Of a DNA stretch of 39,031 bases, positions 1-39,031 are shown in pieces (positions within the stretch are counted from its first letter, which is position 1; each line of letters starts with the position of its first letter). The position numbers were made by a program, and so were the translations under genes. This DNA is from Acidobacteriota bacterium. GTDB lineage: Bacteria; Acidobacteriota; JAAYUB01. The notes under the pieces were generated by a model. It did no database searches and was not told the DNA's origin. It saw nothing but the letters and a program-made list of their open reading frames with translations. Where the stretch lies: positions 1 through 39,031 of the forward strand of contig JAAYUB010000076.1 of the NCBI GenBank assembly GCA_012517875.1. The letters run 5' to 3'.

Positions 1-145
1 CCGAATGCTCCAGGTTTTCAGCGTGCACCTTTTTAGCAAAGTTCTTGTACATGAGTTGTTTGCAAATGATAACGAAAATGACAACCTGTTACAATCGCCT
101 AACCCACAGAAATCATTCAAGTTTTAACCGGACAGCAGTGTAATA

Positions 146-178
146 CTATATTAATTTGTAACTGCTATATTAATTTGT
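146..178. repeat. Two 14-bp direct repeats upstream of first gene
   Basis: The 14-mer CTATATTAATTTGT occurs at 146-159 and again at 165-178, a period of 19 bp, or about two helical turns. The pair lies 22-54 bp before the ATG at 200 in a strongly AT-rich stretch that differs from the GC-rich surroundings. The spacing suggests an operator bound on one face of the DNA, or an AT-rich promoter element. No regulator can be named. Confidence 0.6.
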
Positions 179-199
179 GACAAGGTTCCGGAGGGTGCC

Positions 200-820
200 A
201 TGAACAGATTTCTGATTCTCACTGTGATCGCTTTCTCTTTGTTATGTGTGTTCCCTTTGGCGGGCAATCATGATGGGTTGGACCCCGGAGCGATCCGGAT
301 CGTCGGCCGTGCGTTGGAATCTCAGCGGCTGAGATTGGAAGTCTCCATCCATCAAGGTGATACTGAAACGCTGAATATTTGTGGAGTCAAAATCTACTCG
401 GAACCGAGTCATTCGCTGCTTTGCGCCATCGTGGATCCTGACATGCCTGCTGCGGCACAAGAACAGATCAGGGCGGAAAAGCCACGCGGGATGGTTGTGA
501 CGACGATCAGAGATCAGATTGAACCCGATTTTGAAATTCAAACTCCTCCCGTCGAGGATAATCGGATTCTGGTCGAATATGTCCTCAGGCGCGAAACAGG
601 GGTCGTTACCCATACGGTCAGGGACGTGTATATTCCGAACGGATTCCAGTCGTTTGGCTTTGTCACGGGAGCCCGGCTTGAAAACGTGACGGAGTCATGG
701 GTGACCAATTGCTACTGTGACGATGTCTACTGCAAAACCATCACGTGTGGCACTCCCGAGATGACCCTGTGCTGCCCCAACTGCACCTGCTTCTGTGGTC
801 ACGTCCAATGTCCTAAATGA
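200..820 (+). CDS. Secreted protein with Cys-rich C-terminus, function unknown
   Basis: A 206-aa protein that I do not recognise. Residues 1-22 form a typical Sec signal peptide (MNRF, hydrophobic core, cleavage near PLAG). The middle (about 25-165) looks beta-rich without a known motif. The last 40 residues hold ten cysteines, including CYC, CC, CTCFC and a terminal CPK, suggesting a disulfide-rich or metal-binding tail after export. The ATG at 200 follows GGAGGG at a good distance, so the start is firm. Base composition is clearly less GC-rich than the neighbouring genes, which hints at recent acquisition. It appears to be a single-gene unit; no downstream partner lies within 360 bp. That the gene is real is likely; its function is open. 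Confidence 0.8.
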   Translation: MNRFLILTVIAFSLLCVFPLAGNHDGLDPGAIRIVGRALESQRLRLEVSIHQGDTETLNICGVKIYSEPSHSLLCAIVDPDMPAAAQEQIRAEKPRGMVVTTIRDQIEPDFEIQTPPVEDNRILVEYVLRRETGVVTHTVRDVYIPNGFQSFGFVTGARLENVTESWVTNCYCDDVYCKTITCGTPEMTLCCPNCTCFCGHVQCPK

Positions 821-1010
821 ACACCCGCCAGGCGGATTTCGCGGATACGCGCCGCGTTTTAAGCAAACGGCAACATCCGTCCGCGTGATTGGTATAAGCT
901 TTTCCCAATAGATACTTGAGGAATCCGCCTGATCGTGTTCGGACGTCGGACACCGACTATCGGACCCGGGTTCGGCTCCCAGAACCCATCCACCATCTTT
1001 TCAATGAAAA

Positions 1011-1031
1011 TGATCAATGATAAATTGATCA
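1011..1031. repeat. AT-rich 8-bp inverted repeat
   Basis: TGATCAAT at 1011-1018 and ATTGATCA at 1024-1031 form a perfect 8-bp dyad around a 5-nt loop. It could be a weak hairpin or an operator. No run of T follows. Confidence 0.45.
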
Positions 1032-1034
1032 ATT

Positions 1035-1064
1035 CCTTCGTGCCCTTTGTGTCTTCGTGGTGAA
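1035..1064. repeat. Dispersed CTTCGTGGTGAA-type intergenic repeat
   Basis: The 30-nt stretch includes TGTGTCTTCGTGGTGAA. Read on the opposite strand it would give the peptide FTTKTQRARR, a familiar spurious translation in many GC-rich environmental genomes where this repeat occurs between genes. The family is recalled from general knowledge, not from a search. It is non-coding here. Confidence 0.5.
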
Positions 1065-1116
1065 TCCGCTTCGCCGGTCCGATTCCCCGGGCAAACGGGC
1101 TGAGCGGTCACAAGAC

Positions 1117-1145
1117 TGGACGCCTCCGCCCCGCTCGGCTATGAT
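1117..1145 (+). promoter_or_regulatory. Putative sigma70 promoter of GH3 gene
   Basis: TGGACG (1117-1122) and TATGAT (1140-1145) are 17 bp apart. Transcription would begin near 1152, giving a leader of about 36 nt before the GTG at 1188. Confidence 0.45.
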
Positions 1146-1187
1146 GGAGCCGACGTCCTGAACCCGTGATCCGTAGGAGATCCGCCC

Positions 1188-3431
1188 GTGCGGCCAGCCC
1201 GATCCATCGGCTTGATGACGCTGTTCTTGTTCTCCGCCGCGGTCGCCCTCGCCCCGGCCCGCGGCGACGCCATGACGAGTTCCGCCGGCGGCACCCCGCC
1301 GCCGTTCCGCGACCCGGCGCTCGATCCGGACGAGCGGGCGCGCGACCTCATGGGGCGCTTGACTCTCGAGGAGAAAGCCTCGTTCATGGTCCACGAGACG
1401 CCGGGCGTGGCGCGCCTGGGCATCCCGCCGTACACCTGGTGGAACGAGTGCCTGCACGGCGTGGCCCGGTCGGGCCGCGCCACCGTCTTCCCCCAGGCCA
1501 TCGGCCTGGCCGCCACCTTCGATCCCGACTTGATCGGCCGCATCGGCGCCGCCATCGCCGCCGAGGCCCGGGCCAAGCACGCCGCCCGGCCCGTCGGCGC
1601 CGCCGGCCTTTACACGGGCCTCACGTTCTGGTCGCCCAACGTAAACATCTTCCGCGATCCCCGCTGGGGCAGGGGACAGGAAACCTACGGCGAAGATCCA
1701 TATCTCACGGGGCGCCTCGGCGCGGCCCTGGTCCGCGGACTGCAGGGGGATGATCCGCGGCGGCTGATGGCCGCCGCCTGCGCCAAGCACTACGCGGCCG
1801 GGAGCGGCCCCGAGGCGTCGCGTCACCGCTTCGATGCCGCGGTGGCTGAGACCGACCTGCGCGAAACCTACCTCCCCGCCTTCGGGGCGCTGGCCGCGGT
1901 CGGCGTCGAGGCGGTCATGTGCGCCTACAACCGCCTGAACAGCGAGCCGTGCTGCGCCAGCCCGTTCCTGCTCCAAACGGTGCTCCGCGGCGAGTTCGGC
2001 TTCCGCGGGCACGTGGTGTCCGACTGCGGGGCGCTCCGCGACTTCGTGGACGGCCACCGCACCGCCGCCGACGATCTGGAGGCGGCCGTCCAGGCGCTGC
2101 GGGCGGGCGTCAACCTGGAATGCGGCACCGCCTACCGGCATCTCCCCGCGGCCGTCCGGCAGGGCCGGGTGACGGAGGCCGAGGTCGACGCCGCGCTGCA
2201 GCCGCTGCTCCGTACGCTGGTCCGGCTGGGGCTGTTCGACCCGGCGCCGCCCCCGGCGCCGCCTCCGGACGTGGTGGGGTGCGCCGCCCACGCGGCGCTG
2301 GCGCGGGAAGCCGCCGTCAAATCCATGGTGCTGCTCAAGCACAACCCCGGCGCACTCCCTCTGCCGGCGGACCTGCAAACGCTCTTCGTCACCGGCCCCT
2401 GCGCCGCGAGCGTCGACGCGCTGCTCGGCACCTACCACGGCCTCGGCGCCGACATGGTCACGGTGCTCGAGGGGATCACCCGCCGCGCCGGGCCGGGCGT
2501 GCGGATCGAGTACAGCTCCGGCTGCCCCCTGGACGGACCCGTCGCCATCGGCAACATCTGGCCCGCGAGCTATGCCGACGCCACCGTGGCCGTCGTCGGG
2601 CTGACCCCCGATTTCGAAGGGGAGAAGGGCGAGGCATTCCGCTCCGGCGCCGCCGGCGACCGGACGAGCCTGGAACTGCCGGCCATCCAGGTGGAACTGG
2701 TCCGCCGCCTGCGCGCCCGGAGCCGCCGGCCGCTGGTCGTGGTGGTGGCCGCCGGGTCGGCGGTGGCCATCCCCGAGATTCTGGAGTTGGCCGACGCCGT
2801 GCTGCTGGCCTGGTATCCGGGCCAGGAGGGCGGCAACGCCGTGGCTGACGTCCTGTTCGGCGCGGCCAACCCCGCCGGCCGCCTCCCTATCACCTTCTAC
2901 CGGACGCTGGCGGACCTGCCCCCCTTTGAGGATTATCGGATGGAGGGGCGCACCTACAGGTATTACCGAGGCGAGCCCGCTTTTTCCTTCGGTTACGGCC
3001 TGAGCTACACCACGTTCGGATATTCCGACTTGGCGGCGGCGCCGGCGGTGATCCCGCCGACCGGTGTGGTGGAAATCCGCGTCACGGTGGCCAACACCGG
3101 TCCGATGGCGGGCGACGAAGTGGTTCAACTCTACGTGGTGCCGCCCGACGCCCGTGCCGGCGGCCCGAACCAGGAACTGAAGGGATTCCAGCGGATCCAT
3201 CTCGCCGCCGGCGAACGCCGCGATCTTCGGTTCCGCCTGCCCGCCGCGGCGTTGCGGCGGTGGGACGCGGCGGCCGGCCGCTGGACCGTCCGGCCCGGCG
3301 GTTACGTGGTGCGCGTGGGCGGTGCCTCGGCCGGTCCCCGTGCCGAAACGGTCCTGAGCATTGGAAGTTATGAGACAGGAGACAAGGGTAAGAAGGTCAG
3401 AGTTCTGCAACTCCCATCTTCTATCTCCTGA
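1188..3431 (+). CDS. GH3 family glycosidase, beta-xylosidase type, exported
   Basis: Predicted to hydrolyse terminal beta-linked sugars, probably xylose, in plant oligosaccharides outside the cytoplasm. The GTG start at 1188 follows AGGAGA at 1175-1180. Residues 1-28 are a signal peptide. The GH3 N-terminal barrel covers about 45-340 and carries WWNECLHGV, close to the WWSEALHGV of beta-xylosidases, and the nucleophile Asp279 in VVSDCGAL. The C-terminal domain (about 380-600) has the FEGEKGEAF segment expected to supply the acid/base Glu. A fibronectin-III-like domain follows (about 640-715). Odd point: the last ~20 residues after the final domain strand, and the stop codon, come from a hairpin-forming intergenic element (3376-3430), so the natural C-terminus seems overwritten. 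Total 747 aa. The next gene, a sugar transporter, starts 40 bp later. Family is certain; the exact sugar is inferred. Confidence 0.93.
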   Translation: MRPARSIGLMTLFLFSAAVALAPARGDAMTSSAGGTPPPFRDPALDPDERARDLMGRLTLEEKASFMVHETPGVARLGIPPYTWWNECLHGVARSGRATVFPQAIGLAATFDPDLIGRIGAAIAAEARAKHAARPVGAAGLYTGLTFWSPNVNIFRDPRWGRGQETYGEDPYLTGRLGAALVRGLQGDDPRRLMAAACAKHYAAGSGPEASRHRFDAAVAETDLRETYLPAFGALAAVGVEAVMCAYNRLNSEPCCASPFLLQTVLRGEFGFRGHVVSDCGALRDFVDGHRTAADDLEAAVQALRAGVNLECGTAYRHLPAAVRQGRVTEAEVDAALQPLLRTLVRLGLFDPAPPPAPPPDVVGCAAHAALAREAAVKSMVLLKHNPGALPLPADLQTLFVTGPCAASVDALLGTYHGLGADMVTVLEGITRRAGPGVRIEYSSGCPLDGPVAIGNIWPASYADATVAVVGLTPDFEGEKGEAFRSGAAGDRTSLELPAIQVELVRRLRARSRRPLVVVVAAGSAVAIPEILELADAVLLAWYPGQEGGNAVADVLFGAANPAGRLPITFYRTLADLPPFEDYRMEGRTYRYYRGEPAFSFGYGLSYTTFGYSDLAAAPAVIPPTGVVEIRVTVANTGPMAGDEVVQLYVVPPDARAGGPNQELKGFQRIHLAAGERRDLRFRLPAAALRRWDAAAGRWTVRPGGYVVRVGGASAGPRAETVLSIGSYETGDKGKKVRVLQLPSSIS
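3376..3430. repeat. Palindromic intergenic element at GH3 3' end
   Basis: Three nested arms form an imperfect long hairpin: CAGGAGA (3376-3382) with TCTCCTG (3424-3430), AGAAG (3391-3395) with CTTCT (3418-3422), and GAGTT (3400-3404) with AACTC (3409-3413) around loop CTGC. The GH3 stop codon TGA (3429-3431) lies in the right arm. It resembles REP/MITE-like intergenic units; it may also act as an mRNA 3' structure. Confidence 0.55.
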
Positions 3432-3471
3432 CTACCAATTGTTTGTATTCGCAGAGGAGAGAAGCACGCTG

Positions 3472-3735
3472 ATGAAAGAAATAGTGGGAATCATCTTCGG
3501 ACTGGGTTTGATGGCCAACGCCGGTCTGTTCGTGCTCCAGGCGGTGAAGATCGGGCGGGCCCGAAGCGCCAAGGGCGTGTCCATTCTCACCTTCGCCGGC
3601 TTCTGCCTCCTGCAGGTGACGGGCATCCTGCACGGCATCTTCCAGCACGACCTGTATCTTCTCTCCGGTATGGTGGCCAGCCTGCTCGCGTGCGGCACGG
3701 TCACCGGGCTGGCCGTCTACTACCGGAACCGCTGA
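3472..3735 (+). CDS. SemiSWEET-like sugar transporter (PQ-loop, MtN3 family)
   Basis: An 87-aa integral membrane protein with three predicted helices (about 5-24, 36-56, 62-83), the size and topology of bacterial SemiSWEETs, which dimerise to form a sugar uniporter. The segment RSAKGVSILTF at 31-41 matches the PQ-loop-type signature, where the usual Pro-Gln is replaced by Ala-Lys as in many family members. The ATG at 3472 is chosen because AGAGGAGA lies at 3453-3460; a longer frame from 3361 runs through the GH3 tail and is not credible. It is 40 bp downstream of the GH3 glycosidase, so the pair may release a sugar and take it up. This link is inference. A hairpin follows at 3746. Confidence 0.85.
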   Translation: MKEIVGIIFGLGLMANAGLFVLQAVKIGRARSAKGVSILTFAGFCLLQVTGILHGIFQHDLYLLSGMVASLLACGTVTGLAVYYRNR

Positions 3736-3745
3736 ACCGCGGCGC

Positions 3746-3768
3746 CCCGCGCCCGCAGCGGGCGCGGG
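3746..3768 (+). terminator. GC-rich hairpin after SemiSWEET gene
   Basis: CCCGCGCCC (3746-3754) pairs with GGGCGCGGG (3760-3768) around loop GCAGC, a perfect 9-bp stem 10 bp after the stop codon. No T-run follows, so it may be a pause or 3' stabilising structure rather than a full intrinsic terminator. Confidence 0.5.
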
Positions 3769-3790
3769 AGAACAGGGTTCGCCGGATTAA

Positions 3791-3945
3791 AACGGTTGAT
3801 AGTTGATGGTTCGTGCTCGTAATGTTCATCGTGATCGTGATCGCCATCGAGACTCGGTGCTCGTTCCCGCCATGGGAACGTCAGACACCGGATACCCTCT
3901 CATCTGATATCCGACTCACCGATTCACCCATTCACCCATTCACCC
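3791..3945 (+). repeat. Intergenic repeat family A, copy A1
   Basis: A ~155 bp element whose reverse complement is clearly homologous to 5580-5741; the 28 nt at 3890-3917 are identical to the complement of 5609-5636. Order of parts: GGTTGATAGTTGATGG, a GATCGTGATCG run, CGAGACTCGG, a perfect hairpin CGTTCCC-GCCAT-GGGAACG at 3862-3880, CTCATCTGATATCCGACTC, and CATTCACCCATTCACCC. It has no reading frame. It may be a non-autonomous mobile or REP-like unit. Confidence 0.8.
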
Positions 3946-3977
3946 TGCTCGCCGGCCCCGAATTTCTTAAATAATCC

Positions 3978-4004
3978 TTGCAAAGAGGTAAAGAACGGTA
4001 TACA
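3978..4004 (+). promoter_or_regulatory. Putative promoter of RRM gene
   Basis: TTGCAA (3978-3983) and TATACA (3999-4004) lie 15 bp apart (16 if CTTGCA is used). Transcription near 4011 would leave a ~180-nt untranslated leader. Confidence 0.4.
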
Positions 4005-4192
4005 GTCTTCCCGGATTCGATCAACGGATCGATCGTTGCTCCTGCCGCCAGAAGTAACTTGTCGTTCAGCCAGTTCCTTCCAGAGCCCAGCCGAGTATCA
4101 TCCGTTCCATTGTTCCGTAATCCAGGTGTTTGAACCGGCTTGGCCGGAATTTAATGTGATGCCCGTTCATCAAACGGGCCAGGAGTATCAGC

Positions 4193-4456
4193 ATGTCGAC
4201 GAAGATCTATGTCGGAAACCTTCCCTTCAGCGCCACCGAAGATCAGCTGCAGCAGATGTTCGCCGCGCACGGTGCGGTGGAATCGGTCAGCGTGATCACC
4301 GACCGGGAAACCGGCCGGCCCCGCGGCTTCGCCTTTGTGGAGATGTCCAGCGGCGCCAACGAGGCGATCCAGACGCTGAATGAGAAGGTCATGGACGGCC
4401 GCACACTCAAGGTCAATGAAGCGCGTCCGCGGGAAGACCGCAAGCCCCGCTGGTAA
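4193..4456 (+). CDS. RRM-domain RNA-binding protein
   Basis: An 87-aa protein consisting of one RNA recognition motif, as in the cold-inducible RNA-binding proteins of cyanobacteria and other bacteria. RNP2 is IYVGNL (residues 5-10) and RNP1 is RGFAFVEM (44-51), both with the aromatic residues that stack on RNA. A short basic tail (RPREDRKPRW) follows. It is expected to bind single-stranded RNA in the cytoplasm and may affect mRNA stability or folding. The ATG at 4193 is preceded by AGGAG, and a perfect 12-bp hairpin follows the stop. The gene stands alone between a long leader and a convergent Pro-rich gene; both lie between inverted repeats A1 and A2. Family is certain; RNA targets are unknown. 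Confidence 0.95.
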   Translation: MSTKIYVGNLPFSATEDQLQQMFAAHGAVESVSVITDRETGRPRGFAFVEMSSGANEAIQTLNEKVMDGRTLKVNEARPREDRKPRW

Positions 4457-4471
4457 CATCAGTTCCCGCCT

Positions 4472-4499
4472 CCGGGGAGCGCCAGCCGGCGCTCCCCGG
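4472..4499 (+). terminator. Perfect 12-bp hairpin after RRM gene
   Basis: CCGGGGAGCGCC (4472-4483) pairs fully with GGCGCTCCCCGG (4488-4499) around loop AGCC, 15 bp after the RRM stop codon. No T-run follows. It probably ends or protects the RRM transcript. Confidence 0.6.
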
Positions 4500-4606
4500 G
4501 GCACATTCATCACAGATTCCCCTCCACTGACAGCGGCCAGTCTTCAATTTCATCTGAAACACCCTGTTCTCTCTGCAGGCTCTGTGTCTGCGGAAGTGAA
4601 CGGTTT

Positions 4607-5428
4607 TTACTTCGGTGGCGGATCGGGCGGGTTGATGGGCGGACCCGGATCCTGCACGCCGCGGGCTGCCTCGCCTTGGGCGGTGGCGCCGAACATACCG
4701 GCGACCTGGGAGGCCGCCGCCGGCAGGTCGTCGCCATCCTGGTAGCCGGCAGGACTCTGCCGGTTCACGCCGGCGGCGAGGCCGGAGAAGGCGGCTGTGG
4801 ACCTGAGGCTGGCGTCGTCCGGGTCGTCCGGATCGTCCGGGTCCGGCGGCATCGGTTGCGGTTCCGGCCGGGGGACCGGCGAGCTGGCGCGGGGGTCTGT
4901 CGGCGTCGGTGTGCTCGGCACGACGAATCCGCCGGGTTCGGTGGGTCCGCCTGGACCGGGAACTGGCGACTTCACATGACCGGGCCCGAGGCCGTGCCGA
5001 ATCGCCGGCCGCTTCGGGTTGCCGTCGGGGCCCTGCTCGGTGCCGCCGATTTCGGGGGAATAGGCGCCGAAGCCCTCCCGCAGGATCCGAAACTTCGACA
5101 CCAGATCGTCCGACCGCTTCGGCGGATCCGGCGGCGGATCCGGCCTCACGATGGGTTGGCCGGGCGTCTGTTCCGTCGGCCCCGTGTCAATCCCGCCCGG
5201 CAGTCGCTCTCCCAGTCCGCCCGGGAATCGCGGCAGGTCGGAGGCGTCATGCGGCCGATCGAGTCTCTTCTCGCCGAAGTCGAGGACTGGCGGCTGGAGC
5301 ACACCGAGCTGGTCCTGCATGGACGTCGGGTGAACTTCCGCCTTTACCGGTCCCGCAGGAGCGGGAGCGGATGGCGTGTCGTCGGGTTCCGGCATCGCGG
5401 CCGGTCCGCTGAGTGGTTTGATTTCCAT
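4607..5428 (-). CDS. Pro/Gly/Asp-rich low-complexity protein, unknown
   Basis: A 273-aa protein that I do not recognise. It has no signal peptide or membrane segment. It is rich in Pro, Gly and Asp, with tracts such as PDPPPDPPK, PTPTPTDP, PDPDDPDDPDD and a final PPDPPPK, so it is probably disordered. A short less biased part (about 105-135, containing LVSKFRILREGFGAY) might fold. The start is well supported: GGAGGT lies 5 nt before the ATG. The first residues (MEIKPL...PEPDD) resemble the start of the Gly-rich protein at 38589 (MDIHKL...PEPSD), and both have the same style of leader, so they may be distant relatives. It converges with the RRM gene and sits inside the A1/A2 repeat pair. Reading direction is supported by the ribosome site; function cannot be assigned. 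Confidence 0.6.
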   Translation of the reverse strand: MEIKPLSGPAAMPEPDDTPSAPAPAGPVKAEVHPTSMQDQLGVLQPPVLDFGEKRLDRPHDASDLPRFPGGLGERLPGGIDTGPTEQTPGQPIVRPDPPPDPPKRSDDLVSKFRILREGFGAYSPEIGGTEQGPDGNPKRPAIRHGLGPGHVKSPVPGPGGPTEPGGFVVPSTPTPTDPRASSPVPRPEPQPMPPDPDDPDDPDDASLRSTAAFSGLAAGVNRQSPAGYQDGDDLPAAASQVAGMFGATAQGEAARGVQDPGPPINPPDPPPK

Positions 5429-5790
5429 CGTCTACCTCCACCATTAAAGATCCGTACGCCGGACTGATCGGGGAATCAGGCATGCTGCTTGGGATGATCG
5501 TCCTGCCGATCGGTCCGGATGTCTATTCTAATTATCGGTCCGATCCGGATTTTGGACACGGACAATTTTAAGGAATCAATGGATGAATGGGTAAATGGGT
5601 GAATCGATGAGTCGGATATCAGATGAGAGGGTATCCGATGTCTGCGTCCCCATGGCGGGAACGAACCTTGAGTCTCGATGACGATTACGAATTGCAATTA
5701 CGAATTACGAGCACGAACCATCAATCACTAACCGACAATTGTCAGCTCGATTCTTATACTCCTGTCCGCCCATTCTCCTTGTCAGCCGCA
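5429..5790. other. Intergenic region, 362 bp
   Basis: No gene is seen. It carries the 5' leader of the Pro-rich gene (5429 to about 5530, with GATAAT/TAGAAT-like motifs on the minus strand) and repeat copy A2 (5580-5741). Confidence 0.6.
5580..5741 (-). repeat. Intergenic repeat family A, copy A2 (inverted to A1)
   Basis: A ~160 bp copy in opposite orientation to A1, with 28 identical bases at 5609-5636 and matching flanking blocks: GGGTGAATCGATGAGTCGG, CCCCATGGCGGGAACGA, GAGTCTCGATGACGATTACG and GAGCACGAACCATCAA. The two copies enclose 3946-5579. It begins 50 bp beyond the stop of the ankyrin gene. Confidence 0.8.
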
Positions 5791-7377
5791 TCACGGTGCG
5801 TTCAGGATCCGGGCATCGACCCAGTAAATGTCCCCGTCGCGGGTGAAAAACAGGTAGCGGCCGTCGGGCGAAAGGGCGGGGCACTGCTCGTTGCCGGCGG
5901 TGTTGACGGCGCGGCCCAGGTTGCGGAGCGGTGACCAGCCCCCCTTGGCGTTTCGGCGGCTGATCCACAGATCGCCCAGGCCGGCGCCGCCCGGGCGGGT
6001 GACCGACAGAATGAGGTAGCTCTCGTCGGGCGCGATGAGCGCGTCCCCTTCGAGCGCGTAACTGTTGACGGGCTCGCCGAGATTCTGTGGCCGCGTCCAG
6101 GCGCCGTTTCGGTACGACGCACGGTAGATGTCCCGCAGGCCGCGGGCGTCAGCGCGCTCGGCCTGCAGGTAGAGCGTTCCGCCGCGGGTGAGGGTGGGGT
6201 AGAACTCGTTTCCCGTTGTGTTGACGGGGGTTCCCAACTCACGGGGCGCCGACCATCCGTCGCCTTCGCGCGTCGCCACCCAGATGTCGAAATGCCGTTT
6301 GGGTGCCCCCTTGGGTTCCTTCGGACGGTTGGAGCTGAAATACAGTTGACGACCGTCCGCGGTGATGAATGGGTCGGCGTCGCTGTACGTCCCCGAAAAT
6401 GCGGCCACCTCAGGGCGGGACCACCGGTTGCCCTGGCGTTTCATCGTCATGATCTGGTAGCGGCCCGACATGGTCTGGACGGTATAGAGGAATTCTTTGC
6501 CGTCCGGCGTGAAGGCGGCGTTCAACTCGCGCTTCTCCGTGGAGACGACTCCCGGCGCGAACAGCTTGGGGGTGTTCCCCGGCGGCGTCTGGCCCAGGTA
6601 GGCGCCTTGCAGCACGGGCGCCGGCGGCAACGTCTTCGGCGCGCCGGCCGCCTGGAGCATCTGGACAATCCCGGTGTGCCCTTCCCGGGCGGCGATGCTC
6701 ACCGCCGTCCCGCCCCGCTGGTTCGGGGTGTTCACCGCCATCTTTCGGGCAAGCAGCGATTCCACGAGCTGCGTGTGGTTGTTCAACGCGGCCAGGTGCA
6801 GGGCGGTGTTGCCCATGGGGTCCGTCTCGGTCAGCGAGGCGCCACCGGTTAGGAGTATCTGGACCATGGCGATGTCACCCCGCCACGCGGCCTGGAGCAT
6901 GGGTGTGAATCCCTCGGCCGAGCGGAGGTTCGGCCGCGCGCCCCGACCCAGGAGCATCTTGACGCAGGGGCTCTGCGAGCCGCGGACGGCGGCATGAAGC
7001 GGCGTGTACTTCAACACGTTCTCCTGGTCGTCGATCCCCGACCACTTGCCGAGCATCCGTTCGGCCACCTGAGTCTGACCCAGAAAGCACACCATATGCA
7101 GGGCCGTCATCCCTTCTTGGTCGCGGGCGCTGACTTCGGCGCCGGCATCCAGGAGGTAATTGACCACATCCATCCGCCGGCTCATGACCGCCGTGATGAG
7201 CGGTGTCCGGTTGTATTCGCCCGGAGCGTTCAGCAACTGGGGGCTCTTGGCGAGAATCTCCTTCACTTGGGCCAAATTGCCCGCGGCGACCGCGTCGTGG
7301 ATCTCCGCGGCCATCGCCAGTGCGCCGCCCAGCAGGAGCGCCAGTGCGGTCGCCAGCCAACGTCTGCTCGGTCTCAT
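5791..7377 (-). CDS. Exported ankyrin-repeat plus PD40 beta-propeller protein
   Basis: A 528-aa protein with two known modules. Residues 1-23 are a signal peptide (RPSRRWLATALALLLGGA, cleavage near AMA). About 25-245 are six or seven ankyrin repeats with TPL, TALH and TPLHAAV signatures. About 280-528 are PD40/WD40-like blades of the TolB type (LNAAFTPDGKEFLYT, DADPFITADGRQLYFSSNR, FYPTLTRGGTLYL, CPALSPDGRYLFFTRDGDIYW). It probably binds a partner in the periplasm or outside. The ATG at 7377 is chosen over an upstream one at 7422 because GGGAGG lies 6 nt before it and the signal peptide then starts the protein. A promoter lies at 7481-7509. The joining of ankyrin repeats to an exported PD40 propeller is uncommon. 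Its ligand is unknown. Confidence 0.88.
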   Translation of the reverse strand: MRPSRRWLATALALLLGGALAMAAEIHDAVAAGNLAQVKEILAKSPQLLNAPGEYNRTPLITAVMSRRMDVVNYLLDAGAEVSARDQEGMTALHMVCFLGQTQVAERMLGKWSGIDDQENVLKYTPLHAAVRGSQSPCVKMLLGRGARPNLRSAEGFTPMLQAAWRGDIAMVQILLTGGASLTETDPMGNTALHLAALNNHTQLVESLLARKMAVNTPNQRGGTAVSIAAREGHTGIVQMLQAAGAPKTLPPAPVLQGAYLGQTPPGNTPKLFAPGVVSTEKRELNAAFTPDGKEFLYTVQTMSGRYQIMTMKRQGNRWSRPEVAAFSGTYSDADPFITADGRQLYFSSNRPKEPKGAPKRHFDIWVATREGDGWSAPRELGTPVNTTGNEFYPTLTRGGTLYLQAERADARGLRDIYRASYRNGAWTRPQNLGEPVNSYALEGDALIAPDESYLILSVTRPGGAGLGDLWISRRNAKGGWSPLRNLGRAVNTAGNEQCPALSPDGRYLFFTRDGDIYWVDARILNAP

Positions 7378-7480
7378 GGTGTGCCTCCCGATGTTGCGGA
7401 TCCCGCCCGACTGCGCCTCCACTGCCGGTGAGGCGCCCCGACGGATGCCTCCGGCCTGCGGGCGCCGGCGGCTTCCCGCT

Positions 7481-7509
7481 ATTATCGCTCACCGAGCGTT
7501 CCGCGTCCA
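7481..7509 (-). promoter_or_regulatory. Promoter of ankyrin/PD40 gene
   Basis: On the minus strand TGGACG (7509-7504) and GATAAT (7486-7481) are 17 bp apart. The leader would be about 97 nt. Confidence 0.45.
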
Positions 7510-7529
7510 CCTCGCGGATGCTGCGAACA

Positions 7530-7640
7530 GGCGGATGTCGGACCGCGGACTTCGGACAGCGGCCGTCGCATCCTCGTGCGCGTATTCGTGATCGTAATCG
7601 AGGCACGAGACACGTTCTCTCCACTTTCGTTCCCGCAATG
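7530..7640 (+). repeat. Intergenic repeat family A, partial copy A3
   Basis: A degenerate copy in A1 orientation: GCGGATGTCGGACCGCGGAC, ATTCGTGATCGTAATCGAGG and TTCGTTCCCGCAATGG match parts of A1/A2, but the order and ends are less complete. Confidence 0.5.
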
Positions 7641-8018
7641 GTCAAGTGACAGCTGCCCCGGAACGCGTGATGCGGCCAATCCCGGTCACAGCGAGGATTT
7701 GCAGACTCGCCCAATGACAGGGTGTGTTCGACGACATTCAAAATTCAGTCCAAGTCCGGCGAACGTCGCGAACGACTCCCGGCTGTCCGCATGACACAAC
7801 CCGCCCGTCAGGGCCATCGATCTGGATTGCGATGGGAGGTGGGTTCCGATAGCCGGAAACCCAAATCGTGGACACTGTAATTTCCGTGCAAACGCCAACA
7901 TATCAAAAGGTTCAATCGGTGGTGCGGAGCTGTTACCGGACAATGTAGCGCCGGGCCCGCCGGACACCGGATCATCTGGCCGCATTGCCTGCCGTCGCTG
8001 GTGGGAATCCAAAAGGTG

Positions 8019-9071
8019 TTACGGTGACTTCTCCGCCTTGCGGATCCGCAGGATCCCGCTGTAGTTCACGTCGGCGTTGTAACGGCCGCCCGGGCGGAAC
8101 GAGCGCCACTCCGCTTCTGTCTTCGGCTCGTAGGTGTACGTGCGGCCGCCGGAATCGCGGAACCGGATCGTGTATTTCTCGATGCGGGTGCCGGCACGGT
8201 CTTTGGCCCCGGCCACAAACGCCGGCCACATCGGCCGCTGGTTGTCCCCCGCGGCTTCCAGCAGCTTGACATCCACCCAGCGGTCAACGGTGTAGGTGTA
8301 ACGAGTCTTGTAGACCGGCCGCTCCTTGTAGACCGGCTCCTGGCCCGTCCGGGTGCGCGTGACCGACTCGTAGACGGGCCGGTCCTCGTACACGTCCTCG
8401 AAGTAGCCGTTGCCAAGGTCGCGAGTGCCCACCTTGACCCGCTCGGTGCCGGTCTTGACCTGCTCGGTGTAGGACTCCTCGCGCTCCCGGGTGCCCGTCT
8501 GGACCTTTTCCTGATGATGGACCGCCCGTTCCTGGCGCAGCACGCGGATGCCCTTGGGGAGTTCCCCCTCCCACCCTTGTTCGGTGAAGGTGCGCAGCTG
8601 CTGCGTCTGGATGGAGCGCTCCCAGTGGAAGCCGTCGGCGACGAGCACCGTGGAGCGGGGACGGCAGAACCAGTACAGCCCGGCCACGGCGACGAGGACG
8701 AAGGCCGCGGCGGCGATGAGACAGCCCTTGGCCACCTTGCGCCCGGTCGTTCCGGTGGCGGGCAGCGGGGCGGCCGGCGGTGCCGGCGGCGGCGCGAGCC
8801 GGGATCGTCCGGCGTCGGCGCCGGCGCCGCAGCCGGAACAGAAGGCGTTGGCGCCGGGATTGTCGCCGCCGCAGAAGGCGCACGTCCAGTCGGGACCGGC
8901 TTTGGCCTTCGCCACCTCGGTCTCGTCGACGACTTCGCGGGCGTCATCGGGCAGATACATCCGGACCTCAGCGCCGCGCGGCGCGCCGCAGCCGCCGCAG
9001 TATCTGTCCGGGCCGCGGTTGCGCGCCCGTCCGCACATGGGGCAATCCCAGGCACCTTCGCGAATAGCCAT
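8019..9071 (-). CDS. Double zinc-ribbon membrane protein, unknown role
   Basis: A 350-aa protein. Two zinc ribbons are visible: Cys10/Cys13/Cys25/Cys28 (CPMC...CGGC) and Cys64/Cys67/Cys78/Cys81 (CAFC...CSGC). A Pro/Ala linker and one membrane helix (about 114-136) follow. The C-terminal 210 residues hold a soluble domain dense in charged and Tyr residues with repeated EPVYKERPVYKTRYTY-like strands, predicted extracytoplasmic. Similar zinc-ribbon/TM proteins occur in several phyla without a fixed function. The ATG at 9071 has GGAGG 9 nt upstream. A TACAAT -10 box is present on the minus strand at 9128-9123. It is divergent from the HTH/FG-GAP gene, and the 190-bp gap is shared. Family architecture is clear; the role is unknown. 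Confidence 0.85.
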   Translation of the reverse strand: MAIREGAWDCPMCGRARNRGPDRYCGGCGAPRGAEVRMYLPDDAREVVDETEVAKAKAGPDWTCAFCGGDNPGANAFCSGCGAGADAGRSRLAPPPAPPAAPLPATGTTGRKVAKGCLIAAAAFVLVAVAGLYWFCRPRSTVLVADGFHWERSIQTQQLRTFTEQGWEGELPKGIRVLRQERAVHHQEKVQTGTREREESYTEQVKTGTERVKVGTRDLGNGYFEDVYEDRPVYESVTRTRTGQEPVYKERPVYKTRYTYTVDRWVDVKLLEAAGDNQRPMWPAFVAGAKDRAGTRIEKYTIRFRDSGGRTYTYEPKTEAEWRSFRPGGRYNADVNYSGILRIRKAEKSP

Positions 9072-9226
9072 ACGGTTTTTCCTCCATGGCCTTGGACGGC
9101 CGCGGGATGAATATTGGCAGAAATTGTAGCCGAAACGCGTGCGAAAATCCCCAAGAAAGTCAGCGGATCCGGTCCGCCTCGGATGGCGGGAGGCGGCGCG
9201 CGACTGCTGCGAAAGCTTGCGGCGGG

Positions 9227-9235
9227 TGGTAGAAT
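9227..9235 (+). promoter_or_regulatory. Extended -10 promoter of HTH/FG-GAP gene
   Basis: TGGTAGAAT fits the extended -10 pattern TGnTAnAAT. Transcription near 9242 gives a ~20-nt leader. No good -35 box is present, as expected of extended -10 promoters. Confidence 0.5.
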
Positions 9236-9262
9236 ACAGCCATCACGAGTTGGGATGAGGCG

Positions 9263-10762
9263 ATGGCGGCTTCGGGACGGATGCTGGAATCGTGGAAAGA
9301 GATCGCTGAACACTGTGGCCGGTCGGTGCGCACCGTCCAGCGGTGGGCCCAGCGCGGCCTGCCGGTGTATCGAGACGCCGGTGGCACGAGCGACCGGGTT
9401 TACGCCTTCGCCGAGGAAATCGACGCCTGGCGCCTGGCCCAGGCGCTCCCGGGCACCGGCAGCGGCCATGACGAGGGTGACTCTCCCGGTGCCGCTGATA
9501 GCGGCGATCTGCCGTCCCCCACTGAACCGGAAGGCGAAGACGCGGACGCTGTCCCGTCCGCGGTGAGCCGGACGACGGAGCCGACGGCCCCCGTCGACGC
9601 GGCGGTTCCTGTCGCCGTAACGACTCGGCGGCCCCCCCGGATCTGGTTCCGGGCCGCCGGTTTACTGCTGGCGGTGCTGGCGGTCGGCGCGGCGGCGCTC
9701 TACTTCTTCCGGCAGACGGGGGGCGCCGACACTCACCGGTTGGCCCGGGCCCTGGCCGAGGGCGACACGGTGGTCGGTTACGACACCACCGGGCAGCGGC
9801 TTTGGGCGACCCGCCTCCCCGGTTCGGTGATGCAGGAGACACCTGAATTTTTGGCCACGAACGCGGGTGCCTGCGGCGGCCGGCAATTCGTGCTCGCCGA
9901 CCTGGAAGGGGACGGCGCCACCGAGGTGCTGGCCAACGTCCATACCTCGCTGACTGCATCCGACCTGTACTGCCTTGGTTCGGACGGCCGAGTCCGGTGG
10001 AGTTATCGCCCGGGCGAGTCGCTGAATTTCGGCGGACGGCCGGTGTCCGCTGAGTGGTTTGTCCGCTTCTTCCATGTCTCCGACGCGGACGGGGACGGCA
10101 GGAAGGAGATCGTTCTGCCGGCCGTCCATTACCAACTCTTCCCCGCCAAGATGGTGGTTCTGGGTTCGGACGGAGCGGTGCGCGGGCAGTACCTGCATAC
10201 GGGGCACTTTTTGAATCTGACTCTGACCGACCTGAATCGCGACGGCCGAACCGAGATCCTGATCGTGGGCATCAACAATGCCCACCGGCAGGGCTTTTTA
10301 GCGCTGCTCGACCCATCGGACCTGGCGGGTATCTCGCCACCGTCCAGCGACGCCGCCTACACGTGCGCGGGCCAGCCGCCGGGCCATGAGCTGTACTACC
10401 TGCTGTTCCCGCGGGACTGCATCAACCGGGCGACCCACGAGTACGGCGGGCTGGACGGCATCGTGGTGGAACAGGAGCAGGTCGTCGTCTCGACCTTCTG
10501 GACGATCCAGCCGCCCGAAGGGGTGGCGGTAGGCAGCGTGCTGTTCTACCTGGACCGCTGGCTGGCGCTGCGCTGGGTGGATTTCGACAACGGCTACTCC
10601 GTCCTCCACGCCTACCTGGAGCGCATCGGGCACGTCGATCACCCCTTCAGGCGGGACGAGATCAACGAACTCGACGCCATCCGCTACTGGGACGGCGACA
10701 CATTCACCGCCATGCCGACTCCCAACCGCCGCGGCCGCTGGGCGAGCCGTGGGAGTGATTGA
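9263..10762 (+). CDS. HTH-TM-FG-GAP fusion protein (acidobacterial type)
   Basis: A 499-aa predicted single-pass membrane protein. Residues 8-60 form a MerR/excisionase-like helix-turn-helix (ESWKEIAEHCGRSVRTVQRW, then RGLPVYR and a YAF segment), the form abundant in Acidobacteria. A disordered acidic linker (65-125) leads to one membrane helix (129-149). Outside, FG-GAP/VCBS repeats with calcium-binding-like loops occur at 213-222 (DLEGDGATEV), 274-283 (DADGDGRKEI) and 323-332 (DLNRDGRTEI), suggesting a beta-propeller. It could carry an outside signal to DNA, or the HTH may only be a tether; this is inference. The ATG at 9263 has only a weak GATGAGG site; Met7 is an alternative. The gene downstream has its own strong promoter. 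The domains are well supported. Confidence 0.85.
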   Translation: MAASGRMLESWKEIAEHCGRSVRTVQRWAQRGLPVYRDAGGTSDRVYAFAEEIDAWRLAQALPGTGSGHDEGDSPGAADSGDLPSPTEPEGEDADAVPSAVSRTTEPTAPVDAAVPVAVTTRRPPRIWFRAAGLLLAVLAVGAAALYFFRQTGGADTHRLARALAEGDTVVGYDTTGQRLWATRLPGSVMQETPEFLATNAGACGGRQFVLADLEGDGATEVLANVHTSLTASDLYCLGSDGRVRWSYRPGESLNFGGRPVSAEWFVRFFHVSDADGDGRKEIVLPAVHYQLFPAKMVVLGSDGAVRGQYLHTGHFLNLTLTDLNRDGRTEILIVGINNAHRQGFLALLDPSDLAGISPPSSDAAYTCAGQPPGHELYYLLFPRDCINRATHEYGGLDGIVVEQEQVVVSTFWTIQPPEGVAVGSVLFYLDRWLALRWVDFDNGYSVLHAYLERIGHVDHPFRRDEINELDAIRYWDGDTFTAMPTPNRRGRWASRGSD

Positions 10763-10789
10763 CACACGGGCCGCGGATGCCGGTATAAT
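10759..10789 (+). promoter_or_regulatory. Consensus sigma70 promoter before GtrA fusion gene
   Basis: A perfect TTGACA (10759-10764) and a perfect TATAAT (10784-10789) are separated by 19 bp. The -35 box overlaps the stop codon of the HTH/FG-GAP gene. Start of transcription is expected near 10796. Confidence 0.65.
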
Positions 10790-10858
10790 GCCCCGGTCCG
10801 CGCCGGCGCGCCCCGAGTGGGCCGGGCGGCAGCCAGTCTGTGCGGGCGGACTCTCAGC

Positions 10859-12946
10859 ATGACTTCGAACAGCACATCCCGGCTCTGGTGGCTCCTCAAG
10901 CAGGTGTGGCAGTTCACCCGCTTCGCCGTGGTGGGGGCCCTCAACACCGGCATTGATTTCGCCATCACCAACATCCTGGTACTTATGCTGCAGCCGTCCA
11001 GCGGCGTCGTGCTCTTTCTCATCTCGGTGGTGGCGTGCGGCGTGGCCACCCTCAACAGCTACGTGCTGAACCGGCGCTGGACGTTCGCCGATGCCTTCGG
11101 ACCAGCCGATCGGGCGGAGAAACTCAAGTTCGCGGCCGTGGCGGGACTGTCCATGGCAATCAATACGACCAGCTTCCTGTTCCTCGTCCGTTTCCTGCCC
11201 CGCTACCTGCCGCCGGAGCTGCCCGAGTGGCTGGGCGTGCCCGGATTCATCCTGGTGGTCAACCTGGCCAAGTTCGGCGGGGTGTTGGCCGCGTTCATCC
11301 TGAGCTTTCTGGGATTCCGGTTCGGCGTCTTCAAGACCGAGGCGGTCCACACGTTCCGTAAAACCTTTGCATTTCCCGCGGCGCCGGACCGCGGCGGCAA
11401 CGTCCAGGTGCTGGCGGCCGTCGGGCTGGCGGCAACCCTGCGGCTGCTGCTGGTGTTGCCGGGTGCGCCACTGTCGGGCGACGCCGTGGTTAACGCGGCG
11501 GCCGCGCGCGACGCGGTGGCCGGCGGTTGGGCGGTGGTGGAGCCGGCGGGGCTCAACCTGTTCACCGCCTGGCAGGCGCTGGTGCTCGCGACGGGTATGG
11601 GCCAGGTCGCTGCGGCCGTGGTCGCCTCGCTGGTCCCGGGTGTCCTCCTGCTGCTGCCCGTGGTGCGGATCACCCGAACCCTGTACGGAGCGCCGGCGGC
11701 CTGGCTGGCGGCGCTGTTCACCGCCGCTCATCCCCGCCTGATGGAATACTCGGTCAACGGCGAAGCGTTCAGCTTCTACCTGTGCGCGTTCGCCGCCGGG
11801 GTGTGGGCGCTGGTCCGGTTGGCGCGCGGCGGAGGGCTGGGGGCCGGGACGGCGGTGGGTGCGGCGTTCGGGCTGGCCGCCGCGGTGCACAACGACGGCT
11901 TCACCGCCTTTGTGGCGGCATTGCCGCTGACTGTGGGCCTGGCCTGTCCGTCCCGCGGTCTGCTGCCCCCCCGTGGCGGCGAGGCAGGCGGACGATGGCT
12001 GGCTCGATTGGCAGTGGGTGCCGCTGCGGCCGCCGCCTTCGCCGCCGTCATGATCGGCTGGGTGCTGGCGATGCCGGCTGCGCCGGGCGACGGCGGGCTG
12101 CTCCATGTCACCGCCGCGCCGGTGCGGGTGTTCACCGAACGTCTGGACCTGGCGGAGGCGGCCCGGGCCATCTACGGCGAGGCCGCAACAGCGGCTCAGT
12201 CGGTGGCGCCGGACCGCTGGTCCGGCTGGATGGCCCAGGTTGCACGGGTTCCCCAGAACCTGCTCTACTGTTTGGAGCGGACGCCGGGTCTGCTGTTGAC
12301 ACCTGTCCCCCTGTTCCTGTTCCTGTTGCCGCTGTTCACCGGACGATGGTGCCTGTTCCGGTCGGACAAGCTGCCCCTGGTGTTCATGATGGTGTTGCCG
12401 GTGGTGGCCGACGCCTTGCTGCGCGTGGACACGCGCAATCTTCTGACCGCGGTGGTGCCCGTTCAGATATTCGGCGCGGCCGGGCTGGTGGCGTTCGCCG
12501 CGTATGCGGCGCGCGAGTCCAGGCTCCCGGGGCTGCTGGGCGCAGTCGTGGCCGTCATCCTGATGATTTCGCTGGGGCTCACGGCCTGGCGGGCGGTGGA
12601 TTTGGAACGACAGTATGAGAACCATCACCGTCTGGCCGGCTGGCTGGCGGCGTCCGTGCCCCGCGACGAGCCCGTGGCCGGCTGTGCGTATGGCTACATC
12701 GAACTCACCGGCTTTTACTCGGGGCACGCGACGGTGCCCCGGCTCTGGACCGAACGGGCCGAGGATCTGCCGGCGGACATGGACCGCCGCGGCGTTCACT
12801 GGCTGATCCTGTACGAGCCGTTCCTGCGGGCCGCCAATCCGACTTTGTTGCCGGCGCTCGACGCGGGCGTGCCCGGCTTCCGCCGGGCATTCGTCGCCAC
12901 GGACCGGCGCGGACTCCGGGCAGTGGTCTTCGAACGGACGCCCTGA
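10859..12946 (+). CDS. GtrA-like domain fused to membrane glycosyltransferase-like protein
   Basis: A 695-aa polytopic membrane protein. Residues about 15-165 are a GtrA domain (four helices, with FTRFAVVGALNTGIDF and NSYVLNRRWTF signatures), the family thought to flip or handle polyprenyl-phosphate sugars. About 180-600 contain some ten helices with the look of a GT-C (PMT/ArnT-like) transferase, including a loop SGDAVVNAAAARDAV where such enzymes keep a catalytic acidic residue. The C-terminal ~80 residues form a soluble domain. Fusion of the two would couple lipid-linked sugar handling with transfer at the membrane; this is inference. The ATG at 10859 is favoured because GtrA begins there; a GTG at 10817 is in frame but has no ribosome site. 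A hairpin follows at 12955. Confidence 0.85.
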   Translation: MTSNSTSRLWWLLKQVWQFTRFAVVGALNTGIDFAITNILVLMLQPSSGVVLFLISVVACGVATLNSYVLNRRWTFADAFGPADRAEKLKFAAVAGLSMAINTTSFLFLVRFLPRYLPPELPEWLGVPGFILVVNLAKFGGVLAAFILSFLGFRFGVFKTEAVHTFRKTFAFPAAPDRGGNVQVLAAVGLAATLRLLLVLPGAPLSGDAVVNAAAARDAVAGGWAVVEPAGLNLFTAWQALVLATGMGQVAAAVVASLVPGVLLLLPVVRITRTLYGAPAAWLAALFTAAHPRLMEYSVNGEAFSFYLCAFAAGVWALVRLARGGGLGAGTAVGAAFGLAAAVHNDGFTAFVAALPLTVGLACPSRGLLPPRGGEAGGRWLARLAVGAAAAAAFAAVMIGWVLAMPAAPGDGGLLHVTAAPVRVFTERLDLAEAARAIYGEAATAAQSVAPDRWSGWMAQVARVPQNLLYCLERTPGLLLTPVPLFLFLLPLFTGRWCLFRSDKLPLVFMMVLPVVADALLRVDTRNLLTAVVPVQIFGAAGLVAFAAYAARESRLPGLLGAVVAVILMISLGLTAWRAVDLERQYENHHRLAGWLAASVPRDEPVAGCAYGYIELTGFYSGHATVPRLWTERAEDLPADMDRRGVHWLILYEPFLRAANPTLLPALDAGVPGFRRAFVATDRRGLRAVVFERTP

Positions 12947-12954
12947 GACGAAAA

Positions 12955-12975
12955 GGCGCGGCTCAACGCCGCGCC
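12955..12975. terminator. Bidirectional terminator between convergent genes
   Basis: GGCGCGGC (12955-12962) pairs with GCCGCGCC (12968-12975) around loop TCAAC. On the minus strand it is followed by TTTTCGTCT, a T-rich tail. It separates the GtrA fusion from the DUF1573 gene. Confidence 0.65.
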
Positions 12976-13009
12976 CGCTCGTTTCCCATCGGGTTCGGGT
13001 CCGGGATTG

Positions 13010-14062
13010 TTACGGCAACTCCGGATTCGGGGTCCGCCGCGGTTGCCCGACCACTTTCACCTCGACGGTTTTCTGGTCCGGGAGATCGGTTTCAATCACC
13101 AGTGTTCCGGCGAACGGCCCTCCCGTGTAGCCGGCCGGCAGGGTGACCGTCACGGTGTAGGCGGTTCCGGGCGCCACCTCCTCCAGGCGGGTCTTCAGAC
13201 CGGGTACGTCGCAGGTGACGCCGAGTATCTTGAACGGGGTGTTGATGGAGTTGAACCGGACCTGCCGCACAACATCCGACGGCACACCGGTCAGGGAGAA
13301 ATTCAGCCGATAGGGCACGGCTCGGACGATGCCGACCACCTCGCCGACGACCAGCATCGTCAGTGTCGGCTTTTTAGGGTGGTTGGTCTTCAGGATGACT
13401 TGTTCGCTGAAACGCCCGATGGGCGTGTCGGCGGGCAGGGTGATCCGGATACGCTGGTGGGCGATGTTGTTGAAACCGGTTTTTGAGTACTCCACCCGCA
13501 AGGACGGATGGGCGCACGTGATGGCCGTGATATCGGTTTGGTCCGCGTCCTTGCCGACCAGGGTGGCGTAGCGAACCTCCTGCTGCCCCTTGTTCACCTG
13601 GCGGAACGTGACCGTGGTCTGCTCCAGGGCCAGCGTGTTCACGATGTCGGCGCGGATGATGAGTTCCACCGAGGGGTGATTCAGATCGTTGGTGGACACG
13701 GTGATCTGTTTCATGAGTGCCCGGCGGCGATTGGCGGTGTTGAGGGTGACCTCGATGTTTCCTTCCCCGCCCGGGGGAATCTCCCTGGCCGAAACCAGGG
13801 CTGCCGTGCACCCTCAACCCGCTTTGACGCTGTGAATGATCAGCATCGCCTGTCCGACGTTTTTAAACTGAAACACGTGCTTGAGGGTGACGCCATCTTC
13901 CACAACACCGAAATCATGCTTCAGGGAGTCGAACCGGATCTCCGGCTGCGGCTTGCCCGTCGGGGCCTCGGTTGTCGCGTCCTGGGCGGCGGCCCAGCCG
14001 GCCCAGGCCAGCACCAGCGCCGCAATCGGCAGCACCGGGCGGAAAAGAGTTGGCGGAATCAA
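13010..14062 (-). CDS. Secreted DUF1573 protein with in-frame UGA, candidate selenoprotein
   Basis: A 350-residue frame read through one TGA at 13816-13814 (residue 83). Residues 1-26 are a signal peptide (TTG start at 14062 after GAGGAGG). The DUF1573 domain begins about residue 42 (FDSLKHDFGVVEDG, TLKHVFQFKNVG) and continues as IIHSVKAG-UGA-GCTAALVSA, REIPPGGEGNIEVTLNT and ITVSTNDLNHPSVEL. In this family the UGA position is the first Cys of the conserved Cys-Gly-Cys. The remainder, to 350, is a second immunoglobulin-like region. The frame on both sides is intact, and no ribosome site precedes the next ATG (13714). A perfect 6-bp hairpin starts 13 nt after the UGA. Selenocysteine is therefore possible; a TGC-to-TGA mutation or base-call error is the alternative. 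The biochemical role of DUF1573 is unknown. Confidence 0.75.
13783..13800 (-). promoter_or_regulatory. SECIS-like hairpin after in-frame UGA
   Basis: Read on the minus strand, CCCTGG-TTTCGG-CCAGGG forms a perfect 6-bp stem. It starts 13 nt after the UGA and its loop starts 19 nt after, close to the geometry of the E. coli fdhF element. The loop lacks the usual early G unless the closing G-C pair opens. A structure prediction or reporter test would be decisive. Confidence 0.4.
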
Positions 14063-14096
14063 GAGGGTGTTCCTCCTCAGAGGGATCAGAGTGTCA

Positions 14097-14125
14097 TCTA
14101 TACATCATTCCGGCGCCGAAGCCAA
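14097..14125 (-). promoter_or_regulatory. Promoter of DUF1573 gene
   Basis: On the minus strand TTGGCT (14125-14120) and TATAGA (14102-14097) are 17 bp apart, with a ~28-nt leader to the TTG start. The divergent lipoprotein gene has a TAAAAT -10-like box at 14201-14206. Confidence 0.5.
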
Positions 14126-14237
14126 GCGGGAATGTCGGCGGCGGAGCCCGCGGCGCGTCCCGTTCCTCACAAAGGCTGAAACATCCGGGGGGCCGCTCAG
14201 TAAAATAGTCGTCACCTTGAGACGGAGGTTCGAACAC

Positions 14238-14783
14238 GTGGGCAAATGGGTGATCGGCGGTTTGCTGTTGATGCTGGGGGCGGGGCTGGCGGGCTGCCGG
14301 CTGACCCCCGGCGGGGCGGGGGAGGAGGTCGCGCCGGCTCCGCCGGCAGACCCGATGGATCTGGTGGGAGAACTCACCGAGCTGCAGGGGGCATACCCGC
14401 TGAAAGTGATCAGCGCCCCGGGGCCGTATGGGCCCGGCGAGATCGGCGAGCTGGCCGGCGAACGGGAGCTGCTGCTGCGCGACAACGATTTCGTCCAGGG
14501 AGTGACCGGCGAGTTCCAGTTCTTCGACTTGCCGGGTTTGACCTTTGCCGTTACAATCTACCAGATGGCGTCGCCCCACGGCGCGCGGCGTGTGTATCAG
14601 GCGGTGGCGCCGTTCGGGGACAGCTGCCTCCACCTGGGCGAGGAGAACCGGCAGTCGCCGCTGGGGGTGGCGTTCCACCGCGACGTCTACTACGTCGAGC
14701 TGGTGGGCCGGAACGTGGACGAGCGCCTTTCCCGCGAGATCACCATGCTGGCGGCCGAGCTCGACAATCACTTGCAGCGCTGA
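14238..14783 (+). CDS. Lipoprotein of unknown function
   Basis: A 181-aa predicted lipoprotein: a short basic start (MGKW), a hydrophobic stretch and the lipobox LAGC with Cys20. The mature part begins with a Pro/Ala-rich linker and folds from about residue 35 (MDLVGELTELQGAYPL). The segment VTIYQMASPHGARRVYQAV recalls acidobacterial periplasmic proteins in which an ExY..sPxxA helix follows a beta strand (DUF6599-like), but the match is weak and I make no assignment. The start is the GTG at 14238 preceded by GGAGG at 14224-14228; the much longer open frame from 13881 has no ribosome site. It is first in a unit of three genes: the next starts 36 bp on and the third overlaps the second. Confidence 0.75.
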   Translation: MGKWVIGGLLLMLGAGLAGCRLTPGGAGEEVAPAPPADPMDLVGELTELQGAYPLKVISAPGPYGPGEIGELAGERELLLRDNDFVQGVTGEFQFFDLPGLTFAVTIYQMASPHGARRVYQAVAPFGDSCLHLGEENRQSPLGVAFHRDVYYVELVGRNVDERLSREITMLAAELDNHLQR

Positions 14784-14819
14784 TGCGGGCCGCCGCCTCG
14801 GTGGCGCCGCCGGAGTGAA

Positions 14820-15281
14820 GTGAACGTCACCGGATCACAGGAACAACTGATCCGGCTCGCAGAAGGTGTCCGCGAGCTGTACCTGGCGCTGGCCGACCGT
14901 TTTGCCGAAACGGAACAACTGCGCGCGCTCTGGCACGATCTGGCCCGCGGCGAGGCCGAGCAGGCGACCGGCCTGCGCCGGCTGGCGCCGGCTGTAGCCG
15001 TCAGCGGCGGCCCGGATGACCCGGTGCTGGCCGAGGTGCTGCTGCGGCACCTGGCGTCCCTGGCGGAACGCGTCCGCCGCGATCGGCTGTCGCCGGAGGG
15101 CGCCCTCGCGCTGGCCTTTGGCGTGGAGTGCTCCCTGGCCGAACGCCTGGCGGCCGTGGTGGAACAGTCGGGGGCGCCGGCCGCGTGGCTCGACCCGTTT
15201 CGTGCGGCCGGCCGGGAGCACCGTCAGAAATTGCGCGATGCCGCCGCCCTCCGCGGCGTGTTCCTGCCGCCGGATGAGTAA
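14820..15281 (+). CDS. Small all-helical protein, perhaps degenerate ferritin-like
   Basis: A 153-aa protein without signal peptide. The sequence predicts four amphipathic helices. LYLALADRFAETEQLRALWH followed by DLARGEAEQA recalls the first helix pair of rubrerythrin/ferritin-like proteins, but the ExxH ligand pattern in helix 2 is lost (GEAEQA). Helix 4 retains REHRQKL. If related to that superfamily, it may have lost a complete diiron site. The GTG at 14820 with GGAG just upstream is the best start. Its last 8 bp overlap the start of the B12-type radical SAM gene, so the two are translationally coupled and probably act together, for example as a binding or accessory subunit. The role is inferred only from this coupling. 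Confidence 0.7.
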   Translation: MNVTGSQEQLIRLAEGVRELYLALADRFAETEQLRALWHDLARGEAEQATGLRRLAPAVAVSGGPDDPVLAEVLLRHLASLAERVRRDRLSPEGALALAFGVECSLAERLAAVVEQSGAPAAWLDPFRAAGREHRQKLRDAAALRGVFLPPDE

Positions 15282-17139
15282 GCCGCGCCGCCCCCCCCGA
15301 CACCTGCTCTGGGTGCAGCTCGGGGTGCCCGACGCCGAGCAGGCGTTCGCCGACAGCAACCTGCCCGTCGCCGCGGGATATGTCCTCGGCCACTGTTGCG
15401 CCCGCGGCCTGCTGGACGGCCTGACGTGGGCGATCCTGGACGAGGCCACCGCCACCTACGCCGGCGATGCCGGTCTGCTCGGAGCGGTGCTGGACCACCG
15501 GCCCGATGTGTTGTGCTGCTCCGTTTACATGTGGAACGTGGAACGGTCACTCTGGCTGGCGGGACGGGTACGGGAGAGCCATCCGGAGATCCGGATCATT
15601 CTGGGCGGGCCGGAGGTCAGCCCCGGCAGCGTCTGCTGGGACGACCCCACCGCCGACATCCTGGTGGCCGGCGAGGGTGAGACGGGCCTGCCCCTCGCCC
15701 TGGCGGCGCTGGACCGCGCTGACTCCCGGCCGATACGGATCGTGGCGCCCCCGCTGGCGGCGCTGACCGGGCTGGCCGATCCCTACTCCCAGGGGATCCT
15801 GCCGCCGGGCCTGAAGGGGAACTGCCTCCTGGAAACCACGCGGGGGTGCCCCTGTCGCTGCCACTACTGTTTCTATTCGAAAAGCGCCCGGACCGTCCGC
15901 CACCACGACGAGGCCGCCATCCGCAACTTCTTCCGGTGGGCCGCCGCCGACGGCCGGGTCCGCGACGTCTACCTGCTGGATCCGTCCTTCAACCGCGCCC
16001 GCGGCACGCGGGGCCGCCTCGACAAACTGGCCCGCTGGAACCGGGGCGGGTTGGATCTCCACACCGAAACCCGCCTGGAGGGGATCGACGCGGCGCTGGC
16101 CGCGGCCTACACCCGGGCCGGTTTCCGCTCGCTGGAGGCGGGCCTGCAATCCATCCACCCCGCCGTCTGCGCCGGCGTCGGTCGCCGGCTGGATCTGCCG
16201 GCCTTCGCCACCGGGGCGGCGCACCTGGTGACGGCGGGGTTGAAGCTGGACATCGGGGTGATCCTGGGCCTGCCCGACGACGATCCGGCCGGCTTCCGCG
16301 ACACGCTGGTCTGGTTGCGGAGGCGGGACCTGGCCGAGGCGGCGGAAGTGTTTCTCCTGAGCCTGATTCCGGGGACGGCGCTGCGCGAGCGGGCGGCGGC
16401 CGAAGGGTTCCGCTGGATGCCCCGACCGCCGTACTACCTGCTCGCCGCCGGCGCGTGGGACGAGACCCGCCTCCTGCAGGGCATCTACGACGTCGAGGAG
16501 ATTCTGGACCGTCAGCACCACGTGGACATCCCCCCGTACGACGCCGAGCCGGCGCCGGGCGGCTGGGTCCAGCGCATCCGCCTGAACGCCGATTCGCCCG
16601 GCGCCGCGGCGGCGCTCGCCGCGGCGATACCCCGGCTGGCTGCGGTGGTCACCCTGGACATCGATTGTCACGATCCCGACCGCGCCGCCCCCCGCATCGC
16701 CGCGCTGGGCGAGCGGTTGCTCGCGGCCTGCCCGTTCGGACTGTCCCGCATGGTGCTGCGGGGCGCCCGCCCCGTGTCGTCGGACGCGGCGGTGACCATC
16801 CAGGCGGCCTTCGCCCGAGCCGACCAGTACTGGAACCGGGTGAACTACTTCCGCGACGACGCCACCGGCCTCTACTCCTGCCGGCTGTTCCAGCGGGTGC
16901 CCGCGGCCGAATGGCGCGACTGGCTCGACCGCCTGCCGGCCTGGCTGGACCTGGTGTTCGAGCTGCCGCCGGATCCGACCGAGTTCGACCGGCTGGCCGG
17001 CGCGCTGTACGAGCGCCTGCGGCCCGGCCTGAGCTTCGTGGTCGGCGGCGACGGCGTGGGCGAGGATTTCCGGCGGCACATCGTGCGCGCGGTGGAGGAA
17101 ACGGGCGTTTTCAGCCGGTGGCTGCCGGCGGTGGAGTGA
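15274..17139 (+). CDS. B12-binding-type radical SAM enzyme
   Basis: A 621-aa enzyme. The N-terminal 150 residues form a Rossmann-like cobalamin-binding-type domain (VYMWNVERS, IILGGPEVSP, ILVAGEGE) but lack the DxHxxG motif, as in several subfamilies, so cobalamin use is uncertain. The radical SAM domain follows with Cys192, Cys196 and Cys199 in RGCPCRCHYC, which bind a 4Fe-4S cluster that cleaves S-adenosylmethionine. The barrel runs to about 430 (DLHTETRLEG, GLQSIHP, GVILGLPDDDP). The last ~190 residues are a family-specific domain. The substrate is unknown. The ATG at 15274 overlaps the previous gene by 8 bp; longer frames from 15016 run through that gene and are rejected. The operon partners are a lipoprotein and a helical protein. 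Enzyme class is certain. Confidence 0.9.
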   Translation: MSKPRRPPRHLLWVQLGVPDAEQAFADSNLPVAAGYVLGHCCARGLLDGLTWAILDEATATYAGDAGLLGAVLDHRPDVLCCSVYMWNVERSLWLAGRVRESHPEIRIILGGPEVSPGSVCWDDPTADILVAGEGETGLPLALAALDRADSRPIRIVAPPLAALTGLADPYSQGILPPGLKGNCLLETTRGCPCRCHYCFYSKSARTVRHHDEAAIRNFFRWAAADGRVRDVYLLDPSFNRARGTRGRLDKLARWNRGGLDLHTETRLEGIDAALAAAYTRAGFRSLEAGLQSIHPAVCAGVGRRLDLPAFATGAAHLVTAGLKLDIGVILGLPDDDPAGFRDTLVWLRRRDLAEAAEVFLLSLIPGTALRERAAAEGFRWMPRPPYYLLAAGAWDETRLLQGIYDVEEILDRQHHVDIPPYDAEPAPGGWVQRIRLNADSPGAAAALAAAIPRLAAVVTLDIDCHDPDRAAPRIAALGERLLAACPFGLSRMVLRGARPVSSDAAVTIQAAFARADQYWNRVNYFRDDATGLYSCRLFQRVPAAEWRDWLDRLPAWLDLVFELPPDPTEFDRLAGALYERLRPGLSFVVGGDGVGEDFRRHIVRAVEETGVFSRWLPAVE

Positions 17140-17144
17140 CGCCG

Positions 17145-18479
17145 CTACTCGTGCCGGAGCGACTCCACCGGATCAAGGCGTGCGGCACGGGTGGCCGGGT
17201 ACAACGCCGCGGCCAGAGCCACCAGCGTGGCGAAGGCGACGGCAGCCGCGATGAGCCAGGCGGGAAGATGGAACAGGTCGGCCGGCCGGGCGCCCTGCTG
17301 CTGGATATAAATGTTCATCAGATAATTGATCCCCAGCGACGCGAGCCAGCCGAGCACCACGCCGAGCACCCCGCCGGCGAAACCGATCAGGCCGCCCTCG
17401 ATGAAGAAAAGGCGGCGGATGTCGGCGCGGCGGGAGCCGACCGCCTTCATGATGCCGATGTCCCGGCGCCGTTCCAGCACCGCGATGATCATCGTGTTGA
17501 CGATCCCGAGGCAGGCGACCAGGAGCGAGACGCCGGCGAGGGCGCCCAGTCCGGCGTCCATCAGGATGAAGAAGCGGTTCATCTCACCCAGGATGGAGAT
17601 GAGGGAGACGGTCCGGAACCCCATCTTCTGGATCGTCTGTTCCACCCGGGCGGCGTCGGTGGCGCGGGCGGTGCGGACCTCCACTGTCTGGTAGGGGTCG
17701 CCGGCGGACGGATTGCGCAGCAGGCTTTCCAGCGCGATCACGTCCAGCAGGCCCAACGCCCGGACCTGGTCCAGAGGCAGGAGGATTTCCATCCGGAGGA
17801 TGGGATTGCTGAACAGGCTATCCGGCGGCTCGACGACGCCCACCACGCGCACCGTGAGTTCCCGCCGCGCCACTGAGAACGCAGACAGGGGAAGCGGGCC
17901 CGCCGCGCCGCCGCCGGCCGAGGCCGTGAAGAAAGACAGCTCCAGCTCCCGGCCCAGCGCGGCCGCGGGGGCCTTGAACCCAAGGGCGGCCGCGCAGTCC
18001 TTTGTGATCACCGCCTCGCGGTTTGCGCCCGGCAGGAACAGGCGGCCGCATCGCAGCGGATAGGCCGTCCGGCTTTCGGCGTCGGCGGCATCGTGGCTGC
18101 GGCCGAGGGAGTTTCGGCGCTTGTCGCCGTATCGCACCTCGACGGGGAACTGGACCACCGGCGAAGCCGAAACCACGCCGGGGAGGCGACGGAACCGCGC
18201 CATGGCCGTGTCGTCGAGGCGCGGCCGCGGCGTCGCCGGAGCGGGCTTGGCGCGATCGGCGGGCCGTGGCACGGGCGCGGCCGGCATGACCTGGATGGTG
18301 GTCAGAACCCGGTATTTGAGTAGCTCGTCGGTGGTCAGGCGCTGGAGTCCCACGCCGAAAGCGAAGATGCAGACAAGGGTGCCGGTGCCGATCATGACGC
18401 CGGCGGTTGTGAGCGCCGTCCGCAATGGCGTCTGGCGGAGGTTGACTACGGCCAGGCGCAACGATTCGATCCAGTTCAT
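17145..18479 (-). CDS. MacB/FtsX-like ABC transporter permease
   Basis: A 444-aa permease of the MacB type. A membrane helix near 20-42 (after LRLAVVNLRQTPLRTALTTAGV) is followed by a large periplasmic core (about 45-300, MacB_PCD) and an FtsX domain with three helices near 310, 365 and 410 (ACLGIVNTMIIAVLERRRDIGIMKAVGS is partly visible as the conserved R-E/D-I-G-x-x-KAxG element). It ends in the typical LDPVESLRHE. Such proteins couple ATP hydrolysis to conformational change in lipoprotein or antimicrobial peptide export. No ATPase gene adjoins it: the neighbour converges 5 bp away and the other is divergent, so its ATPase must be elsewhere. The ATG at 18479 has GGGAG upstream. A TAGAAT box lies on the minus strand at 18545-18540. 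Confidence 0.9.
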   Translation of the reverse strand: MNWIESLRLAVVNLRQTPLRTALTTAGVMIGTGTLVCIFAFGVGLQRLTTDELLKYRVLTTIQVMPAAPVPRPADRAKPAPATPRPRLDDTAMARFRRLPGVVSASPVVQFPVEVRYGDKRRNSLGRSHDAADAESRTAYPLRCGRLFLPGANREAVITKDCAAALGFKAPAAALGRELELSFFTASAGGGAAGPLPLSAFSVARRELTVRVVGVVEPPDSLFSNPILRMEILLPLDQVRALGLLDVIALESLLRNPSAGDPYQTVEVRTARATDAARVEQTIQKMGFRTVSLISILGEMNRFFILMDAGLGALAGVSLLVACLGIVNTMIIAVLERRRDIGIMKAVGSRRADIRRLFFIEGGLIGFAGGVLGVVLGWLASLGINYLMNIYIQQQGARPADLFHLPAWLIAAAVAFATLVALAAALYPATRAARLDPVESLRHE

Positions 18480-18577
18480 GCATGCTCCCGCCGGCGTGGT
18501 GAAGCTCTGGGTTGTGTTCCGATGTCGCCGGCTGGGGATATTCTACGTCGCGATGAAGAAAAATGATCCGGGTTCAG

Positions 18578-18583
18578 TATAAT
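18578..18583 (+). promoter_or_regulatory. -10 box of transglutaminase-like gene
   Basis: A perfect TATAAT at 18578-18583 with transcription expected near 18590. The -35 region is poor. Because the GTG at 18595 would be nearly leaderless, the ATG at 18613 is preferred as start. Confidence 0.45.
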
Positions 18584-18612
18584 AGAACAAATTTGTGGAG
18601 AACATCGTCAAC

Positions 18613-20592
18613 ATGAACATCAAGCGCATCGCGGCTGCACTCATCTGTGTGGTGGGATTCGTAACGGCGCTCCCGGTCCCATGGGTCCGCGGCCAGGCCG
18701 CCGCGCCGCCGCTCCTGCACAGTCTGCCCGTGGCCGACGACGATCCGGGCTCCATCATCCGGCGTTTCGTCAACCCGTTGCTGGCGGGCGGTCCCAAGGC
18801 CGCCACCGGCTTCCAGTCGGACCAGGAGCACGCCGATTCCCTTGGCCCGGTGCTGGAGCCGGACACGCCGACTTTCGTGCACTACGCCCGCTTCTCCCCC
18901 AACCGGGCCAACGAGCAGAACCTCATCCTGCGGGACGGGCGGATCTTCGTCAATTTCAGCTACCCGCACGATCCGGACGAGGCGCCCGATCTGAAAATCC
19001 GCCCGGTGGATGGCGGGACCCGGCTGCCCTTCATCATCCGCTGCCTGCTCTACCCCCGCGCCGAGGGGCAGTCGGACGGCTCCATCGAGATCACCTTCCG
19101 CTTTCCCATCATCTTCTCGCCCGGGGTGGACGTGCAATCGGTGCTCCTGAATTACCGCCGGGCCAACTTCCGCGTTGTCCCCGGCAGCACCGGCGACAGC
19201 TTTGTCCTGACGATCCCGGTACACCGGAAGGAACTGGAACAAGCCTTGCGCAATCCGGCCACGCCGTGCTCCATCTATGTCAACGGCTCCGTGAGCCTAA
19301 AAAATTACGACACGATCTCCACCTCGCGATTCGCCGCCGTCATGCCGCCGCTGCAGGACAACTCGGTGGCGGGGATCGCCCGGCTCATCGCCAGCCGGGA
19401 TTACCGCGGTGAGGAAGAGCGGGCGGAACTGGAGCGCCTCGCCGCCGGCATCGCCGCCGGCTCTGACAACCTGTACGAGGTGATCCGTCGCGTCAACCGG
19501 TACGTCGGCACCAACATCCGCTATTTCCGGAATTCCATGGCGCGCACGCCGCTGCAGGTGATCCAGGAAGGACTGGGCGACTGCGACGACTACACCCGGG
19601 TGATGATCACACTGTTGCGGGCGCTGGGCATCCCCGCCAAGTCGGCGGTGGGGCACATCTACGATTTCAACCACCTCGGCGCCCACGCCTGGGTCGAGGT
19701 GGGGTTGCCGCTCAAGGACGGCGACCTGCACTGGATGATCTGCGATCCCACCCTGGCCAGCGCGGCGCAGGATCCGGATTACTTCGTCCAGTTCAAGAAC
19801 CGAATCCACATCTATCCGGTGACGGTGCAGAGCCGCGTGCTGAACCTGCCGGTGGACGATTCCTCGGACGTCTTCCTCAACTGGACCGGCGACGAGAAGC
19901 TGGGCGAGGTCTCTCCCCACGTCTTCCCGTCCATCATCCAGCGGTTCTACGCCGATTTCGTCACCTCCTTCACCCAGTCGGTCGGCGTCATGCGCACCTC
20001 CGGCCTCAACCTGCAGCGGGAATTTCTCCATTCCAACGGCAGCCCGTTCGTCCTGTCGGACCGGCCTGTTCCGCCCGAGCTGCCCAAGATCACCGACATG
20101 CGCGACCCGGACATCCTCTACGTCGCCCCGGATTACCAGCCGGCGGAATCCAAGATCCACGCGCGGTTCCAGATCAAGCTGAGCCAGGAGGACGACCTGC
20201 TGCTGGACATCGGGGTGATCGATGATGATTTCTACCTCGAGGCCGCCGGCGAACGTCGCGTGGTTGACGCGCTGGTGCAGGCGTACCGGAACATCTGCCA
20301 GCACTTTTTTCAGGGCGCTGAGTACCGCTTCATCACGGATATCTCGTATCTCCGCGACCGGCACAACGACCGGCTGCAGAAGGTGTCGCTGCGGGTGGGC
20401 CGCTACCTGCTGGAGCGCAATCTCAAGGAGACGGTGGATGCGATCCGCAAGGCCGGGCTGCTGAAGGGGCCCGAGTATGTGCTCATCGACCGGCTGCACA
20501 CGCTGTCGCGCGGCAAGAACCTCTACCTGATGTGTGACCAGAGCTTCACCGGCCATGCTAGCAACGGTGGCATCCTGCCGATGCCGTTCTGA
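18613..20592 (+). CDS. Exported transglutaminase-like (papain-fold) protein
   Basis: A 659-aa protein with a signal peptide (MNIKRIAAALICVVGFVTA, cleavage near GQA). The transglutaminase-like core lies at about 285-385 with a complete triad: Cys324 in GLGDCDDYTRV, His358 in LGAHAWVEV and Asp378 in ICDPT. Bacterial members are mostly proteases or amidases acting outside the cytoplasm. The long N-terminal part (about 40-270) looks beta-rich and the C-terminal part (400-659) mixed; neither is recognised. GGAG lies at 18597-18600, 12 nt before the ATG; an in-frame GTG at 18595 is less likely. It stands alone, divergent from the ABC permease. The catalytic fold is well supported, the substrate unknown. 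Confidence 0.85.
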   Translation: MNIKRIAAALICVVGFVTALPVPWVRGQAAAPPLLHSLPVADDDPGSIIRRFVNPLLAGGPKAATGFQSDQEHADSLGPVLEPDTPTFVHYARFSPNRANEQNLILRDGRIFVNFSYPHDPDEAPDLKIRPVDGGTRLPFIIRCLLYPRAEGQSDGSIEITFRFPIIFSPGVDVQSVLLNYRRANFRVVPGSTGDSFVLTIPVHRKELEQALRNPATPCSIYVNGSVSLKNYDTISTSRFAAVMPPLQDNSVAGIARLIASRDYRGEEERAELERLAAGIAAGSDNLYEVIRRVNRYVGTNIRYFRNSMARTPLQVIQEGLGDCDDYTRVMITLLRALGIPAKSAVGHIYDFNHLGAHAWVEVGLPLKDGDLHWMICDPTLASAAQDPDYFVQFKNRIHIYPVTVQSRVLNLPVDDSSDVFLNWTGDEKLGEVSPHVFPSIIQRFYADFVTSFTQSVGVMRTSGLNLQREFLHSNGSPFVLSDRPVPPELPKITDMRDPDILYVAPDYQPAESKIHARFQIKLSQEDDLLLDIGVIDDDFYLEAAGERRVVDALVQAYRNICQHFFQGAEYRFITDISYLRDRHNDRLQKVSLRVGRYLLERNLKETVDAIRKAGLLKGPEYVLIDRLHTLSRGKNLYLMCDQSFTGHASNGGILPMPF

Positions 20593-20630
20593 CGGCGCGC
20601 GCGGGACGCGGCCGCAGCAGCGGGTCCCCC

Positions 20631-20659
20631 TTGGCGTTTGTGGGATAAGGGGGTATACT
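20631..20659 (+). promoter_or_regulatory. Sigma70 promoter of transketolase gene
   Basis: TTGGCG (20631-20636) and TATACT (20654-20659) are 17 bp apart. Start of transcription near 20666 excludes the in-frame GTG at 20638 and supports the ATG at 20695. Confidence 0.6.
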
Positions 20660-20694
20660 GTCCCATCTGTAATCTCATGGGGAGTGACAGGTTC

Positions 20695-22677
20695 ATGAGC
20701 CGACCCGCCTGTTGCCGCAATTTCGCCGCCCCGACGCTTGCGCCCGAGATCGAAAGCCAGCTTCGGGAGCGCGCGCGCCGCGCCCGCGGCGACATCCTGA
20801 AGATGACCACCCTGGCCGGCTGCGGCCACCCGGGCGGATCCATGTCGTCCATCGATTTGTACCAGGTCCTCTACAGCCTGGCCGGCGTGGACCCGGCCGA
20901 ACCCCGCCGGCCCGAACGCGACCGGATCGTCATCAGCCACGGCCACACGTCGCCGGGCGTGTACGCCGCTCTGGGCGGACTGGGATTCTTCCCGGTGGAC
21001 GAAGCCATCGCCCACTTCCGCCAGGCCGGCGGACCGTTCGAGGGGCACGTGGAGCGCTGCGTACCGGGCGTGGAGTGGAGCACGGGGAATCTGGGGCAGG
21101 GGCTGTCGGCCGGCTGCGGCATGGCGCTGGCCGCCGAAGTCCTGGGGCTGCCCAGCCGTGTGTTCGTGGTCATGGGCGACGGCGAGCAGCAGAAGGGGCA
21201 GATCGCCGAAGCCCGCCGCTTTGCGGTGAAATTCGGCCTGACCCGCCTGACGGCGCTGGTGGATCTCAACCGGTTGCAGATCAGCGGCGAAACGGGCGCG
21301 GTGATGCCCCAGCGCATCCGGGCCAACTTCGAATCCGACGGCTGGCGGGTGCTGGAGATCGACGGCCACGACTACGCGCAGATCTACGGCGCGCTCCGCC
21401 GGGCCGTCCGCGACAACACGCACTGCGTGGCCATCCTGGCTCACACGGTGATGGGCAAGGGCGTGTCGTTCATGGAGAACCTGGCCAAGTGGCACGGCCA
21501 GGCGCTCGACGAGGCGCAACTGGACCAGGCGCTGGCGGAGCTCGGCCTGCCCAACGATTTGGACCGCTACCGCGAGATGCGCCGCCGCGGCACGGCCCAT
21601 CTGCCGGCCTGGCGCCCGCCCGAGGCGCACGTGGATGTCGCGGCGGGCGAACCGCGGCTCTGGACCGCCGACAAACCCACCGACAACCGCAGCGCCTGGG
21701 GTAAGGCGCTGGAGGACGTCGCGTCGCTCAACCGCCCCCGCGCCGGGGCCACGCCCATCGTGGTGTTCGACTGCGATCTCGCCGCCAGCGTCAAGACCGG
21801 CGGGTTCGCTGCCGCCCACCCCGACCGGTTCTTCCAGTGCGGGATCATGGAGCACCACACCGCGGTTGCCGCCGGCGCCATGTCCACGCAGGGCGTCCAG
21901 GTGTTCTGGGCCGACTTCGGCGTGTTCGGCGTCGACGAGACGTACAACCAGCAGCGGCTCAACGATATCAACGAGGCGAACCTGAAGGTGGTCTGCACCC
22001 ACATCGGCACCGACGTGGGCGAGGACGGCAAAACCCACCACGCTATCGATTATCTGGGACTGCTCCACAACCTGCCTGGCTTCCGCAGCGTCATCCCCGC
22101 CGATCCGAACCAGACGGACCGAGTGGTCCGCTGGGCCGCCGGGCAGCCGGGGAATTGCTTCATCGGGATGGGGCGGTCCAAATGTCCGCCGGTGCTTCGC
22201 ACCGACGGCCAGCCGTTCTTCGGCCCCGACTACCGGTTTGAGTACGGCCGGGCCGATTTCTTCCGGCCGGCGGACGACGCCCATGTCACCGTCGCCACCT
22301 TGGGGGCCTTGGCCGGCCGGGCTGTCCGCGTGGCCGACGAACTGGCCGCCGAGGGCATCCGCGTGGCCGTGGCGGGCGTCCCGTCGCCCCGCGACCTGGA
22401 CGCCGCCGACCTGGCCACCCTCTGCGCGTCCGGCGTGCTGATCACCTACGAGGATCATCATCGTGAGACCGGCCTGGGCGCTGCGCTGGCCGCCCGCATC
22501 CTGGAACGGGACCTGCACGTCCGCCTCGTGCGGCTGGGCGTGCGCGAGTATGCCACGTCGGGGACACCCGAGGAGATCTTGCGCTCCCAGGGCCTCGACG
22601 CGGACAGTCTGAAAACGGTCATCCGCCGGCTGGCGGGCCCCGCCGCCGTGCCGGCGGACGATCCGTCGAGCCGCTGA
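20695..22677 (+). CDS. tkt: Transketolase
   Basis: A 660-aa single-chain transketolase, moving two-carbon units between sugar phosphates in the non-oxidative pentose phosphate pathway, with thiamine diphosphate. The N-terminal pyrophosphate domain (about 15-300) has GCGHPGGSMS, STGNLGQGLS and the metal/TPP motif GDGEQQKGQIAEA...LVDLNRLQ. The pyrimidine domain (about 330-500) has FFQCGIMEHH, the position of the Glu that activates the cofactor, and FADFGVF-like ADFGVFGVDE. The C-terminal domain (510-645) completes the fold. Some signatures (CGIMEHH instead of FGVREH) deviate from classical transketolases, so related donor or acceptor use is possible. The ATG at 20695 has GGGGAG upstream and lies after the promoter. 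The cohesin-like gene follows by 23 bp and may be cotranscribed, though no functional link is evident. Confidence 0.93.
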   Translation: MSRPACCRNFAAPTLAPEIESQLRERARRARGDILKMTTLAGCGHPGGSMSSIDLYQVLYSLAGVDPAEPRRPERDRIVISHGHTSPGVYAALGGLGFFPVDEAIAHFRQAGGPFEGHVERCVPGVEWSTGNLGQGLSAGCGMALAAEVLGLPSRVFVVMGDGEQQKGQIAEARRFAVKFGLTRLTALVDLNRLQISGETGAVMPQRIRANFESDGWRVLEIDGHDYAQIYGALRRAVRDNTHCVAILAHTVMGKGVSFMENLAKWHGQALDEAQLDQALAELGLPNDLDRYREMRRRGTAHLPAWRPPEAHVDVAAGEPRLWTADKPTDNRSAWGKALEDVASLNRPRAGATPIVVFDCDLAASVKTGGFAAAHPDRFFQCGIMEHHTAVAAGAMSTQGVQVFWADFGVFGVDETYNQQRLNDINEANLKVVCTHIGTDVGEDGKTHHAIDYLGLLHNLPGFRSVIPADPNQTDRVVRWAAGQPGNCFIGMGRSKCPPVLRTDGQPFFGPDYRFEYGRADFFRPADDAHVTVATLGALAGRAVRVADELAAEGIRVAVAGVPSPRDLDAADLATLCASGVLITYEDHHRETGLGAALAARILERDLHVRLVRLGVREYATSGTPEEILRSQGLDADSLKTVIRRLAGPAAVPADDPSSR

Positions 22678-22700
22678 TTCAATCGAACGGGAGGCCATCC

Positions 22701-23381
22701 ATGTCGACCGCCATCATTCGGATCACCGGTTTCACGCTGTTGGTCCTCGCTGCAGTCGCCGCCCAGGGCGTGCCGGCACCGGCGGCTCCGTTCGCCGACC
22801 CCGCGCCCGCGACCCAGGAGACGATCCGCCCGGACCCGTCCCAGACACCGCCACCCGGGCCGGCGCTGCGGCCGGGCCGTCTCGAAGGAAAGGCCCGGTT
22901 GGTCCTCGAGAAGAATCAGCCGCCCGACGGGAAGCGGTACACCCTCCCCGTACTGGTGGACCTGACGGAGGTGTTGGTGGTCGGGGATGCCGACGACAAG
23001 GTGCCCGGCGTGTTGGGCGCCTACATCCTGGGGATCACGTTCGATCCGGCCAAGGTGCGGCTGGTGGACGTGCTGGGCGGCAATACGCCCGGATACCAGA
23101 AAGCCCCTGTCTTCACCAATCTGGAAAAGGCCAACGCCGAAGGGCTGGTCCGCTTCACCTCCTACCAGACCCGCGCTGACGCGCCCGCCGGCTGCATCGC
23201 CGTGGCCCGGGTGGTCCTGGACATCGCCGACTCCGCCGGACTCGAGACGGTGGAGTTGCTGGCGGATTCACTGGCGACCTCCATCCGCAAGGGCGCCGAC
23301 GGCCGGACGGTGGGCCCGTTCGCCATTCCCTTCGAGGGCAAGGTGCTGCCCCGGCGGACCATCACCCCTGCCAAGCCCTGA
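22701..23381 (+). CDS. Exported cohesin-like domain protein
   Basis: A 226-aa protein with an N-terminal signal peptide (residues 1-25) and a Pro-rich linker (26-60). The rest looks like one cohesin/CBM2-like beta-sandwich: LGAYILGITFDPAKVRLVDVL, then FTNLEKANAEGLVRFTSYQT and GCIAVARVVLDI follow the cohesin order of strands (growth of a variable, derivative, smallness of the increase). Cohesin-like domains outside cellulosomes mediate protein contacts in many bacteria. No dockerin is seen nearby. GGGAGG lies 7 nt before the ATG at 22701. It is 23 bp downstream of the transketolase gene and is followed by a strong bidirectional terminator. The fold assignment rests on pattern similarity and is moderately sure. 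Confidence 0.7.
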   Translation: MSTAIIRITGFTLLVLAAVAAQGVPAPAAPFADPAPATQETIRPDPSQTPPPGPALRPGRLEGKARLVLEKNQPPDGKRYTLPVLVDLTEVLVVGDADDKVPGVLGAYILGITFDPAKVRLVDVLGGNTPGYQKAPVFTNLEKANAEGLVRFTSYQTRADAPAGCIAVARVVLDIADSAGLETVELLADSLATSIRKGADGRTVGPFAIPFEGKVLPRRTITPAKP

Positions 23382-23409
23382 GCCCGCTGCGGGCGCACCC
23401 TGAAAACAA

Positions 23410-23438
23410 AACGGCCGCCGGTCTGACCGGCGGCCGTT
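23410..23438. terminator. Strong bidirectional terminator
   Basis: A perfect 13-bp stem: AACGGCCGCCGGT (23410-23422), loop CTG, ACCGGCGGCCGTT (23426-23438). On the minus strand it is followed by TTTGTTTTCA, a clear T-rich tail. It separates the convergent cohesin-like and CsgG-like genes. Confidence 0.85.
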
Positions 23439-23458
23439 GTCGGTTGCGGCACAAGCGC

Positions 23459-24451
23459 TTACTTCAACTTAACGGTGTGGCCTTCCTTGATGTCGGAGCC
23501 GGAGACCACCCGCGCCTTGGACCGGTCGGGTTGGGCTTCGAACACCTCGAGGAGACCCACTTCCTTTTCCTCGGTGAACACCACCTCGCCGCGGGAGTTC
23601 TTGATGTCCACGCTCTTGAACACGGCGACCTGGTCGCCCACCTTCACGCCGTTGTTGGAGCCGAGGTCGATGATGACCATCTCGGCCGAAACCATGGCCA
23701 GTACCTTGCCAGGCACCTTGCGCAGGGCGGCCACCGCCTCATCCTGCGCCTTAGCCTCGTCCTGGGCCAGCTGGTCGGCGCGGGAGGTGTGGGTGGCCAG
23801 GAAGGAATGATCCATCTTTTCGATGATGTTGGCCATAGCCATCATCGTGGCGCGGCCCACCATGCTCTCGAGGAACTCGCTCGAGGAGACATCCAGGGCA
23901 CCGCCGCCGGAACCCCACTTGCCGCCGCCCATGCTGACGCCCTTCTTGGAGTATGTGGCCTCGCCGAAATCGGCCATGATGGTCTCGGCGCTGGTGGCGT
24001 CCACGATCCGGTAATCGATCCGGACGTACGCCTCATCCTTCTTGTAGCCCAGGCCGCCGAACACGCCACCGCCCCAGCCGCTGCCGCCCACCTTGTTCTG
24101 CTTGGCGCCGAAGTTGGTGACCTTGGCCAGGAAGTAATACTGCACGCCCTTGATGTGGCCCTTGCGCACTGCGGACGCCTGCTCCACGTAGCCGGACTTG
24201 CCGAAGTCCACCTCGTCGGTGAGCAGGTCCACCTGGGCGCGCTCGATCAGGGTGTACTTGCCGGTTTTCTGCAGCTCGGTGATGAACATGTCCGTCAGGC
24301 CGGAACCCACCGTGGAGTTGTAGTACACGGAGTCTTCCGGCAGGTTGAACGTCTTGACGGCAATCACCGGTTTGCCGTCGGCGGCGGCCGCGAAGCCCGT
24401 CGCCACCGCGACCAGCACGGTCAGAGAAGCCAACACAATCAGTCTTTTCAT
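23459..24451 (-). CDS. CsgG/FlgT-like exported protein
   Basis: A 330-aa protein with a clear signal peptide (MKRLIVLASLTVLVAVATGFAAA). The mature N-terminal domain (about 28-230) matches the CsgG/HfaB family: IAVKTF, STVGSGLTDMFITELQKTGKYTLIERAQVDLL and a loop GGSGWGGGVFGGLGYKK rich in Gly. In the curli system CsgG forms the secretion pore, but many relatives are periplasmic and have no lipid anchor, as here. The last ~75 residues (MVIIDLGSNNGVKVGDQVAVF to KEGHTVKLK) look like the FlgT C-terminal beta domain. GGAGG precedes the ATG by 7 nt. Composition (few rare residues, even codon use) suggests high expression. A strong terminator follows. No curli genes are nearby, so an envelope structural role is only inferred. 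Confidence 0.85.
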   Translation of the reverse strand: MKRLIVLASLTVLVAVATGFAAAADGKPVIAVKTFNLPEDSVYYNSTVGSGLTDMFITELQKTGKYTLIERAQVDLLTDEVDFGKSGYVEQASAVRKGHIKGVQYYFLAKVTNFGAKQNKVGGSGWGGGVFGGLGYKKDEAYVRIDYRIVDATSAETIMADFGEATYSKKGVSMGGGKWGSGGGALDVSSSEFLESMVGRATMMAMANIIEKMDHSFLATHTSRADQLAQDEAKAQDEAVAALRKVPGKVLAMVSAEMVIIDLGSNNGVKVGDQVAVFKSVDIKNSRGEVVFTEEKEVGLLEVFEAQPDRSKARVVSGSDIKEGHTVKLK

Positions 24452-24495
24452 CGCTCATCCTCCAGGATCATGGTTTGACCAATTATGGCGTCTGT

Positions 24496-24524
24496 ATTGT
24501 AGTCCATGCGGTGTGACATTTCCA
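24496..24524 (-). promoter_or_regulatory. Promoter of CsgG-like gene
   Basis: On the minus strand TGGAAA (24524-24519) and TACAAT (24501-24496) are 17 bp apart, with a ~38-nt leader. A TAAAAT box for the divergent gene lies at 24549-24554. Confidence 0.45.
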
Positions 24525-24603
24525 CGGTGGACTTATCGACGGAACGTGTAAAATGTTGCGTCCGGGCCTGTCATGGGCCGCTAGGCTATAAGATGAGGTT
24601 GTC

Positions 24604-25449
24604 ATGTCAGGGTTTCAGCGGGACCGCACGGCCGAGATCGGTTTCCGGCTCTGGTTGCAGCTGCCGCTGTATGCGGCCCGGCGGCTGGCGCTGGCGCCGC
24701 GTCTGGCGGCCCCCCTGCTGCGGCATCCGCTGACGGCGCTGGGCAATCTGCGCCACTGGGCCGTCCGCCAGCGGGACGATTTCCGGGGCCGGTGCCTCGG
24801 AGTGCCCTCCCGCGAGGCGTTCGTGGCCTACGTGGCGGAGCAGGCCCGCCGCTGGTCCGCCGGCGAGCTGGCGGAAAAGCCCCAGCTCTGGGTGTTCCAG
24901 GCCTATTGCGAGAAACCCCACACCGGCGCCTGCCGGCCGGCGCCCGATTCCCCCTATGCCCGTGCCGGCGCCCAGCGGCGCTTCAACGAGTTCTGCGCCT
25001 TCGCCGATCGTCCGGGAGCCGGCGGTTGCGGCGGCCCGGACACGCCGTGCCGGGTGGGGGAGTGGTTGGGGATGCTCCCGCGCGGCGGGCACGTGGACGT
25101 CCGACTCCAGATCATGCTCGACGAACGGCAGATGGCGGACTACTGGGCCGCCATGCTCCGGCACCAGGCGCAGAGCGGCCAGGTGATCCCATTCATCATG
25201 GATGTCTGCCCGCTGGCGCTATGGCTGGCCGAGGTGAGCCTGTTCCGGCTCAAGTCGCCGCTGGGGATTGTGTTCCACTTCCACTCGCCCAATCGCTGCC
25301 GGGACTTCCGCCAGTACCGCGCCGCCGACGGCGGCTGCAAGGCCGCCGATGCGCCGGTGACGCTGGACGCCGAGACCAGCCGGGCCAAGACCGAGCTGCT
25401 GGAGCGGCTGCGGGCGGTGACGACGGCGGCGCCGCCCGACAGCCGGTGA
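24604..25449 (+). CDS. Cys-rich cytoplasmic protein, function unknown
   Basis: A 281-aa protein that I do not recognise. It lacks a signal peptide; the N-terminal 60 residues are basic with two amphipathic helices (LWLQLPLYAARRLALAPRLAAPLL). Nine cysteines are spread over the rest, including YCEKPHTGAC, FCAF, GGCGG, TPC, DVCPL, NRCRD and GGCK, a number that suggests metal or Fe-S binding. FHFHSPNRCRDF near 233-243 adds His residues. A weak GAGG lies 5 nt before the ATG at 24604. It is divergent from the CsgG-like gene, and a hairpin at 25519 separates it from the ferritin-like gene. That it is coding is supported by codon pattern and start; the cofactor is a guess. Confidence 0.7.
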   Translation: MSGFQRDRTAEIGFRLWLQLPLYAARRLALAPRLAAPLLRHPLTALGNLRHWAVRQRDDFRGRCLGVPSREAFVAYVAEQARRWSAGELAEKPQLWVFQAYCEKPHTGACRPAPDSPYARAGAQRRFNEFCAFADRPGAGGCGGPDTPCRVGEWLGMLPRGGHVDVRLQIMLDERQMADYWAAMLRHQAQSGQVIPFIMDVCPLALWLAEVSLFRLKSPLGIVFHFHSPNRCRDFRQYRAADGGCKAADAPVTLDAETSRAKTELLERLRAVTTAAPPDSR

Positions 25450-25518
25450 AAGCGGCGCCGGCCCGGATCATTCGCCGACCGTGCCGTCGAACGCTGCCGG
25501 CGTACGGGTAAAATGGAA

Positions 25519-25541
25519 CGCGCCCCGGTGAACGGGGCGCG
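25519..25541. terminator. Hairpin between convergent genes
   Basis: CGCGCCCCG (25519-25527) pairs with CGGGGCGCG (25533-25541) around loop GTGAA. On the minus strand it is followed by TTCCATTTT, so it fits best as terminator of the ferritin-like gene. Confidence 0.6.
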
Positions 25542-25593
25542 TCGGGTGGCGCAGCCGGTTTTTGTTCGGGATTGGGAACCGGCGGCGGGTCGG

Positions 25594-26103
25594 TCACACC
25601 CCGTCCAGGTCAGCTTCGAAACAGTCGAACCAGTAACCGTTTTGCGTCAGCGAATCGATCTCGGCCTGGACGATGGCGACGTGGCCCTGCTCGATCTCGA
25701 CGAAGCGCTTAAAGAGCTTCTGGCCCTCGGCCGGGAGCAGGCGGACCATGTCCTCGTAAAATGCGCTGGTCTTCAGCTCCAGCTCCAGAGCGTTGGAAAG
25801 CATCTGTAGGTCGTTGGTCGGATCAGCGCTCGCCACGTGTTGCTGCATTTTTTTGCCGGCCGCCTCGATCTGTTTCGGCGCCGGGATGGCGGTGGGCAGG
25901 GTGTCGGCGGGGACGTTGCCGGTCTGCTTGAGCTGCTCCAGCTTGTGGTGCAGGTAGTCGAGGTGGGATTGCTCCTCGTCGGCCAGCGTCTGAAAGATGC
26001 GGCGGCCCGCCGGGTCGCTGATCCAGCTCACCTGATCGGCGTACGCCTTGTGGACGCGGCTCTCGTACTGGATCGCGGTGATGATGGCTTGTTCGACGGT
26101 CAT
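25594..26103 (-). CDS. Rubrerythrin/ferritin-fold diiron protein
   Basis: A 169-aa four-helix protein of the rubrerythrin-like ferritin family without the rubredoxin tail. The diiron ligands are all visible: Glu14, then Glu44 and His47 in ADEEQSHLDYL, Glu109, then Glu138 and His141 in EIEQGHVAIV. Such proteins reduce peroxide or handle iron in the cytoplasm of anaerobes. The start is the ATG at 26103 with GGAGG 4 nt upstream. It lies 100 bp downstream of the ferritin gene on the same strand, with a strong hairpin between them, so the two may be separately or partly co-transcribed. A TATAAT sequence at 26121-26116 is too close to the start to be a normal promoter. Fold and metal site are well supported; the substrate is inferred. 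Confidence 0.88.
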   Translation of the reverse strand: MTVEQAIITAIQYESRVHKAYADQVSWISDPAGRRIFQTLADEEQSHLDYLHHKLEQLKQTGNVPADTLPTAIPAPKQIEAAGKKMQQHVASADPTNDLQMLSNALELELKTSAFYEDMVRLLPAEGQKLFKRFVEIEQGHVAIVQAEIDSLTQNGYWFDCFEADLDGV

Positions 26104-26135
26104 GCTGCCTCCAGGATTATAATCGCGGATTCAAG

Positions 26136-26162
26136 GCCGGCCCGGCGTGGCGCCGGGCCGGC
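26136..26162 (-). terminator. Perfect 12-bp hairpin between ferritin genes
   Basis: GCCGGCCCGGCG (26136-26147) pairs fully with CGCCGGGCCGGC (26151-26162) around loop TGG. It lies just after the ferritin stop codon. There is no T-run, so it may attenuate rather than end transcription into the next gene. Confidence 0.55.
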
Positions 26163-26203
26163 GGAAGATCGGGACGATGGCTGGCGGTGTTCTCGGTCGC
26201 CGG

Positions 26204-26695
26204 TCACTTGCCGCGGGCGCCGAGCTCGCGGTCCAGCATGTAGATGGCGTGCTTGGCATCGCCCATCATCGTCAGTTTCTGTACGATTTCTTCGGCGTGG
26301 GCTTCCTCTTCCACCTGCTCGTCGACGAACCACTGCAGCAGACCGATGGCGGCGTAGTCCTTCTCGGCGTGGGCCAGGTCCATCAGCTTGTGGATGCAGG
26401 CGGTGATGTGCTGCTCGTGCTTTAGCGTGGCCTGGAAGACGTCCAGCGGCGATTTCCACTCGAAGGCCGGTTCGGGGATCGCCTTGAGGGCGACGCGCCC
26501 GCCCCGCTCGACGATGTGCTTGAAGAACTTGTCTCCGTGGGCTGTTTCCTCTCTGACCTGGACGCGCATCCACTGGGCGAAACCCTGGAGGTTGATACTT
26601 TCAAAGAACGCCGACATGGACAAGTAGATGTAGGCGGAAGCGTACTCCTCGTTGATCTGCTCGTTGATGGCCTTCAGCATCTTGTCTTTGATCAT
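26204..26695 (-). CDS. ftnA: Bacterial non-heme ferritin
   Basis: A 163-aa ferritin that oxidises Fe(II) and stores Fe(III) in a 24-subunit shell in the cytoplasm. All ferroxidase residues are at the same positions as in E. coli FtnA: Glu17, Glu50, His53, Glu94, Gln127 and Glu130 (NEEYAS, REETAHGDKF, LKHEQH, VDEQVEEEAHAEE). The ATG at 26695 is chosen because AAGGAG lies 8 nt upstream and the ferritin fold begins there; an open frame extends further upstream but codes for no known domain. A good promoter lies at 26740-26768. A short dyad GAAA..TTTC lies in the leader, but no convincing Fur box is seen. Assignment is certain. Confidence 0.96.
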   Translation of the reverse strand: MIKDKMLKAINEQINEEYASAYIYLSMSAFFESINLQGFAQWMRVQVREETAHGDKFFKHIVERGGRVALKAIPEPAFEWKSPLDVFQATLKHEQHITACIHKLMDLAHAEKDYAAIGLLQWFVDEQVEEEAHAEEIVQKLTMMGDAKHAIYMLDRELGARGK

Positions 26696-26739
26696 TGTGT
26701 ATACTCCTTGAAAATGATTTCGAATTGGCGTTCTGATGT

Positions 26740-26768
26740 ATTGTAATCGAAGAACCTCAACCGGGCAA
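26740..26768 (-). promoter_or_regulatory. Promoter of ferritin gene
   Basis: On the minus strand TTGCCC (26768-26763) and TACAAT (26745-26740) are 17 bp apart, leaving a leader of ~38 nt. The rest of the 345-bp gap to the Ada gene (26696-27040) holds no gene. Confidence 0.5.
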
Positions 26769-26955
26769 CCTTCCGCGGATCGTCCGACGATCATCAGGCC
26801 GCCGCTGGTTTGGATGCCGCCTCCGGGCCCGGGGTTTCCAGCCGGCGCAAATTGCCGCACAACCGCTTCGGCCCAGCGGTCGTTTTGAGCGGACTGTCCC
26901 GGTGCGGACCGCGGCGCCGGGCGCCGCGGCGGGTACATGGATGCCGCGTTTCCGG

Positions 26956-26984
26956 TTGTCACGCTTCGGTGGTCGCGGTACAGT
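26956..26984 (+). promoter_or_regulatory. Promoter of Ada-type gene
   Basis: TTGTCA (26956-26961) and TACAGT (26979-26984) are 17 bp apart. Transcription near 26991 gives a ~50-nt leader. No Ada-type operator (AAT-N-GCAA) is evident. Confidence 0.5.
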
Positions 26985-27040
26985 GGGCCCGACGGCGCGA
27001 GCGCGCCCCGCGCGAGCGGCCGAAACCAGGAGGTGGCGGC

Positions 27041-28138
27041 ATGATGCTATCCCTGCCTGACGCGGACACGCTGTACCGCGCCCTGTGCGACAAGGACACC
27101 CGGTTCGAGGGGATTTTTGTGGTCGGCGTGCGGACCACCGGCGTCTTCTGCCGGCCCACCTGCGGCGCGCGGAAGCCGAAGCGTGAGAACGTCGAGTTTT
27201 TCGCCTCGCCCCGCGAGGCACTGCTTTCGGGCTACCGTCCCTGCAAGCTGTGTGAGCCGCTGGGGCACCCGGGCCAGGCGCCGCCCTGGCTGCGGCCCGT
27301 GCTCGAGGCGGTCGAGGCGGACCCTGCCCTGCGGCTGCCCGACGCGGCCCTGCGGGCACGGGGAGTCGATCCGGATCGGGTGCGCCGCTGGTTCCAGAAG
27401 CACCACGGGATGACCTTCCAGGCCTATCTGCGCGCCCGGCGGATCACGGACGCCTTCGGGCGGATCCGCCACGGCGGCAAAGTCATTGATGCGGCGTTTG
27501 ACTCCGGTTACGAGTCGCTGAGCGGCTTCACCGAATCGTTCAAGCGGACCACCGGCTTTGCGCCCGTGCGCAGCTCCCGGCGCGGCCTGGTCACGGTGAC
27601 GCGTGTCCGGACCCCCCTGGGGCCCATGCTGGCGGGGGCGATGCCGGAGGGAATCTGCTTCCTGGAGTTCGTTGACCGGCGGACGATGGAAACCCAGCTG
27701 GCGCGCCTTCGCCGGCAACTACGGGTGGAGCTGGTGCCGGGCGCCAGTCCGCATTTCGACGCGCTCCAGCGTCAGCTGGACGAGTATTTCGCCGGCGCCC
27801 GGCGGACATTCAACCTGCCGCTGGTCCTGACGGGCACGCCGTTCCAGCGGCGGGTGTGGGCGGCGCTCCTGGAAATTCCCTACGGCGCCACCCGCGCCTA
27901 CGCCGATCAGGCGGCGGCCGTCGGAGCGCCGCGGGCGGTGCGGGCCGTGGCCAGGGCCAACGGCGACAACCGTGTCTCCATCATCGTGCCGTGCCACCGC
28001 GTCATCGGCCGGGACGGCGCGTTGACGGGCTACGGCGGTGGCCTGTGGCGCAAGCGGTTTCTCCTCGATCTCGAGGCCGGCCGCCGCGCGGCGATGCCCG
28101 CCGAAGGACCGGCGCGCCGCCGGGAGGGAAAGCCGTGA
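27041..28138 (+). CDS. ada: Ada-type methylated-DNA repair protein and regulator
   Basis: A 365-aa three-part Ada protein. The N-terminal zinc domain binds Zn through Cys37, Cys41, Cys68 and Cys71 (VFCRPTC, RPCKLC); Cys37 is the acceptor for methyl phosphotriesters. An AraC-type HTH domain (about 85-180) has RVRRWFQKHHGMTFQAYLR and GYESLSGFTESFKRTTG. The C-terminal O6-methylguanine methyltransferase domain (190-350) has GTPFQRRVWAALLEIPYG and the active-site Cys318 in IVPCHRVIG. It takes methyl groups from damaged DNA and, once methylated, activates alkylation-repair genes. The ATG at 27041 has AGGAGGT 8 nt upstream. The next gene starts in its stop codon (GTGA), so they are translationally coupled. 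Assignment is certain. Confidence 0.96.
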   Translation: MMLSLPDADTLYRALCDKDTRFEGIFVVGVRTTGVFCRPTCGARKPKRENVEFFASPREALLSGYRPCKLCEPLGHPGQAPPWLRPVLEAVEADPALRLPDAALRARGVDPDRVRRWFQKHHGMTFQAYLRARRITDAFGRIRHGGKVIDAAFDSGYESLSGFTESFKRTTGFAPVRSSRRGLVTVTRVRTPLGPMLAGAMPEGICFLEFVDRRTMETQLARLRRQLRVELVPGASPHFDALQRQLDEYFAGARRTFNLPLVLTGTPFQRRVWAALLEIPYGATRAYADQAAAVGAPRAVRAVARANGDNRVSIIVPCHRVIGRDGALTGYGGGLWRKRFLLDLEAGRRAAMPAEGPARRREGKP

Positions 28139-28821
28139 GCGACCGCAACCGTTCCACCGTGTTCTGCAATTACGCCGTCACCCTGGACGGCAAGATCGCC
28201 GCGGCCGACCGGTCCGGCGCCGGATTCTCCTCGCGCGAGGACCGCCGGCGGATGGATGCGGTCCGTGCCCGGGCCGACCTGATCGTGGCGGGGGCCGAAA
28301 CAGTCCGACGGGATGATCCCCCCTTCCACGTGCGGGATGCGGCGCTCACAGCCGCGCGCGAGGCCGCGGGGCGCTCCGCCACCCCTGACCTGTGCGTGTT
28401 GAGCCGCAGCGGCCGGCTGAATCCTGAGCTGAAGATCTTCCGCCAGACGCGTTACCGGATCCTGGTGGCTACACCGGCATCGTTTACGGCGCCGCCGGGC
28501 GCCCGGGCGGAGGTCGCCCGCCTGCCGGTGACGGAACCGCCGGACATCCGGCGGCTCCTGACGGAGCTGGCGGCGAGAGGCTACCGGGAGATCCTCGTCG
28601 AGGGAGGCGGTCGGGTCAACGCGCTGTTCTTCGAGGCCGGCGTGGTGGACGAGGTGTATCTGACCCTGTGTCCGGTGGTCCTCGGCGGAGCGGCGGCGCC
28701 CACGCCCGTGGACGGTGCCGGGCTTCCGGAAGCGGTTCGGGCGCGCTGCGTGCTCCGTTCCGTGGACCGGGCGGGGGATGAACTGTTTCTGCACTACCGG
28801 GTGAGACACACGCCGCGTTGA
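28135..28821 (+). CDS. RibD C-terminal/dihydrofolate reductase-family reductase
   Basis: A 228-aa NADPH-dependent reductase with the RibD_C fold. Visible signatures are NYAVTLDGKIAA at the start, DLIVAGAETVRRDDPP (pyridine-nucleotide loop), ILVEGGGRVNALFFEAGVVDEVYL and CPVVLGG. Relatives act as 5-amino-6-(5-phosphoribosylamino)uracil reductase in riboflavin synthesis, or on other pyrimidine-like compounds; the deaminase half of RibD is absent. The GTG start at 28135 overlaps the Ada stop by 4 bp, with GGGAGG 7 nt upstream. No other riboflavin genes are near, and coupling to Ada suggests either a repair-linked reductase or simple operon packing. The family is certain; the substrate is open. 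Confidence 0.88.
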   Translation: MSDRNRSTVFCNYAVTLDGKIAAADRSGAGFSSREDRRRMDAVRARADLIVAGAETVRRDDPPFHVRDAALTAAREAAGRSATPDLCVLSRSGRLNPELKIFRQTRYRILVATPASFTAPPGARAEVARLPVTEPPDIRRLLTELAARGYREILVEGGGRVNALFFEAGVVDEVYLTLCPVVLGGAAAPTPVDGAGLPEAVRARCVLRSVDRAGDELFLHYRVRHTPR

Positions 28822-28904
28822 GCGGCGCCGGGAGGTGAGGCAGGACACGGGCCCGCTGGGCGGACCGGCAGGCCTTGCCCGCCGATCGGTCTCGTGACGG
28901 CACG

Positions 28905-29636
28905 CTACTCCTGCGGCGGCGCAGCGGGTGGTGGCGCCGGAGCGGTCGGGGGACGTGGTTGGTTGATGGCGATCATCACCCGGTAGTAGACCCGGACCGC
29001 CTGGCCCTTCAGGGTGGCCGGCTGGTAACGCCATGAATCCAGGATGTTCCGTTCCACGAGCCGGTCCACTGCGGGCGTCACGCTGCTGATGATATGGAAG
29101 TCAGTGGGCACACCCCCCTCATCGATGGTGAAACGGGCTTTCACCACGCCCCGGACTTCCGTCAGCTCGGGCGGTATCTCCACGTCCGGCGTGGCCAGCG
29201 GCAGCGGCGCCACCAGGTCTTTCTCCGACAGCTCATAGACGACGGCCGGCTGCCCCGACTTCGGCTCGCCGGTGGCCCGTGTCGCCACCGGCATGCCCGG
29301 GTAGCTGTGGCTCAGAAAGTAGGCGTGCTCGCGCAGGCCCGGATCCGCCGGCTCGTAGCCGCGGGCGGCGACGTAGCGCAACCCGTCCAGGATCACATCG
29401 AGGCGGTAGACGTCGGCGTTGATCGCCAGCCGGTGGATATCGGTGGCTCCGGTCAGCCGGCTCTGGCGCTCCTGCCGGAGGACCGCATATTTCTGGATCT
29501 CGGCGTTGACGAAGGCGGGATCCTGCAGCTGCGTCCGGCTGTAGTGCGGCCAGGCGGTCATGGCGCCGGCCAGTCCGCCCAGAACCAGAACCAGTAAGGG
29601 AACGGTCACCACGAATCGCATCGTCTTCACGACCAT
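28905..29636 (-). CDS. TonB C-terminal-domain-like exported protein
   Basis: A 243-aa protein with a short cytoplasmic start, one signal/anchor helix (about 8-28), a helical middle (QDPAFVNAEIQKYAVLRQERQ) and a TonB-type C-terminal domain (about 155-230): VRGVVKARFTIDEGGVPTDFHIISS, then ILDSWRYQPATLKGQAVRVYYRVMI. TonB proteins transmit energy to outer-membrane receptors; here the usual Pro-rich spacer precedes the anchor only weakly and no ExbB/ExbD genes are near, so it may be a TonB-like domain protein of other use. The C-terminal Pro/Ala tail is low-complexity. AGGAG lies 8 nt before the ATG at 29636, and a strong promoter lies upstream. It is divergent from the CPBP protease gene. Confidence 0.8.
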   Translation of the reverse strand: MVVKTMRFVVTVPLLVLVLGGLAGAMTAWPHYSRTQLQDPAFVNAEIQKYAVLRQERQSRLTGATDIHRLAINADVYRLDVILDGLRYVAARGYEPADPGLREHAYFLSHSYPGMPVATRATGEPKSGQPAVVYELSEKDLVAPLPLATPDVEIPPELTEVRGVVKARFTIDEGGVPTDFHIISSVTPAVDRLVERNILDSWRYQPATLKGQAVRVYYRVMIAINQPRPPTAPAPPPAAPPQE

Positions 29637-29667
29637 ACCGGTTGCTCCTGGGGATGAAATTGCCTTT

Positions 29668-29695
29668 ATTATAGACGGCTGGCTGTTTCCGTCAA
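29668..29695 (-). promoter_or_regulatory. Promoter of TonB-like gene
   Basis: On the minus strand TTGACG (29695-29690) and TATAAT (29673-29668) are 16 bp apart, with a ~25-nt leader. The divergent gene has a GATAAT box at 29728-29733. Confidence 0.6.
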
Positions 29696-29768
29696 AGATT
29701 TTTCATGCGCCGGCAAGACCTTTGGGCGATAATGCGGCCAGCGCCGGGACCGGCGCCACGGAGTGACG

Positions 29769-30608
29769 ATGCGCGATCTCGACCAAACCCGGGTCACGGC
29801 CGAACCGCCGGTGGGTGCCGGCACGCCGCCGGTTGAGCCGACTGGAACCGCGGCGCCGGCGGCCGATCCGGCCGGGCCGCCGTCTGTTCCGGCGCCGGTC
29901 CTGACGGCGCCGCAGGTCATGGGACGGCCGCTGGCGCTGCTGGAAGTGGTGCTCATTTCGGGGATCCTGACCGATATCGTCGCGGCGCTGGCGGCCGGAT
30001 GGCTCACCGGCCTGTCCCGCACCGATCTTCTGCGCCGGCCGGCGGGGTTGTTCACGTACCTGATGCTGAGCACCGTCCTGTTGCTGGTCATCTACGTGCT
30101 GTGCCAGCGGGCCCGCCGGGAGGAGCCGGCGCTCCGGATCGCCGTCCGACCCGCCGGCGGATGGGCGGGGGAAACGCTCGTGGCGCTCGCGATCCTGCCC
30201 GCGCTCTTCATCACCATGTTCGCGGGCGAGCTGCTGATCCGCCTCGTCGCCCCCGGGGCGATCCCGCCCCTCAATCCGGTGCTGGCGATGATCCGGACGC
30301 CCGGCGACCTGGCGCTCATGCTCATCAGCGGGGTGATCGCCGGCGGCGTGCGCGAGGAGCTGCAGCGGGCGTTCATCGTCCGGCGCTCCGCGGTCTACTT
30401 CTGGACGCCGTGGCTCGGGCTGCTGCTCTGGAGCGTCCTGTTCGGCCTGGCCCACGAGCCGCAGGGCATCGCCGCGGTCTTCATCACCGCGCTGCTGGGA
30501 TTGGAGTTCGGCGTGCTCTACCTGTGGCGGCGCAACGTCTATGCGCCCATCCTGAGCCACGCGCTGTTCAATGTGATCGTGCTGATGCTATACTGGTTCA
30601 CCGTCTAG
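29769..30608 (+). CDS. CPBP family intramembrane protease
   Basis: A 279-aa membrane protein. A Pro/Ala/Thr-rich cytoplasmic N-terminus (1-50) is followed by about seven or eight helices. The CPBP/Abi motifs are present: REELQRAF (motif 1, EExxR with two catalytic-type Glu), FGLAHEPQG (motif 2, FxxxH) and ILSHALFN (motif 3, HxxxN). Family members cleave CAAX-prenyl proteins or are involved in bacteriocin self-immunity; the substrate is not predictable. The ATG at 29769 with GGAG 6 nt upstream is chosen over a GTG at 29763. The PF04008 gene follows 62 bp later and may be in the same unit. Confidence 0.9.
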   Translation: MRDLDQTRVTAEPPVGAGTPPVEPTGTAAPAADPAGPPSVPAPVLTAPQVMGRPLALLEVVLISGILTDIVAALAAGWLTGLSRTDLLRRPAGLFTYLMLSTVLLLVIYVLCQRARREEPALRIAVRPAGGWAGETLVALAILPALFITMFAGELLIRLVAPGAIPPLNPVLAMIRTPGDLALMLISGVIAGGVREELQRAFIVRRSAVYFWTPWLGLLLWSVLFGLAHEPQGIAAVFITALLGLEFGVLYLWRRNVYAPILSHALFNVIVLMLYWFTV

Positions 30609-30670
30609 CCCCGCGCGGCGGGCGTCCGCGGCCGGACGCCGGCTCTGCGACCCATCCTGGAGGAATCCTT

Positions 30671-31153
30671 ATGGAGCTGAAAACCGTCGGCATCGAAATC
30701 CCCGAGGGGTGCAACGTCATCGTGGGCCAGTCCCATTTCATCAAGACCGTCGAAGACCTCTACGAGGCGATGGTCACCGCGGTGCCCGGGTTGAAGTTCG
30801 GGGTCGCCTTCTGCGAGGCGTCGGGGGAGTGCCTCATCCGCTGGGACGGCACCGACGACGACCTCACCCAGGCGGCCATCCGCAACGCCCGGGCCCTGGC
30901 AGCCGGGCACACGTTCGTGGTGCTGATGCGGGACGCTTATCCCATCAACGTCCTGCCGCGGATCCGGGCGACCCACGAGGTGGTCAATATCTTCGCCGCC
31001 ACCGCCAATCCGCTGCAGCTCATTGTGGCCGAGTCGGAACAGGGGCGCGGCGTGTTGGGCGTGATCGACGGGGAGCCGCCCAAGGGGGTCGAGGATGCCG
31101 GCCACCGGCAGTGGCGGACCGACTTCCTGCGCCGGATCGGTTACAAGCGTTAG
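30671..31153 (+). CDS. Adenosine-specific kinase family protein (PF04008)
   Basis: A 160-aa protein of the small PF04008 family, found in archaea and various bacteria and named for an adenosine-binding or adenosine-kinase-like member. Highly conserved stretches are visible: NVIVGQSHFIKTVEDLYEA, GLKFGVAFCEASGECLIR, AGHTFVVLMRDAYPINVL, FAATANPLQLIVAE and RGVLGVIDGEPPKGVE. The length equals that of the family. GGAGGA lies 8 nt upstream of the ATG at 30671. Its stop overlaps the stop of the convergent PEBP gene by 3 nt. Family is certain; whether it phosphorylates adenosine in the cell is not settled. Confidence 0.93.
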   Translation: MELKTVGIEIPEGCNVIVGQSHFIKTVEDLYEAMVTAVPGLKFGVAFCEASGECLIRWDGTDDDLTQAAIRNARALAAGHTFVVLMRDAYPINVLPRIRATHEVVNIFAATANPLQLIVAESEQGRGVLGVIDGEPPKGVEDAGHRQWRTDFLRRIGYKR

Positions 31154-31791
31154 AGCCGTCGGCCGTAACGGCCCATGAGCTGGGCCGAGGCGAGCACGCG
31201 TCCGCCCATGGCCCGCTCCAGATCCCGGGCGGTGCAGCCGGCGGGCAGGTCCAACGGTTCCGACAGCGCGAACAATTTGAAGTAGTACCGGTGCGCCGGC
31301 CCGTGGGGCGGACACGGCCCGCCGTAGCCCACGCGCCGGAAGCTGTTGACGCCCTGCCGGGAGCCGTCGGGCAGCTCGCCGGTCTTGGCCACGTTCTCCG
31401 CCAGGCTGGTGGCGCCGGCCGGGATGTTGAACATCACCCAGTGCACCCAGGTGCCCATGGGCGCGTCGGGGTCGTCGCATAACAGGGCGAAGCTCCGGGT
31501 GGCCGCGGGCGGCGTGCTCCAGGCCAGCGGCGGCGACACGTCAGGGCCGTCGCAGGTGTGGCGGGTGGGGATGGTCTGGCCTTCCACAAACGACGGACTG
31601 GACAACTGGAATTTCATAACACCCTCCTGGATCGCGGCCGGTCGGTCGTCGGGCCGATCGGTCGATCGCGCCGCCTGCCGATCGGCTGTCGGCGCGGATC
31701 TTCCGCCGGCCTGCCCGCAAGCCACCGCCAACGCGGCCGCCAGGGCAAGCACGACGGTCAACAGCCATGGGCCGAGTGGTCTGATCATCAT
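31150..31791 (-). CDS. PEBP (YbhB/YbcL-like) protein with lipoprotein leader
   Basis: A 213-aa protein. Residues 1-25 are a lipoprotein signal (MMIRPLGPWL, hydrophobic run, lipobox LAVAC with Cys25), then a Ser/Asp/Arg linker to about 58. From Met59 it is a phosphatidylethanolamine-binding fold of the Raf-kinase-inhibitor-like type: DGPDVSPPLAW, LLCDDPDAPMGTWVHWVMFNIP and GGPCPPHGPAHRYYFKLFAL. Bacterial members have uncertain function. Two starts are plausible: the upstream ATG (31791) gives the lipoprotein but has a weak ribosome site; the ATG at 31617 has a perfect AGGAGG 5 nt upstream and gives a 155-aa cytoplasmic form of standard family length. Both could be made. It converges with the PF04008 gene. 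Confidence 0.88.
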   Translation of the reverse strand: MMIRPLGPWLLTVVLALAAALAVACGQAGGRSAPTADRQAARSTDRPDDRPAAIQEGVMKFQLSSPSFVEGQTIPTRHTCDGPDVSPPLAWSTPPAATRSFALLCDDPDAPMGTWVHWVMFNIPAGATSLAENVAKTGELPDGSRQGVNSFRRVGYGGPCPPHGPAHRYYFKLFALSEPLDLPAGCTARDLERAMGGRVLASAQLMGRYGRRL

Positions 31792-31925
31792 GTCGCTGCG
31801 ATCCGCCGGCTGGAATTGTCACTATTCTATCACAACCGCCGATCCGTTGCGGAGGATGCGGCGCCGGGGGCATGGCGGTGAACAGTAAACAATTGGGTCG
31901 GAGATAGGCGTTCCGGGTGTGTCGG

Positions 31926-31971
31926 GCTCGTAATTCGTCAATGTGATCGTGATCGTGATGCGTGATCGTGC
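31926..31971 (+). repeat. Intergenic repeat family A, partial copy A4
   Basis: GCTCGTAATTCGTCAATGTG followed by a GATCGTGATCGTGATG run matches the middle of A1 in the same orientation. It is truncated on both sides. Confidence 0.5.
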
Positions 31972-32120
31972 GCACATGCGCAATCAACGGGAACATCACC
32001 GTGCGCACGCGGGCCGCAGGAGGCGGCGGCGACCTGCCGAGCATGATGGCGCTGGTGGTGGACGGGGTTCCAACCGGCTGGTCGCTTTGGATCAACAGCA
32101 GTTTCAGCATCGCTGAGTGA
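31962..32120 (+). pseudogene. Possible C-terminal gene remnant
   Basis: An open frame without proper start encodes about 52 residues ending DLPSMMALVVDGVPTGWSLW and INSSFSIAE before TGA (32118-32120). The ending reads like the C-terminus of a real folded protein, whereas the part before 31980 lies in repeat A4. No ribosome site is present. It could be the remnant of a gene cut by repeat insertion, or chance. The parent family is not recognised. Confidence 0.3.
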
Positions 32121-32185
32121 AAACAGACTCAACGGCGTCTGTTCATCACCGCAAGCCGCATCCACAGAGTTTCACCGGGCAACCA

Positions 32186-32280
32186 TCCGATGTCCGATGT
32201 CCGAAGTCCGATGTCCTCTTGGTGGAACGAGCCTCGAGACTCGAGCCTCGATTACGAATTACGATCACGATTTCGATGAA
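32186..32280 (-). repeat. Intergenic repeat family A, copy A5
   Basis: In A2 orientation: TCCGATGTCCGATGTCCG, GGTGGAACGAGCCTCGAGAC, TCGAGCCTCGATTACGAATT, ACGATCACGATTTCGATGAA. It overlaps the last codons and stop of the Smr gene, giving the Smr protein its SSSKS end. Confidence 0.6.
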
Positions 32281-32600
32281 GAATCCGAGGCCCTGAGCCA
32301 CACGAGGGTGGCGCCCCAGTGGCCGCGACCGGGCGGGGCGTCGGCGAACTGCTCCACAAAATCCAGGCGGGCCAGCAGCGTCTGCACCCGCCGGCGCTGG
32401 ACGCCGATCCCTTTGCCGTGGATGAGGCGCACCTCGCGCCAGCCGCGGGCGCGGCACTCGCGGAGGTACGCCTCGACCACCGAGGGGATGTCCGCCGGGG
32501 CGAAGGCGTGCAGGTCGAGGGCGTCCTCGATGGGGAGGGCCACGTACGAATCATCTTCGGGATCGGCCGGGGGCGGGGCGGGGGGCTCGCCGGCCCGCAC
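32265..32600 (-). CDS. Smr-domain protein
   Basis: A 111-aa protein consisting of a Pro-rich start and one Smr (MutS2 C-terminal-like) domain: LDLHAFAPADIPSVVEAYLRE, then EVRLIHGKGIGVQRRRVQTLL and GHWGATLVWL. Stand-alone Smr proteins are nucleases or nucleic-acid-binding proteins; LDLH and the HGKG motif, where the catalytic His-Gly-Lys lies, are present. The start is a GTG at 32600, one base after the stop of the preceding gene, with AGGAAG upstream, so it is translationally coupled to it. The stop codon and last five residues lie inside intergenic repeat A5, so the original end may have been replaced. Family is certain. Confidence 0.92.
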   Translation of the reverse strand: MRAGEPPAPPPADPEDDSYVALPIEDALDLHAFAPADIPSVVEAYLRECRARGWREVRLIHGKGIGVQRRRVQTLLARLDFVEQFADAPPGRGHWGATLVWLRASDSSSKS

Positions 32601-32601
32601 G

Positions 32602-33405
32602 TCACACTTCCTGGATGCGTTTGCTCAGGATCGTCCGGATATCGTCCAGGCTGCGCTTGTAGATCAGGCTCATGACATAGAGCTCGTTGGCCAGGAACAG
32701 GGGCACCAGGCAGTACTCGAGCAGCAGGGCGCTGAACAGCTGCGGGTGCTCCATGAGCGTGGTGAACGCGGGGGCGGAAATATTGTGGTACACCTTGAGG
32801 ATGCGCGATTTGGCGTACGACATCTTGCGCTTTTCGAGAACCACGTCCTCCTTGTGGGTCAGGAACTCGCGGATTTTCTTGTCGTGCAGCGGCTTGAGCT
32901 GGGATTTGGCCTTCTTGCTGAACTGCTCGAAGGCGTCGTGCATCTGCTTGAGGCGGTCCACCTGGGGATCGATGATGAACTGCTTGGCCTTGGCCGCCTT
33001 CCAGTGGAGCGTCGCGTTGCGGAAATTGTACTGGAAGCGCTTCATCACGTAATCCATGTTCACGTCGCGCAGATTCTTTTCGAACACGTCTGCGGCCGGA
33101 AGCTGGAAGTCCTCCAGCTTGAAATCGTCGTGATAGACGTTGACCGACGTTTCCACCACTTTGTGCCGCGCTTCGGTGTAAATCTCCAGGGCATAGACGT
33201 TGTTCAGGTCCATGTTGAACCGGTTGTGGAGCCGGAGACGGAGCTGGGTGGGTGAATCGGCCGCGCCCGCGCCGGTTTCCTTCTTGATTTCCCGGTTCAG
33301 ACTGGTGTCGATCTTGGCCCCGAGATCGTTGTGGCGGAACAGGATCATCGCGTTGTACACGATTTCTTCGAGAGTGTTGTCCTGGATTTCAATGAAGTCC
33401 TTCAC
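32602..33405 (-). CDS. Conserved-looking protein of unknown function coupled to Smr
   Basis: A 267-aa soluble protein that I do not recognise. The N-terminal half (about 1-110) looks beta-rich (IEIQDNTLEEIVYNAMILFR, VYALEIYTEARHKVVETSV); the middle (110-200) is strongly charged and helical with many Lys (KKAKSQLKPLHDKKIREFLTH); the end has a hydrophobic helix (LLLEYCLVPLFLANELYVMSL). Codon use is less GC-biased than in the neighbours. The GTG at 33405 has GGAGG 5 nt upstream. Its stop precedes the Smr start by one base, so the two products are made together and may act in the same RNA or DNA process; this is inference from coupling only. A promoter lies at 33535-33563. Confidence 0.75.
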   Translation of the reverse strand: MKDFIEIQDNTLEEIVYNAMILFRHNDLGAKIDTSLNREIKKETGAGAADSPTQLRLRLHNRFNMDLNNVYALEIYTEARHKVVETSVNVYHDDFKLEDFQLPAADVFEKNLRDVNMDYVMKRFQYNFRNATLHWKAAKAKQFIIDPQVDRLKQMHDAFEQFSKKAKSQLKPLHDKKIREFLTHKEDVVLEKRKMSYAKSRILKVYHNISAPAFTTLMEHPQLFSALLLEYCLVPLFLANELYVMSLIYKRSLDDIRTILSKRIQEV

Positions 33406-33534
33406 GCGGTCCTCCGGAGAAGCGAAAAGATGGGGCGCAGACAGCCCTGGCGGGTGATGGGGAACACACTGGCAATCTGGCGCGCTGTCGGCATGCTGGT
33501 CGACTCGCGGGAATCGAATCCTGACGAGATCGTC

Positions 33535-33563
33535 AGTTTAGCGGATAATTTTCAGAGATTCAA
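33535..33563 (-). promoter_or_regulatory. Promoter of unknown gene-Smr operon
   Basis: On the minus strand TTGAAT (33563-33558) and TAAACT (33540-33535) are 17 bp apart. The leader would be about 120 nt. Confidence 0.45.
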
Positions 33564-33614
33564 GCATTTGGTTGAAAAATGGTTTGAAAACGTGCGCTGC
33601 GGCCGGCATCTGAG

Positions 33615-33620
33615 TATAAT
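33615..33620 (+). promoter_or_regulatory. -10 box of heme operon
   Basis: A perfect TATAAT at 33615-33620, about 50 bp before the first heme-operon gene. No good -35 box is seen at 16-18 bp, so it may need an activator. Confidence 0.45.
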
Positions 33621-33669
33621 TGGCGGACAATGCGGCGGATAGAGGCGCCGTCGATCGGAAAAGGATGCC

Positions 33670-34767
33670 ATGGAACAGGTGTTTTCACCCAAATGGATTG
33701 CCTGGGAGACCACCCGCCGGTGCAACTTGCGGTGCATCCATTGCCGGTCGTCTTCGGGGGCGCAATCGCCGGCGGACGGATTTTCCACCGCCGACGGGTT
33801 TCAACTCATTGATGACATTGCTGATTACCACCCCGCCGTGCTGGTCCTGTCGGGGGGCGAACCGCTGCTCCGCACAGATATCTTTGATTTGGCGCAGCAC
33901 GGCACCGACCGCGGCTTGCGGATGTGCCTGGCCACCAACGGTACGCTGGTGGACGATGCGGTGTGCGAGCGGATCAAGGCGTCCGGCATCCGGATCGTGT
34001 CGCTGTCGCTGGACGGCTCCACAGCGGCGGTGCACGACAACTTCCGCGCGCAACCCGGCGCCTTTGCCGGCACGGTGCGGGCCGCGGAGCTGTTCCGCAC
34101 CGCCGGGATCGAGTTCATCATCAACTCCTCGTTCACCCGCCGGAACCAGGCGGATATCGCCGCCACCTTCCGCCTGGCCAAATCCCTGGGCGCCACCGCC
34201 TGGTACATGTTCATGATCGTGCCCACCGGGCGGGGCGAGGACGTGCTGGCGGAGCTGATCTCCGCCGACGATTACGAGGAGCTCCTGCGCTGGCACTACG
34301 AGCAGGAGAAGCGCGAGCCGGATATGCTCATGCGCCCCACCTGCGCCCCCCACTACTACCGCATCGTGGCCGAGGAGAATCGCAAGGCCGGTGAGAAGCT
34401 GGCCCGCCGCTCGCTCAAGTTCAGCACCGGTGGCGCCAAGGGGTGCATCGCCGGACAGACCATCTGCCTCATTGACAACAAGGGGGAGGTGTATCCCTGC
34501 TCCTATTTTCCGCGCTCGGCGGGCAACGTCCGGCGCACACCCTTCCGCGAGATCTGGGAGAAGAGCAGCCTGCTGAACGAACTGCGTGACTACCGCAATT
34601 TCAAAGGCAAGTGCGGCCAGTGCGAGTACCTGAAAATCTGCGGCGGCTGCCGCGCCCGCGCCTACGCCGTCACCGGCGACTACATGGACGAGGAGCCGTT
34701 TTGCAACTACGTGCCGGCCCGGCTCCGGCACGCCGGCGGCTCTTCCAAGCAAGAGGCCACTTCATGA
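33670..34767 (+). CDS. SPASM radical SAM enzyme, AhbD/heme-pathway type
   Basis: A 365-aa radical SAM protein heading the heme operon. Cys18, Cys22 and Cys25 ([12 protein letters not shown]) bind the SAM 4Fe-4S cluster; [16 protein letters not shown] and [11 protein letters not shown] complete the barrel. The SPASM end (from about 255) has cysteines for auxiliary clusters: [30 protein letters not shown] and PFC. This layout matches AhbD (coproheme decarboxylase of the siroheme-dependent pathway) and NirJ. The exact partner cannot be told from sequence alone, but its place before hemE, with which it shares an ATGA stop/start, argues for heme synthesis. AAGGA lies 5 nt before the ATG at 33670. 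The radical SAM/SPASM class is certain; the AhbD-like role is inferred. Confidence 0.88.
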
Positions 34768-35798
34768 ACCCCACCACCCGTTTCCTGGACGTGCTCCACG
34801 GCCGCCGGCCCGACACCACCCCCATCTGGATCATGCGCCAGGCGGGCCGCTACCTCCCCGAGTACCGGGAGCTGCGCGCCCGGCACGACTTCCTGGAGCT
34901 GTGCCGGACGCCGGAACTGGCTGTCGAGGTGACGCTGCAGCCACTGCGGCGCTTTCCACTCGACGCGGCCATCCTGTTCTCCGACATCCTGATTCCGCTG
35001 GCCGGCATGGGCCAGGCGCTGACTTTCCACGAAGGCGAGGGGCCGCGCCTGGAGCCCGTGCGGACCGAGGCGGACCTGGCGGCGCTCGATCCCGGGCGCG
35101 TCCCCGAGGCCAACGCCTTCGTGCCGGCGGCGATCCGCCTGCTCCAGGGCGAGCTGGCCGGCCGGGCGCCGCTGATCGGCTTCGCCGGCGCGCCGTTCAC
35201 GCTGGCGTGTTACGCGGTGGAGGGGGGCGGCTCCCATTACTTCCGCTGGGTCAAGGGGATGATGTTCGAGGCGCCGGAGTTGTTCCACCGCCTCATGGAG
35301 ACTATCACCCGGGCGCTGGAGCACTACATCGGCGCCCAGCTCGCCGCCGGCGTCGACGCCTTTCAACTTTTCGACACCTGGGGCGGCATCCTGTCCCGGC
35401 CGCACTACGAGGCGTTCGCCCTGCCGTACACCAGGCGGCTGCTGGCGGCGGTCGGCGCCGCCGGCGTGCCGGCGATCTACTACGTGCTCGACGGGGCGCA
35501 CCTCCTGGACCTGGTGGACGGCGCGGGCGCGCCGGCCCTGGGCCTGGACTGGCGGACGCCGCTGGCCGACGTGCGCGCCCGGGTGGGTTCGGACCGGGTG
35601 CTCCAGGGGAATCTCGACACCGCCGTCCTCTACGGCACGCCCGAGGCGCTGCGGCGCGAGACGGCCGCCGTCATCGCCGGGGCGGGAGAGCGGCACGTCT
35701 TCAACCTGGGCCACGGCATCTGGCCCGACGCGCCCGTGGACATGGTCGCCCGGCTGGTGGACCTGGTCCACGAGCTGGGCCGCCGCGGGGACCGCTGA
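34764..35798 (+). CDS. hemE: Uroporphyrinogen decarboxylase
   Basis: A 344-aa enzyme that decarboxylates the four acetate side chains of uroporphyrinogen III to give coproporphyrinogen III in the cytoplasm. Both family signatures are present: [18 protein letters not shown] near 18-35 (with the Arg and Asp region of the substrate pocket) and [19 protein letters not shown] near 138-156; the end has [12 protein letters not shown]. The length is normal. The ATG at 34764 overlaps the previous stop (ATGA), and hemH follows after two bases, so the operon is tightly coupled. Assignment is certain. Confidence 0.97.
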
Positions 35799-35800
35799 GC

Positions 35801-36790
35801 ATGGCTGCGGCCGCGCGCACCGGCGTGTTGCTCCTGGCCATGGGCGGTCCGGAATCCCCGGTCGAGATCCAGCCGTACCTCCAGGAGTTGCTGCGGGACC
35901 GCCGGCTGGTGCCGCTCCCCGGGCCGGCCGTGTTCCAGGAACTATTCGCGCGGAAGATCTCGCGCCGGCGAGCGCCGCAAATCGCGGCGCGCTACGCCGA
36001 CGCGGCCGGTGGCGCCTCGCCGCTGAATCCCATCACCCGCCGCCAGGCGGCCGGGCTCGAGGGGCGGCTGCGACGCGCAGGCGGCGATTGGTGCGTGGCG
36101 CCGGCGTTCCGCTACCAACCGGCGCTCACGGACGAGTCGGTCCGCCGGCTGGCGGAGTTCCGCCCGGAGCGGGTGGTGGCGCTGCCGCTATATCCGTTCT
36201 ACTCCCACGCCACCTCGGGTTCCTCACTCGAGGACGCGCGAGCCCGCTGGGCGGCGGGCGCGCCCGCCGGGTGGGCGGGGGAGTGGCTGGAGGTCCGCGA
36301 CTGGAGCGGCGAGCCCGGCTACCTCGACTGGCTGGCCGGCCGCGCCACGGCGGAGCTGGAGCGGCTGGGATTCGCGCCTGCCGGCGCGGTGGTGCTGCCG
36401 TCCGTCCACGGCCTGCCCGAGTCCATGGTCCGCCGGGGCGATCCCTACCGGACCCAGGTGGACGCGGCGATCGCCGGGCTGCGGGCGCGGCTGGGCGGCT
36501 GGCGGGTGGAACTGGGCTTCCAGAGCAAGTTCGGCCCCGGGCGCTGGTTGCAACCGTACACCGACGCGCTGATCGGCCGGCTGGCCGCCGAGGGCGTCCG
36601 CGATGTGCTGATGGTGCCGCTGGGCTTCGTCGCCGAGAACCTGGAGACGCTCTGGGACATGGACCGCGTGTTCGCGCAACAGGCCCGGGACGCCGGCATC
36701 GGGCGCTTCGCCCGGCTGGCATGCCCCGACGATGACCCGGCATTCATCGAGATCATGGAACGGCTGGTTCGCGCCCGCCTCGGCGGGTGA
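35801..36790 (+). CDS. hemH: Ferrochelatase (proto- or coproporphyrin)
   Basis: A 329-aa chelatase that inserts Fe(II) into a porphyrin. Catalytic residues are visible: His203 in PSVHGLPESMVRRGDPY and Glu282 in GFVAENLETLWDMD. GGPESPVEIQPYLQELLRD near the start is the usual family opening, and QSKFGPGRWLQPYT matches the substrate-loop region. Whether the substrate is protoporphyrin (PPH) or coproporphyrin (CPFC) cannot be decided from these motifs. No long C-terminal extension is present. It begins two bases after the hemE stop and lies 32 bp before hemY. Confidence 0.95.
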   Translation: MAAAARTGVLLLAMGGPESPVEIQPYLQELLRDRRLVPLPGPAVFQELFARKISRRRAPQIAARYADAAGGASPLNPITRRQAAGLEGRLRRAGGDWCVAPAFRYQPALTDESVRRLAEFRPERVVALPLYPFYSHATSGSSLEDARARWAAGAPAGWAGEWLEVRDWSGEPGYLDWLAGRATAELERLGFAPAGAVVLPSVHGLPESMVRRGDPYRTQVDAAIAGLRARLGGWRVELGFQSKFGPGRWLQPYTDALIGRLAAEGVRDVLMVPLGFVAENLETLWDMDRVFAQQARDAGIGRFARLACPDDDPAFIEIMERLVRARLGG

Positions 36791-36822
36791 GGGCGCCGGC
36801 CCCGCAGGGAGGACGAACGAAC

Positions 36823-38265
36823 ATGGCGGACGAGCGGACCTACAGGCCGCGGGTGGTCATCGCCGGCGGCGGCATCTCCGGGCTGGCCACCGGCTGGCTG
36901 GTGCAGGAGGCCCTGCGCGACGCCCACCTGCCCCTCGGGGCGGAGGTGGTGGTGCTGGAGCCCGAGGCGCGGCCGGGCGGCAAGATCTGGACCGTGGCCG
37001 AGGCGGGCTACCGGGTGGAGGCAGGGCCCAGCGGCTTTCTCGATTCGAAGCCCTGGACGCTGGACCTGGTGAAGCGGCTGGGTCTGGACGCCGAGCTGCT
37101 CCGTTCCGACGACGCCGCCCGCAAGCGCTACATCTATCTGAACGGCGAGCTCCATCGCCTGCCGGAGAATCCGCCCATGTTCCTCAAGTCGCGCCTCCTC
37201 ACCTGGCGCGGCAAGCTGCGCATCGCCGCCGAGCTCTGGCAGCGGCCGTACCGCGGCGAGGCCGAGGAGACGCTGGCGGCGTTCGCCCGCCGGCGGCTGG
37301 GCGAGGAGGCGTACCGGCGGCTCCCGGACCCCATGGTCATGGGCGTCTTCGCCGGCAATCCCGAAACCATGAGCCTGCGGAGCGCCTTCCCGCGCATCTT
37401 CGAGCTGGAACGCGACTACGGCGGGCTGTTCAAGGCCATGTTCCGCCTGGCCCGGGAGAAGCGGCGGCGGGGCGAGAACAGCGAGTCGGGTCCCGCCGGA
37501 CCCGGCGGCGCGCTCACGTCGTTCAACACCGGCCTGGACGCGATCACCGGCGAGCTGGCGGCGCGCCTCGGTGACGGGGTGCGCCTCGGCCGCGGGGTCG
37601 CGCATGTGGCGCGCAACGGCCGCGGCTTTGCCGTGACGCTGGACGACGGCGAAACCCTGGCGGCGGACGCGTTCGTCTCGGCGGCGCCGGCCGACGCCGC
37701 CGGGCGGTTCCTCGACGGCGTGCTGCCGGAGCTGGCGGCCGAGTTCCGGGCACTGCCCTACTCGCCCATGGCGGTGGTGGCGCTCGGCTTTGCGCCCGGG
37801 CGCGGGGTGGCCGCGCCCGACGGCTTCGGCTTTCTGGCCCCCTGGACGGAGCGACGCGACATCCTGGGCGTGCTCTGGACTTCCTCGATCTTCCCCGGTC
37901 GGCGGGCGCCTGATGGCGGCGTGCTGCTCACGGTGATGATGGGCGGCGCCCGCCGCACCGACATCGCCGGCCGCACCGACGCCGAGGTGCTGGCCGACGC
38001 CCGCCGCGAGGTGGCCGCCACCATGGGGGTGGCGGCGGAGCCCGATTTCGTGAAGATCTTCCGCTGGAACCGGGCTATCCCCCAGTACAACGTCGGCCAC
38101 TGGGCGCTACGCACCCGCGTGGAACGAGTGCCGGACCAGGTGCCGGGCTTATGGGTGGTGGGGAACGCGTTCCACGGCATCGGGGTCAACGACTGCTGCG
38201 CCGCGGCGCTGCGCACCGCCGCCGCTGTCGCCGCCCACCTCCGCGCCAACCATCCGGAATCATAA
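36823..38265 (+). CDS. hemY: HemY-type porphyrinogen oxidase (FAD)
   Basis: A 480-aa FAD flavoprotein of the HemY/PPOX family. It oxidises protoporphyrinogen IX or, in the CgoX branch, coproporphyrinogen III, to the porphyrin with O2 or another acceptor. The FAD motif is IAGGGISGLATG (about residues 13-24), followed by the second motif RPGGKIWTV and by AGPSGFLDSKPWTLDLVKRLGL. The C-terminal end has LWVVGNAFHGIGVNDCCAAALRTAA, the conserved FAD-binding tail. GGGAGG lies upstream of the ATG at 36823. It is the last gene of the operon and is followed by two hairpins. Family is certain; the substrate branch is discussed as a finding. Confidence 0.95.
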   Translation: MADERTYRPRVVIAGGGISGLATGWLVQEALRDAHLPLGAEVVVLEPEARPGGKIWTVAEAGYRVEAGPSGFLDSKPWTLDLVKRLGLDAELLRSDDAARKRYIYLNGELHRLPENPPMFLKSRLLTWRGKLRIAAELWQRPYRGEAEETLAAFARRRLGEEAYRRLPDPMVMGVFAGNPETMSLRSAFPRIFELERDYGGLFKAMFRLAREKRRRGENSESGPAGPGGALTSFNTGLDAITGELAARLGDGVRLGRGVAHVARNGRGFAVTLDDGETLAADAFVSAAPADAAGRFLDGVLPELAAEFRALPYSPMAVVALGFAPGRGVAAPDGFGFLAPWTERRDILGVLWTSSIFPGRRAPDGGVLLTVMMGGARRTDIAGRTDAEVLADARREVAATMGVAAEPDFVKIFRWNRAIPQYNVGHWALRTRVERVPDQVPGLWVVGNAFHGIGVNDCCAAALRTAAAVAAHLRANHPES

Positions 38266-38289
38266 AACCACCCGGCGTTTTCCAAGCCG

Positions 38290-38311
38290 CGCGCCCCAGG
38301 CATGGGGCGCG
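38290..38311 (+). terminator. Hairpin after heme operon
   Basis: CGCGCCCC (38290-38297) pairs with GGGGCGCG (38304-38311) around loop AGGCAT, directly followed by a smaller hairpin GAGAA-ATGAAG-TTCTC. No T-run is present. Confidence 0.5.
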
Positions 38312-38383
38312 GAGAAATGAAGTTCTCGCGGAAAGACTGTCCCCCCGCCCCACTGCCGAGGCGCGACGCGTTCATCGCGTTCT

Positions 38384-38505
38384 GCATGAAGATTTGCACC
38401 CAATGACAGTGAATTCGAGCCAGAGATGCAAGCCGCCGGATGCTCGTCCTCGCAGGCTGCCGCAGGGCGGAGGATGGGGGGCGTTTGGGGAGGGCATGAA
38501 GATTT
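38384..38505. repeat. 12-bp direct repeats flanking a 98-bp segment
   Basis: GCATGAAGATTT occurs at 38384-38395 and 38494-38505. The 98 bp between are GC-rich and without a gene. The pattern resembles a target duplication around a small inserted element, or two copies of a dispersed motif. Confidence 0.4.
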
Positions 38506-38588
38506 TTCGCAACGAACTCACGGGGCGTGCCGATAATTGAATCACCCAGCAATGTCGGAGCCAGAAAACATACTCATTGGAGGGTATC

Positions 38589-39031
38589 ATGGACATCCAT
38601 AAACTGCCGCCGTCGCTCACGCCGCTGGATCTGCCCGAACCGTCGGACGAGTCTGTCCAAGCGGACACTGTCAAGTCGGCAGCCTCCGCTCAGGGAGCGA
38701 TCGCCCCGGACAAGCAGTTCCCGGACACCATCCAGAGCGGGCCGGATCGTTCGCTGGTCGCCGACCTCCAGCGGAGTGTCGGTCAGACGGGCGGTGAGGG
38801 TGGGGGGGGCAACGTTACGGACAAGGGAGTGTGGAGGATGGGCGGCGAAGGGGGCGGCGGCGGCAAGGGGGTCGAGCACGAATTGCGCCAGGTGGGCGGC
38901 GAGGGGGGCGGCGGCGGCAAGGGGGTCGAGCACGAACTGCGCCGGGTGGGCGGCGAGGGAGGTGGCGGCGGCAAGGGGGTCGAGCACGAACTGCGCCGGG
39001 TGGGCGGCGAGGGAGGTGGCGGCGGCAAGGC
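38589..39031 (+). CDS. Gly-rich tandem-repeat protein, start only
   Basis: The frame starts at an ATG with GGAGGG just upstream and runs off the window end after 147 codons. I do not recognise it. Residues 1-66 are acidic, Pro-rich at first (MDIHKLPPSLTPLDLPEPSD) and have no signal peptide. From residue 68 the protein consists of repeats: a degenerate 17-residue unit, then 18-residue units GGEGGGGGKGVEHELRRV, of which three complete copies and part of a fourth are visible. Each unit joins a flexible Gly stretch to a charged EHELR element. The N-terminus is faintly like that of the Pro-rich protein at 4607-5428. The opposite strand also has open frames over the repeats, but without ribosome sites. 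Its full length and function need the sequence beyond the window. Confidence 0.65.
   Translation, partial: MDIHKLPPSLTPLDLPEPSDESVQADTVKSAASAQGAIAPDKQFPDTIQSGPDRSLVADLQRSVGQTGGEGGGGNVTDKGVWRMGGEGGGGGKGVEHELRQVGGEGGGGGKGVEHELRRVGGEGGGGGKGVEHELRRVGGEGGGGGK
38841..39031 (+). repeat. 54-bp tandem repeats
   Basis: Three complete 54-bp copies begin at 38841, 38895 and 38949 and a fourth at 39003 is cut by the window end. Copies differ by few bases (mostly third positions: GAA/GAG, GGG/GGA, GGC/GGT, TTG/CTG), and one differs by Gln/Arg. A degenerate 51-bp unit precedes at 38790-38840. Period and frame agree, so the copies encode identical 18-residue units. Confidence 0.9.

Follow-up and report, generated by a model that had tools for sequence, protein, structure and literature searches.

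A predicted selenoprotein of the known DUF1573 (OS_HP2) family, with a Sec-Gly-Cys motif, in Acidobacteriota

In the selenoproteome reviews of 2022 and 2026, the "DUF1573 domain-containing protein" (pfam07610) with a UGC motif is given as a predicted selenoprotein family (PMC9312934, PMC13188914). As far as the listings in these reviews go, the family is credited to Zhang & Gladyshev 2007 and to a symbiont of Olavius algarvensis (PMC9312934, PMC13188914), and Acidobacteria are not mentioned in either review. Two further groups of proteins are close enough to be compared with the one described here, which is encoded within a 39,031-nucleotide stretch of DNA from an Acidobacteriota bacterium (hereafter the window). 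The UGC-containing Prx-like/TlpA-like selenoprotein (PMC9312934, PMC13188914) has the U-G-C motif in common with the window protein, but it adopts a thioredoxin-like fold (pfam00578), whereas the window protein gives no pfam00578 match. The Cys-form DUF1573 proteins (PF07610), on the other hand, have the same Ig-like domain and carry CGC where the window protein has UGC.

Judged by its sequence and that of its relatives, the gene in the window is a true selenoprotein gene and an additional member of the family that is already known. It shares both the domain and the U-G-C motif with the OS_HP2 (NF041425) DUF1573 selenoprotein of Zhang & Gladyshev 2007. According to the review listing, that protein comes from a deltaproteobacterium, whereas the present one is from Acidobacteriota; further differences from the 2007 protein, as it is listed there, are the three Ig-like domains found here and the fusions to cytochrome c in two relatives. 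The window protein scores 104.6 bits against the NCBIfam model NF041425, "OS_HP2 family (seleno)protein" (curated cut-off 100), when Cys is written for Sec, and 85.7 bits in a six-frame search in which the stop is left in place. Residues 42-138 (13649-13939, minus strand) match Pfam DUF1573 (PF07610) with an E-value of 3.9e-30 and 104.2 bits, compared to a gathering cut-off of 26.1. The proposal of the first-pass annotation that this would be a new Sec-containing family hence has to be given up, since DUF1573/UGC is present in both reviews and the NF041425 cut-off is passed. What the present analysis adds is the wide spread of the family in Acidobacteriota, a covarying SECIS element and the two cytochrome c fusions.

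The gene occupies positions 13010-14062 of the minus strand, a detail left unstated in the first-pass annotation, and comprises 350 residues including Sec83 when its single TGA is read as a residue; there are no further stops, so that the description of an otherwise intact frame interrupted once was confirmed. Translation starts at a TTG codon (14062-14060), 9 nt downstream of the Shine-Dalgarno sequence AGGAGG (14072-14077, minus strand), and both elements are kept in two congeners (L026, L027). The TGA is codon 83 (13814-13816, minus strand), flanked in translation by HSVKAG-U-GCTAALVSA, and in an alignment with 30 relatives it falls on the leading Cys of C-G-C, a motif without variation there, which is the position that had been proposed for it. 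If the UGA acted as a stop, the product would be truncated to 82 residues. The gene is real and intact.

The encoded protein probably begins with a signal peptide (13982-14062, minus strand), which we recognized by eye from a hydrophobic stretch ending in WAAAQ and which coincides with a predicted helix at residues 12-24. In the AlphaFold2 model (mean pLDDT 89), an N-terminal helix is followed by three Ig-like domains, the first of which is the DUF1573/HYDIN-like domain with the UGC motif, located in a loop that joins strands 74-81 and 86-90. The N-terminus looks like a signal peptide, and the protein would thus be exported to the periplasm. A sequence search of the PDB gave weak matches only (2qsv, E 0.009), and the fold search was discarded as a guide to function because its matches were generically Ig-like, with a ciliary central apparatus protein on top.

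The UGA at 13814-13816 is almost certainly decoded as selenocysteine. Since TGC and TGA are one base apart, the codon could stem from an error in sequencing or assembly or from a TGC-to-TGA mutation of recent date, leaving a pseudogene or a truncated protein; the first-pass annotation had named a one-base mutation or error as its alternative. This reading is now so improbable that it can be neglected, as three further genomes have TGA at the same codon, namely G001 (87% identity) and G002 (68%) of the same genus and G003 of the same family at only 36% identity; ordinary Cys in close relatives, together with a decayed copy here, had been named in the first-pass annotation as an objection. Moreover, purifying selection acts upstream (dN/dS 0.18-0.27) as well as downstream (0.34-0.48) of the UGA, and the coding sequence is conserved before and after it. 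Among 94 distinct DUF1573 domains collected from genomes of the phylum, the motif column holds TGA in 40 and Cys in 54, which answers the question of the first-pass annotation whether other homologues have UGA at this column. All 40 TGA-bearing domains have it precisely there and nowhere else within the domain. On a quick tree, built from this short domain, the fewest Sec/Cys changes that account for the distribution are 12, a rough number. One candidate, L058 (G096:C1), was rejected as a Sec form, as its motif is CGC and the TGA in the search match falls outside domain 1.

Judged by this distribution, Acidobacteriota commonly carry a selenoprotein family that had been listed but hardly studied, and the many natural Sec/Cys pairs represent material for testing why Sec is used. 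It also has a practical side, in that gene callers which stop at UGA will split such genes in two.

The presence of the Sec machinery in the genome likewise argues against an error or mutation. The window belongs to an Acidobacteriota MAG of 4.02 Mb (182 contigs, 96% complete; G000), and the search for selA, selB, selC and selD that the first-pass annotation had suggested, with missing machinery as a possible objection, found all of the components, namely SelA (474.5 bits), SelB (320 bits, the gene being cut by a contig end), SelD (372 bits) and a tRNA-Sec with a UCA anticodon (79.3 bits). The SelD gene (L081, G000:C121, minus strand, near 2100) has an in-frame TGA of its own, in RCAGUASK, and SelD is therefore probably a selenoprotein itself, so that the genome seems to employ UGA for Sec at another locus as well. 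SelB scored above the cut-off in 16/16 other Sec-form genomes searched, and tRNA-Sec is present in 15 of 17 Sec-form genomes, the window's own counted. The two in which it was not found, G002 and G003, are fragmented MAGs, and SelB is present in both. By itself the association with tRNA-Sec is weak (15/17 vs 51/82, p 0.03).

Directly 3' of the UGA lies a SECIS-like hairpin (13783-13800, minus strand) with the arms CCCTGG (13800-13795) and CCAGGG (13788-13783) around the loop TTTCGG (13794-13789). The loop begins 19 nt past the UGA (UGA+20), and the six-base-pair hairpin was thus found as the first-pass annotation had described it. Taken alone, this hairpin is within chance (p about 0.1 in codon shuffles), and its apical loop would have a G at position 1 or 2 only with the closing pair opened. 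A role as SECIS element is backed by comparison across the family. As the domains differ in length by a codon and are hence unsuited to a fixed-register alignment, the hairpin of each domain was scored separately, with a score of at least 15 defined as strong. Of the Sec forms, 36/40 have a strong hairpin, whose loop almost always lies at +18 to +22 after the UGA, vs 1/54 of the Cys forms, which otherwise lack the SECIS-like element (p 2.5e-20, an inexact value because related sequences were counted separately). Close relatives show compensatory changes in the arms, namely between G000 and G003 (CCCTGG/CCAGGG vs TCTTGG/CCAAGA), between G004 and G005 (CCTTCTC/GAGAAGG vs TCTTCTC/GAGAAGA) and between G084 and G040 (CATGCTT/AAGCATG vs CGTGCTT/AAGCACG). 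In addition, the synonymous sites of the 17 codons past the UGA (13763-13813, minus strand) are frozen, with changes at 0/16 sites vs 84/200 elsewhere when three congeneric genomes are compared (Fisher p 2.6e-4). Across the sequences compared, the evidence from hairpins and synonymous sites is far beyond chance.

The same observations bear on the possibility that the UGA is genuine but handled by another route, be it recoding to Trp or Cys, simple readthrough, or a restart at the ATG at 13714, the next in-frame ATG about 100 nt past the TGA. The nearby ATG lends this route some appeal; however, no Shine-Dalgarno-like sequence was found on inspection of the sequence ahead of 13714, as had already been remarked in the first-pass annotation, and the codons between the UGA and this ATG are conserved, the first 17 of them without synonymous change. 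The hairpin and the occurrence of SelB match Sec, and the alternative residue at this column is Cys rather than Trp. We consider another route very unlikely. The family-wide hairpins, the compensatory changes, the frozen synonymous sites and the dN/dS values below 1 therefore exclude error, pseudogene and restart, and the original suggestion of a candidate selenoprotein is borne out by the machinery, the conserved TGA and the hairpins. In the proposed mechanism, SelB and tRNA-Sec would decode the UGA as selenocysteine under the direction of the hairpin just past it, and the product, a DUF1573 (OS_HP2) protein with three Ig-like domains, would be exported and have Sec-Gly-Cys in place of Cys-Gly-Cys.

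With regard to the function of the motif, two different roles can be imagined. Sec commonly stands in for redox-active Cys. Two distant members of the family within the phylum carry a cytochrome c domain C-terminal to the Sec-DUF1573 domain, as fusion proteins, namely L062 (G063:C252, 867-1613, plus strand) and L063 (G094:C23, 599-1324, minus strand), with Cytochrome_CBB3 E-values of 2e-10 and 8e-11, respectively. On these two grounds we favour a redox role, in which the periplasmic U-G-C would probably form a selenenylsulfide reversibly and so pass on electrons or reduce a substrate. Alternatively, with Sec still being inserted, the U-G-C motif could serve to bind a metal or metalloid, such as copper, mercury, zinc or an iron-sulfur centre, instead of acting in redox chemistry. 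CxC is a frequent metal motif, and the strict invariance of CGC in the Cys forms as well would suit metal ligation; however, no metal-handling genes were seen adjoining the selenoprotein gene and the cytochrome c fusions suggest electron transfer, so that we regard metal binding as doubtful and less likely than a redox role. Pursuing the redox role further, one could tentatively speculate that OS_HP2/DUF1573 of Acidobacteriota is a Sec-dependent carrier in a periplasmic electron-transfer or detoxification pathway with c-type cytochromes, with many Sec/Cys swaps (at least 12 in the quick tree), a scenario that we hold to be possible but rather unlikely.

The operon context was rejected as a clue to function, as the neighbours vary by genome and no consistent pathway emerges. 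GtrA-type proteins are encoded near the genes of G000 and G003, and tandem Cys-DUF1573 genes occur in G004 and G005, where a Sec-form gene is directly followed by a Cys-form one as if in a single operon (L057, G004:C58; L056, G005:C329). The source genome also contains two adjoining Cys-form DUF1573 genes at another locus (L072, G000:C51:35500-38500), and the same pair is found in G001 (L073). A gene for an O-antigen ligase (Wzy_C) adjoins the cytochrome fusion in both G063 and G094. Within the window, a long antisense ORF (13881-14783, plus strand) extends across the beginning of the selenoprotein gene; its 5' end is probably spurious, with a likely lipoprotein start near 14246. A gene for a B12-binding radical SAM protein (15016-17139, plus strand) lies near the selenoprotein gene, in a neighbourhood that is retained in G001 and G002.
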